Positions 1-64,000 of a DNA stretch of 64,000 nucleotides are shown here, one piece after another. Origin of the DNA: Edaphocola aurantiacus. GTDB lineage: Bacteria; Bacteroidota; Bacteroidia; Chitinophagales; Chitinophagaceae. The translations under genes were made by a program, and so were the position numbers. The stretch covers positions 248,001-312,000 of the forward strand of contig NZ_VOSI01000002.1 of assembly GCF_019797745.1 (NCBI RefSeq), written 5' to 3'. The notes under the pieces were generated by a model, which saw nothing but the letters and a program-made list of their open reading frames with translations, was not told where the DNA came from and did not search any database. Position 1 is the first letter of the stretch. Every line of letters starts with the position of its first letter.

Positions 1-1185
1 AGGAGGAGTGATGGTACCGGTGTAAGAGCTACCGGCAGCAATTGTAGCCGCAGAAGCAGCACACAGTTCTGTTGTAGGGTCAAAAACACCATCATGGTTC
101 CAGTCTGCCCAGATTTTTACACCAGAACCGAAAGCAGAGATATCTACTTTAAAGTTGAATGCAAATGTCTGCGCTGCGGTTACCGTAAATGCGGCATAGT
201 TGGAATAACCAAGGTTACCACTGGCACAACCGGTATTCAGGTTGTTTACATTGGCAATCGCACCGGTAGTGGAGAAGCCGTTGATCGTACCACCATTGGT
301 ACAACCGGAAGTATATACAGGCGTACAGTAACAGTTGATAAAGCTTTTTACAGCAACCAGTTTTTCATTGCTGAATACTGGTGTACCACCGCTACAGATT
401 GATTTCAGGCGATAGTAAGTATTCGCGGTAATACCGGCTACAGTATAGTTCAGCGTAGTACCACCGGTAACATTGGTCCAGGAACCGGCAGTACCGGTAG
501 CGGATTGTTCCCATTGATAAGCCATACCAGAACCCAGAGATGTACCTGTAGTCGCTAAAGTAAATGCAACGTTAGGGCAAGTAGAATCCGGAACGCTGGT
601 AGCTATAGTACCTGGTGTAGCAGGATTGGTACAAGGTGCTGAAGGGATTACAGTTAAGGTGTAATCTTCTGTCTCACCGAAACCCTGGCTACTACAACCG
701 TCGAATGTAGTGGTATTAAATACACAACGCACCCTCAGGCGTTTATTACCAGGAGTAGTTCCTGCAGGAATCACAAATGATCCTGTGGCAGTGGCTCCGG
801 CAGCTTGTATTGCAGTGGGGCTATACACGATTTCTCCTGCATCCAGGAAGTCCCCGTCTTCATTCCAGTCTACAAATATTTTGTAGCCTTCTCCCCAACC
901 GGGGCAGTTCAGAATGGTAAAGTTAACTGTGGTCGTGGCCGTAGCCGTATGCACCAGCGTCGTCTTGTTGCTGAAGCATGAGGTGGCAGAGGAAGACCCA
1001 GAGTTGAGATTCGAAATGTTGGTTGTACCACCGGTTGTGGAGAATGACTGAATATAGTCATCCGTACAGCCGGACGTGTATGGTGGTGTACAATACTGGC
1101 CATAGCCTTTCATTATACCCCCGGTACCCAACACCAGCATTAGCAGCATAAACAGCTGCCTGCCTAATGTAAATTTCCGATTCAT
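1..1185 (-). CDS. Secreted GEVED/Ig-like repeat protein, C-terminus beyond window
   Basis: An open frame of 395 codons runs from an ATG at 1185-1183 to the left edge without a stop. The start MNRKFTLGRQLFMLLMLVLG looks like a signal peptide. Residues about 30-195 form a GEVED domain, with DWNEDGDF and the closing GETEDYTLTV. An Ig-like segment follows (YQWEQSATG ... YYRLKSICSGG), then a second GEVED domain with WADWNHDGVF. The second half closely parallels residues about 215-425 of the neighbouring 1605-residue protein, so the two are tandem paralogues in the same orientation. GEVED proteins in Bacteroidota are usually surface or secreted adhesin-like proteins exported by T9SS. A sorting domain would be expected on the missing C-terminus but cannot be seen. 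The ligand is unknown. Confidence 0.85.
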   Translation of the reverse strand, partial: MNRKFTLGRQLFMLLMLVLGTGGIMKGYGQYCTPPYTSGCTDDYIQSFSTTGGTTNISNLNSGSSSATSCFSNKTTLVHTATATTTVNFTILNCPGWGEGYKIFVDWNEDGDFLDAGEIVYSPTAIQAAGATATGSFVIPAGTTPGNKRLRVRCVFNTTTFDGCSSQGFGETEDYTLTVIPSAPCTNPATPGTIATSVPDSTCPNVAFTLATTGTSLGSGMAYQWEQSATGTAGSWTNVTGGTTLNYTVAGITANTYYRLKSICSGGTPVFSNEKLVAVKSFINCYCTPVYTSGCTNGGTINGFSTTGAIANVNNLNTGCASGNLGYSNYAAFTVTAAQTFAFNFKVDISAFGSGVKIWADWNHDGVFDPTTELCAASAATIAAGSSYTGTITPP

Positions 1186-1529
1186 ACTTCTAAAATTTAT
1201 TAGTTGGTAATAGTGATAAGTGGTTTGAATTAAATATTACAGCAATGGAGACAGCCATAAACAGATCATAATATGATTATGATCCAAATACAGCTCTCTC
1301 ATCTTTAATTAGACATCTCCCTGTAAATAAAGGTTGGTATATCTTTAAAAATATTCCATATAAAAAATTAAGTATCCTCTTTAAGCAAAAAAAGACCGGT
1401 AATATTCCTGTATTCCACCCGTTTTAGGGCGCCCATTTGCCCCGACTCCGGTGGTTGCCTGCAGGCATAGCCATAAAAAAAAGGCCAACCTTACGGCTGG
1501 CCTTTTTTTTATAATGGAATTGCTATAAA
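1186..1529. other. Intergenic gap between the two GEVED paralogues
   Basis: These 344 bp hold the terminator of the 1605-residue gene (about 1478-1512) and the upstream region of the truncated paralogue. The stretch 1195-1400 is AT-rich. I found no exact TAnnTTTG box for the minus-strand gene and no convincing small ORF. Confidence 0.6.
1478..1512 (-). terminator. Rho-independent terminator after the 1605-residue gene
   Basis: AAGGCCAACC-TTAC-GGCTGGCCTT forms a stem with one imperfect pair, flanked by A-runs and T-runs on both sides. It lies 18 bp past the stop codon at 1530. Confidence 0.85.
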
Positions 1530-4500
1530 TTATTTAGCAATTTCAAGTTTACGTGTTGTCAATCCTTTATCAGTACTGATGCGGATGTTGTATATACCGG
1601 CAGCCAGGTGTTGTGGCAGGGTTACTTTATGCTTATTGGTAGTAGATTCAAAAGCATTCACTTTTAAGACCTCTTGTCCGATAGCATTGTAGATAACTAG
1701 CTCTTTCACTTTAACTGCTCCTACAGATTCAACATACAGTACATCGCCATTATTCGGGTTAGGATAAACCTGTACCAGTTTGGCATCTTTGTCCATATCA
1801 TTGATACTTGTACCGCCGATAATAGTTACCATAGTACTGTCTGTAATATCACCGCAGACGCTGTATGTTTTCAGTGTCACGTTGTAGTTACCGCCACCAG
1901 GGAATGTGTGGTTAGTTAAACCTACTGTTGACGTAGTAACAGGCACAGTAACTGGTGCAGATCCGTCACCAAAGTTCCAAACGAAGTTGGCAACATTCTG
2001 AGGATTCAGTACAGAGAACTTGAAGCCGGTTGCAGATAATGGCTGAGTAATGATCGCATCAACTGTTGGCATATAACCGCTTGGTACGATATCTACTGTA
2101 TCAATGGTCAGACAGCCTTGGTTGCTGGTTACATAAGCAATATATGTTCCTGGATTAGAAATAGTAACCGTTCTGCTGGTTGCACCTGTGTTCCAGTAGT
2201 AGTTACCGCCGTTCAGACCGCCTGTACCGGCATCCAGAACTTTTGTACCACCCAGACACAGACCTGTACCATTAGCCGCTAAGTCTACAACAGGATTCCA
2301 TTTCATGTTTACATCAATCGTATCTCTGCCTACGCAACCATATGTGTTGGTTACTTTCACATTGTAGATACCAGTTTGCATCACACCTCTTGTCGGTGTA
2401 GTTGCACCGTTATCCCATACAAATACAGGGTTATCAGGCAGGGTACCAGGGTTCAGGGTAATTGTGCTGCCCTGGTTGATACAAGTATCGATGTTCGCAC
2501 CCAGGTTCGGAGCTGGTACCGGACGGATATACGCAATTACCATTTGACGTGGTGTTGATTCACAAGGTTTAGTGATCAGGAAGCGCATATTTGGTCTTTG
2601 ACTCAGTACAGAACCGGTTGCAGTATAGTTACAAGCATCGGCTGGTGTAAAGCTATAAGAAGTATTATAGTGTGTAGCAGCAGCTGTAGTTGTATGATAT
2701 CTAACAGTATTAGATGTATTAGTAGAGTTGTTATTACTCCAACAAGTTTGTACTACCACATTAGATACACCATCCCAAACGAATGGTACGTCAAATGTCA
2801 GGGTATTATAACCAGTAGTTGTAGTCCAGTTAGCAGGCAGTTTTACATCTGTAACCGGTAACCATGAGCTGGTTACTAAAGTTGTAGCTGTAGTATTACC
2901 CATTTTCACCGCAAATCCGTTATAAGTAGCACCTGAAGTAACTACATCAAATGCCAGGTTCAGAATTTTAGAACCACCTGTTGCACCTGCAGCAGTCATT
3001 TCCGCAGCAGTGATCAGGTATTGGTGTCTGAAACCACCGCCAGATCCGTAGAATGGAGATACCGCACCAGTACTGGTCGTAGTACCTGTACCGATATTCA
3101 CATTAGTTGGCGTCATACCACCACCTGCAACTACCCAGAAAGTATCTGTTTGTGTCAGGTATGGTGTCTGCCAAGGAGAACCGGAACCGATTGCAATACC
3201 ACCATTTGCACTTTCGTACCATTTTGGTGTACTGTTACCTGCAGTATTAGCTTCCAGGGTTACAGAACCCGGTCCGCAATGCATACTGTCTTTCTTAGAT
3301 ACAAAGCTTGGTGTAGAAACTACAATGTATTTGGTAGGTGAAGCACATACGCTAGAACCCGCATTTACCATCAGACGATAGTATTTGTTAGCTGTCAGCG
3401 ATGCAGTGGTATAGCTTGTACCGTTAGCACTGGCTATATTCACATAAGTAACACCATTGTCATTAGACTGTTGCCATTGCAGGCTGTTAGGATAATAGTT
3501 ATTGGTAGGTACTACTGTCAGTACAGTTGTACCACTGTTACAGATCGTATCCGGGAATCCGGTAATTGTTTGGTTACCTGGTTGTACCCATACATTAAAG
3601 GTATCAGCTCTTGAACAAGTAGTAGCCGCTACAGTAGTATCGCCACCGATTGCATAATAAGTATGCTGACCAGCTACAGAAGATTTCATATAAACTGTAT
3701 TCGCAGAACCACCAGTGTATGGAATAGTTGCAGCAGCATCAGTATATAATTCTGTAATAGGATACCATTTATATGGAGTATAAGGATTCGGAGTCGGAGG
3801 GGTCATGGATAAAGTCGCAACTGCATTATTACATACAACCGGAGGAGCTGATTTAGTTGCAGCAGGGCCAGGGTTGATTGTAGCAGTAACCGGTACACGC
3901 GGAGATTCACAACCCACCAGCATGTTGAAACGGATGTTAGGACGTGTTGTACTCGTGTACACAGTAGCCGGAGCAGAACATACTACTGCATTATCACCAT
4001 AGTAATATAATGATGAAGTAAAGCTTGTAGTACTACCTTCTACGGTGTTACCAGATACATATGAGGTATTGTTGAAACAAGTTTCAATAACAATGTTAGA
4101 TGCACCATCCCATACAAACGGAGTGCTCAGTGTGTGCACGTTAGTGCTGGAAGCAGTCGGTAAGTATGAAGCATTGGTATATACAGAAGTCAGACCAGTT
4201 TCCCATGTAGATAAAGCAGTCAGAGACGTTTGCTTCATTTTGATTTCAAAGTTGGTCAGAGCCAGGGAATTGGCACCGATTACTTTGAATGCAAGAGACT
4301 GGATAGTACCAGGACCGAAACCAGCTGCAATCAGTTCTGATGCACGGATCAGGAATTGGTTTTTACAACCGTAGTAATAGTTATAATAAGGGTTAGGTGT
4401 GCTTAACGCAGTCGTACCTGTACCTACCCACTGAGAAACCGGACTGGTACCAGAAGCGGCAGCAGCATAGAAGTTAGTAGTTGTAGGGATGTACGGAGTT

Positions 4501-6347
4501 ACATATGTAGCACCGGTACCTACAGGTAAACCACCTGTTGCGCCAGTGTACCAGTTGATCTGCGTACCTGCGATAGAAGGTGTTGCACTCAGAGATACCT
4601 GACCAGGTCCGCAACGCTGACCATTTGTACCGGTTACGGTACCAGGGTTATTTACAATAACAGTATCTACAGAAGAGGTTACTGCCGGAGAACCGTTACA
4701 CAGTACCTGCATACGATAGTATGTAGTTGTAGTAAGACCGGTAACGCTACCACCAGGAGTTGCTGAAGCAGTACCCAGGTTAGTCCATGGGCCAGTAGCA
4801 GCAGGTGCACTTTGCCATTGATAAGTGATTCCGCTGGCCTGAGGCATCAGGGAGTCAATAGTCAATACTACATTACCGGTAACACATAATTTACCAGGAG
4901 ATGCATCAGAGTGAACGTTAGTAGGGAAAGTAACTGTGCTACAAACAGGAGGAGTTACAACGTTGATTGTGTAATCTTCTGTCTCACCATAACTGTATGT
5001 TGCACATGGATCAAAGTTAGTAGTATTATATACCACTCTTACTCGTAAACGCGTAGGACCAGCCAGTGCAGTTACAGGAGGAGTGATCGTACCGGTAAAG
5101 GTACCGCTGGTTACCAGGGTAGCGCCGGAGTTTGCACAAATCTCAGAAGTACTGAACACACCATCGTGGTTCCAGTCAGCCCAGATCATAACACCGCTAC
5201 CATAAGTAAGTAAGCTTACATTAAAGTTGAACGGGAAACCTGCAGCATTTGAAATCGCCATTGCCATGAAGTTACCATAGCTGGCAGGAGAACAACCAGA
5301 GTTCAGGTTGCTGATGTTCACCATAGCACCTGTAGTAGAGAAGCTGTTGATCTGGCCCAAAGTACAACCATATTGGAAGCTTGGTACACAGAAACAGTTC
5401 AGCCAGCTTTTTACTGCAACCATTTTAGCAGTAGAGTAAACCGGAGTACCACCGCTACATACCGCTTTCATACGGAAATAAGTATTAGCTGTAATACCTG
5501 CAGACAGGAAAGAGTTAGGGCTTACCGCACCGGTTACATTTGACCAGGAACCGGCAGCACCGGTTGCTGATTGCTCCCATTGGTAAGTCATACCACTACC
5601 GATTGTAGCACCGGTGTCTACCAACGCAAATGCTACGTTAGGACAGGTAGAATCTACAAGAACCGGAGTACCGGCCAGAGGTGGGTTAGTACATGCAGGA
5701 CCAGTTACGATATCGAACTGTGCATCCGGTCTGCTTAAAAATGCAGTTGCACCGGCAGTGTTCCCAGTTGTCATCGAACAACCTGCAACACCATCAGCAT
5801 AGTAACCAAACGTACGGGTGGTAGTGAATGTAGTACATCTAAAGCCATAGTTTGCACTATAGCTGGTATTGTCTCTACATACCTCGATCAGGATATTGTC
5901 TACACCATTCCAGAAATATGGAGTTGTAAAGGTATACGTGTTCCATCCTACAACCGGAGTCATAGTGGCAGCAGTATACACATTCGTCATACCAGTTGTC
6001 TGTAATGCACTAATCGTAGTGATGGTATTAGATATACCAGCAATCTTGATGTTTACATTCAACGGAGTCGGAGAACCCAATGCAGTAATATTAAAGCCAA
6101 GGCTGTTAATATTACCGGCAGTAGCACCTGCAGCAGTCAGCTCAGATGCAAGATACAGATATTGTATTCTGTTATCATGATAGTAGGTAGAGTACGGCAC
6201 AACCCCAGTTGTGCTGTTTGCTGTACCCGTAGTACCTATTGTATAGACAACAGCATGGCTTAAACGCGGCATAAACGCCAGCGGGATAAGCAGTAAAGAG
6301 AAAAGCCAATGTTTCGCTCTCTCTATAAACGTAAAGTTTTGCTTCAT
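1530..6347 (-). CDS. Large multidomain secreted protein with GEVED, Ig-like, PKD and T9SS type A sorting domains
   Basis: A 1605-residue secreted protein. The N-terminus (MKQNFTFIERAKHWLFSLLL...SHA) is a signal peptide. Three related modules of about 170 residues lie at roughly 35-210, 639-810 and 1084-1255. Each carries QYL/QFL-x-A-x-E-L-x-A-A-G near its start and W-[DN]-G-[VA]-[SD]-N-[IV] further on. Between them are Ig-like segments (YQW...YYR) and a GEVED domain near 385-460 (WADWNHDGVF, GETEDYTINV). A PKD domain follows near 1450-1505 (NFVWNFGDG). The last about 80 residues (VYPNPNNGD...YNIRISTDKG...KLEIAK) are a type A T9SS sorting domain, so export by the Gld machinery encoded at 28497-33231 is expected. 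The likely role is cell-surface adhesion or matrix; the substrate is unknown. It is preceded by an AT-rich gap and ends at a clear terminator. Confidence 0.9.
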   Translation of the reverse strand: MKQNFTFIERAKHWLFSLLLIPLAFMPRLSHAVVYTIGTTGTANSTTGVVPYSTYYHDNRIQYLYLASELTAAGATAGNINSLGFNITALGSPTPLNVNIKIAGISNTITTISALQTTGMTNVYTAATMTPVVGWNTYTFTTPYFWNGVDNILIEVCRDNTSYSANYGFRCTTFTTTRTFGYYADGVAGCSMTTGNTAGATAFLSRPDAQFDIVTGPACTNPPLAGTPVLVDSTCPNVAFALVDTGATIGSGMTYQWEQSATGAAGSWSNVTGAVSPNSFLSAGITANTYFRMKAVCSGGTPVYSTAKMVAVKSWLNCFCVPSFQYGCTLGQINSFSTTGAMVNISNLNSGCSPASYGNFMAMAISNAAGFPFNFNVSLLTYGSGVMIWADWNHDGVFSTSEICANSGATLVTSGTFTGTITPPVTALAGPTRLRVRVVYNTTNFDPCATYSYGETEDYTINVVTPPVCSTVTFPTNVHSDASPGKLCVTGNVVLTIDSLMPQASGITYQWQSAPAATGPWTNLGTASATPGGSVTGLTTTTYYRMQVLCNGSPAVTSSVDTVIVNNPGTVTGTNGQRCGPGQVSLSATPSIAGTQINWYTGATGGLPVGTGATYVTPYIPTTTNFYAAAASGTSPVSQWVGTGTTALSTPNPYYNYYYGCKNQFLIRASELIAAGFGPGTIQSLAFKVIGANSLALTNFEIKMKQTSLTALSTWETGLTSVYTNASYLPTASSTNVHTLSTPFVWDGASNIVIETCFNNTSYVSGNTVEGSTTSFTSSLYYYGDNAVVCSAPATVYTSTTRPNIRFNMLVGCESPRVPVTATINPGPAATKSAPPVVCNNAVATLSMTPPTPNPYTPYKWYPITELYTDAAATIPYTGGSANTVYMKSSVAGQHTYYAIGGDTTVAATTCSRADTFNVWVQPGNQTITGFPDTICNSGTTVLTVVPTNNYYPNSLQWQQSNDNGVTYVNIASANGTSYTTASLTANKYYRLMVNAGSSVCASPTKYIVVSTPSFVSKKDSMHCGPGSVTLEANTAGNSTPKWYESANGGIAIGSGSPWQTPYLTQTDTFWVVAGGGMTPTNVNIGTGTTTSTGAVSPFYGSGGGFRHQYLITAAEMTAAGATGGSKILNLAFDVVTSGATYNGFAVKMGNTTATTLVTSSWLPVTDVKLPANWTTTTGYNTLTFDVPFVWDGVSNVVVQTCWSNNNSTNTSNTVRYHTTTAAATHYNTSYSFTPADACNYTATGSVLSQRPNMRFLITKPCESTPRQMVIAYIRPVPAPNLGANIDTCINQGSTITLNPGTLPDNPVFVWDNGATTPTRGVMQTGIYNVKVTNTYGCVGRDTIDVNMKWNPVVDLAANGTGLCLGGTKVLDAGTGGLNGGNYYWNTGATSRTVTISNPGTYIAYVTSNQGCLTIDTVDIVPSGYMPTVDAIITQPLSATGFKFSVLNPQNVANFVWNFGDGSAPVTVPVTTSTVGLTNHTFPGGGNYNVTLKTYSVCGDITDSTMVTIIGGTSINDMDKDAKLVQVYPNPNNGDVLYVESVGAVKVKELVIYNAIGQEVLKVNAFESTTNKHKVTLPQHLAAGIYNIRISTDKGLTTRKLEIAK

Positions 6348-6534
6348 ACTTTAAATTTTAAAATTCCTTATATAGTAGTTTGCTTCACGAATATAAAAAA
6401 ATTATTATCAATTTCTTATATTTTAAAGGAAAAAAATTTTAAAGTTTCTTAACAATAACTTGTACATACAAATACCCTTAACAAGGTAGACAGGTCCTAA
6501 AATAAAAGGGTTGGTTTACAGGGCAATATTTTTT

Positions 6535-6843
6535 TTAAAGAAGATTATCCAGGGCAGACCGCAGCTCCCCCATGGCATGCATATCACCGGCAGCACGGGC
6601 ACGCTCAATCCCCGCCTCATATATTTCCGCAGCAGCCGATTCCTTACCTGTACGCTCCAGCAGCTTACCTAAATGATAATAGGTTGCAACATATTCCGGC
6701 CTGTCTTTTAAGTTATCATAAAAATATTTTTCTGCATCTTCAAGGGCATCATTTTTCACATACTCCAGTGCCAAAGCATGCACGAGAAAAGGATCTTGAG
6801 GTGATTGGGCCAAAAATTCTTTAAGTCTAGCGATTCTATCCAT
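6535..6843 (-). CDS. Small tetratricopeptide-repeat protein
   Basis: A 102-residue helical protein made of about two to three TPR units, with patterns such as ALALEYVKNDALEDAEKYFYDNL and YYHLGKLLERTGKESAAAEIYEAGI. It has no signal peptide and no transmembrane segment, so it is probably cytoplasmic. TPR proteins act as protein-binding scaffolds; the partner is unknown. It is divergent from the YfhO-type gene, with about 100 bp between their starts. No other gene appears to share its transcript. Confidence 0.75.
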   Translation of the reverse strand: MDRIARLKEFLAQSPQDPFLVHALALEYVKNDALEDAEKYFYDNLKDRPEYVATYYHLGKLLERTGKESAAAEIYEAGIERARAAGDMHAMGELRSALDNLL

Positions 6844-6908
6844 ATTACAATGTTCTTTCTTGTTTTCTGATTAAAGATTGAATTAATGCAAAAATTGAAT
6901 AAACTTTT

Positions 6909-6916
6909 TATTTTTG
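6909..6916 (+). promoter_or_regulatory. -7 box of the YfhO gene
   Basis: TATTTTTG matches the Bacteroidota -7 consensus TAnnTTTG and lies 28 bp before the ATG at 6945. No good -33 TTTG is seen at the usual spacing. Confidence 0.5.
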
Positions 6917-6944
6917 TTGCTTATCCAAAATCTTTTTTTATCAC

Positions 6945-9497
6945 ATGCAAAAAACAAACGGAATAAAAAGATTCCTGCCTGATGCTATAGTCATCATTGC
7001 ATTTCTGATTATTAGCGCACTATACTGTGCTCCGGCCCTTAAAGGTAACCGCATAGCTCCACATGATACCATCAGCTGGATGTATATGAGTAAAGAAGCC
7101 AGAGATTATTATGCCGTAAATGGTAAAGGACCGGGCTGGTCTAACTCCATGTTCGGCGGGTCTCCTGCTTCAATGATCTATCAGCCAAGCTCTGCCAACT
7201 GGTACAATACCATATTTGGAAAAGTACAATTGCAGCCGGAAGACGGCAGCCTTAACCCGATTACGCTCTTCTTCATGGCTATGGTGAGCTTTTTCCTGCT
7301 CATGAAGGCACTGCGACTCAATACATGGTTAAGCGGAATAGCCGCGGTTGCATTTGCATTCACCTCCTACCACTTCATCATTATTGCGGCAGGACACGTG
7401 ACCAAAATGATAGACCTGTTGCTATTCCCCGGAGTCATTGCAGGTATCATTTATATTTACCGTGGCAAGTATACCTTAGGTACATTGTTATTCGGCATAT
7501 ACATGGCTTTGTTTATCGGGGCCAATCACTTCCAGATTATTTATTACGGCGTTATCGTTTTTGCAGTATTAGGATTGGCATTCCTGTTTATTGCCATTCG
7601 CAAAAACCAGCTGATGTCTTTTGTCAAAGGCTCTTTACTGATCCTGCTGCTGTCAGGGGTATCCCTCCTGCTTAACTATGCCAGCATCATCATCACCTCA
7701 GACTACAGTAAGTATTCTATCAGGGGTAATGCCAGCGAGTTAACCATCAACAAAAAAGACAACCCCGAAGAGAATAAGAATAAAAGTGGCTTATCCAAAG
7801 ACTATGCCTTCCAGTGGAGCAATGGTATCGGAGAGACATTCTGTATCCTGGTACCGAACCTGTACGGCGGACAGAGTGGTGAAAACATCGGTACAAATTC
7901 CAAGTTCGGCGAGGCTCTTTCTGAGCTGGGTGTACAGGACTACCAGGTAGAGCAGATGACTTCCAGAGCACCAACCTACTGGGGACCACAACCATTCCTT
8001 TCCGGCCCTATCTACTTTGGTGCGATTGTTTGCTTCCTGTTTGTATTAGCATTGTTTGCAATCAAGAGCCCTTTAAAATGGTGGATTACGGCATTGTCAG
8101 TATTATTTATGATGCTGTCATGGGGTAAAAACTTCGAAGCATTCAACTACTTCCTGTTCGACCATCTGCCATTATACAACAAGTTCAGAACGCCGAGCAT
8201 GGCGCTGTCTATCACCGGAATATTATTCCCTTTACTGGGCTTCTGGGGACTGCACGAGTTCATGAGCGATCGCTATACAAAGGAGCAGCGCATAGCTATG
8301 CTGAAAAAAGCATTGTACATTACCGGTGGCTTAACGGTACTGATCCTGCTGTACAGCCAGACGATGATGAGCTTTAAAGGAGACGGCGATGCAGAAATGG
8401 CAAAATCTTACGGAGAGCATGCCAATAATCTACTGAAAGCCATCAGAGAAGACCGCCAGTCACTGGCACTGAAAGACAGCTTCCGCAGCCTGTTATTCAT
8501 TCTGATTGCCGCTGGTGCAATATGGGCATATGCTACAGAGAAATTACAGAAAAATATTGCGGTTGCCTTACTGGGACTGTTCTGTATTATTGACTTATGG
8601 GGTGTAGGACACCGCTATGAGCATGAAGAGACTTATACCGATGCGGCAACCCTGGAGCAGAACTATTATACACCGCGCCCGGTAGATGTCGAAATCCTGA
8701 AAGACAAAGACCCTGACTTCCGTGTGCTGGATCTGTCTATCAATACATTCAATGATGCCAAATCTTCCTATTTCTATAAAACAATAGGCGGGTATCACGC
8801 TGCAAAACTGCAGATTTACCAGGATCTGATCGAAACACAAATCAGCAAATTGAACAGTTCAGTACTGAACATGCTGAATACAAAATACATCATTACACAG
8901 GGTCAGCAACCAGGACAGGAGCGATTAATTCCGAATCCTAATGCACTGGGCAATGCATGGTTTGTATCAGAAATTCACTTTACCAAAACAGCTGATGAGA
9001 CGATTCTGAGCATGAATGCCCCAAGTATCCAGGATGCAAAACCGGATAGCCTTAACAATGGATTCAATGCACTGAAAACGGCTGTAATCCGAGATCAGTA
9101 CCGTGCTGCAATAGGAGCCGACAAATACACGAAAGATTCTACTGCACGCATCAAACTGACCAAATATGATCTGCCGGCATTAACCTATGAATCTGTAAAT
9201 GATCATGATGGTTTCGCCGTATTTTCCGAAATCTATTATCCGGAAAACTGGAAAGCATTTGTGGATGGTAAAGAAACGCCGATCTATTGCGTAAACTATG
9301 TTTTAAGAGGTATTAAAGTACCAGCAGGTAAACATGAAATCAAGTTTACCTACGAGGATAAAGCGTTTAAGAAAGCAGAAAATATTACCACTATCGGTAG
9401 TATTGTCCTCACCTTAATTATTCTGGCTGCTATTGCTATGGCATTCGTAAAAAGAAACAAGCATAAAGAGGACGCATCGACCGACGAACTGGTGTAA
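6945..9497 (+). CDS. YfhO family membrane protein (GT-C-like)
   Basis: An 850-residue polytopic membrane protein of the YfhO family. It has a first membrane helix at about residues 12-30, many further hydrophobic segments up to about 560, a long soluble extracytoplasmic part (about 570-800) and a final transmembrane helix near 815-840. The motif region ISWMYMSKEARDYY...GGSPASM in the first loop is typical. YfhO proteins are predicted GT-C glycosyltransferases or facilitators of surface-polymer glycosylation; in Gram-positives YfhO is tied to lipoteichoic acid glycosylation. The substrate here is not known. It is convergent with another GT-C-type gene, and the two share a palindromic terminator. 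Confidence 0.82.
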   Translation: MQKTNGIKRFLPDAIVIIAFLIISALYCAPALKGNRIAPHDTISWMYMSKEARDYYAVNGKGPGWSNSMFGGSPASMIYQPSSANWYNTIFGKVQLQPEDGSLNPITLFFMAMVSFFLLMKALRLNTWLSGIAAVAFAFTSYHFIIIAAGHVTKMIDLLLFPGVIAGIIYIYRGKYTLGTLLFGIYMALFIGANHFQIIYYGVIVFAVLGLAFLFIAIRKNQLMSFVKGSLLILLLSGVSLLLNYASIIITSDYSKYSIRGNASELTINKKDNPEENKNKSGLSKDYAFQWSNGIGETFCILVPNLYGGQSGENIGTNSKFGEALSELGVQDYQVEQMTSRAPTYWGPQPFLSGPIYFGAIVCFLFVLALFAIKSPLKWWITALSVLFMMLSWGKNFEAFNYFLFDHLPLYNKFRTPSMALSITGILFPLLGFWGLHEFMSDRYTKEQRIAMLKKALYITGGLTVLILLYSQTMMSFKGDGDAEMAKSYGEHANNLLKAIREDRQSLALKDSFRSLLFILIAAGAIWAYATEKLQKNIAVALLGLFCIIDLWGVGHRYEHEETYTDAATLEQNYYTPRPVDVEILKDKDPDFRVLDLSINTFNDAKSSYFYKTIGGYHAAKLQIYQDLIETQISKLNSSVLNMLNTKYIITQGQQPGQERLIPNPNALGNAWFVSEIHFTKTADETILSMNAPSIQDAKPDSLNNGFNALKTAVIRDQYRAAIGADKYTKDSTARIKLTKYDLPALTYESVNDHDGFAVFSEIYYPENWKAFVDGKETPIYCVNYVLRGIKVPAGKHEIKFTYEDKAFKKAENITTIGSIVLTLIILAAIAMAFVKRNKHKEDASTDELV

Positions 9498-9501
9498 ATA
9501 C

Positions 9502-9558
9502 AGAAAGTATAAAAAAAGTGCGGACAGTTTAACTGTCCGCACTTTTTTTATACTTTCT
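9502..9558. terminator. Bidirectional terminator, 28-bp perfect inverted repeat
   Basis: The arms 9502-9529 and 9531-9558 are exact reverse complements separated by one base. The core is AGTGCGGACAGTT with A-runs and T-runs outside it, so it serves the YfhO gene (plus) and the GT39 gene (minus) alike. Confidence 0.9.
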
Positions 9559-9568
9559 ATGTATAGGT

Positions 9569-11014
9569 TTACTTCTTTATCTGCCATATAACGGCACCAT
9601 GATAATGAAGCAGATGCCTGATCAGGTAAGGATCCGACACCTTAACAACACTATCTCCGACCTGGCTCTGTATATACGCTCCGACAAGATCCGGCACGTC
9701 CTGTTTTTTCATTAGTAACCCCTTTGCCTTAGCCTGGTACAAATAAAATTTTAAGGGTGCATTATAGTGATCATCAAAAACCAATACAGCTTCTTTCTCA
9801 GGCCCCTCTTTACTGCTGTATTGACGGATGTGCTGCACGTTGATTTCCGCATGTGCATCATTTCCCGAAAGGGTATCTTTCAACAATACAACATAGGCCG
9901 TCGTAAACAATAATATCAAGAAACCAACCCCCATCCTGCGCTGCAGCCGACTGATGTTTGCCGCATGATGCAGGTATTGATATGCGCTCGACAAAGCATA
10001 AGCCGCTACAATGGCTAAGAAAGGATATACCGGGGCATCATACCAGCCCAGCTTGGTTTTAGCCAGAGAGATCATCAGCAAAAATCCCAGGCCCATTAAA
10101 GCCGTAAATAGAACAAAGCGGCCATGTGCGGCACGGCGTTGCCGATACCCCAGCCACATGCCTATTGGTACAAACAGGAACCAGAAAATAAAGTCTCTGC
10201 CCGTCATCCAGGAAAGGTAGAAGGCCCAGTTCCCGTCGTTAGCTTCTTTCGCTTCCAGAAAACGCCCGCCCAGTTCATTTTCCATCACCGCATGAAGGTA
10301 GCCGGGATTATACCGCTCTCGGATAAAGTAATAAGGCAGAGCTATCAGCAGGAAAACCGCTATTGCGAAATAAGTATTTTTATTGCTGAGGAAAGCCTGT
10401 AATTGCCCGCTGAGCAGAAGATAAAAGACGAGAGCAGGCACAAATAATAATCCGGCAACCCCCTTCGTAAGCACGCCCAAGCCGAATGCCACAGCCGCTA
10501 TCCAAATCAGGCGGGTAGATTTAGTTTCGGTATACTGCCATAAATTAATCCCTCCTACTGTAGTCCATAAAGTGAGCAGGGCATCATAATCTCCCGTACG
10601 CGTTACATGCAAGTCTACATAACCTTTCGTCGTCACCAGTATACCGGCTGTAAGTACTGCCCATACCGAGTTGCCAATGCGTTGTTGTATAAACCGGAAC
10701 AAAAAAATCAGTGTCAGCAGGGCAGCCATTGCAGAAGGAAAACGTATAGCCCATTCATTAATGCCCCATAATTTCAGGGAGTATACCTGCAGCCATATCA
10801 TCAATGGCGGTTTGGTATTCCACATATCAGGTTTGCCATCGAAATAGGTAACCCAGGGATTGTGGTTTTCATACATTTCTATGGCATTTACCGCCAGTCT
10901 CGATTCATCCCAGAGCCGGATAGACAAACTACCCAAACCGGCGAATAAGGGAATGCAGACCAGTATAAACAGGGCAGCATATATAACTCGGTTCTGACGG
11001 AATTGTTGAGGCAT
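9569..11014 (-). CDS. GT39/ArnT-like glycosyltransferase, integral membrane
   Basis: A 481-residue protein of the dolichyl-phosphate-mannose mannosyltransferase/ArnT superfamily (PMT_2 type). After the first transmembrane helix (about 12-32) comes the acidic loop SIRLWDESRLAVNAIEMYEN, with the D-E pair expected for catalysis in GT-C enzymes. Next is GKPDMWNTKPPLMIWLQ, the characteristic KPP segment. About ten more membrane helices follow, then a C-terminal soluble domain of about 110 residues. Such enzymes move a sugar from a polyprenyl-phosphate donor to a lipid or protein on the periplasmic side. The acceptor is unknown. It lies downstream of the tRNA operon terminator and probably has its own promoter. 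Confidence 0.85.
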   Translation of the reverse strand: MPQQFRQNRVIYAALFILVCIPLFAGLGSLSIRLWDESRLAVNAIEMYENHNPWVTYFDGKPDMWNTKPPLMIWLQVYSLKLWGINEWAIRFPSAMAALLTLIFLFRFIQQRIGNSVWAVLTAGILVTTKGYVDLHVTRTGDYDALLTLWTTVGGINLWQYTETKSTRLIWIAAVAFGLGVLTKGVAGLLFVPALVFYLLLSGQLQAFLSNKNTYFAIAVFLLIALPYYFIRERYNPGYLHAVMENELGGRFLEAKEANDGNWAFYLSWMTGRDFIFWFLFVPIGMWLGYRQRRAAHGRFVLFTALMGLGFLLMISLAKTKLGWYDAPVYPFLAIVAAYALSSAYQYLHHAANISRLQRRMGVGFLILLFTTAYVVLLKDTLSGNDAHAEINVQHIRQYSSKEGPEKEAVLVFDDHYNAPLKFYLYQAKAKGLLMKKQDVPDLVGAYIQSQVGDSVVKVSDPYLIRHLLHYHGAVIWQIKK

Positions 11015-11137
11015 GAGACTATGAAAACATTTTTAGATCTGCTACATAACAGAACGCAATATTACTAATGTCTACGTAAAAATAAGCGGGCAATAAAAGA
11101 TGCTGGTAAGATAGCAGATCTTTCAAAAAAGGGCATA

Positions 11138-11169
11138 AAAAAAGTCCAAACATATTGTTTGGACTTTTG
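11138..11169 (-). terminator. Terminator of the tRNA operon
   Basis: Arms AAAAGTCCAAACA (11140-11152) and its reverse complement (11156-11168) form a 13-bp stem with a 3-base loop. On the minus strand the stem runs into a T-run. It lies just after the last tRNA-Gly. Confidence 0.85.
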
Positions 11170-11174
11170 AAGAG

Positions 11175-11247
11175 AGCAGAAGACGCGATTCGAACGCGCG
11201 ACCCCAACCTTGGCAAGGTTGTGCTCTACCAGCTGAGCTACTTCTGC
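11175..11247 (-). tRNA. tRNA-Gly (GCC), copy 2
   Basis: 73 nt with acceptor stem GCAGAAG/CTTCTGC, D arm GCTC...GAGC, anticodon stem CAACC/GGTTG with loop TTGCCAA (anticodon GCC), a T arm with TTCGAAT and discriminator T. The CCA end is not encoded. The sequence is identical to the copy at 11418-11490. Confidence 0.95.
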
Positions 11248-11282
11248 AGGTTAGGTACGCTTGCGTACCTACTGGTTTTTTG

Positions 11283-11368
11283 TGCCCCGGGCCGGACTTG
11301 AACCGGCACGGACATTGCTGCCCACAGGATTTTAAGTCCTGCGTGTCTACCAATTTCACCACCAGGGC
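11283..11368 (-). tRNA. tRNA-Leu (TAA)
   Basis: 86 nt class II tRNA. The acceptor stem is GCCCTGG/CCGGGGC with one G-T pair. The anticodon stem CAGGA/TCCTG carries loop CTTAAAA (anticodon TAA). There is a long variable arm and a T arm with TTCAAGT. CCA is not encoded. It lies between two identical tRNA-Gly genes in the same transcript. Confidence 0.95.
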
Positions 11369-11417
11369 TTAGGCAAATCATAAAAATGATCGTCTAAAAA
11401 TTCCCTAAAGAATTTGG

Positions 11418-11490
11418 AGCAGAAGACGCGATTCGAACGCGCGACCCCAACCTTGGCAAGGTTGTGCTCTACCAGCTGAGCTACTTCTGC
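11418..11490 (-). tRNA. tRNA-Gly (GCC), copy 1
   Basis: First gene of the tRNA operon, identical over 73 nt to the copy at 11175-11247. Anticodon loop TTGCCAA, anticodon GCC. It starts about 40 nt downstream of a consensus promoter. Confidence 0.95.
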
Positions 11491-11536
11491 ATTGAATATT
11501 GAAAGAACTTTAGAACTCTTTTCCCGTTTGGGATTG

Positions 11537-11567
11537 CAAAGATAGGATTCTTTTTTAATCGCACAAA
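11537..11567 (-). promoter_or_regulatory. Consensus promoter of the tRNA operon
   Basis: On the minus strand TTTG (11567-11564), 19 bp, then TATCTTTG (11544-11537) matches TTTG-N19-TAnnTTTG exactly. It points at the Gly-Leu-Gly tRNA cluster, with a start expected near 11530. Confidence 0.85.
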
Positions 11568-11615
11568 TTTTTTTGTCAAAAAATTCAAAAAAATTTTTCC
11601 AATATTCTGGTTATA

Positions 11616-12971
11616 CTAGTATTCAAAGTCTACTCCGGTATAGTTATGCGGAGTGATCGCTTTAAGCTCTTTTTTGATTTCGCCTGAAACATCCAGTCCT
11701 TCGATAAACTGGTGCAGCGTTTTCTGTGTTATACCCTCCTGTCCTCTGGTCAGCTCTTTAAGCGCTTCATATGGTTGCGGATATTGTGCTCTTCTCAGAA
11801 TGGTCTGAATAGCCTCTGCCACTACAGCCCAGTTATTATCCAGATCTGCACTGATTTTCGCCTCATTCAGCAACAGTTTACCTAAACCTTTTTCAATAGA
11901 TTTTAAGGCAATCAAACCATGCGCCATAGGCACGCCGATATTTCTTAACACTGTAGAATCCGTAAGGTCTCTCTGCAGGCGGCTGATCGGTAATTTGGCA
12001 CTCAGGTGCTCATATAAAGCATTGGCTACACCCAGATTTCCTTCTGCATTTTCAAAATCGATAGGGTTTACTTTATGCGGCATTGCAGAAGAACCAACTT
12101 CTCCTTTCTTTGTCTTTTGCTTAAAGTACTCCATCGATACATATGTCCAGATATCACGACAGAAATCGATCAGGATATTGTCAATACGTTTTAAGGTATC
12201 AAAGTGTGCAGCAAGGTTATCGTAGTGCTCGATCTGTGTAGTAAACTGCATTCTCTGCAGGCCCAGGCGCTCATTTACAAATTCGTTACCGAAAGCAACC
12301 CAGTCATGGCCAGGGAAGGTCACGTGGTGCGCATTGAAGTTACCGGTTGCCCCTCCGAATTTCGCAGCATAAGGAACATATCCGAACAGGTCAATCTGGT
12401 TTTGCAGGCGTTCGATAAACACCATAATTTCTTTACCCAATGTGGTCGGAGAAGCAGGCTGACCATGTGTTTTAGCCAGCATAGAAATATCTTTCCAGGA
12501 GCGGGCCATCGTGCGTATTGTAGACATTACATTCAGCAGGTAAGGCATGTATACTTCCTCCACGGCTTCTTTCCATAAAAGCGGGATAGCTGTATTGTTT
12601 ACATCCTGAGAAGTAAGCCCAAAGTGTACCCATTCTGCAACACTTTCCCCGCCCAGCTGATTCAGCCGCTCTTTGATAAAATACTCTACCGCTTTTACAT
12701 CGTGGTTGGTTACCTTTTCGGTTTCCTTGATCTGCTGTGCATCCTCTTCAGTCATCTCTTCATAGATCGCACGCAACTGAGCTGGCTTTACCGATTCCGG
12801 CATCGTGAAAATACCTTTATCTGCCAGTAAAATAAAATACTCAATTTCTACCCGTACACGATAACGGATCAGACCGAATTCAGAAAAATATCCGGCCAGT
12901 TCCTGTACTTGTTTATGATAACGACCGTCTACAGGGCTTATGGCGCCTAATGGAGAAAATGATGACTGCAT
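11616..12971 (-). CDS. purB: Adenylosuccinate lyase
   Basis: A 451-residue enzyme of the fumarase/aspartase superfamily. It splits adenylosuccinate to AMP and fumarate, and SAICAR to AICAR and fumarate, in purine synthesis. The superfamily signature SSAMPHKVNPIDFENAEGN sits near residues 293-311, on the mobile loop with the catalytic Ser. TSQDVNNTA (about 121-129) and KTHGQPASPTTLGKE (about 164-178) supply further active-site residues, the latter the His. The length is normal for the E. coli-type PurB. It stands alone; no other pur gene is nearby. A -7 box lies about 37 bp upstream. Confidence 0.97.
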   Translation of the reverse strand: MQSSFSPLGAISPVDGRYHKQVQELAGYFSEFGLIRYRVRVEIEYFILLADKGIFTMPESVKPAQLRAIYEEMTEEDAQQIKETEKVTNHDVKAVEYFIKERLNQLGGESVAEWVHFGLTSQDVNNTAIPLLWKEAVEEVYMPYLLNVMSTIRTMARSWKDISMLAKTHGQPASPTTLGKEIMVFIERLQNQIDLFGYVPYAAKFGGATGNFNAHHVTFPGHDWVAFGNEFVNERLGLQRMQFTTQIEHYDNLAAHFDTLKRIDNILIDFCRDIWTYVSMEYFKQKTKKGEVGSSAMPHKVNPIDFENAEGNLGVANALYEHLSAKLPISRLQRDLTDSTVLRNIGVPMAHGLIALKSIEKGLGKLLLNEAKISADLDNNWAVVAEAIQTILRRAQYPQPYEALKELTRGQEGITQKTLHQFIEGLDVSGEIKKELKAITPHNYTGVDFEY

Positions 12972-13007
12972 AATATTGATATGAAATATTTTTTATATAG
13001 AACAGCG

Positions 13008-13015
13008 CAAAAGTA
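13008..13015 (-). promoter_or_regulatory. -7 box of purB
   Basis: CAAAAGTA on the plus strand reads TACTTTTG towards purB, 36 bp before its ATG. It matches TAnnTTTG; no clear -33 box is seen. Confidence 0.5.
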
Positions 13016-13239
13016 CAAACTATTGTTAGAATCATAAAATACTGTGACCAGACCGCTTTCGAAATATGCTTGTTACAGCCGGACAATCCATACTTATCCG
13101 GCATCTGATACAGATGATATTAAAAAATATTTAAGATTCTTTGTAACTTTTTTGCCTTTAATCCGATTAAGTATCTATTGACCGCATAAGATTACGATGT
13201 GGTCCGTTCTGGTATATATCACCCCCTATAGACCCTATC

Positions 13240-15756
13240 ATGATGAAATGTAAAACACTGTTACTGCTTTGCTGCAGCTTACTCTGCTGCCAGGTAATAT
13301 GGGCAGTCACACTCAAAGGAAAAATTACAGACCCTAAAGGCGAGGCCATTCCATTTGCCACCCTGCAGGTCAGCGGAACGAGCAATGGTACTGCGGCCAA
13401 TGAAGATGGCTACTATGTGCTGCGGCTGCCCGAAGGCAAAGCCACACTGGTTGTACGTATGATCGGTTATAAACCGACCTATAAAACCCTTATGGTAAGC
13501 AACAGTACTGAAACGCTGGATATCGTCCTGGAAGAAGAGTCGAAAGAATTGACAGAGGTTACGGTAAAAGCTAATGCAGAAGATCCTGCATATGCCATCA
13601 TGCGCCAAGTTATTGCACAAAAATCGAAGCACAGTAAGGCCATCAAAACCCTGGAGGCAGATGTGTATCTTAAAGGTAAGCTCCTGATGCGCGATATACC
13701 TAAATCTTTTTTCGGAGTAAAGATAGAAGAGAAAGATGCGGCTGACATGCAAAAGGACCTGATGCTGGACAGTAACAACAGGGGCATCTTATACCTGTTG
13801 GAGCAAATGACGCATTATACCTATAAGGCCCCCAAAAGTACCTACAATGAGGTAAAAGCGATAAAGACCAGCGGGGACCCCAAGGGACTGGGATTTGCAC
13901 AAATGCCTGCTATTGTCAATATTTATGAAAATAATGTAAGCCTGCTCTCCGGTATCGGTAGCCGTGGCTTCATCTCTCCGGCACACAACAATGCGTTTTT
14001 CTATTACCGCTTCCGGCTGCTGCAATCCTATATGGACAATGGCCTGATGATTCATAAAATTGCGGTTATCCCGAAAAGAGAATTTGAGCCTCTGTTCCGG
14101 GGTACGGTTTATGTGGTAGAGGGCGACTGGGTTTTCCAGCAGGTGCAGCTATCGCTGGACAAGAGAGCACAGATGGAGATGCTGGACACACTTGTGTTTG
14201 AGCAGCAATACCGCAAAACGGAAGACAGTAAATTATGGGTGATACAACAGCAGATTATGTACCCGTATATGTCTATCCTGGGCTTTAAATTCTCCGGCGA
14301 CTTTGTGACCAATTACGGCAATATGGTGATCAACAAACCGGTAAATGAAAAGCTGTTCAGCAGCAAAATAATCAGCACCTATGATCCGGAATCTTTATCA
14401 AGAGACAGCAGCTATTGGGAGCAGCAAAGGCCCATAAGCCTTAGTACGGAAGAGCAGACCAACTATCATAAAAAAGACAGTGCGGCACAGATAATCCAGA
14501 AAATGCGGGACTCGCTCGGCCCTCCAAGCTCCCGCCGGCTGGACCTCGTTTCCTTCCTGACCATGGGTGCGTATATCCGCAAAGGCCATCATGAATTCGG
14601 ATTAAGCGGGCTGCTCAATCAAGTAGGATATAATACTGTTGAGGGTTTATACACCGGACTGGAGCCTTACTGGCAATACAATCCGCACAAAGGAGATATG
14701 GTAAAACTCATTGCCAACAACCGTTATGGCTGGGCCAATCAGCAATACCAGTATATGTACACCGCACAATATGCGCATGAGGATACTACCCGAACAGATA
14801 AGGGCTGGAAAGTACAGCTCAGTGGCGGCCGTTATGTATTCCAGATTAACCCGGACAACCCGATCAGTGCACCCTGGAATACTTCCGTAAGCCTTTTTTA
14901 CGGGGCGAATTATATGAAACTGTACCAGGCAAGCATCGGCAGGCTTAATTTTGAAAACCGTTGGGGCAACGGATTGTCCTTATCGGCAGATCTGCGTTAC
15001 GAAGACAGAAGCCCGATGGAGAATCATACGGATTATACTTTCTATCAAAAAAGAAGAGGCGAATTTACGCCTAACAATCCTCCCGAATTGCCCGCATTTG
15101 AAGCACATAAAGCGGCCATCGCCACCATCAGCCTGAACTATCAGCCAGGCTGGAAATACATCCAATACCCGCACCAAAAAGCAGCCGTAAAAGGCAATGC
15201 TCCACTGTTCGGCTTATCCTACAGTAAAGGTATAGCAGGTATTATGGGCAGCCGCAGCGATTTTGACCGCTGGACGGTTTCGATAAAAGATGAATTCTCC
15301 ATGAAGTTGCTGGGTAATATCCGCTACAATGTACTGGCCGGGGGCTTTCTGAATAAGCGCTATGTAGGCAACCCGGATATGTATCATATTATGGGCAACC
15401 AGACTATCCTGTCGGGGCAGTACCTGAATAGCTTCCAGCTGGCCCCTTATTACCGCTTCAGCAGCATTCCCTCCCTGTATACTGAAATGCATGCAGAATG
15501 GCATTTTAATGGCTGGCTTACCAACAAAGTGCCCCTGTTTAAACGCCTGAACTGGCATTTGGTTGCTGCCGGTAACCTGATGTACATTAACCAGAACCAG
15601 TATTACGGTGAATATTCTGTCGGACTGGAAAATATAGGCTTCAAATTTATGAAAGTGCTGAGGGTTGACCTGGTTGCCGGATACGAGCAGGGTAAGGCAC
15701 GGCCGAATTATGGGTTACGCCTCGGTTTAAGCGGAATTTTCTCAACCTTGAAATAA
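13240..15756 (+). CDS. DUF5686 outer-membrane protein with carboxypeptidase-like regulatory domain
   Basis: An 838-residue protein. It starts with a signal peptide (MMKCKTLLLLCCSLLCCQVIWA; the ATG at 13240 or 13243 is equally possible). Residues about 24-105 form a carboxypeptidase-D-regulatory-like beta-sandwich (LKGKITDPKGEAIPFATLQV ... GYYVLRLPEGKATLVVRMIGY). The rest matches the DUF5686 architecture, with beta-rich segments and a C-terminal half that looks like an outer-membrane barrel and ends in a strand with an aromatic residue (GLRLGLSGIFSTLK). This combination is common in Bacteroidota outer membranes and its role is unknown. No SusC/SusD partner lies nearby. Confidence 0.85.
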   Translation: MMKCKTLLLLCCSLLCCQVIWAVTLKGKITDPKGEAIPFATLQVSGTSNGTAANEDGYYVLRLPEGKATLVVRMIGYKPTYKTLMVSNSTETLDIVLEEESKELTEVTVKANAEDPAYAIMRQVIAQKSKHSKAIKTLEADVYLKGKLLMRDIPKSFFGVKIEEKDAADMQKDLMLDSNNRGILYLLEQMTHYTYKAPKSTYNEVKAIKTSGDPKGLGFAQMPAIVNIYENNVSLLSGIGSRGFISPAHNNAFFYYRFRLLQSYMDNGLMIHKIAVIPKREFEPLFRGTVYVVEGDWVFQQVQLSLDKRAQMEMLDTLVFEQQYRKTEDSKLWVIQQQIMYPYMSILGFKFSGDFVTNYGNMVINKPVNEKLFSSKIISTYDPESLSRDSSYWEQQRPISLSTEEQTNYHKKDSAAQIIQKMRDSLGPPSSRRLDLVSFLTMGAYIRKGHHEFGLSGLLNQVGYNTVEGLYTGLEPYWQYNPHKGDMVKLIANNRYGWANQQYQYMYTAQYAHEDTTRTDKGWKVQLSGGRYVFQINPDNPISAPWNTSVSLFYGANYMKLYQASIGRLNFENRWGNGLSLSADLRYEDRSPMENHTDYTFYQKRRGEFTPNNPPELPAFEAHKAAIATISLNYQPGWKYIQYPHQKAAVKGNAPLFGLSYSKGIAGIMGSRSDFDRWTVSIKDEFSMKLLGNIRYNVLAGGFLNKRYVGNPDMYHIMGNQTILSGQYLNSFQLAPYYRFSSIPSLYTEMHAEWHFNGWLTNKVPLFKRLNWHLVAAGNLMYINQNQYYGEYSVGLENIGFKFMKVLRVDLVAGYEQGKARPNYGLRLGLSGIFSTLK

Positions 15757-15805
15757 TCTGGGAAAAGCTGTATATTACCCCTTTGTAATCACTATTGCGC
15801 ACATT

Positions 15806-15836
15806 TTTGAAATGATATTAATTTTTATTAGATTTG
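15806..15836 (+). promoter_or_regulatory. Consensus promoter of the PpiD-like gene
   Basis: TTTG (15806-15809), 19 bp, TAGATTTG (15829-15836) matches the Bacteroidota TTTG-N19-TAnnTTTG consensus exactly. It leaves a leader of about 30 nt before the ATG at 15873. Confidence 0.8.
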
Positions 15837-15872
15837 CGCACTTTCATTTTATTAAAAACATAAAGTAGGAAA

Positions 15873-18023
15873 ATGGCAATAATTCAAAACATCCGTGACA
15901 AATACGCTAAAATAGCAGGTGGGGTCATCGTTGTGGCCTTAGTAGGCTTTGTTCTTATGGATGCTACCAGTGGCGGTCGCGGCGGAGGGTTATTTGGGAA
16001 ATCTACCAAAATAGCGAATGTAAACGGCAGCAAAATCGATTTTAAAGAATATGAATCCCGTATTACGGCATATGAAGATCAGCTGAAACAACAGGGACAA
16101 CCGACTGACGAAAATACCCGTGCACAGGCAAGAGACCAGGTGTTCAACCAAATGGTACTGGAAAAGCTGATGGCTGACATCAATGATAAACTGGGCCTGA
16201 CGGTTACAGAATCAGAGATGAAAGAAATGTTCTCCGGCAATAACCTGGACCCTATGGTAATGCAGGCACTGACTGGTGGCCAGCAGGTAGATCCTGCACA
16301 GGTGGCTGCTCAGGTAATGCAACTGGAGCGTACTAAAGACCCTAAGCAAAAAGCACAATGGGAGCAGTTCAAAACACAATTGAGAGAGGCTAAAATCCAG
16401 AATAAATTTTCTGCTATGGTAGCCGGTAGCGTATATACTCCGAAATTCGTACTGGATGACCAGCACGAAGGCAGAGCCAACAACGCGACCATCAGCTATG
16501 TAAACCTGCCATTCACACTGGTTAGTGATGATAAAGTAAAGGTTACTGATGATGATATCAACAAATACATTCAGGCTCATAAAAAACAATTCGAATCTAA
16601 AGAAGAGACTCGTGCTGTTGAATATGTAAGCTTCAACATCCTGCCTTCCAAAGATGATACTGCACGTGTAATGACTTCTATCAATGCACTGCGTGCAGAC
16701 TTTGCTGCAGCTACAGATGATGAGGCATTTGTAAAAAGAAATTCTGACAACCCAATTCCGGTAGCATACCAGACTAACGAAGCATTACAAACTTTACCTA
16801 ATGCTGCAGAAATTACTTCAGCTGCTCCGGGTAGCGTTGTAGGCCCGTTCTTTGTGGGTGAGAATGTTACACTGGCAAAAGTGGTTGATCGCGGCAGCTT
16901 CCCTGATTCTGTAAAAGTGCGCCACATTCTGGTGATGACGAAACAAGGTCCTAATGCAATGCGCACCGATGCTCAGGCTCAGGCTCGTATTGACAGTGTT
17001 CTGGCTATGGAAAAAGCAGGTGTACCTTTCGATTCACTGGTTGTACGTTTCTCTGATGACTATAATGCTCAGAGACCTGATGCACAGAAAGGTGAATATG
17101 AATTCCCGCTGTCTCAGAAATCAGGTATCAGCAAAGAATTTGGTGACTTCGCATTCAGCAGTGCTGCTGTAGGCGCTACCAAAGTGGTAAAAGTTGACAA
17201 CCAGGGTTATGCCGGTTTCCACTATATCCAGATCCTGAAAAAAGGTAAAGAAATCTCCAGCAGCAAAATTGCGTTTGTTGGTAAACAATTAAGCGCTGAC
17301 AACAATACTTATAATGCGATTTACGCAAAAGCGTCTCAGTTTGCTCAGAAGATCACTACTGACCCTAAAGCTTTCGATAAAGAAGCATTGGCTAATGGTC
17401 TGAACAAACAAAATGCTGGTGGTATCAACCAAAACAGCTTTATCATTCCTGGTGTAGGTGCATCTAACGATATGGTAAGATGGGTATATAATGCTAAAGT
17501 TGGTGATGCTTCTCAGATCTTCCCTTTAAGCGGCAACCGCCTGGTGGTAGCTAAACTTACGGAGATCAATCCTAAAGGTATCATTAAGCCTACCGGTGCT
17601 ACTAAAACAGCGCTGGAAAGCTACCTGAAACAACAGAAGAAAGCTCAGTTACTGATCGATGCCAACAAAGGCAAAGGACTGGATGTAATTGCACAAAACA
17701 ACCAGTTACAGATTGCTACTGCAGATTCAGTAACATTTGTTGCTAACTCTATCCAGGGTATCGGTAACGAACCTAAAGTACAGGGTTATATCTTCAATAA
17801 AAACTTCAAAGACAACACTGTTTCTCCTGGTATCGGTGGTCTGAATGGCGTATACTTCGTTCTGGTAAACAAACGTTTTGTAAATGCTGCAATGGGCCGT
17901 GATCTGAAAACAGAGCGCATGATGAACGATATGATGATGAAATCAAATGCAACGCAAATGATTATGCAATCCATCCGTGAGTCTGCTGATGTAAAAGACA
18001 TGAGAAGCAGCCTGTATAACTAG
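15873..18023 (+). CDS. PpiD-like periplasmic peptidyl-prolyl isomerase/foldase
   Basis: A 716-residue protein anchored by one N-terminal membrane helix (AGGVIVVALVGFVLMDA, about residues 16-32). A SurA-N-like chaperone region follows at about 45-200. A parvulin rotamase domain starts at VKVRHILVMTKQG (about 345) and runs to about 455 with DAQKGEYEFPL and GYAGFHYIQIL. The C-terminal part (about 480-700) is again SurA/PpiD-like. The layout and length match the PpiD/SurA_N_3 family. It probably helps fold envelope and outer-membrane proteins. It is monocistronic, with a consensus promoter and its own terminator. Confidence 0.9.
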   Translation: MAIIQNIRDKYAKIAGGVIVVALVGFVLMDATSGGRGGGLFGKSTKIANVNGSKIDFKEYESRITAYEDQLKQQGQPTDENTRAQARDQVFNQMVLEKLMADINDKLGLTVTESEMKEMFSGNNLDPMVMQALTGGQQVDPAQVAAQVMQLERTKDPKQKAQWEQFKTQLREAKIQNKFSAMVAGSVYTPKFVLDDQHEGRANNATISYVNLPFTLVSDDKVKVTDDDINKYIQAHKKQFESKEETRAVEYVSFNILPSKDDTARVMTSINALRADFAAATDDEAFVKRNSDNPIPVAYQTNEALQTLPNAAEITSAAPGSVVGPFFVGENVTLAKVVDRGSFPDSVKVRHILVMTKQGPNAMRTDAQAQARIDSVLAMEKAGVPFDSLVVRFSDDYNAQRPDAQKGEYEFPLSQKSGISKEFGDFAFSSAAVGATKVVKVDNQGYAGFHYIQILKKGKEISSSKIAFVGKQLSADNNTYNAIYAKASQFAQKITTDPKAFDKEALANGLNKQNAGGINQNSFIIPGVGASNDMVRWVYNAKVGDASQIFPLSGNRLVVAKLTEINPKGIIKPTGATKTALESYLKQQKKAQLLIDANKGKGLDVIAQNNQLQIATADSVTFVANSIQGIGNEPKVQGYIFNKNFKDNTVSPGIGGLNGVYFVLVNKRFVNAAMGRDLKTERMMNDMMMKSNATQMIMQSIRESADVKDMRSSLYN

Positions 18024-18042
18024 ACTACTACTTTTCGTATAT

Positions 18043-18076
18043 AAAAAGGGTTATGTATCACTACATAACCCTTTTT
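18043..18076 (+). terminator. Terminator after the PpiD-like gene
   Basis: Perfect 15-bp arms (18043-18057 and 18062-18076, GGGTTATGTA core) with a 4-base loop and a final T-run, 20 bp past the stop. Confidence 0.9.
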
Positions 18077-18109
18077 CTGTAATATTGCATACCCAAAATG
18101 TTCTGAGCA

Positions 18110-19222
18110 ATGCCGGCACCCAAACGTCTCGTATTTACTGTAACCAATGACCTGAATTATGACCAGCGCATGATTCGCATCTGCACTACCCTCGCCGAGG
18201 CCGGGTATGATGTTACGCTGGTAGGTCCCTGGCGGAAAAGAGGGCAGCCTTTGATCAAACGGCCATTCCGCCAGACACAATTACGGGTACTGGCACCAGC
18301 CGGCAAATTATTCTACGGTAGCTACTGGATAGTACTGTTCTTTTACCTGCTGTTCAAAAGAGCAGATGTGATCTGTGCCATAGACCTGGATACTATTATG
18401 TCCGTACTCTGGGCCTCAAAGATCAAAGGCTGCAAGCGGGTTTATGATGCACATGAGCTATTTACAGAAATGAAAGAGGTGGTTACTAAACCCCGTGAAG
18501 CAAAGATCTGGAACTGGATTGCTGATTATGCGGTACCGCAATTTCCGGTTGGCTACACTGTGGGCAATTACTGTGGCCAGTACCTGCTTAAAAGACATGG
18601 AGTACACTATCCTACTATTACAAATGCAACGGTTTTACGCCCACTGGAAACCATACCGGACCGGGATAGTAAACCGTTTATACTATATCAGGGTGCGGTG
18701 AATAAAGGGCGCTGTTTCGAACAATTGATACCTGCCATGCAGTGGGTAGATACCCCGTTGCTTATCTGCGGCAGAGGAAACTTTTTTGAAGAGGCACAGC
18801 AGCTGGCAAAGGAATATAATGTGAGTGATAAGATCACTTTTAAAGGGTTTGTACCACCGGACGATCTGTACCATATTACCCGTGAGGCTAAGATAGGCCT
18901 CATCTTACTGGATAGTGTATCGCAGAATAATGTGTATTCTCTGGCCAATCGCCTGTTTGATTATATGCACAATGCCGTGCCACAATTATCTATGGACTAC
19001 CCGGAATACCGTGCGGTAAATGAGCAATATGAAATTGCACTTTTGCTGCCCGCAGATCCGAGTCCGGAACTGATTGCAGCAAAAATCAATTACCTGCTGC
19101 ACGAAAAGGATTATTACAATAAGCTGGTTGCAAACAGCCTTGAAGCCCGTAAGGTGTATAACTGGCAGGAAAATGAAAAAGTCCTGCTGGATATTTATAA
19201 AAAATTATTAACCGGCTCATGA
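18110..19222 (+). CDS. Glycosyltransferase, GT4-like (GT-B fold)
   Basis: A 370-residue enzyme. The N-terminal Rossmann half begins LVFTVTNDLNYDQRMIRICTTL and contains YDAHELFTEM (about 110-119), typical of GT4-type enzymes. The C-terminal half has ILYQGAVNKGRCFEQLIPAM (about 190), LLICGRGN, VSDKITFKGFVPPDDLY and a nucleotide-binding region near LANRLFDYMHNAVP. No signal peptide is present, so it acts on the cytoplasmic face on a nucleotide-sugar donor. Its stop overlaps the next glycosyltransferase start by 4 bp, implying one transcript and a shared glycan pathway. The acceptor is unknown. Confidence 0.85.
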   Translation: MPAPKRLVFTVTNDLNYDQRMIRICTTLAEAGYDVTLVGPWRKRGQPLIKRPFRQTQLRVLAPAGKLFYGSYWIVLFFYLLFKRADVICAIDLDTIMSVLWASKIKGCKRVYDAHELFTEMKEVVTKPREAKIWNWIADYAVPQFPVGYTVGNYCGQYLLKRHGVHYPTITNATVLRPLETIPDRDSKPFILYQGAVNKGRCFEQLIPAMQWVDTPLLICGRGNFFEEAQQLAKEYNVSDKITFKGFVPPDDLYHITREAKIGLILLDSVSQNNVYSLANRLFDYMHNAVPQLSMDYPEYRAVNEQYEIALLLPADPSPELIAAKINYLLHEKDYYNKLVANSLEARKVYNWQENEKVLLDIYKKLLTGS

Positions 19223-19989
19223 GTTTACGCTTCTCTGTAGTCATACCGATGTATAATGCGAGCCGGACGATACTCGCAACAATTACTTCCTGTCTCGAAC
19301 AGGAGTACTTGCCGCATGAGGTCATTGTTGTTGATGATTGCAGTACGGACAATGGCGTAGCACTGGTGCAGCAAACATTCGGAGATAAAGTAAGGGTATT
19401 GCAACAGGCCGCCAATGCTGGACCTGCTGCGGCGCGCAACAGTGGCTGGGACCATGCCTCCGGCGATTTTGTAGCCTTCCTCGACAGCGATGATCAATGG
19501 CACCGGGAAAAATTGCTTTTATGCCATCAGGTACTGCTGGCACAACCTCAGATCGACCTGCTCTGGCATTATTACCAGACTGCTGATCTACCCAAAACAT
19601 TCAACCCCGCCACAAGGCCCCTCAGAACCTCATTTTTGAGCCTTTTGCACCAAAACCCCATATCTACCAGCTGCGTATTATTCAGGCGAAATACGGGCCT
19701 GAGATTCGATAGCAGGATGCGGTATTGTGAAGATTATGATCTTGCATTAAGATTTACCTATAGTCACCAGACCTGGTTACTGCCCTTATTCCTTACTCAG
19801 CTCGACAGACCGGTACTGAGTGAAGGCGGACTGAGTGCCAACCGAAAACGCATGCGTATAGGTGAAATGCAGGCCTATGGCCACCTGGCAAAGTTAAACC
19901 CCGCCTTTACCTTACTGATACCGGTTTTATATATCTGGAGTGGCATAAAGCACCTGCTGAGTACGCTCTGGCCTTCCAGGAAAAAATAA
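19219..19989 (+). CDS. Glycosyltransferase family 2
   Basis: A 256-residue GT-A enzyme. It opens with FSVVIPMYNASRTILATITS, then HEVIVVDDCSTDNG (residues about 32-45) and the metal-binding DXD-like FVAFLDSDDQW (about 89-99). The later ...RMRYCEDYDLALRF supplies the acidic ED motif near 172-180. A hydrophobic C-terminus suggests a weak membrane association. It overlaps the upstream GT4 gene by 4 bp, so the two are translationally coupled. The sugar and acceptor cannot be inferred. Confidence 0.87.
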   Translation: MSLRFSVVIPMYNASRTILATITSCLEQEYLPHEVIVVDDCSTDNGVALVQQTFGDKVRVLQQAANAGPAAARNSGWDHASGDFVAFLDSDDQWHREKLLLCHQVLLAQPQIDLLWHYYQTADLPKTFNPATRPLRTSFLSLLHQNPISTSCVLFRRNTGLRFDSRMRYCEDYDLALRFTYSHQTWLLPLFLTQLDRPVLSEGGLSANRKRMRIGEMQAYGHLAKLNPAFTLLIPVLYIWSGIKHLLSTLWPSRKK

Positions 19990-20019
19990 AAAGCCGCAGA
20001 ATAATTTCTGCGGCTTTTT
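19988..20019. terminator. Bidirectional terminator
   Basis: 14-bp perfect arms (19988-20001 and 20006-20019, core GCCGCAGAA) with loop TAAT, A-run and T-run. It serves the GT2 gene and the convergent cupin gene. Confidence 0.88.
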
Positions 20020-20035
20020 ATTTACACTGAATATT

Positions 20036-20377
20036 TTATACTCTTTGATAATCATCATCCAAACGAATGATGTCATCCTCACCAAAATAGGTACCATATT
20101 GGATCTCTATTATGGTCAGCGGAGTTTCCTGCCTGTTTTCTAATCTGTGCTTGGCACCTTGCGGTACTCTGAATACTTCACTGGGACCTAAAGTATACAC
20201 TTCACCATCAAGGGTTATAGTTGCTTCACCTTCAATAATAGTCCATATTTCAGAACGATGATGATGATACTGATAGCTTAACCGCCCTTTTGGCTTCACT
20301 ACGATACGCTTTACTTTATGTGTCGGTGCATCTTCCAATACCCAATATTGCCCCCATGGTCTGATATCTGTCTCCAT
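20036..20377 (-). CDS. Stand-alone cupin, phosphomannose isomerase type II-like
   Basis: A 113-residue single-domain cupin like the C-terminal isomerase domain of AlgA/ManC-type enzymes. It shows RPWGQYWVLED at the start, the metal-site run SYQYHHHRSEIWTIIEGEATI (about residues 34-54) and VPQGAKHRLEN (about 92-102). These supply the conserved His and Glu ligands. The usual guanylyltransferase half is absent. It may interconvert mannose and fructose 6-phosphates or be a related sugar isomerase for the adjacent glycosyltransferases; the exact reaction is inference. Confidence 0.8.
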   Translation of the reverse strand: METDIRPWGQYWVLEDAPTHKVKRIVVKPKGRLSYQYHHHRSEIWTIIEGEATITLDGEVYTLGPSEVFRVPQGAKHRLENRQETPLTIIEIQYGTYFGEDDIIRLDDDYQRV

Positions 20378-20463
20378 CTGTTATTGCGTCAAAACTTTTA
20401 AAAAATACGATCTCGAATTATAGAACTGAAAATTCGGGAAAAATATTATAACAAAAAAGTAAA

Positions 20464-21009
20464 TTATGAATAATAAGGCGAAATCATGAGGTAAACCACC
20501 ACACCGGTTACTGATACATAAAACCATAAAGGCCAGGTATACTTGGCAATCTTGCGATGACGGTCAGACTCTCCGGTCAAGCCCCTGTATGCTGTGAACA
20601 GGATGAATGGCAGGATCACTGCTGCAAGGATGATGTGTGTAATCAGGATGAAGTAATATACCAGTTTGATGACTCCTGCACCGCCATATTTAGTATCTCC
20701 TGCCCATAAATGGTGGCAGATATAAGATACGAGGAATAGTACTGAAAGAATAATGGCCAGCAACACTACATTTTTATGCAGGTTTATATTCTTCTGTTTG
20801 ATCGCAACCAGGGCGATAATCAGGCACAGAGAAACCAGTGAATTGATGATTGCATTAGCCAGGGCAAACTGGTGCACATCAAAGCTAAACGGGTATGGGA
20901 TTTTCAGCACTTTACTGTCGAGTAAAACAACTGCTGCAAAAATGATCACAGAGACCAGGATAATCCAGAAACGAGCCCGGCGGTCATTCTTATTAATAAT
21001 GGCTTGCAT
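20464..21009 (-). CDS. DUF420 family membrane protein (cytochrome oxidase-associated)
   Basis: A 181-residue protein with five predicted membrane helices, of the DUF420 (YozB/CtaM-like) family. It starts best at the ATG at 21009-21007 (MQAIINKND), 4 bp after the SCO stop. An upstream ATG at 21069 would force a long overlap with SCO. The conserved His in the helix around HQFALANAIINSLV and SYICHHLWAG are family features. CtaM is needed for maturation of a haem-copper oxidase in Gram-positives, so an assembly role here fits the operon. It is the last gene of the ctaB-to-SCO run. Confidence 0.8.
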   Translation of the reverse strand: MQAIINKNDRRARFWIILVSVIIFAAVVLLDSKVLKIPYPFSFDVHQFALANAIINSLVSLCLIIALVAIKQKNINLHKNVVLLAIILSVLFLVSYICHHLWAGDTKYGGAGVIKLVYYFILITHIILAAVILPFILFTAYRGLTGESDRHRKIAKYTWPLWFYVSVTGVVVYLMISPYYS

Positions 21010-21013
21010 AGAA

Positions 21014-21706
21014 CTATTTATTATGATTTTTACGTTTTTCGAGATCCAGTAAGATGACACCATCTGCAACCTTGGTCAGGGCGTGGCCATCTAATCCATC
21101 ATAGTAACCGCGTATATTACGGAAGGTATCGACCAGTACTACCTGCTGAGAGTGGATGAACTCATCTGGAGTTTCTGCATCCAGCTTCAATCCCAGCTCA
21201 TTTTTAGCATAGTCAAATATTTCCTGCTGATTACCGGTCAGGAACCACCAGCGGTCATGCTGTGTCGTAAATCGATTGGCATAGGCCCTCAACGCTGGCA
21301 CACTATCATTCGGATCTACAGAGATGCTGATGAACTGAACCAGGTCACGGCTTTTCTTATCAAATGCTTTTACCACTCCCTGGATATTGTGTGTCATTGC
21401 CGGGCATACAGTCGGGCATTTAGAGAAGAAGAAATTGATCACCAGTATCTTTCCCCTCAGATCTTTATTAAGGCTTACCTGCTGGCCTAACTGATTGGTC
21501 AGTTGTATATCTTTCAGGGTATGAAATACAGTATCATACTTCATTTTACCATCTACCAGTTGACTATCTACCTTTTCCGGGCGATAGAATTTCGGGATAT
21601 TAAGTGCGCTGCTTACGGATTTGTTATAGTATAGGAAAAAAGAAAGCGGGAGCAAAACTGCCACCGCTATTCCTATTAAAAATCCTTTTGACTTTTTTGA
21701 AGACAT
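21014..21706 (-). CDS. SCO1/SenC family copper chaperone
   Basis: A 230-residue thioredoxin-fold protein anchored by an N-terminal helix (about 8-26). The copper-binding motif CPTVC is at C97 and C101 (FFFSKCPTVCPAMTHN), and the third ligand is expected to be the His in DEFIHSQQVVLVD (about 184). SCO proteins deliver copper to the CuA site of cytochrome c oxidase subunit II. It sits in a run of oxidase genes, 24 bp after subunit IV and 4 bp before DUF420. Subunit II itself is not in the window. Confidence 0.93.
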   Translation of the reverse strand: MSSKKSKGFLIGIAVAVLLPLSFFLYYNKSVSSALNIPKFYRPEKVDSQLVDGKMKYDTVFHTLKDIQLTNQLGQQVSLNKDLRGKILVINFFFSKCPTVCPAMTHNIQGVVKAFDKKSRDLVQFISISVDPNDSVPALRAYANRFTTQHDRWWFLTGNQQEIFDYAKNELGLKLDAETPDEFIHSQQVVLVDTFRNIRGYYDGLDGHALTKVADGVILLDLEKRKNHNK

Positions 21707-21730
21707 TATGGATAAATATGTTTTAAAATA

Positions 21731-22180
21731 TTAATGACCTCCTACAATAGCTTTAACCGTATGGCCGAAAGTTTCACCAATACCTAAGTGATAAGTAGAA
21801 TCTACTAATAAAACTACTGCCAGCCATACTACTAAAAGCATCGGGAAGAGTACGAATTTAGCAAATACTTTGGTTTCATCACCTAAGTGCATGAACACTT
21901 TAACAATGTAGTATGCTTTTAACAAAGTAAAAGCTACGAAGAAAGTAATGATCAGAACATGCGGTACATTGGCATTAGATGTATATAACATCAGACCTGC
22001 GAATACCTCGATAATAGTGATCAGGGTAAGGATACCGGTAACTTTCCAGATTCTCTTAACCTTAGCACGGCTTTCATCAGAGTTGATATCTTCATGATGA
22101 GCCAGAACACCGGAATATAATTTAGACTGATCTCCTTCGTATAAGTGAGTCAGATCGTGAGTATCGTGATGGTGAGACAT
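21731..22180 (-). CDS. Cytochrome c oxidase subunit IV-like protein
   Basis: A 149-residue protein with a His-rich N-terminus (MSHHHDTHDLTHLY) and three membrane helices (about 47-67, 75-97 and 106-130). This matches the small subunit IV of caa3/bo3-type oxidases (COX4_pro). It lies between subunit III and SCO on the minus strand. The His-rich N-terminus might bind metal, but this is speculation. Confidence 0.85.
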   Translation of the reverse strand: MSHHHDTHDLTHLYEGDQSKLYSGVLAHHEDINSDESRAKVKRIWKVTGILTLITIIEVFAGLMLYTSNANVPHVLIITFFVAFTLLKAYYIVKVFMHLGDETKVFAKFVLFPMLLVVWLAVVLLVDSTYHLGIGETFGHTVKAIVGGH

Positions 22181-22236
22181 AATTTATTTGATATTGATAA
22201 TCTGAATAATAATATTTTTTCCTCGCAAGGTATCGG

Positions 22237-22995
22237 TTACAACAGGTAGAAGAAGGTGAATACGAATACCCAAACCAGATCTACAAAGTGCCAGTACAGA
22301 CCTACTTTTTCAACCATTTCATAGTGACCTCTCAGCTCGTAAGTGTTATTTACAACATTCAATAAGATAATGATGTTGATGATTACACCTGATGTTACGT
22401 GCATACCGTGGAAACCGGTAATGGTAAAGAAGTAGTTATAGAACTCATGTGTTGCGCTCAGGGCCACCTCAGGCGTCTTCTGCAACACATCCGTTACATA
22501 AGGCTTATGGGTATTAAAGAGGTGTTCAAAAGAGCTAACAGGTGTTTTAGACAGATCATTGTAAGAATCCCACCATGCACCGCTGTGGTATAAGTGGGTC
22601 CACTCCCAAGCCTGACAAGATAAGAAGATCACACCACCGATAATGGTCCAGAGCATCCATTTTATTACACCAGCTTTATCATTACAGTGACCGGCATGTA
22701 CAGCAAGTACCATGGTTACAGAAGATACGATCAGCACGAAAGTCATAAAACTTACAAATACCAGTGGAGCATTCCAACCTTCGAAAAATGGTACAGAATG
22801 GAATACATGGTTTGGATCAGGCCATACTTTGTGCATAAATCTGTTAGAGCCCATTGAGGCTAACAAACCGCTGAAGGTTAAAGCATCTGATAACAGGAAA
22901 AACCACATCATTACTTTACCGTAGCTCAACTTAAACGGCGACTGCCCTCCGCCCCAGATAGAAGGGGATTTAGCATTTGTTGTTGCGTGTGTCAT
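22237..22995 (-). CDS. Cytochrome c oxidase subunit III, copy 2
   Basis: A 252-residue haem-copper oxidase subunit III. It has membrane helices starting at YGKVMMWFFLLSDALTFSGLL and a late TGFHGMHVTSGVIINIIILL segment with the conserved HG-H motif. The end WHFVDLVWVFVFTFFYLL is the classical COX3 C-terminus. It is longer than its neighbour at 23134-23721. Tandem subunit III genes are typical of Bacteroidota oxidase operons. Confidence 0.92.
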   Translation of the reverse strand: MTHATTNAKSPSIWGGGQSPFKLSYGKVMMWFFLLSDALTFSGLLASMGSNRFMHKVWPDPNHVFHSVPFFEGWNAPLVFVSFMTFVLIVSSVTMVLAVHAGHCNDKAGVIKWMLWTIIGGVIFLSCQAWEWTHLYHSGAWWDSYNDLSKTPVSSFEHLFNTHKPYVTDVLQKTPEVALSATHEFYNYFFTITGFHGMHVTSGVIINIIILLNVVNNTYELRGHYEMVEKVGLYWHFVDLVWVFVFTFFYLL

Positions 22996-23133
22996 AATTT
23001 TGTAAAAACAATTTTATTGGTATACTTCTATGCCAAATTACTTTTTAAATTGGGTGCAATTTAGTAATAGAAATTCACTTTTGCTGTATTTTTGTTAAAA
23101 TATTTTTTATTATAATTAGTCCCCTACTGCTTT

Positions 23134-23721
23134 TTAGCGATACATCAGCAGGAATACATATAAGTATAACCACAGAATATCGATAAAGTGCCAGTATGCA
23201 CCGAAAATTTCCAGTCCCACAGCACTTTTCTGAGGGTTAAAGAAACGATTCTTGATCAGTACAACAATCAGGGCTACTACGCCACCCAGGATGTGCGCAA
23301 GGTGCGCTCCGGCAATAACATAGAAGAATGAGTTGCTCACATTACCATTGATGCGGATGTTATGCGCATACATATCTTTAAATCCAAGGTACTGTAACAC
23401 CATGAAGGTAATACCCAGAGCCAGTGTCAGCAACATCAGTCCATTATAGGCACCCCAGTTTTTCTTTTTAAATGATTTCAATCCCAGGAAATATGTCAGG
23501 CTGCTCACCAGGATTACACCGGTTGAAACGGTAAATATCTGCGGCATTTCAAATTGCTCCCACATACCTTGACCACGGCGTACCAGGTAACCGCTGGTAA
23601 AGCCGGCAAACATCAGCATGATACTCCCTAAGGCAAACCACATTGCAAACTTCTGCGGATGCACTTTCCGGGTAGGCGCTGGTAATTGTTCAGTCATCAT
23701 CGGGTCCTTTACTGTTTCCAT
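23134..23721 (-). CDS. Cytochrome c oxidase subunit III, copy 1
   Basis: A 195-residue subunit III of the short CyoC-like kind with five membrane helices. Features are KFAMWFALGSIMLMFAGFTSGYLV, then IAGAHLAHILGGVVALIVVLI with the conserved His residues, and the C-terminus YWHFIDILWLYLYVFLLMYR. It follows ctaB by 24 bp and is separated from the second subunit III by 138 bp. Confidence 0.92.
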   Translation of the reverse strand: METVKDPMMTEQLPAPTRKVHPQKFAMWFALGSIMLMFAGFTSGYLVRRGQGMWEQFEMPQIFTVSTGVILVSSLTYFLGLKSFKKKNWGAYNGLMLLTLALGITFMVLQYLGFKDMYAHNIRINGNVSNSFFYVIAGAHLAHILGGVVALIVVLIKNRFFNPQKSAVGLEIFGAYWHFIDILWLYLYVFLLMYR

Positions 23722-23745
23722 TATTATTTAAATATATTGATTTAA

Positions 23746-24657
23746 TTAGAGTTTGTCATATAAAAATGCCAGCAACACTATCGGGAGGTAAAAGAATGAA
23801 GTATACATCAATCCTTTAGCGCTGGAATTATCACTTCTGCGGTAGAACATGAAAGAAGCCACAAAATAAGCCAGTCCCAGGGTTACGGCAACATACATAG
23901 AAAACGTTCCGGTAAGCTTTATGGCATAAGGGATCATGCTGATCGGAATCAGGGTAAGACTATAGTACATACACTGCAGACCGGTATAGCGGGTCTTTCC
24001 GGCATGACTCGGCAGCATACGGATACCTGCACGCAGATAGTCGTCGTAGCCCACCCAGGCGATAGCCCAGAAGTGAGGAAACTGCCAGAAGAATTGTATC
24101 AGGAAGAGTGCCCAGCCGCCTACATTTTCCAGGCCACTGAGCGAGTTGCTGGCCGCAACCCAGCCGATGATCGGCGGTAATGCGCCCGGTATAGCTCCGA
24201 TGAACGTTGCGATCGGGTGGATCTTTTTCATCGGGGTATAGGCAAACCCGTAAAGTAATAGGGATAACAGGCCAAGCATGCCTGCAAAAACATTGAAGAA
24301 ATAGCAAATGGTGCCCACACCAATTACACCAAAGATAAACACCAGCACCCAGGCCTCAGAGGTCTTCATGCGCCCGTCCGGCAAAGGTCTGTTCTGCGTA
24401 CGACGCATGTGCTTGTCGCTCTCCCGCTCCAGGATCTGGTTTACGATATTGGCACTGATTGTGATCAGGCTACCCCCTATGGCCAGCAATAAAGCCGTTA
24501 CCCAGGTAAAGTTGCCATGAGGTGCCAATAAATAACCGATTAAACTGGAATACACAACCATAAAGCTCAGATTAGCTTTGGTCAGTTGTATATAATCCTT
24601 CAGTTTAGAGGGTTGCGTCTTATTTTTGTCATCTGTAATTGCCACCGTGGTACTCAA
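23746..24657 (-). CDS. ctaB: Protoheme IX farnesyltransferase (haem O synthase)
   Basis: A 303-residue UbiA-family membrane enzyme that adds a farnesyl group to haem B to make haem O for haem-copper oxidases. The prenyl-diphosphate site NQILERESDKHMRRTQNRPL sits near residues 70-90, with the NxxxDxxxD-like acidic cluster. A second acidic site is near VGYDDYLRAGIRM (about 210). About nine membrane helices are seen. It heads the run ctaB-coxIII-coxIII-cox4-SCO-DUF420. A -7 box lies about 30 bp upstream. Confidence 0.94.
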   Translation of the reverse strand: MSTTVAITDDKNKTQPSKLKDYIQLTKANLSFMVVYSSLIGYLLAPHGNFTWVTALLLAIGGSLITISANIVNQILERESDKHMRRTQNRPLPDGRMKTSEAWVLVFIFGVIGVGTICYFFNVFAGMLGLLSLLLYGFAYTPMKKIHPIATFIGAIPGALPPIIGWVAASNSLSGLENVGGWALFLIQFFWQFPHFWAIAWVGYDDYLRAGIRMLPSHAGKTRYTGLQCMYYSLTLIPISMIPYAIKLTGTFSMYVAVTLGLAYFVASFMFYRRSDNSSAKGLMYTSFFYLPIVLLAFLYDKL

Positions 24658-24685
24658 TTTCTAGAAGTGTTATATGATCAGCTTG

Positions 24686-24693
24686 CAAAATTA
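24686..24693 (-). promoter_or_regulatory. -7 box of the ctaB-cox cluster
   Basis: CAAAATTA reads TAATTTTG towards ctaB, 28 bp before its ATG. It matches TAnnTTTG; no -33 box is clear. Confidence 0.45.
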
Positions 24694-24723
24694 AGGCTTT
24701 CGGGTGGATAAAAATTTAATTTT

Positions 24724-25050
24724 TTAGACAGAAAAACTGTCCCCACAGGCACAGGTACGGCTGGCATTAGGGTTGATAAAGTGGAATCCTTTACCATCCA
24801 ACCCATCGGAATAATCCAGGGTGGTATCGCATAAATACAGGAAACTCTTGATATCTGTTACCAGGGTAATACCTTTATCTACAAATATCTGATCTCCGGA
24901 TTGTGATTGATTATCAAAATCCAGCTTATAAGAAAGGCCCGAACAGCCACCACCTACTACACTAACGCGCACGAAAAAATTCTCTCCCAGGCTTTCATCC
25001 TGTTGAATCTGCAACACACGTGCAACGGCTTTATCAGAAATATATATCAT
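24724..25050 (-). CDS. A-type iron-sulfur carrier (IscA/SufA/HesB family)
   Basis: A 108-residue protein with the three family cysteines: C36 in GGGCSGLSY, and C100 and C102 in the C-terminal CACGDSF. A-type carriers accept and transfer Fe-S clusters. It follows the cysteine desulfurase by 4 bp, so both are probably cotranscribed. No scaffold IscU, HscA/B or SufBCD gene is nearby, so the exact Isc or Suf assignment is open. Confidence 0.93.
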   Translation of the reverse strand: MIYISDKAVARVLQIQQDESLGENFFVRVSVVGGGCSGLSYKLDFDNQSQSGDQIFVDKGITLVTDIKSFLYLCDTTLDYSDGLDGKGFHFINPNASRTCACGDSFSV

Positions 25051-25054
25051 GTTA

Positions 25055-26194
25055 TTATTTTTTCAGTTCATTTACTGCCGCTTTAATTTTCTCTACTGCG
25101 AAGCGGACTTCTTCCACAGTATTATATCTTCCAAAGCTCAGGCGTACTGAACCCTCTATCACTGTTTGAGGCAGGTTCATCGCTGTAAGCACATGAGAAG
25201 CCTTTTGTTGTGCCGAGGTACAGGCCGACCCTACCGAAAAGGCGATGTCATTGTTTAGCCTGCTCACCAGTCGCTCTGCTTTTATCCCTTCAAATGCGAT
25301 ATTCAGCACGTTGGGCAATCGCTGCGCCAGGTCTCCGTTCAACACGGCCCCTTCAATTTTCAGCAATGCCTCCTCAGCTTCATTTCTAAGCGTATGTACT
25401 GCACTCATCCACTCTTCCATATGCAGACGGCACTGCTCTGCAGCTTTTCCCAGGCCTACAATAGCCGGCACGTTTAAAGTACCGCTGCGCATTCCGTTCT
25501 GGTGTCCTCCCCCATCGATCTGGGCAACCAATTGGACCCTTGGTGATCTGCGCCGGGTGTACAGAATACCCACTCCTTTGGGACCATAAAACTTATGTGC
25601 GCTAAGCGCTAAAAGATCTATGCCCTCTTCCTGCACATTAACGGGTATCTTTCCCACAGCCTGTGTGGCATCACAGAAAAAGAACACTTTGTGTGCTTTC
25701 GCAATGGCACCAATCTCTTTTACCGGATGTATAACCCCGGTTTCATTATTGGCATACATCAGGGCAATGAGGATCGTCTCCGGAGTAATAGCCGCTGTAA
25801 GCTCCTCCAGGTTTATTCTTCCGGACACATCCGGATTAAGATATGTAATCCTGGCACCCTGGCTTTCCAGGTGCGCACAGGTATCCAATACTGCCTTATG
25901 CTCCGTACTGCAGGTAATGATGTGATTTCCAAATCCCTTCATCACCTCAAATACCCCCTTCAGGGCCAGGTTACAGCTTTCTGTAGCTCCGGAAGTAAAT
26001 ACAATAGATTGGTCTTCTGCATGTATTAACTCCGCCACCTGCCTCCTTGCTATCTGAACCGCTTCATCCGCCTGCCAGCCTTTAGCATGCGTTCTGCTTG
26101 CGGCATTCCCAAATTTTTCTGAGAAATAAGGCAGCATCGCCTGCACCACTTCTTCCGAACAGGGAGTTGTTGCGTTATAATCGAGATATACCAA
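25055..26194 (-). CDS. Cysteine desulfurase (NifS/IscS family)
   Basis: A 379-residue class V PLP enzyme that releases sulfur from cysteine as a persulfide. It shows VYLDYNATTPCSEEV at the N-terminus, ATESCNLALKGV and CSTEHKAVLDT near 95-105. The PLP lysine is in SAHKFYGPKG (about 201). The catalytic Cys is in VGSACTSAQQKASHVL (about 322), on the short, group I-like loop. It is paired with the A-type carrier downstream, so it likely supplies sulfur for Fe-S assembly or tRNA thiolation. Its promoter is divergent from methylmalonyl-CoA epimerase. Confidence 0.93.
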   Translation of the reverse strand: MVYLDYNATTPCSEEVVQAMLPYFSEKFGNAASRTHAKGWQADEAVQIARRQVAELIHAEDQSIVFTSGATESCNLALKGVFEVMKGFGNHIITCSTEHKAVLDTCAHLESQGARITYLNPDVSGRINLEELTAAITPETILIALMYANNETGVIHPVKEIGAIAKAHKVFFFCDATQAVGKIPVNVQEEGIDLLALSAHKFYGPKGVGILYTRRRSPRVQLVAQIDGGGHQNGMRSGTLNVPAIVGLGKAAEQCRLHMEEWMSAVHTLRNEAEEALLKIEGAVLNGDLAQRLPNVLNIAFEGIKAERLVSRLNNDIAFSVGSACTSAQQKASHVLTAMNLPQTVIEGSVRLSFGRYNTVEEVRFAVEKIKAAVNELKK

Positions 26195-26222
26195 AGCCGA
26201 TCAGGGTTGAGAAAATTAAATA

Positions 26223-26230
26223 CAAAAGTA
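26223..26230 (-). promoter_or_regulatory. -7 box of the cysteine desulfurase gene
   Basis: CAAAAGTA reads TACTTTTG towards the desulfurase, 28 bp before its ATG. It lies only 12 bp from the divergent -7 box at 26243-26250. Confidence 0.5.
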
Positions 26231-26242
26231 AGGGCTTTAACT

Positions 26243-26250
26243 TAGTTTTG
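26243..26250 (+). promoter_or_regulatory. -7 box of the methylmalonyl-CoA epimerase gene
   Basis: TAGTTTTG fits TAnnTTTG and would give a leader of about 55 nt before the ATG at 26311. Confidence 0.5.
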
Positions 26251-26310
26251 TAGCTTCAAGTGTATCATGATTTTTGATTCCTTGATTTGCAATATTTATA
26301 ATTTTATTTT

Positions 26311-26715
26311 ATGTTTAAAAATGTAGAACATATCGGCATCGCTGTCAAAGACCTGAATGCCTCCATTTCCCTCTTCGAGCAGTTACTGAATGTCAAAAGC
26401 TATAAGACAGAAGCTGTTGAAAGTGAAAACGTAAGTACCGCTTTTTTCCAGACCGGTGAAACTAAAATTGAGCTGGTTGCCTCATCCAGCCCGGACGGTA
26501 CCATTGCGAAGTATATTGAGAAGAAAGGAGAAGGCATTCACCACATTGCTTTCGAGGTTGAAAACATCGAAAGTGAGATGGCCAGGTTGAAGGAATCGGG
26601 CTTTGTTTTACTCAACGAACAACCCAAAAAAGGCGCAGATAACAAGCTAGTATGCTTTTTACACCCTAAAAGTACAAATAGTGTGCTGATCGAATTATGT
26701 CAAGAAATTAGATAA
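26311..26715 (+). CDS. mce: Methylmalonyl-CoA epimerase
   Basis: A 134-residue glyoxalase/VOC-fold protein that interconverts (R)- and (S)-methylmalonyl-CoA in propionate/succinate metabolism. Metal ligands are visible at H7 (VEHIGIAV), H77 or H78 (GEGIHHIAFEV) and E128 (SVLIELCQ), with a conserved ETKIELVA strand near 50. The length is typical. The mutase genes are not in the window. Confidence 0.9.
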   Translation: MFKNVEHIGIAVKDLNASISLFEQLLNVKSYKTEAVESENVSTAFFQTGETKIELVASSSPDGTIAKYIEKKGEGIHHIAFEVENIESEMARLKESGFVLLNEQPKKGADNKLVCFLHPKSTNSVLIELCQEIR

Positions 26716-26795
26716 CAATCTATTCTACAAATAAATACACATATCACCTTTTCTCATTAACAATCGCGTAAGACATAGCTATACATATATTTCAG

Positions 26796-26803
26796 TAATT
26801 TTG
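26796..26803 (+). promoter_or_regulatory. -7 box of the HU gene
   Basis: TAATTTTG matches TAnnTTTG, about 90 bp before the ATG at 26895. The leader would be long for this window. Confidence 0.5.
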
Positions 26804-26894
26804 TTGGCGTATACCACTATTCGTACAGTAGTGGGCGTATAAGTATTATGTGTAACGTCATTTTTCATCTCTTTAACAATTGTACTACTGACCT

Positions 26895-27209
26895 ATGAGA
26901 AAAGCAGACATGGTAGCAAGGATTGCTGACAAAACTGGCATTCCGAAAGTTGACGTACTCGTAACCTTAGAAACATTTTTCAAAGAAGTTAAGAACTCTC
27001 TTACCGACGGCGAAGCAGTGTTTATAAGAGGATTCGGGAGCTTTATCGTCAAAAAAAGAGCGGCAAAAATCGGCCGCAACATTAAGAAAAACGTAGCAGT
27101 TGAGATTCCGGAGCACCTGATTCCGGCATTCAAACCTGCTAAGGAATTTGCACAATCCATCAAGGATTATGGCAAATCAACCACTTCCGATGACGGAAGT
27201 GAGGATTAA
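26895..27209 (+). CDS. HU/IHF family DNA-binding protein
   Basis: A 104-residue histone-like protein. After the N-terminal helices (MRKADMVARIADKTGIPK) come the beta-arm residues VFIRGFGSFIVKKRAAKIGRN (about 43-63), where the family has GFGxF and RxGRNP. A short acidic tail (SDDGSED) is added. It bends and compacts DNA as a dimer. The usual Pro of the arm tip (GRNP) is replaced by Ile here (GRNIKKN), which could alter DNA bending. It has its own terminator. Confidence 0.92.
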   Translation: MRKADMVARIADKTGIPKVDVLVTLETFFKEVKNSLTDGEAVFIRGFGSFIVKKRAAKIGRNIKKNVAVEIPEHLIPAFKPAKEFAQSIKDYGKSTTSDDGSED

Positions 27210-27251
27210 ACCCTATAGAAAAAGAGCAAGAAGAGTCTTACTGAAATAAAT

Positions 27252-27292
27252 CATAATGTCGCCTTGGTTACACGGGCGACATTATGTTTTTT
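27252..27292 (+). terminator. Terminator after the HU gene
   Basis: Perfect 12-bp arms CATAATGTCGCC (27252-27263) and 27275-27286, 11-base loop, followed by six T. Confidence 0.88.
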
Positions 27293-27343
27293 GTAAATAT
27301 GAAATTGTGCACAACTTTTCATAGAATTTTTTTTATGTAAATG

Positions 27344-27351
27344 TATCTTTG
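27344..27351 (+). promoter_or_regulatory. -7 box of recA
   Basis: TATCTTTG matches TAnnTTTG, 18 bp before the recA ATG. No LexA-type palindrome is recognisable near it. Confidence 0.5.
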
Positions 27352-27369
27352 TTTTAAAAAATAAATAAT

Positions 27370-28359
27370 ATGTCAGAGGAAAAACTGAAAGCGCTCAAAA
27401 TGACGCTGGATAAGATTGATAAGGACTTTGGTAAAGGTTCTGTGATGAAGCTGGGTGAGAAGAATCAGTCAGAGATGGAAGTTATTTCTACGGGTTCTCT
27501 CGGACTGGATATTGCATTAGGAGTAGGCGGTCTGCCTAAAGGAAGAATTATAGAAATATACGGACCGGAATCTTCTGGTAAAACAACCATAGCTATACAT
27601 ACTGTTGCCGAAGCACAGAAAGCAGGCGGCATCTGCGCTATTATAGATGCGGAGCATGCTTTTGATGCTGCTTACGCCCGCAAACTCGGCGTAAATGTAG
27701 ATGAGTTACTGATTTCTCAACCAGACTATGGTGAGCAGGCCCTGGAGATTGCAGAGCGCCTGATCTTATCCGGAGCACTGGATGTAGTTGTAATTGACTC
27801 TGTAGCAGCCCTGGTACCGAAAGGTGAGCTGGAAGGCGAAATGGGTGAAAGCAAAATGGGATTGCAGGCTCGTCTGATGAGCCAGGCCATGCGTAAGCTG
27901 ACTGCCGCTATATCCCGTACTAACTGTACCTGTATTTTCATCAACCAGTTACGTGAAAAAATCGGTGTAATGTTCGGTAACCCGGAAACAACTACCGGTG
28001 GTAATGCCCTTAAATTCTATGCATCTGTACGTCTTGATATCCGCAGATCTACTGCAATTAAAGATGGTGATGTAGTTTTGGGTAACCGCGCTAAGGTTAA
28101 AGTAGTTAAAAACAAAGTTGCCCCTCCGTTCCGCGTAGCAGAATTCGACATTATGTATGGTGAGGGTATCAGCAAAATCGGAGAATTGATTGATCTTGGT
28201 GTTGAACTGGCTATCCTGACCAAAAGTGGTTCATGGTTCAGCTATGGTGATAACAAAATAGGCCAGGGTCGTGATGCAGTGAAAAACTTCCTGCAGGACA
28301 ATCCTGAATTTGCCGCAGAGATTGAAGCAAAGATAAGAGAGCAGCTGAAAACAGCTTAA
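27370..28359 (+). CDS. recA: Recombinase A
   Basis: A 329-residue DNA-dependent ATPase for homologous recombination and SOS induction. The Walker A motif GPESSGKTT is at about 65-73, and Walker B is in [13 protein letters not shown] (about 138-150). The L2 region follows [29 protein letters not shown] (about 195-222). It is shorter than E. coli RecA (352-353 residues) because the acidic C-terminal tail is mostly missing, as is common outside the Proteobacteria. It is monocistronic, between its own promoter and a terminator. Confidence 0.98.
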
Positions 28360-28376
28360 TTCTGACCAATAAAACA

Positions 28377-28411
28377 GAAAAGGGTACGCAAATACAATGC
28401 GTACCCTTTTC
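28377..28411 (+). terminator. Terminator after recA
   Basis: Perfect 14-bp arms (28377-28390 and 28398-28411, core AGGGTACGCA) with a 7-base loop. Confidence 0.88.
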
Positions 28412-28444
28412 GTTTAAATACGGGCACAAAACGACCTTAAAAAC

Positions 28445-28477
28445 AAAGAGCGCAATCATTGTCTGATTGCGCTCTTT
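28445..28477 (-). terminator. Terminator after gldN
   Basis: Perfect 14-bp arms (28445-28458 and 28464-28477, core GAGCGCAATCA) with a 5-base loop, between the convergent recA and gldN. It is separate from the recA hairpin. Confidence 0.85.
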
Positions 28478-28496
28478 TAATATTGCTATAGAAGGA

Positions 28497-29399
28497 TTAT
28501 AATTCCCACATATCCATTTCTTTCTCGATGATTGCATTCATCTCATCTTGTCCTTTAATCAGACCATCAAATCCACCTTTGTAGTTCTCATTGGCAGGAT
28601 TATTATGGCTTGTTTTGAACACATAAGCAGAGAAGAAACCACGATCCAGGAAATCGGTCCATGACATACGACGTACATCATTCTCAGGATTATATACCTC
28701 ATACTGCGCCAGTACATCTCTGGCTTCAGGATAGTAAATTGTAAACAGTTTTCTGAAACCTCTCGGTAAACCCTGATCATCATAAGTGATCATTCTCGGA
28801 GAGATCGCACGGATACGGGAGATCATACGGCCGGCATTGCGGTCAAAAATCCAGTCTTCCTGAACTTCGTAGTTATCCACGTCTGCAGGGTTAAAAGAAC
28901 CCGCAACAGTAACCTGACGCTCTTCGCCGGTAACAGGATCAACAACCGTTTGAGTGGTAGAAGAACCTAACAGGTTATTATCGATTTCTTCAGTAGACAA
29001 TACGCGTGTAAACTTATCGTCAGAGAACGCTCTGATTTTACCTTTACGGGCTGCGTCAACTAAAATCTCGATGAAAGCACCACCGCCAGTATATTCATCA
29101 CCCTCGTACAGGAATGCTACGTTCTGCTTTTCTTTTACATCGATACGCTTCCAGACACGGCGTTTGAAGGCTACATCAATTTCACGGATATTGTGCCATT
29201 GTAAAGCTTTGTTGTCGTGATTTACACGATCAATCATCCCATCCGGAACTAATGAAGGCTGCCACTCTTGGGTTACATATTCCTTAGGACGAGCTTCACT
29301 GTTCGCTCTGTCAGCGTTTAAGGATCCTTGAGCCATAACAGCAGGGCCAACCATAACCAGGTTACCAAGGATTAATGAATATCTTAAAAGGGCTTTCAT
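28497..29399 (-). CDS. gldN: Gliding motility / T9SS protein GldN
   Basis: A 300-residue periplasmic protein with a signal peptide (MKALLRYSLILGNLVMVGPAVMA). The family signature is in the body: WRIDVKE-like VWKRIDVKEKQNVAFLYEGDE, VQEDWIFDRNAGRMISRIRAI, and FYSAYVFK-like DRGFFSAYVFKTSHNNPAN. GldN (PorN) binds GldK at the outer-membrane ring of the type IX secretion system, linking it to the GldLM motor. It is last in gldK-gldL-gldM-gldN, 33 bp after gldM. Confidence 0.94.
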   Translation of the reverse strand: MKALLRYSLILGNLVMVGPAVMAQGSLNADRANSEARPKEYVTQEWQPSLVPDGMIDRVNHDNKALQWHNIREIDVAFKRRVWKRIDVKEKQNVAFLYEGDEYTGGGAFIEILVDAARKGKIRAFSDDKFTRVLSTEEIDNNLLGSSTTQTVVDPVTGEERQVTVAGSFNPADVDNYEVQEDWIFDRNAGRMISRIRAISPRMITYDDQGLPRGFRKLFTIYYPEARDVLAQYEVYNPENDVRRMSWTDFLDRGFFSAYVFKTSHNNPANENYKGGFDGLIKGQDEMNAIIEKEMDMWEL

Positions 29400-29432
29400 A
29401 TCTAAATTTTCTTAATTATATTATTAATAATA

Positions 29433-31016
29433 TTATCTCAACTTCACAATAACCGCACCGTCAACTGGTCTAACGTTAGTTGTGTTCTGACCAATAACTT
29501 TGATATTTTCAAAATACCATACGTCACCAGGTTTAGAGGCTTTGATCAGGGCTTGTGCAGCTGCTGAACCAGCGAAGGTAGGTCCGGTAATATCTGCATA
29601 TTGCTCTTCATCAGATCCTTTAGCCATACGGGTAAAGCGGAAAGAAGAAACGGTGTATCTATAGTTATAGATGAAGTTTTCCAATTCTGCTACCAGACCT
29701 AACTGAGCTTTCGCCTGGTTAGCCGGTAAGATGATAGAACCTGTTTTGCTTGCGAACTTGATCACAGGAGCAGGTACTGTTCTGACACGCATTTTACCGC
29801 CGCCAACTTTTACAACCTGACCAGCCTTGTTCTTGGCAGAGATTGTATAATCAACACCCTGATAATTCGGGGTAGTTACTTTTACAGTATACTTACCAGA
29901 AGACACTTTAGAGATTGTAGCACCAGGCATATCCCATGATACATCTTCAATGTTATAACCAGAAGCAGACAGTGTAACCGGGTTATCAAGACCGATATAC
30001 ATTACATTCATCGCATCCAGCTGTAAAGAAGCACCTGCAGTACCTACGGTATAATTAAATGTCCAAGGTTGTGTTTCCGTTTTACCTTTTACAGTCAGAG
30101 AGATCGTACCACGTACTGTTTGTACACCTGTACCATTTGCTTTGAACTTGATTACACCCACACCATCTTTTACAGTTGCACCACCTACGTTAGAAGTAAC
30201 AACCGGATTAGCAGACTTACTGTAAGAAGCTAATGCAATGTTTGCAGTAATTTCATCACCAGCCAGTGCATAGTTTGTGCTTGGTACAGCGACAGCCATC
30301 AGACCATCAATCTTATAAACGGTAGAGTCAAATACCTCATCTCCTACCTGACTCATCAGGTGCTCGATCATTACGCTCTCTGAATTCTTCACATCACTCT
30401 GCCATTTAGAGAACAGGGTTACGGAAGCAATAACAGGAATGTTATGGAAGGTACCGAAAGACCAGTCACCACCAGGGTTCAGATCGCTCTTCTCAATTGC
30501 GTTAATTTTTAAAGGCAGCGATTTACGGATATCCGCTTGCTGATCTTGTGGAACTTTTGCAACCATGGAGTTAATATAATCTTCCAGTTGCTTTTTAACC
30601 ACATCACCTTTTTTCTCTTCAATGAATAATCTTGCAGCGATATCAATATCATCCATGAATTTGATACGCTTGGTTCCTCCTTCTGTTACCCAGCCACCTG
30701 CTGAGGTAACGATCTGGTCTTTCCATTTGGAAAGCTTATCATCCATTGACTGAGATTCAGTACGGATAATTTCCGCTATTTTGTATAATGAGTCTGCCTT
30801 AACTTTTAATTCAGGTCTCTTATCTGCAATGTGCTGGAATGCAGTATACATTCTCTTATTCTTATCTGCTATACCCTCATTTGAAGTCTCAATACTGGTA
30901 TTGATCGTGCTAAATGCATCCAACACCTCCTTAGTGATATTCAGAGCTAACATCGCTGTTAACACCAAATACATAAGGTTGATCATCAACTGCCGGGGCT
31001 CCTTAGGTATTGACAT
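29433..31016 (-). CDS. gldM: Gliding motility / T9SS motor protein GldM
   Basis: A 527-residue protein with one N-terminal membrane helix right after MSIPKEPRQLM (NLMYLVLTAMLALNITKEVL), followed by the long periplasmic part of four domains. GldM (PorM) forms, with GldL, the proton-driven rotary motor of T9SS and gliding. Its periplasmic domains reach GldKN at the outer membrane. The start is firm: the family motif PKEPRQ is at the N-terminus. It lies 51 bp after gldL. Confidence 0.95.
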   Translation of the reverse strand: MSIPKEPRQLMINLMYLVLTAMLALNITKEVLDAFSTINTSIETSNEGIADKNKRMYTAFQHIADKRPELKVKADSLYKIAEIIRTESQSMDDKLSKWKDQIVTSAGGWVTEGGTKRIKFMDDIDIAARLFIEEKKGDVVKKQLEDYINSMVAKVPQDQQADIRKSLPLKINAIEKSDLNPGGDWSFGTFHNIPVIASVTLFSKWQSDVKNSESVMIEHLMSQVGDEVFDSTVYKIDGLMAVAVPSTNYALAGDEITANIALASYSKSANPVVTSNVGGATVKDGVGVIKFKANGTGVQTVRGTISLTVKGKTETQPWTFNYTVGTAGASLQLDAMNVMYIGLDNPVTLSASGYNIEDVSWDMPGATISKVSSGKYTVKVTTPNYQGVDYTISAKNKAGQVVKVGGGKMRVRTVPAPVIKFASKTGSIILPANQAKAQLGLVAELENFIYNYRYTVSSFRFTRMAKGSDEEQYADITGPTFAGSAAAQALIKASKPGDVWYFENIKVIGQNTTNVRPVDGAVIVKLR

Positions 31017-31067
31017 CCTTTATCCTTTTGTTATATAGTGAATTAATTAAGTTGAAACAATCTCAGG

Positions 31068-31913
31068 TTAACGTCCCTGCATAGCAGATAACATGTTACC
31101 GTAAATGCTGTTCAATGAAGTTAAGTTTCTGTTCAGGGAAGCAATTTGTGTTTTCACTGCTTCTGCATCCTGAGCGGTAGAAGACATTGCTTCTGAAGCG
31201 CTTGCCAATGTACCGTAGAATTTGTTCATTGCTTTCAGGTGATTGTTTGCATCTTGCAATTCTACTTCGTAAATCTGGTTCAGGGAACCTAAGTTTTTAG
31301 ACAATGTCTGTACTTGTGAGTGGAATTTCTGAGTATCTTCTGCAGCATTGTTGAAAGACTGCATTGTACCTACTGCTCCAGCGAAAGTATCTTTCATCTG
31401 ACCTAATGAAGTTGCTGCTTCACGAGCACTTTGAGTGAACTCGCCTGTTGCTGCAGTTACATCAGTGATATCTTTCATTTGACTAACGGTAGTACCGAAT
31501 TTATCAAAGTTTGATTTCAGGCTCTTGAAGTAATCTGCTTTCAGATCTGCTTCGTCCAGCATTTTATCCAGTGCTGCACCAGCTCCTGTTGCACCGCTTC
31601 CGCTACCAGCACCTAATGGTTGTGTAGGAGGAACGAATTTGATACCTTTTTTATAACCTTCAACTACAGGGTTTTCATCCAGGTTAGGATAGTAACGCTC
31701 CCAGTAGTAATCTTTATGAGGAGGTAAGATACCTAACAGTAAGAATAGAAACGCTTCAGTTAACAGACCAATAGTCAACATGGTACCAGCTCCTGGTAAG
31801 TGCTCCAGTTTAAACAGGGCTCCCACCAATACTACAGCCGCACCCACACCAATGATCAGGTTTTTGATATATTTACCTTTCTTCGTTTCAAAAAATAAGA
31901 CTATTGAATTCAT
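31068..31913 (-). CDS. gldL: Gliding motility / T9SS motor protein GldL
   Basis: A 281-residue inner-membrane protein. It has two membrane helices (about 16-36 and 43-62) in the N-terminus and a long cytoplasmic coiled coil (about 115-275). K35 after the first helix and E53 in the second (LLTEAFLFLLLG) are candidates for the charged residues that carry the proton in GldL motors; their exact equivalence was not aligned. With GldM it powers secretion of the sorting-domain proteins at 1530-6347 and 38327-40243. Confidence 0.94.
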   Translation of the reverse strand: MNSIVLFFETKKGKYIKNLIIGVGAAVVLVGALFKLEHLPGAGTMLTIGLLTEAFLFLLLGILPPHKDYYWERYYPNLDENPVVEGYKKGIKFVPPTQPLGAGSGSGATGAGAALDKMLDEADLKADYFKSLKSNFDKFGTTVSQMKDITDVTAATGEFTQSAREAATSLGQMKDTFAGAVGTMQSFNNAAEDTQKFHSQVQTLSKNLGSLNQIYEVELQDANNHLKAMNKFYGTLASASEAMSSTAQDAEAVKTQIASLNRNLTSLNSIYGNMLSAMQGR

Positions 31914-31950
31914 TATTTTGAGTTGTTTAATTATTGTTATTAATGATTAA

Positions 31951-33231
31951 TTATTTTCTGGTACCAGGTGCAGGTTCAGCGATACCGATTGCCTCAGCAG
32001 TACGGATATAAACGTTTCTGAAACCAATGTATGCCTTAGCAGTATCAGCAAATTCATAGTCACGGTTTTGGATTTGTAAGAACGGAGCAGGGTCTCTCCA
32101 GCTACCACCTTTAACTACTTTTCTGCGCATCCACGCTGGGTCAGAATCTTTAATTTTAATATTGATATCCGGGTTCATATCAGAAAGGAAGTTGCGGTCA
32201 TAAGCACTTACAGTATACGTTGTGCTTGTCCACTCTGCAACGTTTCCGGACATGTTGAACAGACCGTAGTCGTTCGCCCAGTAAGCATCAGCTCTTGTGG
32301 TATAAAGACCACCGTCTGCTGCGTAGTCGCCACGGCCAGGTTTGAAGTTAGCCAGGTAACATCCTTTTTGGTTGGCCACATATGGTCCGCCCCAAGGATA
32401 TGGAGACAGTTGACGACCACCTCTTGCTGCCCACTCCCATTGCGTTTCGCTAGGCAGTGCGAAGTAACCTTCGAAGTACAGTTTACGAGATTCTCTGTCT
32501 GTTTTCCACAATTGTGTTCTCCAGTGAGCGAAAGCATTAGCCTGGAACCAGGTAACACCTACTACAGGATACTCATTGAATGTAGGAGACCAGTTGTATT
32601 GTAAAGCGATCGGCTCATTGTTAGAGTAGTTGAACTGTCTTACCCAAACAGCTGTATCCGGGTAGGAAGAAATGCTCTTTTTTACAACGAAATCCGTTCT
32701 TGGTTTTCCCGGATTTTTAGTCGCTTCTTCGTAATCGAAGTAAGAGAAGTTATATACCAGTTTGGAATTATCAAACTCTTTTTTACCCCAACCCGATTGC
32801 TCTGCAGGGATGTATAAGTTCATCAGCTGATCTTGAACATCAGCGTCTTTCCAGTTGATTTTTTGCTTCCAGTCAATACGTTGGGAGCCATCTTCGTTAT
32901 CTACAAAATGCTGTAATTGCGTATGTGCGATTGAATCTCTTACCCAGTTCGTAAATTGACGATACTCTGCATTAGTGATTTCGGTAGCATCCATATAGAA
33001 CCCTTGCACCTGAACGTTGCGCACTTCAGCATCTAATGCATTCTGAACATCCTGATCGCTGTAGCCAGTTCTTAGATAGCCCGCCGGAACCCAAACCATA
33101 CCTACTGGTGTAGGAGGTCTGTAGCTGGGATTTGTGTTGTAATCACCCACAACCTGACCTTGCGAACCAGGTTTTCCGCAACTGGCGAACAACATAGCGA
33201 CAACGGCAATACTCAAGGATTGTTTTCTCAT
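31951..33231 (-). CDS. gldK: Gliding motility / T9SS lipoprotein GldK
   Basis: A 426-residue outer-membrane lipoprotein. The signal peptide ends in lipobox LFASC with lipid-modified C18. Residues about 45-405 form an FGE-sulfatase-like domain: GMVWVPAGYLRTGYSD, FYMDATEITNAEYRQF, LPSETQWEWAARGG (about 260-273), SGNVAEWTSTTY and VVKGGSWRDPAPF. Related GldJ and GldK share this fold, but position before gldL-M-N identifies it as GldK (PorK), the ring component bound by GldN. The catalytic Cys of true formylglycine-generating enzymes is not evident. Confidence 0.92.
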   Translation of the reverse strand: MRKQSLSIAVVAMLFASCGKPGSQGQVVGDYNTNPSYRPPTPVGMVWVPAGYLRTGYSDQDVQNALDAEVRNVQVQGFYMDATEITNAEYRQFTNWVRDSIAHTQLQHFVDNEDGSQRIDWKQKINWKDADVQDQLMNLYIPAEQSGWGKKEFDNSKLVYNFSYFDYEEATKNPGKPRTDFVVKKSISSYPDTAVWVRQFNYSNNEPIALQYNWSPTFNEYPVVGVTWFQANAFAHWRTQLWKTDRESRKLYFEGYFALPSETQWEWAARGGRQLSPYPWGGPYVANQKGCYLANFKPGRGDYAADGGLYTTRADAYWANDYGLFNMSGNVAEWTSTTYTVSAYDRNFLSDMNPDINIKIKDSDPAWMRRKVVKGGSWRDPAPFLQIQNRDYEFADTAKAYIGFRNVYIRTAEAIGIAEPAPGTRK

Positions 33232-33584
33232 CTGTTTGTAATTTTCTTTGTTATTGCTTCTTGATTTTTAAGTTTTCTGCCCAACAAAAGTTTTAGCAAA
33301 ATATTAAAATAATGATATCTAACCTTTCAGGGCCTGAACTCGTCTAAATTCATAAAACACTTAAAGATAAAGCACTTTAACGATTTTTTACAAGTTTTTT
33401 AACCAAATTTAATTTCCAAATATCTAAAAAAAACTTCAGAAATCAAATATTTTCTAAAAAATCACAGCACAATATTTAAAAAGTTTTTTAAATAAACAAG
33501 TGTCTTGCTCTTTTTTTACTAAAAAACAGAGTGGGTACCCTTATTTAACAGTTAACAATTGGCTAAATAAAGATATTTTGTAAA
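33232..33584 (-). other. AT-rich gap upstream of gldK
   Basis: These 353 bp lie upstream of gldK and downstream of the YyaL-type gene's stop. They are very AT-rich, with runs of A and T. The only candidate signal is CAAATTTA at 33404-33411, which reads TAAATTTG towards gldK about 170 bp before its ATG. No small ORF or clear hairpin is seen. Confidence 0.5.
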
Positions 33585-35627
33585 TTATTCCAACATTTCT
33601 TTCACTTTTATTTTAGATAAAATATTTCTCAGCCCTGTCTCGGGTGGTAAACAGGCAAAGTGATCACAGAGATAGAGTTGTTGCTCGCCCGAAAGGTTCT
33701 TCCCGACACACACAGGTAATTGATTACCAGGCTGAACGGGCATAAGTAGAACATGCGGGATAAAGGTCCTGTGTAGGGTAGACAGGCTCTCTTCAATATT
33801 ATTTCCGGCGATAAGGAGGGTGTTCAAATTATTATAACGTTGCAATGTTGTAGCCCAGTATGCAAAAGAGGTAGGATATCTGATAACCTTTGCCTGCATA
33901 CTCAATAACATGCGCTTTCCACGGCTTTCGGTCTCCTGATCTTCATACCATCTCGCCAGGCGAATGCTGTTTTCTGCCATCACCGCGTTCACAGAAGGCA
34001 TTGCTCCGTCATAGGTTTCAATCTTGCGCACAATAATATCTTTCTGTGCTTCATCGCTAAAATAAAAGAATAGCTGCTGCGGATCGCTGAAATGCGCTAC
34101 GGTATACTGGTAAAGGCTTTGAGCAATATCCAGGTACCTGCCGTCTGCCAGTGTACTGCTGTAATCCAGCAGCGCCTTGATCAGGTAAGCATAATCCTCC
34201 AGGCTGGCATTAAATTTCACCTGCTTTCCATCATAACTACGATATAAAATGCTGTCTTTCCGGAAGGTCTGTAATAACCAGTCCAGAAGTACTGAAGCGG
34301 CATCACTGTATTTCTTTTCGCCCAGTGCTGTAGCAGCTTTCAGCAATGCAGAAGCCATCAGTGCATTCCAGGACAGGAGAATTTTATGGTCCAGTAATGG
34401 CCGGTTACGCTGTGCCCTCCGGCCGAATAATTGCTGCTTCATTGTAAGCAGTAGTTCGTCCAGATTTTCGGAGGTTAAGCTGTATTTTTCCCGTATATAA
34501 TGCAACGGTTTATCATTATGCAGAATAGTGGCCCCTTCCCAGTTCCCTTCAGGAGTAATATCCCAGTATTCCAGCAATGCCGGATGAATATCCGGGATGA
34601 GCTCCAGAACCTCTTCATAAGTCCAGGTGTAAAATTTACCTTCCTCACCATCAGAGTCCGCGTCCAGCGCCGCAAAGAAGCCTTTTCCGCTTTGCTCAGG
34701 AGATAATTCGCGCAGGCAGAAAGCAATTGTTTCTTCTATCACCCGGCGGTATCTTTCGGCCCCGGTAATCTTATACGCATCTGATAAAACCTGGATAAAT
34801 AGTGCGTTGTCATACAGCATCTTTTCAAAATGCGGAATCAACCAGTCATTATCGGTAGCGTAGCGTGCCAGTCCGCCCCCAATCTGGTCATATATACCAC
34901 CGTTCAGCAGGACATCGAGACTAAGCAGGGCCTGATCCAGCGCGGTTTTGTTATCTGTAAAAAAGTAATAGTCCAACAAAAACTGGATCGTCATAGTCTG
35001 TGGAAATTTAGGTGCGGCACCAAAGCCTCCGCTCTCCATATCTGCCTGTCCCATTATGTTTCGAAACACCGTTTCAAACTGCTGCTGCGGGTTTTCGGTT
35101 TCCGTGCCAACAGCAGTTTCGGTAAGGCTCAATTGCTGCAGATGCGACACCAGCTGTTCGGACTGATGATGAATATCTTCAGGTTTTTTCAACCAGGTCA
35201 TGTGTATTGCTTCCAGGACTTCCATCCAGGAGGCTCTTTGGTATACCCTTTTAGGAGGAAAATAGGTGCCGCCATAAAAGGGCTTACGCTCCGGTGTCAC
35301 AAACATGTTCAGGGGCCAGCCTCCCTGCCCGTTCAGCACCTGTAGGGCATCCATGTACAAATGGTCCACATCAGGGCGCTCTTCGCGGTCTACTTTTATA
35401 TTGATAAAATGCTCGTTCATGTATGCCGCAATAGCCTCATCTTCGAAACTCTCTCTCTCCATAACATGACACCAGTGGCATGCTGCATATCCAATACTGA
35501 CCAGGACAGGTTTCTGCTCCCGGCGGGCGCGCTCAAAAGCTTCTTCTCCCCAGGGATACCACTCAACGGGGTTATGAGCATGCTGCAAAAGATAAGGACT
35601 TGATTCGTGTATGAGACGGTTAGCCAT
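33585..35627 (-). CDS. YyaL/SPATA20-type thioredoxin-domain protein (DUF255)
   Basis: A 680-residue protein. The N-terminal thioredoxin-like domain (about 1-165) has [33 protein letters not shown] (CxxC, about 49-64), [13 protein letters not shown] and [10 protein letters not shown]. The remaining about 500 residues form an (alpha/alpha)6-barrel like that of AGE/glycoside hydrolase family proteins ([28 protein letters not shown]). The family is widespread and its substrate is unknown; a redox or sugar-binding role is inferred only from fold. No signal peptide is present. Confidence 0.9.
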
Positions 35628-35725
35628 AATTGTGTTTGATCTGTTTTTAACCGGTGAAATCCAGTTAGATATAGTTAAATGAAATATAAAGGGATGAAAT
35701 TAGTCATTTTTGCCATTTGGAAGAT

Positions 35726-35733
35726 TAACTTTG
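35726..35733 (+). promoter_or_regulatory. -7 box of the histidine kinase gene
   Basis: TAACTTTG matches TAnnTTTG, 37 bp before the ATG at 35771. No -33 box at the right distance. Confidence 0.5.
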
Positions 35734-35770
35734 CGCAATATGCAGCAAAGGCTGCCCGGATGAATCTGAT

Positions 35771-37048
35771 ATGAAAAAAGTATTTCCTGTTATTATTGTC
35801 CTCATATGTCTCTCCCTCTTCGGGCTGATGTTTATTCAGCTCAACTGGGTAAAAACGACAATGGAGGTGCAGAAGATTAAGTATAGCTTTGAGATTGAGA
35901 ATGTTATAAACAAGACCCGTTCTGACCTACGCAGCCGTTTGGCTATGGTCCGGGGGCTTAACCCTAATTTTATCCGTATTACAGATCTGAATTCAGATAA
36001 CTTTCTGTGGTCTGGTGTGAGTACCTTACCAGAGGCTGATATCCGCAATATTATTCAGACGCACCTTAATGAGGAAAAGATAAAACTACCCTTTGAATAC
36101 TGCATTACCCTAAGGGGAATGGTAGAAAATAATTCCCGTAATTTCAGAAGAGAAATGTTTGAAAGTGCTTACCAGGCACCACTTACGCTGGATGGCAGTT
36201 ACGGATTGATTCTGTATATCGAGGAGCCTAAAAATTATATTTCTCAGCGTACGGCATGGATGTTTGGTGCCGCAGCTTTATTTACGATTATCATTATTGC
36301 GGCTTTTGCACTGACCATCCGAACCATGTTTAACCAGAAAAAGATCGCAGAAATCAAGTCGGACTTTATCAACAACATGACGCATGAGTTCAAAACGCCG
36401 CTGGCTACAATCTCCCTGGCATCTGATGCCCTTTCGATGGAGAAAGTACGCAAAAACCCCGATATGCTGGATTACTATGCCGGCATCATTAAATCGGAAA
36501 ATAAGCGGATGAACAAGCAGGTTGAAAAAATTCTGCAGGCAGCGCAGATCGACAAAGATGATCTTAAGCTGAAATTGCAACCGATTAATGTACATGATGT
36601 TATCGAGAAAATGACGGAAAGTTTCTCCCTGCAGATTGAGCAGCAAAACGGCACACTGGCCTCTAACCTGCTGGCCAAAAAATCGCTGATCATGGCAGAT
36701 GAAGTGCACTTTTCCAACATTATATATAACCTTATGGATAATGCCGTTAAGTACTCCGGCGATCACGTTAAACTAGAGATATCTACGGCTAACAGCAAGG
36801 GCAATGTGGTGATCAAAATAAAGGATAGCGGCATTGGTATGAACAAAGAGACGCAAATGCATATTTTTGAAAAATTCTACCGTGCCCATACCGGCAATCT
36901 GCACAACATCAAAGGGTTCGGCCTGGGGCTGAGCTATGTGAAAGCGATTGTAGAATCCCATAAAGGAAAAATAAAGGTGGACAGCGCATTGGGAAAGGGA
37001 AGTACCTTTACTATTGAACTGCCTTTATCTTCAGAAGAAATCGCGTAA
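35771..37048 (+). CDS. Membrane sensor histidine kinase, no adjacent response regulator
   Basis: A 425-residue class I kinase. Two membrane helices (about 5-25 and 157-180) bracket a periplasmic sensor region of about 130 residues. HisKA follows, with phospho-acceptor H205 in NNMTHEFKTPLATISLASDA. The ATP domain has the N box IIYNLMDNAVKYSGD (about 318-332), G1 IKDSGIGMN (about 351-359) and G2 GFGLGLSYVKAIVESH. The layout resembles RprX-type kinases of Bacteroidota. No response regulator lies on either side, so the partner is encoded elsewhere. Confidence 0.92.
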   Translation: MKKVFPVIIVLICLSLFGLMFIQLNWVKTTMEVQKIKYSFEIENVINKTRSDLRSRLAMVRGLNPNFIRITDLNSDNFLWSGVSTLPEADIRNIIQTHLNEEKIKLPFEYCITLRGMVENNSRNFRREMFESAYQAPLTLDGSYGLILYIEEPKNYISQRTAWMFGAAALFTIIIIAAFALTIRTMFNQKKIAEIKSDFINNMTHEFKTPLATISLASDALSMEKVRKNPDMLDYYAGIIKSENKRMNKQVEKILQAAQIDKDDLKLKLQPINVHDVIEKMTESFSLQIEQQNGTLASNLLAKKSLIMADEVHFSNIIYNLMDNAVKYSGDHVKLEISTANSKGNVVIKIKDSGIGMNKETQMHIFEKFYRAHTGNLHNIKGFGLGLSYVKAIVESHKGKIKVDSALGKGSTFTIELPLSSEEIA

Positions 37049-37105
37049 ACTCAATTCTTTTTATACTCATTTATTAACCAAAAAATCAAAACAGAAAACA
37101 ATTTT

Positions 37106-38095
37106 ATGAAAGTAGCTGTTGTCGGCGCCACAGGACTTGTTGGCAGTACAATGCTCCAGATCTTATCAGAGCGCAATTTTCCAGTAACTCAACTGATCCC
37201 TATCGCATCCGCAAAGTCTAAGGGTAAACAGATAAAGTTTAAGGAAAATGAATACCCGGTTGTAACGCTTGAAGAAGGACTGGAAATGAAGCCGGACATT
37301 GCACTATTTTCGGCAGGGGGCAGCACTTCCCTGGAGTGGGCTGAACGCTTTGCTGATGCAGGATGTTTTGTCATTGACAATTCATCTGCATGGCGTATGG
37401 ATCCTACCAAGAAACTGGTGGTACCTGAAGTAAACGGTGATACACTTACCAAAGCTGATAAGATCATCGCTAACCCTAACTGCAGCACCATACAAATGGT
37501 GGTTGTATTACAACCTTTACATAAATTGTATCATATCAAACGTGTAGTAGTGAGCACCTACCAGTCTGTAACCGGAAGCGGTCAGAAAGGCGTAGATCAC
37601 TTGCTGGCAGAGCGTTCCGGGGCAAATGACAAACAATTCTATCCGCACCCAATCGATATGAATGTTATCCCGCATATTGATGTATTTACCGAAAACGGTT
37701 ATACCAAGGAAGAGATCAAAATGATTAAAGAGACCTGTAAAATTATGGGTGATGACAATATCAAGGTTACTGCAACTACCGTGCGTGTACCGGTAATGGG
37801 TGGCCATAGTGAAAGTGTCAACATTGAATTTGAAAACGATTTCGATCTGAATACGGTAAAAGATACCCTGGCTACTGCAGATGGTATAAAACTGGTAGAT
37901 GATGTGCAGCAGAATCAATATCCGATGCCGCTGGATGCATTCGGTAAAGATGAGGTATTTGTAGGCCGTGTGCGCAGAGATGAGTCCCAGGCCAATACCC
38001 TTAATTGCTGGATCGTTGCAGACAACCTGAGAAAAGGAGCAGCTACTAATGCTGTTCAAATTGCAGAATACCTGGTAAAAAACAGCCTCGTATAA
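37106..38095 (+). CDS. asd: Aspartate-semialdehyde dehydrogenase
   Basis: A 329-residue NADP enzyme that reduces aspartyl phosphate to aspartate semialdehyde for lysine, threonine, methionine and diaminopimelate synthesis. It shows VAVVGATGLVGSTMLQIL at the N-terminus, FSAGGSTSLEWAERFADAG and the catalytic C126 in IANPNCSTIQMVVVL. Other active-site parts are YQSVTGSGQKGVD (about 152-164) and RVPVMGGHSESVNIEF with the catalytic His near 236. The length is typical. It lies 58 bp after the histidine kinase stop and ends at its own terminator. Confidence 0.97.
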   Translation: MKVAVVGATGLVGSTMLQILSERNFPVTQLIPIASAKSKGKQIKFKENEYPVVTLEEGLEMKPDIALFSAGGSTSLEWAERFADAGCFVIDNSSAWRMDPTKKLVVPEVNGDTLTKADKIIANPNCSTIQMVVVLQPLHKLYHIKRVVVSTYQSVTGSGQKGVDHLLAERSGANDKQFYPHPIDMNVIPHIDVFTENGYTKEEIKMIKETCKIMGDDNIKVTATTVRVPVMGGHSESVNIEFENDFDLNTVKDTLATADGIKLVDDVQQNQYPMPLDAFGKDEVFVGRVRRDESQANTLNCWIVADNLRKGAATNAVQIAEYLVKNSLV

Positions 38096-38142
38096 AAATA
38101 AAAAACATTATATTAAATAATTATATTATACATATTTGCCTA

Positions 38143-38179
38143 AAAAGCTATAGTACAGATTGTACTGTAGCTTTTTTTT
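38143..38179 (+). terminator. Terminator after asd
   Basis: Arms 38143-38157 and 38161-38175 (core GCTATAGTACA, one wobble position) with a 3-base loop and an eight-base T-run. Confidence 0.87.
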
Positions 38180-38326
38180 CATTTAAATACACTGTTTATA
38201 AGTTGCTCAAACTCAAAATGGAGCGTTTTCTCTATTTTTTTTATATTTTTACCAACCAGTAATAAAGCCTTGGCTGTCTTTATATTATAATGCAATAAAA
38301 TAAGTTTTTTTACTCCAATAAACTGT

Positions 38327-40243
38327 ATGACGATGAAAAAGTATACCATATTGCTTTTGCTTGCAATATTCTCCGGCTTCCTTTCCAGGGCGCAGATCGG
38401 GTTAACGTTTGATGATACACTCATCTGTAGGGGAACCACTATAACCATGGGGGCCACATTTACCGGTCAGGTGAATGGCCTGAATACGGATGACTACTTT
38501 ACCGATGAAGTAATTGATATCGGTTTCCCATTTGTATTTTACGGACAGACATATAATAAATGTGTGATCTCCGGCAATAACTTTATCTCTTTTGATACCA
38601 CACTGGCTACAGCGTATAGTTCTTACCAGTACACTACAGCCTTAAACTCTACCAACGGCCAGTTAAACAAAGTGGCTATGCTTGGTTTCCAGGATCTGGA
38701 TTTGAGTCAAGGTGGTACGCTTAAGTACCAGACCTTCGGTACTCCTGGTTCAAGAAGATTTATCGTAGAGTATTGCCAGGTACCGAAATATGGTTTTTCT
38801 TGTAACCAATACAAGGTAACCAACCAGATTATCCTGTATGAAGGTTCCAATATCATTGAGTTCCATACAGCTGATATGCCTGGTACACCAACTTGTCCGA
38901 GCACAAACAGTGCTGCTAACGGCGGTAACTCTATCCAGGGTCTTCGTGATGTAACGGGTGCAACTACTAACCAGCTTTTTACACCAAACAGAGCTCCGGC
39001 AGATCTGTGGGGCACTATCGGTAGCACCAACTCATCAAGAAGATACACACCAATCGCGACTGCTCCGTTTTATGTAATTGACAGCATTCCGTTCAATCCA
39101 TGGCAGATCATCGAAAATGCAAATAGTGCATTACTGAAATGGTATGATGCAAATGGTACATTCTTAGGTCAGGGACCAACAATGACGGTTACACCAGTTA
39201 ACCCTCCATCTCCTGCAACCGGAACTTATTATGTAGTAGAATATGTAGGACAGGCTGGTTGTGATCTGACACAAACCTATACATTCCTTGATACTATCCA
39301 TGTTCGTTATGACGATAAGAAAGCGTATGTTTCCCAGGCTATCTGTGCGGGTGAAACTTATAATTTCTACGGACAAGTACTGTACAAATCAGGTGTATAT
39401 GATACAACCTTCAGCACTACAGGCTTAAGCTGTGACAGTACTATTATCCTGACACTTACCGTAAATCCTCGTCCTAATGTAACCCTGAATGAAAACAGCA
39501 GCGTTAAGATCTGTCAGGGAGATACATACATCTTCAGAGCAGTGAAACAAACCGGCGCTACTTATCAATGGATAAAAGACGGTGGTGCTATACCAGGTGC
39601 AACAAGAGATACACTGCCTGCAACTACTCCGGGTAACTATCGTGTACGTATCACGACTAATAAAGGTTGTGTGGATACATCGAAATCCGTAGAGCTGAAA
39701 GTTAAACCAAACCCAACAGTGAAGATCTCTTATGTGAGCAGAAACAATTTCTGTGCTGAGGATACGGTAACCCTGAAAGCTACTGCTACAGGTGACAACC
39801 TGGAATATGTATGGACTCCGGATGAGTACGTGAGAAGAACTTCATTGGGTATATACAGTATTGCAGAGGCAGCGGTACCGCAAACCGGTTATGTAAAAGT
39901 AACTGTATACAACGGCGATATCTGTTCGGCTTCTGACTCTGTTCTGATCAAAGTACATCCTTGTTGTGAAATCGGTATGCCTTCTGCATTCACACCGAAT
40001 GGTGATGGTAAAAATGATTACTTCAACCCGATCCTTCAGGTAGGTCAGAAAGTGGTAACCTTACAGGTATATCACCGCAATGGTCAGCTGATTTATGACA
40101 ACGAAAACCCGACCAAAGGATGGGATGGTAAAGATAAAAACGGCAACTATTATACCAGTGATGTCTTTATGTATATCCTGAAATACAACTGTTCGGATAA
40201 TAAAATTTATGAGAAAAAAGGTGACATTACTATCGTAAGATAA
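38327..40243 (+). CDS. Secreted protein with T9SS type B sorting domain (gliding motility-associated C-terminal)
   Basis: A 638-residue secreted protein. A signal peptide (MKKYTILLLLAIFSGFLSRAQ) follows the start; the ATG at 38333 is as likely as 38327. The middle holds a beta-rich domain (about 45-245) with DIGFPFVFYGQTY and an Ig-like segment near 400-460 (TYQWIKDGGAIPGA). The C-terminal about 90 residues (PSAFTPNGDGKNDYFNP ... LQVYHRNGQLIYDN ... GWDGKDKNGNYYTSDVFMYIL) are the type B sorting domain (CHU_C/gliding-associated). It is a predicted T9SS substrate, likely a surface adhesin. It ends at a strong palindromic terminator. Confidence 0.92.
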   Translation: MTMKKYTILLLLAIFSGFLSRAQIGLTFDDTLICRGTTITMGATFTGQVNGLNTDDYFTDEVIDIGFPFVFYGQTYNKCVISGNNFISFDTTLATAYSSYQYTTALNSTNGQLNKVAMLGFQDLDLSQGGTLKYQTFGTPGSRRFIVEYCQVPKYGFSCNQYKVTNQIILYEGSNIIEFHTADMPGTPTCPSTNSAANGGNSIQGLRDVTGATTNQLFTPNRAPADLWGTIGSTNSSRRYTPIATAPFYVIDSIPFNPWQIIENANSALLKWYDANGTFLGQGPTMTVTPVNPPSPATGTYYVVEYVGQAGCDLTQTYTFLDTIHVRYDDKKAYVSQAICAGETYNFYGQVLYKSGVYDTTFSTTGLSCDSTIILTLTVNPRPNVTLNENSSVKICQGDTYIFRAVKQTGATYQWIKDGGAIPGATRDTLPATTPGNYRVRITTNKGCVDTSKSVELKVKPNPTVKISYVSRNNFCAEDTVTLKATATGDNLEYVWTPDEYVRRTSLGIYSIAEAAVPQTGYVKVTVYNGDICSASDSVLIKVHPCCEIGMPSAFTPNGDGKNDYFNPILQVGQKVVTLQVYHRNGQLIYDNENPTKGWDGKDKNGNYYTSDVFMYILKYNCSDNKIYEKKGDITIVR

Positions 40244-40259
40244 AATTCATCCACATCAT

Positions 40260-40302
40260 ATAAAAAGAGCGGCACGCAATAATTGCGTGCCGCTCTTTTT
40301 AT
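40260..40302 (+). terminator. Terminator after the type B sorting-domain gene
   Basis: 21-bp perfect arms (40260-40280 and 40282-40302, core GAGCGGCACGCAAT) with a one-base loop and a T-run, 17 bp past the stop. Confidence 0.9.
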
Positions 40303-40323
40303 GATTCAGCTATTTCAAAAAGC

Positions 40324-40335
40324 TGACAAAAATCA
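40324..40335 (+). promoter_or_regulatory. Second TGA-N6-TCA box upstream of the RIC-like gene
   Basis: TGACAAAAATCA is a TGA-N6-TCA palindrome centred at 40329.5, exactly 22 bp (two helical turns) upstream of the box at 40346-40357. Both begin GCTGACA. It may be a second Crp/Fnr-type half of a tandem operator. Confidence 0.4.
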
Positions 40336-40336
40336 T

Positions 40337-40366
40337 AAAAGGGGCTGACATTCATCAGCCCCTTTT
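40337..40366 (+). promoter_or_regulatory. Palindrome with TGA-N6-TCA core: predicted Crp/Fnr-type operator, possibly also a terminator
   Basis: Arms AAAAGGGGCTGA (40337-40348) and its exact complement (40355-40366) flank CATTCA. The core TGA-N6-TCA is centred at 40351.5, 29.5 bp upstream of the TAATTTTG box at 40381. The stem is also strong enough to act as a second terminator for the upstream gene. Location relative to the promoter fits a class II activator site. Confidence 0.5.
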
Positions 40367-40380
40367 GCATTTGTGCCGGC

Positions 40381-40388
40381 TAATTTTG
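40381..40388 (+). promoter_or_regulatory. -7 box of the RIC-like/ccoI transcript
   Basis: TAATTTTG matches TAnnTTTG, 20 bp before the ATG at 40409. There is no -33 TTTG at the usual spacing, consistent with a promoter that needs an activator. Confidence 0.6.
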
Positions 40389-40408
40389 TATTCAAACGAA
40401 GCCGGTAT

Positions 40409-40903
40409 ATGAGCATTTCTTTTATCAACTTCAATTCTTTTTCCAAGAAAGAATTGTGCCAGTTTATCGTGCGGAGATGCTATGAGAATATGCGTAAAGC
40501 AATCAGGCGGATGGAAGCACATTATGTGCATCAGGATTTTGATACGGACCGCAATGATGACCTGGAGACAGCACTTCCCTTTATATTTCTGCAGTTCAAG
40601 GAATCCTGCGAACAGCTGATGCTATGGGAAGAGAAACTCATACTTCCGTACTTCCAGGATCAGGATCATACACAGTCCAGGTACCGGGCCAATACGATCC
40701 TGAACCCACATCTGCTCACCGTCAAACATGAAAAGCTGAAACAATTATATGATAAGATAAAGTTTCATAGTGTGCATGACGTACATCACCAGAATGAAAC
40801 ACTGTACCAGATAATGAGGTACGACCTGTTGCAAACCAATATACAACTGCTGGACTGGGAGTATCTGATACAGATACTCCTCTACAGCAAGCCAGTCCCT
40901 TAA
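40409..40903 (+). CDS. RIC/hemerythrin-like protein with degenerate metal site, next to ccoI
   Basis: A 164-residue protein from the ATG at 40409 (MSISFINFNSF). An in-frame ATG at 40373 would lie upstream of the predicted start of transcription, so the shorter form is preferred. It resembles the C-terminal hemerythrin domain of RIC/YtfE di-iron repair proteins: FIVRRCYENMRKAIRRM, FKESCEQLMLWEEKLILPYF (parallel to H-x3-E-E-x-I-L-F-P), LTVKHEKLKQLYDKIK, then LLDWEYLIQILLY. By eye against remembered YtfE, only the third His and one Glu remain; the other His ligands are replaced by residues such as Leu and Trp. It precedes ccoI by 37 bp. Its function is unknown; a non-catalytic sensor or assembly role in oxidase biogenesis is inference. 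Confidence 0.6.
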   Translation: MSISFINFNSFSKKELCQFIVRRCYENMRKAIRRMEAHYVHQDFDTDRNDDLETALPFIFLQFKESCEQLMLWEEKLILPYFQDQDHTQSRYRANTILNPHLLTVKHEKLKQLYDKIKFHSVHDVHHQNETLYQIMRYDLLQTNIQLLDWEYLIQILLYSKPVP

Positions 40904-40940
40904 GACCTCACCTGTCCTACTTCAACTCAAACAAAACAAC

Positions 40941-43364
40941 ATGGTGAACGAAACTGTATTACAGACGGCTACGGCTACTGTTTGCTATCACTGCGGAGAA
41001 GATTGTCCCAACAACAGCATCCTGTATGATGATAAAGTATTTTGCTGTAGCGGTTGCCAGACCGTATACACCCTATTGCAGGAGAATGGCCTCTGCAATT
41101 ATTACAACCTGAACGAACATGCAGGTATTAACCGGAGAGAAGTCATCCGGAAAGATAAATTTGCGTTCCTGGAAGATCAGTCTATCCGGCAGGCGCTCAT
41201 CCGGTTCAAAAACGAGGCCGAGACCCACGTAACGTTTTACATTCCCTACATACACTGCAGTAGCTGTATGTATCTCCTGGAGCAGTTATACCGGATTCAT
41301 CCTGGTGTAATCCGTACCGACATCAACTTCCTTAAAAAAGAAGCCAGTATTATTTTCAATGAAAAGCAACTCCCCCTGCGGGCTTTGGTAGAGCTGCTTA
41401 CAGAACTGGGCTACGAACCTCATCTCAGCCTGCAGCAAATGAAACAGGAAAAGCCGAAAGTTAATCGCAGACTGGTCTACCGCCTGGGTGTTGCCGGATT
41501 TTGTTTCGGCAATATTATGCTGATGAGTTTCCCCGAATACTTCTCTGAAGATGTACAACAGGAAGCTTACCTGGGCAGTATCTTCCGCTATCTTAATCTT
41601 CTGCTGGCACTGCCTGTATTTTTCTATTGTTCCTCCATATTCCTGGCCTCTGCCTGGAAAGGTTTAAAACATAAGCACATCAATATCGACTTCCCCGTTG
41701 CCATAGCCATTGTAGCCACCTTCGGGCGTAGTGTAGTCGATGTCCTTTTTCAACAGGGAGCCGGTTATTTCGATTCCCTTTCCGGCATCGTCTTCTTCAT
41801 GCTCATTGGTCGTGTAGTACAGGACAAAACCTACGGCGCACTAAGCTTTGAGCGTGATTATACCGATTACTTTCCTATAGCTGCAACAGTAGTAAAAGAC
41901 GGCCAGACAATTGCACGTCCATTACCGGATATAAAGGCCGGTGATACGCTGAAAATACATAACAACGAACTGGTACCTGCCGATGGTATCCTCGTCAGGG
42001 GAAAAGCCCAGATTGATTATAGTTTCGTGACCGGGGAATCCGTTCCCGTACTGCCGGAAACGGGAGAGATCATCTATGCAGGAGGAAAACAGCTGGGTGC
42101 TGATATAGAACTGCTCACGGTCAAAGAAGTGGCCCAGAGCTACCTTACCGGTTTATGGAACAAAGAACACCAGCAGGATGATGCAGCGATAAAAGCACAT
42201 GAAACGCAGTCTTTCGTACATAAACTCGCCACAAATTTTACCTGGATCGTACTGGCAATTGCACTTATCACCGGGCTATACTGGTGGGCACATGATCCTG
42301 CCAAAATATGGCCTTCTGTCACTGCCATACTCATCATCGCCTGTCCCTGTGCACTGCTGCTGACCTCTACCTTTACAAGGGGCTATATCCTGCGCATATT
42401 GGGCCGAAACGGATTATACCTGCGCAATGCACATGTAATCGAACCACTGGGAAAATTAAACCACCTGGTGTTTGATAAAACCGGTACCCTGACTGCGGCA
42501 GAGCAGATTTCAGCTACCCATTACGGGCCCGAACTGACAATTGAAGAACAGCAGCTCATTGCCTCGCTCACTCACCCCACAACACATGCCATGAGCCGTC
42601 CGGTAAGGGCTATCCTTAACCACGATCATTTATACGAAGTCTTCGGCTTTCATGAATATCCGGGACTAGGCGTAAGTGGTACCGTTAATGGAAAAGAAAT
42701 CCGGATCGGCACTGCAGGATTTATGCAAAGAAGTGCAGAGCACATTGCACAAAAAGGCACCATACTGCTGATCACTATTGATGAAGAGGATAAAGGATAT
42801 TTTGTCTTGACACAGGGCTTAAGAAAAGGAATAGAAGGCCTGCTGCACCGCTTACAAAAGTTGCTGCGTATCTCTATGCTTTCCGGTGATATGCCGCACC
42901 AGGCCAAACTGCTGCAACAGGTAGCCGGACCGGATGTAAGCCTGCACTTCCAGCAGCAACCACATGATAAACTGGCTTATGTGCAGCAACTGCAACAGCA
43001 GGGTAAAACGGTGGCTATGATCGGAGACGGACTAAATGATGCCGGTGCCCTCAGGCAAAGTAATGTTGGCATTTGTATTGCAGAAGATACCAACTCCTTT
43101 ACTCCGGCAGGAGATGCTATTCTGAAAGGCGCGCAGTTGCATATACTGGACAAACTGATCCTGATGAGCAAGAGCAGCAGGCTGATCATTATCCTGTGTT
43201 TCAGTTTTTCGTTCCTCTACAATACCGTTGGTTTAATCCTGGCGGTACAGGCCAGACTATCTCCTATTGCGGCCGCTATATTGATGCCCTGCAGTACCCT
43301 CAGTATCATTTTGCTGACCTATATCGTCAGTAAAATCCGCAGTAAAAAGCTGGGCCTGAAATAG
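40941..43364 (+). CDS. ccoI: CcoI copper-translocating P1B-type ATPase for cbb3 oxidase
   Basis: An 807-residue heavy-metal P-type ATPase of the FixI/CcoI type, which pumps copper for cbb3 oxidase assembly. The N-terminus has a Cys-rich cation-ATPase domain (CYHCGEDCP ... VFCCSGCQTVY), then an HMA-like domain with CSSC (IHCSSCMYLLEQL, about 96-108). Core motifs are TGES (about 355), CPC at 468-470, DKTGT with phosphorylated D512, a THP motif (about 546) and MIGDGLNDAGAL (about 693). About eight membrane helices are seen. It likely shares a transcript with the RIC-like gene upstream. A predicted Crp/Fnr-type promoter separates it from ccoS. Confidence 0.95.
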   Translation: MVNETVLQTATATVCYHCGEDCPNNSILYDDKVFCCSGCQTVYTLLQENGLCNYYNLNEHAGINRREVIRKDKFAFLEDQSIRQALIRFKNEAETHVTFYIPYIHCSSCMYLLEQLYRIHPGVIRTDINFLKKEASIIFNEKQLPLRALVELLTELGYEPHLSLQQMKQEKPKVNRRLVYRLGVAGFCFGNIMLMSFPEYFSEDVQQEAYLGSIFRYLNLLLALPVFFYCSSIFLASAWKGLKHKHINIDFPVAIAIVATFGRSVVDVLFQQGAGYFDSLSGIVFFMLIGRVVQDKTYGALSFERDYTDYFPIAATVVKDGQTIARPLPDIKAGDTLKIHNNELVPADGILVRGKAQIDYSFVTGESVPVLPETGEIIYAGGKQLGADIELLTVKEVAQSYLTGLWNKEHQQDDAAIKAHETQSFVHKLATNFTWIVLAIALITGLYWWAHDPAKIWPSVTAILIIACPCALLLTSTFTRGYILRILGRNGLYLRNAHVIEPLGKLNHLVFDKTGTLTAAEQISATHYGPELTIEEQQLIASLTHPTTHAMSRPVRAILNHDHLYEVFGFHEYPGLGVSGTVNGKEIRIGTAGFMQRSAEHIAQKGTILLITIDEEDKGYFVLTQGLRKGIEGLLHRLQKLLRISMLSGDMPHQAKLLQQVAGPDVSLHFQQQPHDKLAYVQQLQQQGKTVAMIGDGLNDAGALRQSNVGICIAEDTNSFTPAGDAILKGAQLHILDKLILMSKSSRLIIILCFSFSFLYNTVGLILAVQARLSPIAAAILMPCSTLSIILLTYIVSKIRSKKLGLK

Positions 43365-43388
43365 GCATTAATCAAAGTATGATAAAAG

Positions 43389-43416
43389 TCATATTCCGCT
43401 ATGAGTATTGTCATAG
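43389..43416 (+). promoter_or_regulatory. TATGA-N6-TCATA palindrome: predicted Crp/Fnr-type operator of ccoS-ccoNOQP
   Basis: CTATGAGTATTGTCATAG (43399-43416) is an 18-base palindrome with 6-bp arms and the Crp-like half-site layout NNTGA-N6-TCANN. Its centre, 43407.5, lies 29.5 bp before the -7 box at 43437, so near -41.5. A third half-site, TCATA at 43389-43393, lies 6 bp further upstream. Confidence 0.6.
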
Positions 43417-43436
43417 AATAGTCGGGTAGCCGGGAA

Positions 43437-43444
43437 TAATTTTG
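43437..43444 (+). promoter_or_regulatory. -7 box of ccoS-ccoNOQP
   Basis: TAATTTTG matches TAnnTTTG, 16 bp before the ccoS ATG at 43461. A -33 TTTG is missing and the palindrome overlaps that region, as expected for activator-dependent initiation. Confidence 0.6.
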
Positions 43445-43460
43445 TATAAATTTTAAGACA

Positions 43461-43619
43461 ATGAGCGTCATCATCATTTTACTGGGATTGAGCTTATGCG
43501 TGAGCATCGGTTTTCTCATGGCATTTATCTGGTCTGTAAAATCAGGTCAGATGGAAGATGACTACTCTCCTGCACATAAAATATTCTTCGACGATAACCA
43601 GCCCGGAAACGTCCAATAA
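43461..43619 (+). CDS. ccoS: CcoS cbb3-type oxidase assembly protein
   Basis: A 52-residue membrane protein (MSVIIILLGLSLCVSIGFLM...). It has one N-terminal membrane helix (about 2-25) followed by the family's short acidic, aromatic tail (GQMEDDYSPAHKIFFDD). CcoS is needed to insert haem and copper cofactors into cbb3 oxidase. It follows ccoI and precedes ccoNO by 34 bp, the standard order ccoI-ccoS-ccoN. The start is the ATG at 43461, just downstream of the predicted promoter. It is one of two genes here under 60 codons. Confidence 0.9.
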   Translation: MSVIIILLGLSLCVSIGFLMAFIWSVKSGQMEDDYSPAHKIFFDDNQPGNVQ

Positions 43620-43653
43620 GCATTCTTACAAATCGTCTATACAATTAACCAAT

Positions 43654-45831
43654 ATGAATAACGAAGCTATAGTACAAAACACTTCCGGCATGCAGGTAGA
43701 GAAATTCTACTATGATAACAAGACGGTGAAAATGTTTGGTGTTGCAGCCATTTTCTGGGGTGTGATCGGCATGCTCGCAGGAGTTTACATTGCATTTGAA
43801 CTGGCCTTCCCATCCTGGAATCTGGGCTGGGCCCCGATCACCTTTGGACGTATGCGCCCTGTGCATACCAATGCTGTCATCTTTGCCTTCGTCGGCAACA
43901 TTATATACATGGGGGTTTACTACTCCCTGCAACGCCTGCTGAAAGCGCGTATGTTCAGCGACAAACTCAGCAAAATCCACTTCTGGGGCTGGCAACTGAT
44001 TATTCTTTTCGGCGCATTAAGCCTCTGGATGGGCTTTACACAAGGTAAAGAATACGCCGAGCTGGAATGGCCGCTGGATATTGCCATCACACTCATATGG
44101 GTAGTCTTCGGTATCAATATGTTTGGTACGATCCTGAAAAGAAGAGAGCGCCACCTGTATGTGGCTATCTGGTTCTATATCGGCACCTGGGTAGCTGTGG
44201 CTATGCTGCATATTGTAAACTCATTTGCACTGCCCTATTCCGGTATGCATAGCTATAGCTGGTATGCTGGTGTACAGGACGGCCTGGTACAATGGTGGTA
44301 CGGACATAATGCGGTAGCCTTCTTCCTGACTACTCCATTCCTCGGTCTGATGTATTACTTCGTGCCTAAAGCAGCCGGCAGACCTGTATATTCTTACCGC
44401 TGGTCTATTATCCACTTCTGGTCGCTTATCTTCATTTATATCTGGGCTGGGCCACACCACCTGCTCAATACCGCATTACCCGGCTGGGCACAGTCTTTAG
44501 GTACTGTATTTTCCATCATGCTTATTGCACCCTCATGGGGTGGTATGCTCAACGGTTTGCTGACCCTGCGCGGCGCATGGGATAAGGTGCGTGACGAGCC
44601 TGTTCTGAAGTTCTTTGTGGTAGCACTTACCTGTTATGGCATGGCTACATTCGAGGGGCCTATGTTGTCTCTGAAAAGCGTTAATGCCATCAGTCACTAT
44701 ACAGACTGGACCATTGCACACGTACACGTTGGTGCGCTGGGCTGGAACGGATTCCTGGCCTTCGGCGCCATCTATTGGCTGTTTCCGAGATTATACCGCA
44801 CAGAATTATTTTCTAAAAAACTGGCCAATACCCACTTCCTTATCGGCACCCTCGGCATCATCCTGTATGTAGTACCTATGTACTGGGCTGCACTGACACA
44901 GTACATGATGTGGAAGCAGTTTACACCGGAAGGAACACTGAAATATCAGTTCATCGAAACAGTAACCAAAATTGTACCGATGTATGCCTTAAGGGGATTC
45001 GGTGGTCTGCTCTATGTTTCCGGAATATTCCTGCTGATATACAACATCGTCAAAACGGCTAAGAAAGGAAACTTCCTTGCTGAAGAAGAAGCCTTTGCCG
45101 CACCATTACCAAAAGTGATGCCTAAGGTGGCCAAAGAACACTGGCACAACTGGATCGAGCGCCGCCCTGTGCAAATGCTGGTATTAGCCCTGATCGCAGT
45201 CGCTATCGGTGGTATTGTAGAGATGGTACCAACATTCCTGGTCAAATCAAATATTCCATCAATCACTTCTGTGAAACCCTATACCCCGCTTGAGTTACAC
45301 GGCCGTAACATTTATATCCGTGAAGGCTGTTATACCTGTCACTCCCAGATGATACGCCCCTTCCGTCATGAAGTAGCACGTTACGGAGATTATTCTAAAG
45401 CAGGTGAATTTGTGTATGATCATCCGTATCAATGGGGCTCTAAACGCACCGGACCGGATCTGGCCCGTATCGGTGGAAAATACCCGGACAGCTGGCATTA
45501 CAATCATATGCTGGAACCGGAAATGATGACTGCAGGTTCTATCATGCCGGCTTACCCATGGCTGTTCACAGATCGTATCGACAAAACCAAAACACCGGAT
45601 ATCATCAATGCGATGACCAGGCTGGGTGTTCCATACCCTAAAGGATATGATGCTATCGCAAATGACGATCTGGAAAAGCAGGCAATGCAGATCAAAGAAA
45701 GCCTGGCGAAGGATAAAATAAAAGTACAAACAACTGATGAGATCGTAGCCCTGATCGCTTATCTGCAACGCATGGGTACAGACATCAAAAAAGATAACAG
45801 GGACAGCCTGAATATGGCCGTACCGAATTAA
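43654..45831 (+). CDS. ccoNO: Fused CcoN-CcoO, cbb3-type cytochrome c oxidase subunits I/II
   Basis: A 725-residue fusion of the catalytic subunit CcoN and mono-haem subunit CcoO. Start at the ATG at 43654 (MNNEAIVQ); an earlier in-frame ATG at 43558 would run into ccoS. The CcoN part (about 1-480, about 12 membrane helices) has haem and copper ligands in RMRPVHTNAVIF, WWYGHNAVAFFLTTP, WAGPHHLLNTALP and DWTIAHVHVGALGWNG. After a linker (about 485-545), the CcoO part has CXXCH in EGCYTCHSQMIRPFRHE (about 558-562), then a cytochrome c fold. It reduces oxygen with high affinity and pumps protons. Fusion is common in Bacteroidota. Confidence 0.95.
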   Translation: MNNEAIVQNTSGMQVEKFYYDNKTVKMFGVAAIFWGVIGMLAGVYIAFELAFPSWNLGWAPITFGRMRPVHTNAVIFAFVGNIIYMGVYYSLQRLLKARMFSDKLSKIHFWGWQLIILFGALSLWMGFTQGKEYAELEWPLDIAITLIWVVFGINMFGTILKRRERHLYVAIWFYIGTWVAVAMLHIVNSFALPYSGMHSYSWYAGVQDGLVQWWYGHNAVAFFLTTPFLGLMYYFVPKAAGRPVYSYRWSIIHFWSLIFIYIWAGPHHLLNTALPGWAQSLGTVFSIMLIAPSWGGMLNGLLTLRGAWDKVRDEPVLKFFVVALTCYGMATFEGPMLSLKSVNAISHYTDWTIAHVHVGALGWNGFLAFGAIYWLFPRLYRTELFSKKLANTHFLIGTLGIILYVVPMYWAALTQYMMWKQFTPEGTLKYQFIETVTKIVPMYALRGFGGLLYVSGIFLLIYNIVKTAKKGNFLAEEEAFAAPLPKVMPKVAKEHWHNWIERRPVQMLVLALIAVAIGGIVEMVPTFLVKSNIPSITSVKPYTPLELHGRNIYIREGCYTCHSQMIRPFRHEVARYGDYSKAGEFVYDHPYQWGSKRTGPDLARIGGKYPDSWHYNHMLEPEMMTAGSIMPAYPWLFTDRIDKTKTPDIINAMTRLGVPYPKGYDAIANDDLEKQAMQIKESLAKDKIKVQTTDEIVALIAYLQRMGTDIKKDNRDSLNMAVPN

Positions 45832-45851
45832 TCATACACAAACCAAGGTTT

Positions 45852-46022
45852 ATGAAATTCAGAAATTATCTGACCTCAATCGAAGGCATCAGTGCGTATC
45901 CATTGTTTACACTGATCTTGTTCATGCTCATTTTCGTTCTCGCATCGATCCTGATTTTCAGCAAGAGTAAAAAAACCATCGATCACATCAAGAATATTCC
46001 CCTGGAAGACGGACAGGAATAA
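45852..46022 (+). CDS. CcoQ-like small cbb3 subunit
   Basis: A 56-residue protein (MKFRNYLTSIEGISAYPLFT...). It has one membrane helix (about 17-37) and a charged C-terminus (SKKTIDHIKNIPLEDGQE). Its place between ccoNO and ccoP, the single helix and the length match CcoQ/FixQ, which stabilises cbb3. The sequence itself is poorly conserved, so the name rests on position. The start lies 20 bp after the ccoNO stop. Confidence 0.8.
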   Translation: MKFRNYLTSIEGISAYPLFTLILFMLIFVLASILIFSKSKKTIDHIKNIPLEDGQE

Positions 46023-46045
46023 AATATCATTAATCCACATAGCTG

Positions 46046-47227
46046 ATGAGAAAAATATTATCACTAATCGCCCTTACAGCCCCTAATATATTGTGGGCCG
46101 CAGACCCAACTCCTGCTACAGCAAGTGCAGGTCCGGAGAGTCCATGGGCAGCCCTGGCCAATCCTGTAGCCATCATCATGGTCACTATACTGATCGTACT
46201 GCTCTTCGTTATTATTTTCCTGAGCCGTATTGTACTGAACTCCCTGGAGTTTTACAAGGCTAAACGGCAGGCCGAAAAACGCAAAAGCAATAGTAGTACA
46301 CTGACGGCAATATTAATACCACTCCTCCTGTTCTCCGGCCTGAATGCCTTTGCACAGACAGCCGATGAGGCTGCCGAAGCGGCACCCAAAGCTGTGGAGC
46401 TGATAGGAGGCATGAACCCTACATTGTTCTATACGCTTTTTGGTGTATTTATCCTGGAAGTAGTGGTCATTGTTGTCCTGCTTTCTGTAACCCGCTTCCT
46501 GGTTGGCCTGGAGCGCAAAAAAGAGTATAAGAAAGAAAAAGGGATCAGCTGGTGGGAAAAAATGAATGCCACCAAATCATTGGATGCTGCCTCAGAAGCC
46601 GAGGCCAACTGGGGGCATAGTTATGATGGCATTGAGGAGCTGGACAATCCTACACCACCCTGGTGGGTAGCCGGCTTTGCCCTCTCCGTCATTGTAGGGG
46701 TCATATACTTCTACCGCTATGACATTGCGAAAACGGCTCCGAACCAGTTGGAAGAATATGCGATTGAGGTACAGAAAGGAGAAGCAGCAAAGCTTGCCTA
46801 TCTCGCTTCTGCAGCCAATAATGTAGATGAAAATACAGTAACGGTATTAACTGAGGCAACAGATATTGAAGCCGGAAAAGCAGTATTTGTACAGGTATGT
46901 GCAGCCTGCCACGGAGCAGATGGCGGTGGTAGTGTAGGACCAAACCTCACAGATGACTACTGGCTGCATGGTGGTGGTATCAAAGACATCTTCCGCACCA
47001 TTACAGTCGGCGTTCAGGATAAGGGAATGAAATCCTGGAAAGATGATTACTCGCCAAGACAGATCCAGCAAATTGCCAGCTATATTAAAACACTGCATGG
47101 TACCAAACCCGCGACACCAAAAGCTTCGCAAGGAGAGTTGTATATAGAGGAAAGCAAAGAAAACAGTACACAAGCTACAGCCGCTCATGGGACAGCTACT
47201 GCAGCGGACAGTACATCAGTACAGTAA
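46046..47227 (+). CDS. ccoP: CcoP-like cbb3 cytochrome c subunit with a single CXXCH
   Basis: A 393-residue membrane-anchored cytochrome c subunit. Hydrophobic segments lie near 38-58, 82-103, 131-152 and 210-228. The N-terminal CcoP region contains WGHSYDGIEELDNPTPPWW. One CXXCH is visible (C285, C288, H289 in VCAACHGADGGG), followed by GPNLTDDYWLHGGG with methionine ligand candidate KGMKSW. Proteobacterial CcoP usually has two CXXCH motifs; here I see one. It passes electrons to the CcoNO core. Confidence 0.92.
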   Translation: MRKILSLIALTAPNILWAADPTPATASAGPESPWAALANPVAIIMVTILIVLLFVIIFLSRIVLNSLEFYKAKRQAEKRKSNSSTLTAILIPLLLFSGLNAFAQTADEAAEAAPKAVELIGGMNPTLFYTLFGVFILEVVVIVVLLSVTRFLVGLERKKEYKKEKGISWWEKMNATKSLDAASEAEANWGHSYDGIEELDNPTPPWWVAGFALSVIVGVIYFYRYDIAKTAPNQLEEYAIEVQKGEAAKLAYLASAANNVDENTVTVLTEATDIEAGKAVFVQVCAACHGADGGGSVGPNLTDDYWLHGGGIKDIFRTITVGVQDKGMKSWKDDYSPRQIQQIASYIKTLHGTKPATPKASQGELYIEESKENSTQATAAHGTATAADSTSVQ

Positions 47228-47252
47228 GTTTTTTTGTTTTGAGTTGAAAAAA

Positions 47253-47290
47253 AGGCTGTCCTGATTCTTCAAGACGGCCTCTATTTTTTC
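47253..47290 (+). terminator. Weak terminator/attenuator between ccoP and ccoG
   Basis: AGGCTGTC (47253-47260) pairs with GACGGCCT (47273-47280) over 8 bp with one wobble, followed by CTATTTTTTC. It would give partial read-through into ccoG. Confidence 0.5.
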
Positions 47291-47338
47291 AGAAAGTCCT
47301 GCAAATCCTTCATCCATGTTTCCTTAAAATTTTACAAC

Positions 47339-48736
47339 ATGGCATTTATTAAAGAGAGTGAACACTCTTTCAGAGACGAGCTATCAACCATAGACGAAAA
47401 AGGCAAACGTAAGTGGATCTATCCTTCAAAACCAAAAGGAAAATTCACCACTGCACGCTATTACCTGAGTTACCTGTATTACGCATTGTTCTTCGGTCTT
47501 CCGCTCATACATATTCATGGACATCCGCTATTACAATTCAATATTCCGGAAGGTAAGTTCATTATTTTCGGCACCATATTCTGGCCCCAGGATTTTTTCA
47601 TTTTCGGGCTCATCATGGTTGCAGCCATCCTTTCGATTGCCCTGTTTACCATGGCCTACGGCCGTATTTTCTGCGGATGGATCTGTCCGCAAACCATATT
47701 CATGGAAACCCTGTTCCGCCGTATCGAATATGCAATTGACGGAGACGCCGCGCAGCAGCGCATCTTGAAAAAACAACCCTGGACCACTAAAAAAATTATC
47801 AAAAGAGTCCTCAAACAAAGTCTCCTCATTGCACTATCCTTCCTGATCGCAAATACTTTTCTGGCCTACATCATAGGCACAAAATCCTTGCTTAAAATCA
47901 TGAGCGAACCGGTAATGCAGCATGTCGGCGGCTTCATGGCCATACTATTATTTACCGGGGTATTCTACGGAGTATTTGCCTACATGCGCGAACTGGTATG
48001 TACGAACATCTGCCCCTACGGAAGACTACAAAGTGTACTGCTCGATAAGGATTCTATAGTAGTGGCCTACGATTATAAAAGAGGAGAGCCCCGTGCCAAA
48101 TTCCGTAAAGTGCAGGGCGATGCAGGTGATTGCATTGACTGTCTGCAATGTGTGCGGGTATGTCCTACTGGTATTGACATCCGTAATGGGACACAGCTGG
48201 AGTGTATTAATTGCACCGCCTGTATTGATGCCTGCGATGCTATGATGGTAAACATAAAACGGGATACCGGCCTGATCCGTTATGCATCTGAAAGCAATAT
48301 TGCAGAAGGCAAAAAAAGTGTTTTCACCTTAAAGCTAAAAGTATATACCAGCATTCTGGCCATTATCATGATCGGCATTACAGTGCTGCTCGCAAAGAGT
48401 AAAAACGTAGATGGAAATATCATCCGTTCGGCAGGCATGTTATTTCAAGAGCGCGGTACAGACAGCATTTCAAACCTGTATAATGCCAAATTTATCAACA
48501 AAACATTTGACCGTTTCGATCTTAGTCTGAAGCTGGAAGACCGGAAAGGATATATACAGATGGTGGGCAAGGAGCAGATCGGTATGCGCCCGGAAAGTCA
48601 GGGCAGTACTAATTTCTTTATCGTACTACCTCGTACAGAAATCCGCAACCGGAAGGAGAAGCTAAAGATCGGTGTATACGAAAACGGGAAGCTGGTCATG
48701 TACTTACACACCACTTTCCTCGGACCAATGTCCTGA
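47339..48736 (+). CDS. ccoG: CcoG/FixG cbb3 oxidase accessory iron-sulfur protein
   Basis: A 465-residue membrane protein of the FixG/CcoG/RdxA type, which reduces Cu(II) for cbb3 assembly. The N-terminal half has several membrane helices with FCGWICPQTIFMETLFR (CxxxCP, about 110-126) and MRELVCTNICPYGRLQSVL. The ferredoxin-like core near 264-300 has CIDCLQCVRVCPTGID and CINCTACIDACDAMM, two 4Fe-4S sites. The C-terminal about 120 residues are a periplasmic beta domain. It is followed by ccoH at 33 bp. Confidence 0.95.
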   Translation: MAFIKESEHSFRDELSTIDEKGKRKWIYPSKPKGKFTTARYYLSYLYYALFFGLPLIHIHGHPLLQFNIPEGKFIIFGTIFWPQDFFIFGLIMVAAILSIALFTMAYGRIFCGWICPQTIFMETLFRRIEYAIDGDAAQQRILKKQPWTTKKIIKRVLKQSLLIALSFLIANTFLAYIIGTKSLLKIMSEPVMQHVGGFMAILLFTGVFYGVFAYMRELVCTNICPYGRLQSVLLDKDSIVVAYDYKRGEPRAKFRKVQGDAGDCIDCLQCVRVCPTGIDIRNGTQLECINCTACIDACDAMMVNIKRDTGLIRYASESNIAEGKKSVFTLKLKVYTSILAIIMIGITVLLAKSKNVDGNIIRSAGMLFQERGTDSISNLYNAKFINKTFDRFDLSLKLEDRKGYIQMVGKEQIGMRPESQGSTNFFIVLPRTEIRNRKEKLKIGVYENGKLVMYLHTTFLGPMS

Positions 48737-48769
48737 ACAATTTATTCAACCAAATCAAAAAATAAAATC

Positions 48770-49252
48770 ATGGAATACCAAGTCAAAACAAAAAAGCCAT
48801 ACGGCTTCTGGAATTGGGGTACTATACTCACCTTCGTTTTTATCCTGGGGGCTTCAGGAATTATCTTCATGGTGTACCGCTCACAGCAAATGTCTGCAGA
48901 ACTGGTTACAGACAATTATTATGCAGAGGAATTGCAATTTCAAAAAAAGATAGACGCACGTACCGCAGCCAATACCCTATCCCGCAAAGTGGCTATTGAA
49001 TATATGGATGCACAGGATGCAATCGTGGTATCCTTTCCGCAGGAATGCCTGAAAGAACATATAAAAGGCCATATCTATTTCTACAATCCAGCTAGTGGCA
49101 AACAGGATCGCATTATTCCCATCACTATGGATGCACAGGGCTTGCAGGTGATCGCCGCAGGCAAGATCGACAAAGGCACCTATTCTGTACAGGTGGAGTG
49201 GAGCATGAATGACAGGGCTTACAGTACAGATGTTCCGTTTACCAAACTATAG
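48770..49252 (+). CDS. ccoH: FixH/CcoH family protein
   Basis: A 160-residue protein with one membrane helix (about 15-40, WGTILTFVFILGASGIIFMVY) after a short cytoplasmic head. The characteristic DNYYAEELQFQKKIDA stretch (about 47-62) comes next, then a periplasmic beta domain. FixH/CcoH binds CcoN and is needed for cbb3 stability. It lies 33 bp downstream of ccoG and 4 bp before the TauE/SafE-type gene, so all three are likely cotranscribed. Confidence 0.9.
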   Translation: MEYQVKTKKPYGFWNWGTILTFVFILGASGIIFMVYRSQQMSAELVTDNYYAEELQFQKKIDARTAANTLSRKVAIEYMDAQDAIVVSFPQECLKEHIKGHIYFYNPASGKQDRIIPITMDAQGLQVIAAGKIDKGTYSVQVEWSMNDRAYSTDVPFTKL

Positions 49253-49256
49253 CGAT

Positions 49257-49967
49257 ATGTACACCGCAATTTTATTTTCCGCATTGGCAATGGGCTTCCT
49301 GGGCAGTTTTCACTGTATTGGTATGTGTGGACCACTAGCCTTATCACTTCCGGTACAGCACCTCAGCGGATGGAGGCGATGGATGGGTATACTCCTTTAC
49401 AATCTCGGACGCATCAGTACCTATGCTATACTGGGTTGGCTGCTGGGCCTGATCAGCACACAATTTTCATTCTTTGGCTGGCAGCAAAAAATATCGGTAA
49501 TATTGGGTTCTGTGATGATCGGCTACCTGCTCTACAGCTTGTTGTCAGGAAGAAAAAAAGTTAGAAAAGCCATACAATTACCCTGGCAGAAAAATGTGCT
49601 GCAAGCCCTGGGCCGATTATATGCTCATAAAAAAAGCTATACCCTTTTCTTAATTGGGCTGCTCAATGGTTTATTGCCCTGTGGCATGGTCTATATGGCC
49701 CTTACCGCAGCATTTGCATTGGGCAGTCATCAACAGGCAGCTACATTTATGGCGGCCTTCGGTGCAGGTACATTACCGGCCATGGCAGGTATCGGTTACC
49801 TGGGCAGTATGATCAGTCTCAATCTGCGCAACAAAATTCGTCGTGCAGGACCTTATCTGGCAGGCTTTATGGGGCTGCTGCTCGTCCTTCGGGGTCTGAA
49901 CCTGGGCATTCCTTACCTGAGTCCGGAAATCAGGGAGCAAAAGGTGAGTTGCTGTAGCCCGAAATAA
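49257..49967 (+). CDS. Sulfite exporter TauE/SafE-type membrane protein of the cbb3 locus
   Basis: A 236-residue protein with about six to seven membrane helices. The start is the ATG at 49257 (MYTAILFS), 4 bp past the ccoH stop. An earlier in-frame ATG at 49209 would overlap ccoH. Features are GFLGSFHCIGMCGPLALSLP (about 10-29) and LFLIGLLNGLLPCGMVYMAL, typical of the TauE/SafE/CcdA-like family found beside FixGH genes. The C-terminus is CCSPK, a possible metal-binding tail. Some relatives affect copper or cytochrome assembly; the cargo here is not known. Confidence 0.82.
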   Translation: MYTAILFSALAMGFLGSFHCIGMCGPLALSLPVQHLSGWRRWMGILLYNLGRISTYAILGWLLGLISTQFSFFGWQQKISVILGSVMIGYLLYSLLSGRKKVRKAIQLPWQKNVLQALGRLYAHKKSYTLFLIGLLNGLLPCGMVYMALTAAFALGSHQQAATFMAAFGAGTLPAMAGIGYLGSMISLNLRNKIRRAGPYLAGFMGLLLVLRGLNLGIPYLSPEIREQKVSCCSPK

Positions 49968-50036
49968 AGGGCAGGAAAAGCAAAAAATCAAAATCCTTAT
50001 CCTTAAATAGTTTATTTTCGTCACATATTTTTCGGT

Positions 50037-51287
50037 ATGGTATTAAATTATGTCTGGATAGGTTTTTTCCTCATCGGTTTTATCGTTGCATTATATAAGG
50101 TGGCATTTCTGGGCCAGATGGATATTTTTTCCACCATGGTCACCAACTTATTTGACAGTGCCAAGACCGGCTTCGAAATATCTATCGGTCTTACCGGTAT
50201 GATGGCCCTCTGGCTGGGTATTATGAAGATCGGTGAGCATGCAGGTGTGGTAAATGTTTTTGCCCGTGGCGTACAGCCGTTTTTCAAAACCCTTTTCCGT
50301 GGAGTACCTAAAGGACATCCGGCCTATGGCAACATTGCCATGAACTTCTCGGCCAATATGCTGGGACTGGACAATGCCGCGACTCCGCTCGGGTTAAAAG
50401 CCATGAATGATTTGCAGGAGCTGAACCCCCAGAAAGAAAAAGCGAGCGATGCCCAGATCATGTTCCTGGTGCTGAATACCGCAGGTATTACCCTGATCCC
50501 CTCATCGGTCATTGCCATTCGCCAGTCGATGGCGATAGAACAGCATATAGCCAACTTTAATGCTGCTGACATTTTCTTACCTATTCTTATTTCAACATTT
50601 GTAGCCTTTACGGCGGGCATACTGATCACATCTGCTTTTCAGCGCATCAATATTTTTAAATGGCCGGTCATTATTTTTATCCTGGGCTTTGGCGGTGCTA
50701 TATTCGGGCTGGCCGCATGGTTACGCCAGTTTCCTGCTGAGACGATGAGCAAATATGTGGGCCTTATCGGTAGTGGGGTGATCCTTACGATCATTATGCT
50801 GTTCCTGATAGCTGGTCTGCGCAAAAAACTCAATGTATACGATCTGTTTATCGAGGGGGCCAAAGAAGGCTTTACTACGGCCATCAAAATCATCCCGTAC
50901 CTGGTGGCCATGCTGGCCGCGATCAGCGTATTCCGCAGCTCTGGCTGTATGGACTACCTGGTGAATGGCATTGCTTTTGTAGTAGCTGCAATGGGATTAA
51001 ATACAGATTTTGTACCGGCACTTCCGGTGGCTTTCATGAAGCCATTAAGTGGTGGCGGTGCCCGTGGTTTGATGGTTGATGTACTTAAGGAACATGGTGT
51101 AAACTCTTTCCCCGGAAAGATTGCCTCTATTATACAAGGCTCAACTGAGACCACATTTTATGTACTCGCCGTGTACTTCGGCAGTATCAATGTAAAAGAT
51201 ACCCGCTATGCTTTGCTATGCGGTTTGCTGGCCGACGGAATCGGTTTAATTACAGCTATTCTCGTAGGCTATCTTTTCTTTCATTAA
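50037..51287 (+). CDS. Nucleoside recognition domain protein, SpmA-SpmB-like fusion
   Basis: A 416-residue membrane protein. Two nucleoside recognition (Gate) domains appear in tandem. The first (about 40-160) has FEISIGLTGMMALWLGIMKIG and NFSANMLGLDNAATPLGLKAM. The second, in the C-terminal half (about 270-410), has GAKEGFTTAIKIIPYLVAMLA and FMKPLSGGGARGLM. The family is found as separate SpmA and SpmB in spore formers; in Bacteroidota the fused form has no known role. About ten membrane helices are predicted. It is followed by nadE at 23 bp. Confidence 0.88.
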   Translation: MVLNYVWIGFFLIGFIVALYKVAFLGQMDIFSTMVTNLFDSAKTGFEISIGLTGMMALWLGIMKIGEHAGVVNVFARGVQPFFKTLFRGVPKGHPAYGNIAMNFSANMLGLDNAATPLGLKAMNDLQELNPQKEKASDAQIMFLVLNTAGITLIPSSVIAIRQSMAIEQHIANFNAADIFLPILISTFVAFTAGILITSAFQRINIFKWPVIIFILGFGGAIFGLAAWLRQFPAETMSKYVGLIGSGVILTIIMLFLIAGLRKKLNVYDLFIEGAKEGFTTAIKIIPYLVAMLAAISVFRSSGCMDYLVNGIAFVVAAMGLNTDFVPALPVAFMKPLSGGGARGLMVDVLKEHGVNSFPGKIASIIQGSTETTFYVLAVYFGSINVKDTRYALLCGLLADGIGLITAILVGYLFFH

Positions 51288-51310
51288 TTTTATAGCTGAT
51301 TTTTTATCTG

Positions 51311-52996
51311 ATGAAGATATTTCTGGCCCAACAAAACTATATTATCGGTGACTTTGAGCACAACACTTCCAGGATACTGCAAGCCATAGAACAGGCTGCA
51401 GCTGCAGGTGGTGAGCTTATCGTCTTCCCCGAACTGGCTATCTGTGGCTACCCTCCGCGCGATTTCCTGGAGTTCGAAGATTTTATCGATGCCTGCAAAA
51501 ATAGTATTGACCGTATCTGCGCCGCTGCGCGGGATATTGCAGTACTGGTAGGTGCGCCCAGCCGCAACCCGGTACCACAAGGGAAAGACCTGTTCAATAG
51601 TGCATACTTTATTTACGAAGGCAAGGTGCAGCAGGTGATCAACAAAACCTTGCTGCCCAATTATGATATTTTTGATGAATACCGCTACTTCGAACCGTCC
51701 TTTGACTGGAATATCGTTTCGTTCAAAGGCAAGCGTCTGGCGGTAACTATTTGTGAAGATATATGGGATATGGAAGCTGATCTGATGTATCGTTTCTCCC
51801 CTATGGATAAACTGATCGAACAGCAACCAGATATCATGATCAACCTCAGTGCTTCTCCGTTCGATTATACACATGCAGAAGACAGGCTTTGGGTGGTTAA
51901 AGAGAACTGTAAAAAGTACCAGCTGCCAATGCTCTATTGCAATACGGTTGGCTCTCAAACCGAGATCGTCTTTGACGGCGGATCGATCATTGCGGATGCC
52001 TCCGGCAATATCCTCAAAACATTACCCTATTTCGAAGAGGCTTTAGATGCTGTAATCTGGAATGAAGAAGACAACAGCCTGGAGCTGCCGGTGCAGCAAA
52101 GTGCGGAAACACTGCCTTCTGCTCCATTGAACCCGGTTACCTATGAAAGTGAACTGAATATAGATCGCATTCATAGTGCCCTGGTTATGGGCATACGCCA
52201 GTATTTTGAAAAGATGGGCTTTAGCCAGGCTGTTGTAGCCAGCTCTGGTGGTATTGACAGTGCAGTAACACTGGCACTGGCCTGTGAGGCACTGGGACCA
52301 GATAAGGTACATGCGCTGCTGATGCCTTCGCAATTTTCTACAGGCCATTCGGTAGATGATGCGGTACAGCTGTCTGAAAACCTGAACAACCGTTATGACA
52401 TCATCCCGATCAAGCCGGTATTTGACACCTTTGAAGCTGCGCTGAAACCCGTTTTTGGTGACAGACCATTTGACGTAGCAGAGGAAAATATACAGGCCCG
52501 TACCCGTGGTACGATGGTGATGGCACTGGCCAATAAATTTAATTACATATTACTCAACACTTCTAACAAAAGTGAACTGGCTACCGGTTACGGCACCTTA
52601 TACGGTGACATGGCCGGCGGACTGGCGGTACTGGGAGATGTATACAAAATGCAGGTATATGCCCTGGCGCGATACATCAATCGCAACGAAGAGATCATAC
52701 CGGAACATATCATTACTAAAGCCCCTTCTGCAGAGCTGCGCCCGGGACAAAAGGACAGCGATAGTCTGCCGGACTACCAGGTACTCGACAGCATTATCTA
52801 CCAGTATGTAGAACGCCGTCAGAGCCCGCAGAACATTACCAGTCAGGGTTATGATCCTGCATTGGTTAAAAGGGTTATTACCATGATCAACCGGAATGAA
52901 TATAAGCGCAACCAATTCTGCCCTATCATCAGGGTATCATCCAAATCCTTTGGCATTGGTCGCAGAATACCGATCGTAGGAAAATATTTAGGTTAA
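51311..52996 (+). CDS. nadE: Glutamine-dependent NAD+ synthetase
   Basis: A 561-residue two-domain enzyme. The N-terminal nitrilase-like glutaminase (about 1-250) has the catalytic Glu in VFPELAICGYPPRDF, Lys in NKTLLPNYDIFDEYRYF and Cys in TICEDIWD (about 158). The C-terminal ATP-pyrophosphatase half (about 275-545) begins with SSGGIDSAVTLALACEALG (about 310-328). It adds ammonia from glutamine to nicotinic acid adenine dinucleotide. It lies 23 bp after the nucleoside-recognition gene and 47 bp before tryptophan 2,3-dioxygenase, suggesting a shared transcript. Confidence 0.97.
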   Translation: MKIFLAQQNYIIGDFEHNTSRILQAIEQAAAAGGELIVFPELAICGYPPRDFLEFEDFIDACKNSIDRICAAARDIAVLVGAPSRNPVPQGKDLFNSAYFIYEGKVQQVINKTLLPNYDIFDEYRYFEPSFDWNIVSFKGKRLAVTICEDIWDMEADLMYRFSPMDKLIEQQPDIMINLSASPFDYTHAEDRLWVVKENCKKYQLPMLYCNTVGSQTEIVFDGGSIIADASGNILKTLPYFEEALDAVIWNEEDNSLELPVQQSAETLPSAPLNPVTYESELNIDRIHSALVMGIRQYFEKMGFSQAVVASSGGIDSAVTLALACEALGPDKVHALLMPSQFSTGHSVDDAVQLSENLNNRYDIIPIKPVFDTFEAALKPVFGDRPFDVAEENIQARTRGTMVMALANKFNYILLNTSNKSELATGYGTLYGDMAGGLAVLGDVYKMQVYALARYINRNEEIIPEHIITKAPSAELRPGQKDSDSLPDYQVLDSIIYQYVERRQSPQNITSQGYDPALVKRVITMINRNEYKRNQFCPIIRVSSKSFGIGRRIPIVGKYLG

Positions 52997-53043
52997 AAAC
53001 ATAAACGACAAACCGTAAAAAACGAAGTACAACAATAAAGAAA

Positions 53044-54072
53044 ATGGATACAAAACAGAGACCACCGGTATATTACAGCGAATATCTGCAACTGGATAAA
53101 ATCCTGAATGCACAGTTTCCGGAAAGTGCAAAAGAAGGCATAAAGGCAGATGATGAAATGCTGTTTATTATCATTCACCAGGCATATGAACTCTGGTTCA
53201 AGCAAATCCTGCACGAGGTCAATATTGTAAGAGAGATCTTCAAACAACCGAATGTACCGGACAACTCTTCCGATATTTTCAATGCCGTATCCCGCCTCAA
53301 AAGGGTGATCAAAATAATGGAGATTCTCGTGGCACAAATCTCTGTACTGGAGACCATGACTCCACTGGACTTCCTGGATTTCAGAGACCTGCTGCGTCCG
53401 GCTTCCGGCTTCCAGAGCATACAATTTAAAATTATCGAAGCCCTGCTGGGACTGGAATATGTAAACCGTTTCGGTCATGAATATTACCTGTCTCAACTGA
53501 ACGAGGGTGATATCAAAAGAGTAAAAGATGCAGAGCATGAAGTATCTCTGATCGTATTGCTGAATGGCTGGCTGGAGCGCATGCCTTTTGCCAACCAGGA
53601 TAAGTACTGGTCTGAGCATACATTCTGGGATATTTACCGTGCGCAATATGCATCTGGACTATCTCCTAATGAGCAAGCTAACCTGGAAGTATTTGATCAG
53701 CTGTTCATCCAGCCAGAGCGTTATCCGGAAGGTCGCCGCCTGAGTCAGCTGGCTATGAAAAATGCACTGTTCATTATGCTGTACAGAGATTATCCTATGC
53801 TACACCTGCCGTTTGAACTGCTGGATCGTTTACTGGAAATAGATGAGCAATTATCGATGTGGCGTTACCGTCATATTCATATGGTACAACGTGCAATCGG
53901 TAAGCGTGTTGGTACAGGAGGCAGCTCTGGTGCCGCTTACCTGAAATCTGCTGCAGAGAGTCATATTATCTTCAAAGAGATTGCAGAGATCAGCTCCTTC
54001 CTGATGCCTAGAAATGCGTTACCGCAATTACCGGAGGTACTGGTTAAGGATCTGAGCTACAATAAAGACTAG
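53044..54072 (+). CDS. kynA: Tryptophan 2,3-dioxygenase
   Basis: A 342-residue haem enzyme that opens the tryptophan indole ring to N-formylkynurenine, the first step of the kynurenine route. The N-terminal region has YSEYLQLDKIL and DEMLFIIIHQAYELWFKQIL (about 39-58), which includes the catalytic His. Near the C-terminus, HIHMVQRAIGKRVGTGGSSG carries the axial haem His (about 280-299), followed by AAYLKSAA. It follows nadE by 47 bp. Confidence 0.96.
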   Translation: MDTKQRPPVYYSEYLQLDKILNAQFPESAKEGIKADDEMLFIIIHQAYELWFKQILHEVNIVREIFKQPNVPDNSSDIFNAVSRLKRVIKIMEILVAQISVLETMTPLDFLDFRDLLRPASGFQSIQFKIIEALLGLEYVNRFGHEYYLSQLNEGDIKRVKDAEHEVSLIVLLNGWLERMPFANQDKYWSEHTFWDIYRAQYASGLSPNEQANLEVFDQLFIQPERYPEGRRLSQLAMKNALFIMLYRDYPMLHLPFELLDRLLEIDEQLSMWRYRHIHMVQRAIGKRVGTGGSSGAAYLKSAAESHIIFKEIAEISSFLMPRNALPQLPEVLVKDLSYNKD

Positions 54073-54160
54073 CTTAGTTAATTAATTGTAATTAATGATT
54101 CCAGCGCTGTTCGAATGATATAAATGCAGTAAATTAGTGCACACATAAAAACAGTACATT

Positions 54161-54742
54161 ATGAACATCTCTGAATTATTAAACAGTGCTACCGGCCAAC
54201 AAATCGTATCGCAGGTATCTGAACGATTTGGTCTGGATCAGCAACAGGCAGGCGCTGCAGTGCAATCCGCCATTCCTATGATCCTGGGTGGTCTGGGTCG
54301 CAACTCACAAACCCCGGAAGGTGCCGCTGCACTGAGCCAGGCATTGGATAACAAACATGACGGTAGTATACTGGATAATATCCAGGGATTTTTTGGAAAC
54401 AGCGATGCCGCTGAACAGGACGGCAATGGTATCCTGGGACATATCTTCGGCAACCAGGTTTCTGAAGTGAACAATGGTGTGGCACAGTCTTCTGGCATCA
54501 GCCTGGCTAAGATCGGACCGATTGTAGCTATGCTGGCACCTATTGTAATGGGCTACCTGAGCAAACAGAAACAACAGAATAATGTATCGAACTCCGGCGG
54601 TCTGGGTGACCTGATCGGTGGCTTAACCGGCGGCGGGCAAGGCTCCAAAGGCGGACTGATAGACATGGTATCCGGCTTCCTGGATAAAAACAAGGACGGC
54701 AATATGCTGGACGATATCATGGGTATGTTCGGTAAGAAATAA
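54161..54742 (+). CDS. DUF937 domain protein
   Basis: A 193-residue protein. The N-terminal about 150 residues follow DUF937, with ELLNSATGQQIVSQVSERFGL, AVQSAIPMILGGLGRNSQ and a hydrophobic run at KIGPIVAMLAPIVMGYLSK. A glycine-rich linker (about 145-170) leads to a tail with DKNKDGNMLDDIMGMFGKK. It has no signal peptide. The role is unknown. The last six residues (MFGKK plus stop) and 18 bp of DNA match the small protein at 59359-59583. A strong terminator follows. Confidence 0.8.
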   Translation: MNISELLNSATGQQIVSQVSERFGLDQQQAGAAVQSAIPMILGGLGRNSQTPEGAAALSQALDNKHDGSILDNIQGFFGNSDAAEQDGNGILGHIFGNQVSEVNNGVAQSSGISLAKIGPIVAMLAPIVMGYLSKQKQQNNVSNSGGLGDLIGGLTGGGQGSKGGLIDMVSGFLDKNKDGNMLDDIMGMFGKK

Positions 54743-54772
54743 GTGAAATTTTAAATTGTGATATGAATATTA

Positions 54773-54804
54773 AAAGCCGGCTTCCTGCACAGGAAGCCGG
54801 CTTT
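54773..54804 (+). terminator. Terminator after the DUF937 gene
   Basis: Perfect 14-bp arms (54773-54786 and 54791-54804, core AAGCCGGCTTCCT) with loop GCAC and a T-rich tail. Confidence 0.88.
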
Positions 54805-54807
54805 GTT

Positions 54808-54885
54808 TGTAGCCACGAGCGTCGGATTGTGGTACCGAAGGTCGTGACACGCAGCGTACCAGATCAAACCACTATGATGAGTTTT
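54808..54885. repeat. Possible REP-like repeat with imperfect hairpin
   Basis: A GC-rich patch between two AT-rich flanks. CACGAGCGTCGG (54814-54825) is an imperfect inverted copy of CCGAAGGTCGTG (54835-54846), 10 of 12 pairs. It lies directly after a terminator. Only one copy is in the window, so its repeat nature is unproven. Confidence 0.35.
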
Positions 54886-54907
54886 TTAATTTGAGCCGGG
54901 TAATCAG

Positions 54908-54915
54908 TAATTTTG
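54908..54915 (+). promoter_or_regulatory. -7 box of the TatD gene
   Basis: TAATTTTG is 6 bp from the ATG at 54922. That leaves almost no leader, so the transcript may be leaderless. Confidence 0.5.
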
Positions 54916-54921
54916 TATTGC

Positions 54922-55542
54922 ATGCGCAACATTCATACCCATATTGTTCATCCCCTGGAGGAAGAGGTCGTCAGCCTGTACGAAAACTTTCCTCAATGCC
55001 TGGATCTGTCTTCCTGCAGTCTGGGTCTGCACCCATGGTATCTGGAACAGGCAGAGCGAGGCTGGGAAGTGCTGCAGCAGTATGCAACATACTCACATGT
55101 AATGGCTATTGGAGAATGCGGGCTGGATAAAGTCTCCGGCACTCCCTGGGAGCGGCAACAGCAGTATTTTCAATTGCAGATAGGGCTGGCCAACCGGCTG
55201 AACAAACCATTGATTATTCATTGCGTAAAGGCCTATGCCGAATGTATGGCGGCACTACAGGCCGCCAAAGTACCAGTGGTCTTTCATGGTTTTAATAAAT
55301 CTATAGAAACGGCACAAATGCTGCTGAGCAAGGGTTACTATCTTTCCTTCGGACATAGCCTGTTCCGGGAGGGCTATGGTGACATCCTGAAGCAGGTGCC
55401 ACCGGAGCGCATTTTCCTGGAAACAGATGACAAAACGGACATTTCTATCGAAGATGTATATAAAAGAGCGGCAGAATTGCTCAATTTTCCGTTAGATGCG
55501 CTTATTTTGCAGCTGGAAAAAAATTATCAAAATATTTTATAG
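54922..55542 (+). CDS. TatD-family metal-dependent hydrolase (short form)
   Basis: A 206-residue amidohydrolase-fold protein. The start is the ATG at 54922 (MRNIHTHIVHP); a TTG at 54913 would overlap the -7 box. Metal and catalytic residues of the TatD family are visible: H5 and H7 in NIHTHIVHP, the Glu in AIGECGLDK (about 61), His in IIHCVKAY, His in VVFHGFNKS and Asp in LETDDK. It is shorter than typical TatD (about 260 residues), as many Bacteroidota members are. TatD proteins act as 3'-5' exonucleases or repair enzymes; the substrate is unknown here. It precedes tcdA by 2 bp. Confidence 0.88.
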   Translation: MRNIHTHIVHPLEEEVVSLYENFPQCLDLSSCSLGLHPWYLEQAERGWEVLQQYATYSHVMAIGECGLDKVSGTPWERQQQYFQLQIGLANRLNKPLIIHCVKAYAECMAALQAAKVPVVFHGFNKSIETAQMLLSKGYYLSFGHSLFREGYGDILKQVPPERIFLETDDKTDISIEDVYKRAAELLNFPLDALILQLEKNYQNIL

Positions 55543-55544
55543 GT

Positions 55545-56267
55545 ATGCAGGATAAAAGTTGGTTGTCGAGAACGACCTTACTTATTGGGGAAGAGGCTTT
55601 AGATAAGCTGGTGAACAGCCATGTTATGGTAGTAGGTCTTGGTGGTGTAGGTTCTTATGCTGCTGAATTCATATGCCGTGCTGGTGTGGGCAAGATGACC
55701 ATTATTGATGGTGATGTGGTAGACCCGACCAATCGTAACCGCCAGCTGCCGGCCCTGGCCACCAATCATGGTGTGTCGAAAGCCGATATTATGGCGGAAC
55801 GCCTGAAGGCGATCAACCCCGAACTGGAGCTGATCGTTGTAAAAGAATTTATTACTCCTGAGCGTGTTGAGGAACTGCTGGATACTAATCCGGACTATGT
55901 GATCGACGCTATTGACAGCTTTACGCCGAAAACGACCTTTATGCGTATAGCCCATAACCGTAATATCCGGTTTGTAAGTTCTATGGGTGCTGGCGGAAAG
56001 GTAGATCCTACCCGACTGAAGGTGACAGAATTGTCTAAAACATACAACTGCCCCTTTGCCATGAAAGTGCGCAAAAGAATGCGCAAATACGGTGTAAACG
56101 GAAAAGGCGTTACGGTTGTTTTTTCAGATGAAATGCCGATAGAGGAATCACTGATGATGACAGATGGCAGTAACTTTAAGAAGTCATTCTACGGTACGAT
56201 CTCATATGTACCGGCAGCATTTGGCGGCGCTGTTGCTTCCGTTGCGATCAGAGAACTGATGAAGTAA
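55545..56267 (+). CDS. tcdA: tRNA threonylcarbamoyladenosine dehydratase (TcdA/YgdL)
   Basis: A 240-residue ThiF/E1-like enzyme. The nucleotide-binding loop VMVVGLGGVGSYAAEFICRAG is near 28-48. TIIDGDVVDPTNRNRQLPAL (about 51-70) carries the adenylating Asp and Arg residues, and VIDAIDSFTPKTTFM follows. TcdA uses ATP to cyclise t6A37 of tRNA to ct6A. The length and lack of the E1 zinc cysteines fit TcdA rather than MoeB/ThiF. It overlaps the TatD gene's transcript, with only 2 bp between. Confidence 0.93.
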   Translation: MQDKSWLSRTTLLIGEEALDKLVNSHVMVVGLGGVGSYAAEFICRAGVGKMTIIDGDVVDPTNRNRQLPALATNHGVSKADIMAERLKAINPELELIVVKEFITPERVEELLDTNPDYVIDAIDSFTPKTTFMRIAHNRNIRFVSSMGAGGKVDPTRLKVTELSKTYNCPFAMKVRKRMRKYGVNGKGVTVVFSDEMPIEESLMMTDGSNFKKSFYGTISYVPAAFGGAVASVAIRELMK

Positions 56268-56286
56268 CAATTAGCGGGGTATTGTG

Positions 56287-56294
56287 TACCTTTG
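56287..56294 (+). promoter_or_regulatory. -7 box of asnS
   Basis: TACCTTTG matches TAnnTTTG, 36 bp before the GTG at 56331. Confidence 0.5.
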
Positions 56295-56330
56295 CCCCAC
56301 ATTTATTTTATATATAAAATTTCCGCAATC

Positions 56331-57761
56331 GTGAGAACGAAAATTAAAGACATTTTAAACAGCGAATCATTAGATTATACGGTAAACATTAAAGGATGGG
56401 TACGCTCTTTCCGCAATAACCAGTTTATTGCGCTGAATGACGGATCTACTATTCATAATATCCAGATCGTGATCAATCCGGAGCAGGCTGATGAAGCCGT
56501 ACTGAAAAATATTCAGACCGGTGCGTCCATGAATATTAACGGTAAGGTTATCGCTTCACAGGGTAAAGGACAGCGTGTAGAGATCGTTGCGGAAAATTTT
56601 GAAGTTTTAGGTACCTGTAATCCGGAAGAGTTTCCATTACAGGCCAAGAACAGACCTAGCCTGGAATACCTGAGAGAAATTGCGCATCTGCGTTTCCGTA
56701 CCAATGTATTCGGTGCGGTGTTCCGCGTACGCCACAGCATTGCTTATGCTATCCATAAATTTTTTAATGATAAAGGTTTTGTATACCTGCATACCCCTAT
56801 CGTAACGGCTTCTGATGCCGAAGGCGCAGGTGAGATGTTCCGTGTAACAACACTGCCGTTTGACAATCCTCCGCGACTGGAGAATGGTGAAATCGACTTT
56901 ACAGAAGACTTCTTTGGTAAAAGCACCAACCTGACCGTAAGTGGTCAGCTGGAAGCGGAACTGGCAGCGATGTCATTCGGTGAAGTATATACTTTCGGCC
57001 CTACGTTCCGTGCAGAAAACTCTAATACTACACGCCACCTGGCTGAGTTCTGGATGGTAGAACCTGAGGTTGCGTTCAATGACCTGAAGGATAATATGAA
57101 CCTGGCTGAGGAATTCATTCAATATATCATCAGATATGTGCTGGAGCACAATATGGATGATCTGCAGTTCCTGGAAGAAAGACTGGCAAATGAAGAAAAG
57201 CAGAAACCGGCAAATGAGCGCAGTGAAATGAGCCTGCTGGAGAAGCTGAACTTCGTCATCAATAATCAATTTGAGCGCATTACGTATACAGAGGCAATCG
57301 ACATCCTGCTGCAATCAAAACCATACCAGAAGAAGCAATTCAAATATGATGTTTCCTGGGGTATAGACCTGCAGAGTGAGCATGAGCGCTTCCTGGTAGA
57401 AAAACACTTTAAAAAACCGGTTATTGTTACCGATTACCCTAAAGATATCAAGGCCTTCTATATGCGCCAGAATGATGATGGCAAAACCGTTGCTGCTATG
57501 GATATCCTGGCACCTGGTATTGGCGAAATCGTCGGCGGGTCTCAGCGTGAAGAGCGCCTGGAACTGTTGGAAAAACGCATGGAAGAGATGGACATCCCTA
57601 CCGAAGAAATGTACTGGTACCTGGACAGCCGCCGCTTTGGTACGGCACCGCATGCCGGTTTCGGACTGGGCTTCGAGCGTATGGTATTGTTCATCACCGG
57701 TATGACCAACATCCGTGACGTAATTCCTTTCCCGCGTACACCTAAGAACGCAGCGTTCTAA
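56331..57761 (+). CDS. asnS: Asparaginyl-tRNA synthetase
   Basis: A 476-residue class IIb synthetase. The start is GTG at 56331 (VRTKIKDIL); an in-frame TTG at 56292 lies inside the -7 box and is rejected. The N-terminal OB-fold anticodon domain (about 10-115) has [21 protein letters not shown]. The catalytic core shows [18 protein letters not shown], then class II motif 2 in [25 protein letters not shown] (about 220-244) and motif 3 in [16 protein letters not shown]. The extra insert near 280-320 (residues [12 protein letters not shown]) is usual for Bacteroidota AsnS. Confidence 0.96.
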
Positions 57762-57788
57762 GGTACCGGCCTAAAAAGACATTAATAA

Positions 57789-58784
57789 ATGGACATATCC
57801 TTATCCTTAATTGTACCTGTATACAACAGGCCTCAAGAGGTAGAAGAATTATTAAACAGCCTGAGCCATCAGAGCAATAAGCATTTCGAAGTGCTTATTG
57901 TGGAAGATGGCTCTTCTGTGCCTTGTAATGACGTGGTGGCCAAGTATGCCCCTGTGCTGGATGTCAGCTATTACAATAAGCCTAACTCCGGCCCGGGTCA
58001 GAGCCGTAACTATGGAGCGGAGAGAGCAAAAGGTAATTACCTCGTATTCCTGGATTCTGATTGCGTCATTCCACCAGACTATATCAAGGCTGTGCTGGAT
58101 TCTTTAAACAATCAGTATGTAGATGCATTTGGCGGTCCGGATGCGGCCCATGAAGATTTTACAGATTTTCAGAAAGCCATCAATTACTCCATGACATCTA
58201 TTATTACAACAGGTGGCATTCGTGGTGGCGGGGAGAAAATGGATAAATTTTTTCCCAGGAGCTTTAATATGGGTTACTCCAAAGAAGTATTCGAGCGTAC
58301 CGGGGGCTTTGCTAAAATCCGTTTTGGCGAAGATATTGATATGAGTATCCGTATCCTGTCCAATGGATTCAAAACAAGACTGATCAGGGAAGCATTTGTA
58401 TACCATAAAAGACGCAGCACCTTCAAACAGTTTTTCAAACAGGTACACAACTCCGGCATTGCCCGCATCAACCTGCAGAAAAGACATCCGGGTACGCTGA
58501 AACTGGTACATACCTTACCGGCTATATTTACCCTCGGATTTCTGGCCTGTCTTATCGGTGCCATATGGTGCCCCTATTTGTTACTGCCTTTAGTATTGTT
58601 TTTTGTGATCGTATTCCTGGATGCCACACGCAGTACCAAAAGTGTACGTATAGGATGGCTGGCTATGGGTGTGAGCTGGATGCAACTCGTAGGCTATGGC
58701 AGTGGTTTCATCATCGCCTTTATACGCCGCAATATCCTGGGACAGGGTGAGTATGCATCATTCGAAAAAACATTTTACTCTTAA
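57789..58784 (+). CDS. Glycosyltransferase family 2, membrane-anchored
   Basis: A 331-residue GT-A enzyme. ISLSLIVPVYNRPQEVEELL opens the fold, VLIVEDGSS is near 36, and the metal-binding NYLVFLDSDCVIP is near 85. The catalytic region is FGEDIDMSIRIL (about 178). The C-terminal stretch has two to three membrane helices (about 245-310). It may build or extend a surface glycan; the acceptor is unknown. It follows asnS by 27 bp and precedes the HemJ-like gene by 14 bp. Confidence 0.88.
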   Translation: MDISLSLIVPVYNRPQEVEELLNSLSHQSNKHFEVLIVEDGSSVPCNDVVAKYAPVLDVSYYNKPNSGPGQSRNYGAERAKGNYLVFLDSDCVIPPDYIKAVLDSLNNQYVDAFGGPDAAHEDFTDFQKAINYSMTSIITTGGIRGGGEKMDKFFPRSFNMGYSKEVFERTGGFAKIRFGEDIDMSIRILSNGFKTRLIREAFVYHKRRSTFKQFFKQVHNSGIARINLQKRHPGTLKLVHTLPAIFTLGFLACLIGAIWCPYLLLPLVLFFVIVFLDATRSTKSVRIGWLAMGVSWMQLVGYGSGFIIAFIRRNILGQGEYASFEKTFYS

Positions 58785-58798
58785 AGAGTCCGCATTTT

Positions 58799-59347
58799 AT
58801 GCTTTATATAAAGGCTTTACATATCATCTTTGTAGTTACCTGGTTTGCGGGCATATTTTACATGCCACGCCTGTTTATCTACAATACCGAGGCACAGGGC
58901 AGAGATGATCTTTCCGCAGAAAGCAAAGCTGTATTGACCCAGCAGTTTCAGGTCATGATGAAGCGTCTGTGGCGCGGCATTACCATTCCCTCTGCAGTAC
59001 TGACGGCCATTTTCGGTCCCTTAACAATGTATCGTTTCGGCTACTTCAGTTCGGTGCCTTCATGGCTCTGGGTTAAGCTGGGCTTCGTCCTAGCACTCTA
59101 CATCTATTTCTTCTTTCTGCATGGTATTTTTAAACAGCAGATGCAGGGTATATATAAGCACAGCTCTATGCAGTTAAGGATATGGAATGAAGTGGCGACT
59201 ATTTTCCTGGTCGTGATCGTATTCCTGGTATCGGTAAAGGATAGCATGAGCTGGATCTATGGCCTTATTGGTCTTATCGTATTTGTAGTAGCACTGATGA
59301 GTGCGATACGTGTTTATAAAATCATTCGTAGTAAAAAACAATCTTAA
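58799..59347 (+). CDS. HemJ-like protoporphyrinogen oxidase / CopD family membrane protein
   Basis: A 182-residue protein with four to five membrane helices. The start YIKALHIIFVVTWFAGIFYMPRLFIY carries the conserved His and the M-P-R-L-F motif of HemJ. WVKLGFVLALYIYFFFLHGIFKQQM carries the second conserved His region. HemJ oxidises protoporphyrinogen IX in haem synthesis in bacteria lacking HemG and HemY. Haem supply would suit the two oxidase systems here, but CopD relatives cannot be ruled out. Confidence 0.82.
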   Translation: MLYIKALHIIFVVTWFAGIFYMPRLFIYNTEAQGRDDLSAESKAVLTQQFQVMMKRLWRGITIPSAVLTAIFGPLTMYRFGYFSSVPSWLWVKLGFVLALYIYFFFLHGIFKQQMQGIYKHSSMQLRIWNEVATIFLVVIVFLVSVKDSMSWIYGLIGLIVFVVALMSAIRVYKIIRSKKQS

Positions 59348-59358
59348 AAATATAAGTA

Positions 59359-59583
59359 ATGGAACAATTAATAAAAGAATTAGTGGAGAAAGCTAACCTG
59401 ACTGAAGAGCAGGCTGCCAAAGCAACTGAGGTTATGGTCGCTTTTGTAAAATCAAAAGTACCGCCGATGTTTCAGGATAAAGTGGATGATATGATTGCCG
59501 GCAAATTTGATATGGGTTCTATTGCCAGCATGCTGGGAGGAAGTCCCCTGGATATGCTGAAAGGAATGTTCGGTAAGAAATAA
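59359..59583 (+). CDS. Small helical protein with MLKGMFGKK tail
   Basis: A 74-residue soluble protein. The N-terminal helices MEQLIKELVEKANLTEEQAAKATEVM resemble DUF2267/DUF2780-like domains. A Gly-Ser linker (SIASMLGGS) and tail PLDMLKGMFGKK follow. The tail ends like the DUF937 protein at 54161-54742 (GMFGKK; the last 18 bp of both genes match). It lies 11 bp after the HemJ-like gene. The function is unknown. Confidence 0.75.
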   Translation: MEQLIKELVEKANLTEEQAAKATEVMVAFVKSKVPPMFQDKVDDMIAGKFDMGSIASMLGGSPLDMLKGMFGKK

Positions 59584-59595
59584 TTTCTCAAAAGC

Positions 59596-59639
59596 AAAAA
59601 GGAATGGGTTGCAGCATATGCTGCAACCCATTCCTTTTT
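59596..59639. terminator. Bidirectional terminator, perfect 44-bp palindrome
   Basis: Arms 59596-59617 and 59618-59639 are exact complements with no loop base between. The core ATGGGTTGCAGCAT is flanked by A-runs and T-runs. It serves the 74-residue protein gene (plus) and the M28 peptidase gene (minus). Confidence 0.88.
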
Positions 59640-59653
59640 ATAATAATTGACAT

Positions 59654-61003
59654 CTAATCGAAGTACTGATCTGCCATGTAGATAAAGCTGGTCATGGCTA
59701 CAGCACCGAGATGCAACTCTCTTTTATTGACATCCTCAAACACATCTCTGCGGCTGTGGTGCATATCGAAATAACGTTGCGAATCAGGCTGTAATCCAGC
59801 CAGGCGGCAACCGGTTTTTCCTAAAGGCCCAATGTCTACACCACCGCCTTCTTCTTCAAAATCATATACACCTAATGGCATAAAAATCGATTTCCAGTTA
59901 CGGATCTTATCGCGATCAGCAGCAGATACCTTCAGACTGAATCCGCGTGGTGTATAACCACCCTCATCACTCTCTAATGCAAAAACATGTTTCTCCTTAC
60001 GGGCTTTAGCGCTATCAGCATAGGTTACCCCACCACGGGCACCGTTTTCTTCATTGGCATATAATACCACACGAATGGTATGCTTTGGCTGCAGGCCCAG
60101 TTGTTTAAATGTACGTAGCACTTCTATCGACTGCACACAACCGGCACCATCGTCCTGTGCCCCCTCGCCTACATCCCATGAATCAAGGTGACCACCCACA
60201 ACAATAAAGCCCTCTTTCTGACCCTGCAATTCACCAATCACGTTATAAGACAGGGCAGTACCTTTCATGCCACAGGTTGATTGTAATGCTGCTTCTGCCT
60301 TACCCGCCTTACACCATTTAGCCAGTGCATCTGCGGTGCTGTTTCCAATCGCAATAGCAGGTATCTTGCGCACATCATCATCATATCTCATAGAACCGGT
60401 ATGCGGCACATCTTCCAGGCCGGTCGACAATGATCGTATAATTAAACCGGCAGCACCTTTACGTGAAGCAACATTGGCCCCGTTAAAACGATACGAAGCA
60501 ATATCGGAATATCCGTCAAAGGTTTTTACAAATTCCTGGCGGAAGGCATAGTTCATAAACACGATCTTTCCTTTCACCTTAGCTTCCGGTGCAGCATTCA
60601 GCTCTTCCATATTATTGAAGCAAACGATCTCGGCAGTTAAGACCTTACCTTCTGTACCTTCAGAATTACCCAGGGACAGCATAGGAATCGTTTGCCACTT
60701 ACCTTCATACTTTACTTTCAGCGATTCTTCGCCCCGTATCCATTTGGGTACCGTTACCGGCTGCAGCCAGACCTTATCAGCACCGGAACGCTCCAGCAAT
60801 GCCTGGCCCCAAGCAATAGCCTTGTCCTGCTGCGGGCTGCCGCTCAGTCTATGTCCTATAGTTTTACACAAGACCCTTAAGTTTTCATAGGCCTCACCAC
60901 GCAATAAAATCTCATCACTGATCTTTTTTACAATGGCACTGTCAGACTGTGCATGAGCCGTTGCGGCCAGCAGGCCTAAACATAAGCATAGTAATTTTTT
61001 CAT
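59654..61003 (-). CDS. M28 family metallopeptidase, exported
   Basis: A 449-residue aminopeptidase/carboxypeptidase of the M28 family. It has a signal peptide (MKKLLCLCLGLLAATAHAQ). A PA domain lies at about 110-240. Zinc ligands and catalytic residues include the His and Asp in VVGGHLDSWD (about 268), DDGAGC (about 280), Glu pair in LYANEENGARGG (about 313), Asp in ESDEGG (about 340) and the His in FDMHHSRRD (about 417). It resembles plasma glutamate carboxypeptidase. It likely degrades peptides in the periplasm or outside the cell. Confidence 0.92.
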   Translation of the reverse strand: MKKLLCLCLGLLAATAHAQSDSAIVKKISDEILLRGEAYENLRVLCKTIGHRLSGSPQQDKAIAWGQALLERSGADKVWLQPVTVPKWIRGEESLKVKYEGKWQTIPMLSLGNSEGTEGKVLTAEIVCFNNMEELNAAPEAKVKGKIVFMNYAFRQEFVKTFDGYSDIASYRFNGANVASRKGAAGLIIRSLSTGLEDVPHTGSMRYDDDVRKIPAIAIGNSTADALAKWCKAGKAEAALQSTCGMKGTALSYNVIGELQGQKEGFIVVGGHLDSWDVGEGAQDDGAGCVQSIEVLRTFKQLGLQPKHTIRVVLYANEENGARGGVTYADSAKARKEKHVFALESDEGGYTPRGFSLKVSAADRDKIRNWKSIFMPLGVYDFEEEGGGVDIGPLGKTGCRLAGLQPDSQRYFDMHHSRRDVFEDVNKRELHLGAVAMTSFIYMADQYFD

Positions 61004-61022
61004 ATTATTTCTTAATCTGTTG

Positions 61023-61030
61023 CAAATGTA
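61023..61030 (-). promoter_or_regulatory. -7 box of the M28 peptidase gene
   Basis: CAAATGTA reads TACATTTG towards the peptidase, 19 bp before its ATG. A CAAA at 61045 lies 14 bp away, shorter than the usual 19. Confidence 0.45.
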
Positions 61031-61124
61031 AGTGTTGTATCAGACAAATTATAATGATAAGGCAGCCGGACAGAAACAGTTAAAGAAGAATCAGTAATTT
61101 TACAATTGCACAAAGTACAGACGA

Positions 61125-62159
61125 ATGGGAGATAGCCGCAACTTCATTATTGAACGCGTACAGACAGAGACCAATCAGGCCAAAACTTTTTTTATCAAGC
61201 CTGTGGGGGGACAGCAGCCGGTCTATAAGCCGGGCCAGTTCTTACACCTGGCATTTCCGGCTAAAAACAATACGGAGTACCGCTCTTATTCTTTTTCTTC
61301 TATTCCGGAGGAAGGAATGGCATTTACCGTTAAGGCAATGGAGAATGGCAATATTTCCCGCCTGTTTTATGATCATTACAAAGAGGGTGATGAGCTCAAC
61401 GTCATCAACATCGCCGGAAAGTTTGTTTTACCGGATGATCTTTCTGAGGTACAACAGGTACTCTTATTTGCTGCCGGAAGCGGCATCACGCCTGTCTTTT
61501 CTTTGATCAAATCAATACTGCTGCATCAGCCGCACATCCATATTTTCCTGTCCTACAGCAACAGCAGTCCGCAACAGACTATCTTCTACCATACCCTGCA
61601 GGAGCTGCAACAACAGTTTCCGGAACGACTGGAGATCGAATTTATTTTCAGCAATAATAAAAACCTGCTTAAGGCAAGGCTGAGCGGCTTCTGGTTGCAG
61701 GAACTGATTGCCCGGCATAAAAAAGCCGACTGGCCCCATATACTGGCCTATACCTGCGGACCAATAGAATATATGGATACAGTGAAGATTACTTTATTTA
61801 CAGAGGGTATGGTACCGGCTCAGTTCTTTATGGAGTACTTTGAAACAATGAGCGAAGAGATGATCATTGCTCCAGAAGATAAAGAAGCCCATATGGTGCA
61901 TATTCACTTTAAAGATACCGACACGACCGTAACCGTACAGTATCCGGATAGCATACTGGATGCCGGTTTAAATGCCGGTCTGCACCTCCCGCATAGCTGC
62001 CGCTCCGGACAATGCGGTACCTGCACTGCCCGAATTGTAAAAGGTGAAGTATGGATTCAGTATAATGAAGTACTGACCCATAAAGACCTGGAAAACGGGC
62101 TCACGCTTACCTGTATGGGATTTCCGATAAACGGCGATGTAACGATTACCTACGATTAA
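61125..62159 (+). CDS. PaaE-like FAD/2Fe-2S oxidoreductase
   Basis: A 344-residue reductase. The FNR-type FAD domain (about 5-105) has RSYSFSSIPEEG (about 46-57). The NAD(P) domain begins with FAAGSGITPVFSLIKSI (about 115-131). A plant-type ferredoxin domain ends the protein: C292, C297 and C300 in CRSGQCGTC, plus C330 in LTCMGFP. It passes electrons from NADPH to an oxygenase or similar partner. No paaABCD genes are nearby, so it is probably not phenylacetate-specific. Its stop overlaps the convergent methyltransferase gene. Confidence 0.92.
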   Translation: MGDSRNFIIERVQTETNQAKTFFIKPVGGQQPVYKPGQFLHLAFPAKNNTEYRSYSFSSIPEEGMAFTVKAMENGNISRLFYDHYKEGDELNVINIAGKFVLPDDLSEVQQVLLFAAGSGITPVFSLIKSILLHQPHIHIFLSYSNSSPQQTIFYHTLQELQQQFPERLEIEFIFSNNKNLLKARLSGFWLQELIARHKKADWPHILAYTCGPIEYMDTVKITLFTEGMVPAQFFMEYFETMSEEMIIAPEDKEAHMVHIHFKDTDTTVTVQYPDSILDAGLNAGLHLPHSCRSGQCGTCTARIVKGEVWIQYNEVLTHKDLENGLTLTCMGFPINGDVTITYD

Positions 62160-62863
62160 GCAGGATGAACGAGAAAGATTGTAGGACGCTTATGCAGATC
62201 CGGTTTTTGTTTGCTCCATTCACCTATCGTGAGTGTTTTTACAGAAGCCGTCTCTGCCGTGATGTCTACCGCAATACATAATTTCGTTTTTTGCGGATGC
62301 AGGGCTTTCAGGGCCTCTTCCAGTAACTGGTTATTACGATACGGAGTTTCAATAAAGATCTGTGTTTCCTGTTTTTGCTGGGCGATCTGCTCCAGCTCTT
62401 TTAATGCTTTACCACGCATGGGCTCCTTGACCGGTAAGTAACCCAGGAAGCGGAATCCCTGCCCATTAAAACCAGAACCCATCAATGCCAGTAAAATAGA
62501 ACTTGGCCCTGTATAGGGAATGACTACTGCACCTAATTCCTGCGCACAGGCTACGAGCTCACTACCGGGATCGGCCACAGCAGGGCATCCGGCCTCGCTC
62601 ATCACACCTACATCATAACCCGCTTTAAGCCATTGACGCAGTAATGCCTTGTCTGTGGTATGTTGCTTGTTTACTTCTGCAAAAGTGATCTCATCAATCA
62701 CCACCTCTTTATCATATGCCTTAAGCCACCTTCTCGCGGTGCGTACCTGTTCTACAAAATAGTATTTCAGGCGACATGCCTGCTGCTTTACTGCTTCCGG
62801 TATGGTATCTGTTGCTTGTTCTGCAAGGGGTACGGGTATGAGGTGTAATCGGCCTAAAGACAT
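62156..62863 (-). CDS. Tetrapyrrole-methylase-fold methyltransferase (RsmI-related)
   Basis: A 235-residue SAM-dependent methyltransferase of the RsmI/tetrapyrrole methylase superfamily. It has GRLHLIPVPLAE at the start, GYDVGVMSEAGCPAVADPGSELVACAQ (about 78-104) and the SAM-binding PYTGPSSILLALMGSGFNG (about 114-132). Usual RsmI (about 280 residues, 2'-O-methyl of 16S C1402) is longer, so this is an RsmI-like paralogue. It converges on the PaaE-like gene with overlapping stops and no terminator between. Confidence 0.87.
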   Translation of the reverse strand: MSLGRLHLIPVPLAEQATDTIPEAVKQQACRLKYYFVEQVRTARRWLKAYDKEVVIDEITFAEVNKQHTTDKALLRQWLKAGYDVGVMSEAGCPAVADPGSELVACAQELGAVVIPYTGPSSILLALMGSGFNGQGFRFLGYLPVKEPMRGKALKELEQIAQQKQETQIFIETPYRNNQLLEEALKALHPQKTKLCIAVDITAETASVKTLTIGEWSKQKPDLHKRPTIFLVHPA

Positions 62864-62918
62864 ATCTGCTGTTTATTTTCAAACACAAAGAACGTCATTT
62901 TTCTACAAATCAGCCCGT

Positions 62919-62949
62919 TGCCGATTTCAACAATAACTTACTAGTTTTG
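62919..62949 (+). promoter_or_regulatory. Promoter of the YiiX-type gene, very close to the start codon
   Basis: TTG (62919-62921), 20 bp, TAGTTTTG (62942-62949) fits the Bacteroidota consensus. The ATG at 62954 is only 4 bp away, so the transcript would be leaderless or nearly so. Confidence 0.6.
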
Positions 62950-62953
62950 CAGC

Positions 62954-63592
62954 ATGATCCGAAAAGGAGTATGTTTCTGTTTATTAATTTGCCTGACCCT
63001 GCTGTTGCACAGCTGTGGTCAAAAAAGTAATGGACGTGCGCATAAGCCCAATTACATTCCTGCAGATTCCTTGTCTGCGCTGCTTTCCGGCCTGGAAGAG
63101 GGAGACATTGTATTGCGTGCGGGCAATGATGTGACCAGCAATATGCTGCGGCAACTCAACCTTAAGGATAAACGGTTTTCACATTGTGGTATTGTATTTT
63201 CCGAATCGGGTGCCTGGTGGGTATACCATAGTATAGGCAGCGAGTCTGCTCCTGACCAGGCTATTAAAAAAGAGCCGCTCATGCATTACTGGAATCCTGA
63301 AGATAACCTTGCCATCGGCTATGCCCACCTGCATATAAGCCGGCAAGAACGTGCAAAGCTCTTACATACTACAGATAGTTTATATCGCCTGCAGATTCCC
63401 TTCGATATGCAATTTGACCTGAAGAGTGATGATCGCATGTATTGCACTGAAATGGTGGCAAAGTCCATACAGTGGAGTATTCCGGAAGCCCACCTGCAGC
63501 CTACAGATACGCTGGGCAGGCAATACTGGGCGGTAGATAATATCATTCGTAGCACGCTGGTAAGCGCAGTACATTACCTGCAGGTGAAATAA
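62954..63592 (+). CDS. YiiX/YebB-type permuted NlpC/P60 lipoprotein hydrolase
   Basis: A 212-residue lipoprotein (lipobox LLHSC, lipid-modified C21). The permuted papain-like fold shows GDIVLRAGNDVTSNMLRQLNLKD, catalytic His H77 in RFSHCGIVF and nucleophile C164 in DRMYCTEMVAKSI; the Cys follows the His in sequence, as in YiiX. YiiX-type enzymes may cut amide or lipid bonds in the envelope; the substrate is unknown. It is divergent from the methyltransferase. Confidence 0.85.
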   Translation: MIRKGVCFCLLICLTLLLHSCGQKSNGRAHKPNYIPADSLSALLSGLEEGDIVLRAGNDVTSNMLRQLNLKDKRFSHCGIVFSESGAWWVYHSIGSESAPDQAIKKEPLMHYWNPEDNLAIGYAHLHISRQERAKLLHTTDSLYRLQIPFDMQFDLKSDDRMYCTEMVAKSIQWSIPEAHLQPTDTLGRQYWAVDNIIRSTLVSAVHYLQVK

Positions 63593-63604
63593 AGGCAATT
63601 TTAT

Positions 63605-63612
63605 TACCTTTG
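63605..63612 (+). promoter_or_regulatory. -7 box of the DUF4878-like gene
   Basis: TACCTTTG matches TAnnTTTG, 19 bp before the ATG at 63632. Confidence 0.45.
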
Positions 63613-63631
63613 CTGACAATTACGCATTATT

Positions 63632-64000
63632 ATGAACAAATATATTCTGGGTTTATTATGTAGTCTCTTCCTGTTTCTGGGTGGCTGCAGAAAAGATTCT
63701 TCTAAAGATGTAGCAGAACGCTTTGCCAATGCTTTTCATCACCGCGACTACAAAACGGCTATGTCTCTGGCTACAGCAACCAGCCGTACACAACTGGAAA
63801 CCATCAGCCAGTTTGCCGGTAATCTTCCGGATGCATCTGCACAGGAGGCTAAAAACATCCTGGTAGTGATGGGTAAAGGCGAGGAGAAAGGCGATCGTGC
63901 GACGTACTATTATACGACCTCAGACAGTGATATCGAACAGAAGATCAACCTCATAAAAGTTGATGGTAAATGGCAGGTAGAATGGAATAAAATGGACAGC
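63632..64000 (+). CDS. DUF4878-like lipoprotein, C-terminus beyond window
   Basis: An open frame of 123 codons from the ATG at 63632 runs to the right edge without a stop. The signal peptide ends in lipobox FLGGC (C19). The body (KDVAERFANAFHHRDYKTAMSLA...WQVEWNKMD) fits the NTF2-like DUF4878 family, which is usually about 130 residues, so only a few residues are probably missing. Family function is unknown; the protein is expected to be anchored to a membrane. Confidence 0.8.
   Translation, partial: MNKYILGLLCSLFLFLGGCRKDSSKDVAERFANAFHHRDYKTAMSLATATSRTQLETISQFAGNLPDASAQEAKNILVVMGKGEEKGDRATYYYTTSDSDIEQKINLIKVDGKWQVEWNKMDS

Follow-up and report, generated by a model that had tools for sequence, protein, structure and literature searches.

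Paired FNR-type palindromes at a fixed 22-bp spacing upstream of the RIC-like and ccoS genes in the cbb3 locus of Edaphocola aurantiacus

Introduction

How does a member of the Bacteroidota switch on its cbb3 oxidase genes when oxygen falls? In Flavobacterium psychrophilum, cbb3 is up-regulated at oxygen limitation, according to the available part of PMC9723704, the main text of which contains neither "Crp" nor "TGA". No paper among those found describes how oxygen sensing leads to the switching on of cbb3 in Bacteroidota. We analysed a 64-kb stretch of the E. aurantiacus genome (hereafter the window) that carries a cbb3 locus. A sequence-only reading of this DNA had proposed that one Crp/Fnr-type palindrome before each of two genes of the locus serves as a class II activator site.

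Results

Two palindromes at each promoter

The palindromes TGA-N6-TCA that had been reported before the RIC-like gene and ccoS are both exact, and the box starts bear out the claimed distance of 29.5 bp from the palindrome centre to the first base of the TAnnTTTG box, the offset of a class II site, with a -41.5 position predicted from the sequence. The view of the operator as one palindrome stood only in part. The proximal palindrome is real, but each promoter has a second TGA-N6-TCA, overlooked in that reading, exactly 22 bp further upstream; all four sites match exactly (Table 1), and the base preceding TGA is C or A in each.

Single TGA-N6-TCA palindromes are in mild excess in the window (27 versus 18.7 expected, with at least 27 in 4 of 100 shuffles). 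For pairs at one given spacing, simple arithmetic from 27 sites in 64 kb gives an expectation of about 0.01; two are present, both directly 5' of cbb3-locus genes. The longer ccoS palindrome, CTATGA-N6-TCATAG, occurs at one place genome-wide, as does its control, and carries little weight alone.

Table 1. Coordinates of the sites, boxes, genes and hairpins discussed in the text. Positions near -41.5 and -63.5 are predicted.
Feature	Position	Strand	Remarks
Strong hairpin 3' of upstream gene	40262-40300		-30.1 kcal/mol, z -8.3; absent from terminator-scan list
Putative distal FNR-type site, RIC-like/ccoI promoter	40324-40335		TGACAAAAATCA; centre 40329.5, near -63.5; kept in G113
13-pair hairpin over proximal site	40336-40367		core AAAAGGGGCTGA-CATTCA-TCAGCCCCTTTT; -20.5 kcal/mol, z -6.1
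Putative proximal FNR-type site, RIC-like/ccoI promoter	40346-40357		TGACATTCATCA; centre 40351.5, near -41.5
-7 box, RIC-like gene	40381-40388	+	TAATTTTG; TAnnTTTG type
RIC-like gene, 164 aa	40409-40903	+	four-helix bundle by prediction; closest folds are YtfE/RIC
ccoI-like heavy-metal P-type ATPase	40941-43364	+	TIGR01494 177.7 bits (cut-off 62.3); TIGR01525 302.8 bits, below cut-off 346.25
Putative distal FNR-type site, ccoS promoter	43380-43391		TGATAAAAGTCA; centre 43385.5, near -63.5
Putative proximal FNR-type site, ccoS promoter	43402-43413		TGAGTATTGTCA; centre 43407.5, near -41.5
-7 box, ccoS	43437-43444	+	TAATTTTG; TAnnTTTG type
ccoS, 52 aa	43461-43619	+	PF03597 FixS, 62.8 bits
ccoNO fusion, cbb3 oxidase subunits I/II	43657-45831	+	NF011053, 1249.8 bits
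ccoP-like	46046-47227	+	TIGR00782 107.9 bits, below curated cut-off 179.95
ccoG	47339-48736	+	TIGR02745, 395.8 bits
ccoH (FixH)	48770-49252	+	PF05751, 72.5 bits
fnr-like gene	G000:C2:418887-419618		~130 kb from cbb3 locus

Across the 3.69-Mb genome, the exact 22-bp pair is found at two places, both at the cbb3 locus, and TGA-N6-TCA-N23-TAnnTTTG likewise occurs exactly twice, at the same locus, versus none for the reversed pattern. The exact layout is thus limited in this genome to the RIC-like and ccoS promoters, and the earlier remark that other TAnnTTTG boxes lack such a palindrome holds genome-wide. A search for the pair plus box with up to three mismatches returned the same two places, both exact, and two matches in the control; a one-mismatch search for the pair alone added eight places versus five in the control. 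These eight were rejected as extra targets, as their number is near the control count and on neither side do they have a TAnnTTTG box where one would be expected. With controls giving such similar counts, these searches argue neither for nor against additional, degenerate targets. No exact TGA-N6-TCA is present in the short stretch before this genome's own fnr.

Conservation of spacing, offset and promoter type

The sequence-only reading had staked its proposal in part on conservation in relatives, and this bears out. In G113, a genome of the same genus, neither promoter has lost its pair or its offset, while the flanking bases have diverged, and the class II Crp/Fnr-type layout common to the two promoters recurs in relatives. 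Among 80 related ccoNO loci there are 48 pairs at 22 bp, and no other spacing between 1 and 60 bp exceeds four, about 0.29 being expected at one spacing. The 117 same-family genomes hold 637 pairs at 22 bp; the reversed pattern occurs 15 times and the 23-bp spacing 65 times. The 23-bp pairs fall in 32 of the genomes, eight being one repeated element in G106; since this spacing is used in a few clades, 22 bp is the rule but not an absolute one. In the 108 genomes that have a match resembling FNR or the hybrids, the mean is 5.8 pairs, versus 0.78 in the nine without (p = 1.3e-4), and G016, G025 and G047 are among those with no pair despite a good FNR match.

The gap between site and box is also fixed: 23 bases separate them in 19/48 and 17/55 pairs, and any other gap occurs at most once and twice, respectively. 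As had been noted for the two window promoters, a -33 TTTG is absent at normal spacing: it occurs in none of 59 comparable promoters at spacers 17-23 and in three at spacers 15-16; the -33 element is therefore weak or missing, as at class II promoters. At 24 of these 59 promoters, none of the tested genes lies within 1 kb.

The ccoS palindrome had been likened to the Crp layout TGTGA-N6-TCACA. Its Crp/Fnr-type layout is sound, but the FNR-type TGAY-N4-RTCA fits better. We prefer the FNR type because the regulator gene beside such sites in relatives encodes an FNR-like protein with N-terminal cysteines. The GTGA/TCAC half-sites of Crp are rare, with G before TGA in 8 of the 59 distal and 6 of the 59 proximal sites, versus A or C in 46 and 35, respectively.

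The RIC-like protein

The RIC-like protein of the window has no Pfam or NCBIfam match, and a relative (L176) scores 24.9 bits for Hemerythrin, just under the cut-off of 25.3. The 11 best fold matches of its AlphaFold model (mean pLDDT 79.6) are YtfE/RIC, with a query TM of 0.67-0.77 and E values of just 0.013 to 0.14. Histidine stays below 70% in every column of a 23-row alignment, which makes a diiron site doubtful.

A candidate FNR-like regulator

One protein of this genome matches FNR or receiver-Crp hybrids at E <= 1e-25, an FNR-like protein with a cNMP-binding fold and a Crp-type HTH (PF00027, 85.1 bits; PF13545, 60.6 bits; PF00325, 28.3 bits). It scores 100.9 bits for NF008365 (PRK11161), versus a curated cut-off of 228, and is therefore FNR-like but outside that named subfamily. 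In keeping with FNR, it has three N-terminal cysteines and one internal cysteine (C18, C21, C30 and C120); the internal cysteine of E. coli FNR is C122. C18, C21 and C120 align with cysteines of the A. fischeri FNR chain, and C30 has no column match, the spacing being CX2CX8C here versus CX2CX5C in A. fischeri. All four are kept in 19 of 38 distinct FNR-type rows (its own excluded, three possibly shortened by the chosen start), so oxygen sensing may be non-uniform.

The FNR recognition helix is E-x-x-S-R, and the A. fischeri chain has E-T-I-S-R. E206 and R210 are present here and in all 43 FNR-type rows, with I209 instead of the Ser. An argument from this Ile-for-Ser exchange is weak at the proximal site, where T precedes TGA in 18 of 59 cases. 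Where an E..IR regulator is in view, a 22-bp pair occurs in 8 of 12 loci (none in L010, L011, L043 and L071), versus none of five E..SR loci among L002-L081 (L032, L034, L036, L048 and L050, with L034 a fragment), in which no alternative motif was found. These loci are too few and too related for a link between helix type and motif to be claimed.

Ten relatives were picked for strong FNR matches, not at random; in seven of them the distance between the fnr orthologue and a tandem site is 10-87 bp, and in the same seven a RIC-like gene adjoins fnr. The FNR of G113 is 78% identical to that of the window genome. Since fnr is far from the cbb3 locus in this genus, the linkage argument rests on other genera.

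Discussion

A proposed two-dimer operator

The pairs, their spacing and offset, their conservation, their restriction to two promoters and the regulator gene linkage in relatives are evident in the compared sequences. We propose, with a probability of roughly 0.8, that two FNR dimers sit side by side at each promoter, the proximal one as a class II activator, and switch on the cbb3 genes at low oxygen. Each promoter would carry an operator that accommodates two dimers of an oxygen regulator of the FNR type. At low oxygen, this regulator would presumably carry a [4Fe-4S] cluster on its four cysteines, dimerise and occupy both TGA-N6-TCA sites; 22 bp is about two helical turns and would place the dimers on one DNA face. 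The dimer near -41.5 would contact RNA polymerase and substitute for the missing -33 contact, and that near -63.5, on a site on average nearer consensus, would aid loading of the weaker proximal site and might also contact alpha. Binding, cooperativity, oxygen response, activation and start sites are inferred. Given the shared layout, we propose that the operons RIC-like-ccoI and ccoS-ccoNO-ccoP onward are co-induced as oxygen falls.

Other readings of the sites

An unlikely alternative is that another member of the superfamily, answering to a signal other than oxygen, acts on these sites. This genome encodes 14 PF00027 proteins, thus 13 cNMP-binding candidates besides the FNR-like one, and in other genomes such pairs have receiver-Crp hybrids as neighbours, again with an E..IR helix, so cysteine-bearing FNR is not alone in being found with this type of site. 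Against this, only the FNR-like protein passes the E <= 1e-25 threshold here, and its group is the one linked to tandem sites in seven of the ten chosen relatives.

Slightly less probable is that the working operator consists of one class II Crp/Fnr site, at -41.5, the upstream palindrome being a dispensable auxiliary or an evolutionary spare. It is indeed the proximal site that keeps a constant distance from the -7 box, and in E. coli, in the part of PMC3688515 available, 89% of the ChIP peaks of the direct FNR regulon contain a single site, with 19 of 23 activating sites positioned near -41.5. However, it is the distal site that is nearer consensus (TGAY-N4-RTCA fits 51/59 distal versus 39/59 proximal sites; discordant 18 versus 6, p = 0.023), the 22-bp pairs of the family are about 40 times as frequent as the reversed pattern and about 10 times as frequent as 23-bp pairs, and exact 22+22 triples occur in 5 of 117 genomes, versus none for the control.

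Repression, or competition between two different regulators, in place of cooperative activation seems improbable. The precedent is R. leguminosarum fnrN, for which the available part of PMC7888657 gives two anaeroboxes at -34 and -2, 32 bp apart, the proximal one repressing; that box lies within the promoter, whereas here both sites are upstream of the -7 box, and proximal and distal sites have the same half-sites.

It is very improbable that the RIC-like palindrome does no more than belong to an intrinsic terminator, with the ccoS match a coincidence: the palindrome does lie inside a 13-pair hairpin whose base is flanked by runs of A and T and which the terminator scan reports solely for the minus strand, but G113 keeps the pair and the offset although the sequence surrounding its proximal site does not form this hairpin, the stronger hairpin just upstream is probably the previous gene's terminator, and the ccoS pair folds merely into two A+U-rich stems (-11.4 kcal/mol), as palindromes do. 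Terminator and operator roles could coexist at the RIC-like palindrome.

Implications and comparison with known systems

The two-dimer operator may be one case of a wider habit, to which we give even odds: Bacteroidota FNR-type regulators and receiver-Crp hybrids would work as phased arrays instead of lone dimers, with touching 22-bp neighbours and a strong distal site recruiting a dimer to a weak activating site. A unit of two, sometimes three, dimers would then be the normal way of firing TAnnTTTG promoters without a -33 element and would give a sharp oxygen switch. A fixed grammar of a 22-bp pair and 23 bases to TAnnTTTG would make Bacteroidota low-oxygen regulons predictable from sequence and would also assign a regulator, here the candidate FNR-like protein. 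Just two exact target promoters offer a clean system, involving the unusual Bacteroidota promoter, for learning how an oxygen threshold is defined by neighbouring FNR dimers.

A literature search that covered few subscription papers, and is weak evidence of absence, turned up no account of FNR pairs at 22 bp in Bacteroidota. None was seen in the available parts of PMC8510549, PMC7888657, PMC10470549, PMC3411108, PMC3688515 and PMC11784457, and a term search gave no matches in that of PMC12531629.

The receiver-Crp hybrids (e.g., L171:6249-7310) resemble the FNR-like protein in their E..IR helix (15/19 rows) and in adjoining 22-bp pairs, and differ in having a receiver domain in front and no conserved four-cysteine set. 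To judge by its title, a 2003 study by Barnard, Green and Busby reportedly concerns tandem-bound FNR, more than one per promoter, in E. coli. The class II promoters of E. coli FNR, as described in the available part of PMC3688515, share the Crp/Fnr-type palindrome, for which a centre near -41.5 is predicted here, and a setting of low-oxygen respiratory genes; unlike them, the promoters here have a second site at exactly 22 bp, mostly A or C instead of T before the distal TGA, and a Bacteroidota TAnnTTTG box. In rhizobia, the available part of PMC7888657 gives one activating box each for fixNOQP9/10 and fixGHIS9/10, versus a pair here; FixK/FnrN, acting through TTGAT-N4-ATCAA anaeroboxes, place the cbb3 oxidase and its assembly genes under FNR-family control, as is proposed here.

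Paired Sites at the Two cbb3 Promoters

The sequence-only reading had placed one TGA-N6-TCA palindrome before each of two promoters of the cbb3 oxidase locus, those of the RIC-like gene with ccoI and of ccoS with ccoNO, with 29.5 bp from its centre to the -7 box (TAnnTTTG). When the sequence positions were rechecked, the two palindromes proved to lie exactly as described, centres and 29.5-bp offsets included, but the picture of one palindrome per promoter was incomplete: listing every TGA-N6-TCA in the window revealed a partner (the distal site) exactly 22 bp upstream of the site nearer the box (the proximal site) at each promoter. The two distal sites, TGACAAAAATCA and TGATAAAAGTCA, have an AAAA core in common.

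With 27 single sites in the window where 18.7 are expected, the enrichment is slight, so a lone palindrome carries little weight; the rarity resides in the geometry. In the 3.69-Mb genome, an exact 22-bp pair occurs at two places, both at these promoters, and a site separated by 23 bases from a downstream TAnnTTTG is likewise confined to these two, with no match for the reversed-pattern control. The full layout, searched genome-wide with up to three mismatches, was found at the same two promoters only, each without a mismatch; its control also gave two matches, these with mismatches. The paired-site finding is real and more specific than the single palindromes first described.

The RIC-like protein (window 40409-40903) has a predicted YtfE/RIC fold in which no histidine is kept in 70% of 23 aligned proteins, and it is perhaps a RIC fold lacking the diiron site.

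Distal sites (window positions) and the candidate regulator gene (position on contig C2 of the same genome)
Feature	Position	Description
Distal site, RIC-like promoter	40324-40335	TGA-N6-TCA, 22 bp upstream of proximal site
Distal site, ccoS promoter	43380-43391	TGA-N6-TCA, 22 bp upstream of proximal site
FNR-like gene	C2:418887-419618	One of 14 cNMP-binding proteins

Conservation of the Pairs in Relatives

The conservation expected from the sequence-only reading holds in G113, a genome of the same genus with an FNR 78% identical to that of the window genome: both pairs and both boxes keep the spacing of the window there, and the surrounding letters have changed. The proximal site of its RIC-like promoter no longer lies inside a GC-rich hairpin, so the hairpin seen in the window is a local addition that does not explain the palindrome. 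The relative G030, letter-identical in both 34-base pairs, adds no independent evidence.

In the best 80 of 591 ccoNO-bearing loci from the genome collection, the 22-bp spacing accounts for 48 pairs and no other spacing between 1 and 60 bp for more than four, with ~0.29 expected at one given spacing. At least one such pair occurs in 30 of these 80 loci, Chitinophaga, Pontibacter, Flexithrix, Larkinella, and Salibacter among them, and none in 50, of which at least three (L007, L012, and L051) hold fewer than 450 bases upstream of ccoNO. A sample of 117 genomes, evenly drawn from the larger number in the same family, contains 637 pairs at 22 bp in 100 genomes (reversed pattern, 15) and 65 pairs at 23 bp in 32 genomes. 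Across the phylum, 84 of 198 genomes carry a 22-bp pair, many with a count of one, near background.

Exact triples with two 22-bp steps occur in five of the 117 family genomes, two of these from one genus (control, 0). At the ccoS promoter of Chitinophaga costaii, as judged by eye, two good sites are followed by a degenerate site one 22-bp step closer to the box, and it is the degenerate site that holds the right offset. G013 and G103, of one genus, use both 23-bp and 22-bp pairs and have an exact triple each. On contig C1 of G106, one 35-base stretch that includes a 23-bp pair recurs unchanged at eight places, probably as a repeated or mobile element and not a regulon.

Promoter Geometry and a Proposed Mechanism

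TAnnTTTG boxes were counted at each distance up to 80 bases on either side of the pairs. A gap of 23 bases, equivalent to 29.5 bp from the centre, follows 19 of 48 pairs in cco loci (any other gap, at most one) and 17 of 55 in family loci (at most two), so the offset is fixed, with the strict box, in about one third to two fifths of pairs.

We then considered 59 distinct oriented promoters chosen for a pair and TAnnTT[TC][GA] at the 23-base gap, with the window and the near-identical G030 left out. The genes behind them are ccoS (25), ccoI or RIC-like (10), and no tested gene within 1 kb (24), a set skewed towards cco, since ccoNO or FNR served to retrieve many of the loci. A -33 TTTG is present in none of the 59 at spacers of 17-23 and in three at spacers of 15-16. 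TGAY-N4-RTCA is matched by 51 distal sites versus 39 proximal ones (discordant promoters 18 versus 6, p = 0.023), and the distal core is more A+T-rich (p = 6e-4). The base before TGA is A or C in 46 distal and 35 proximal sites, and T in 5 and 18, respectively. At L181:9044, a 22-bp pair and TAGTTTTG at the expected offset lie within a 534-residue open frame; either the pair is a chance occurrence or an internal promoter, or the frame is wrong.

Adjacent sites on the same face would hold two FNR dimers, the proximal one in the class II position, and the distal dimer would probably raise occupancy of the weaker proximal site. Such a two-dimer arrangement would explain why the spacing is strict, one offset is preferred, the -33 element is absent, and the distal site is the stronger; we infer cooperativity, oxygen control, and the start sites.

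The Candidate FNR-like Regulator and Its Relatives

The nearest solved sequence to the FNR-like protein is 2gau, with A. fischeri FNR lower in the list, and the NCBIfam Fnr model scores 100.9 bits, below its cut-off of 228. Its cysteines are C18, C21, C30, and C120. All four are present in 19 of 38 distinct FNR-type sequences and C120 in 37 (own copy, four duplicates, the helix fragment L034, and the unrelated match L116 removed). In all 43 FNR-type sequences, the recognition helix keeps the E and R of FNR and has isoleucine at its serine position. That serine is presumably linked to the first T of TTGA; the substitution seems to fit the scarcity of T as the base preceding TGA in distal sites, less so in proximal ones.

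Ten relatives were picked for strong FNR matches, and all their pairs were listed. In seven (G014, G036, G060, G062, G073, G080, and G090), between 10 and 87 bp separate the fnr orthologue from a tandem site, and a RIC-like gene adjoins fnr; in G090, ccoS flanks fnr on the opposite side and has a separate pair. In the other three, fnr is elsewhere (G030 and G113, of the window's genus, and G040, on separate contigs). Loci L176 and L177, from two other genomes, read fnr, pair, RIC-like, ccoI, pair, ccoNO. In the window genome (L166:6888-9535, on C2), fnr comes directly after a gene that looks, by eye, like an aa3-type oxidase large subunit.

Many matches of the regulator search are open frames of ~350 to 400 residues; the one tested, in L171, combines a response-regulator receiver, a cNMP domain, and a Crp HTH. 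The helix of such hybrids is E..IR in 15 of 19, and several adjoin 22-bp pairs. A PAS histidine kinase, as well as a 22-bp pair, stands beside the hybrid in two loci (L171:6249-8545 and L173:8859-11185), where the hybrids seem to be a two-component cousin using the same site type. The window genome has one match to FNR or hybrids at E <= 1e-25, namely, FNR. The mean number of pairs is 5.8 in genomes that have an FNR- or hybrid-like match, versus 0.78 in the nine without. Two or three tandem-site promoters stand in series in ethylbenzene-dehydrogenase-like clusters (L184:4639, 8095, and 12023; L185:3528 and 7238), an assignment (PF09459) tested in L184.

Comparison with Known Systems

Tandem-bound FNR has reportedly been described in E. 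coli. In the literature searched, which misses most subscription papers, we found no account of FNR sites paired at 22 bp in Bacteroidota. The proposed mechanism resembles class II activation by FNR in E. coli (PMC3688515) and FixK/FnrN control of fixNOQP (PMC7888657); in the portions of these papers that were covered, an activating promoter as a rule has one site.
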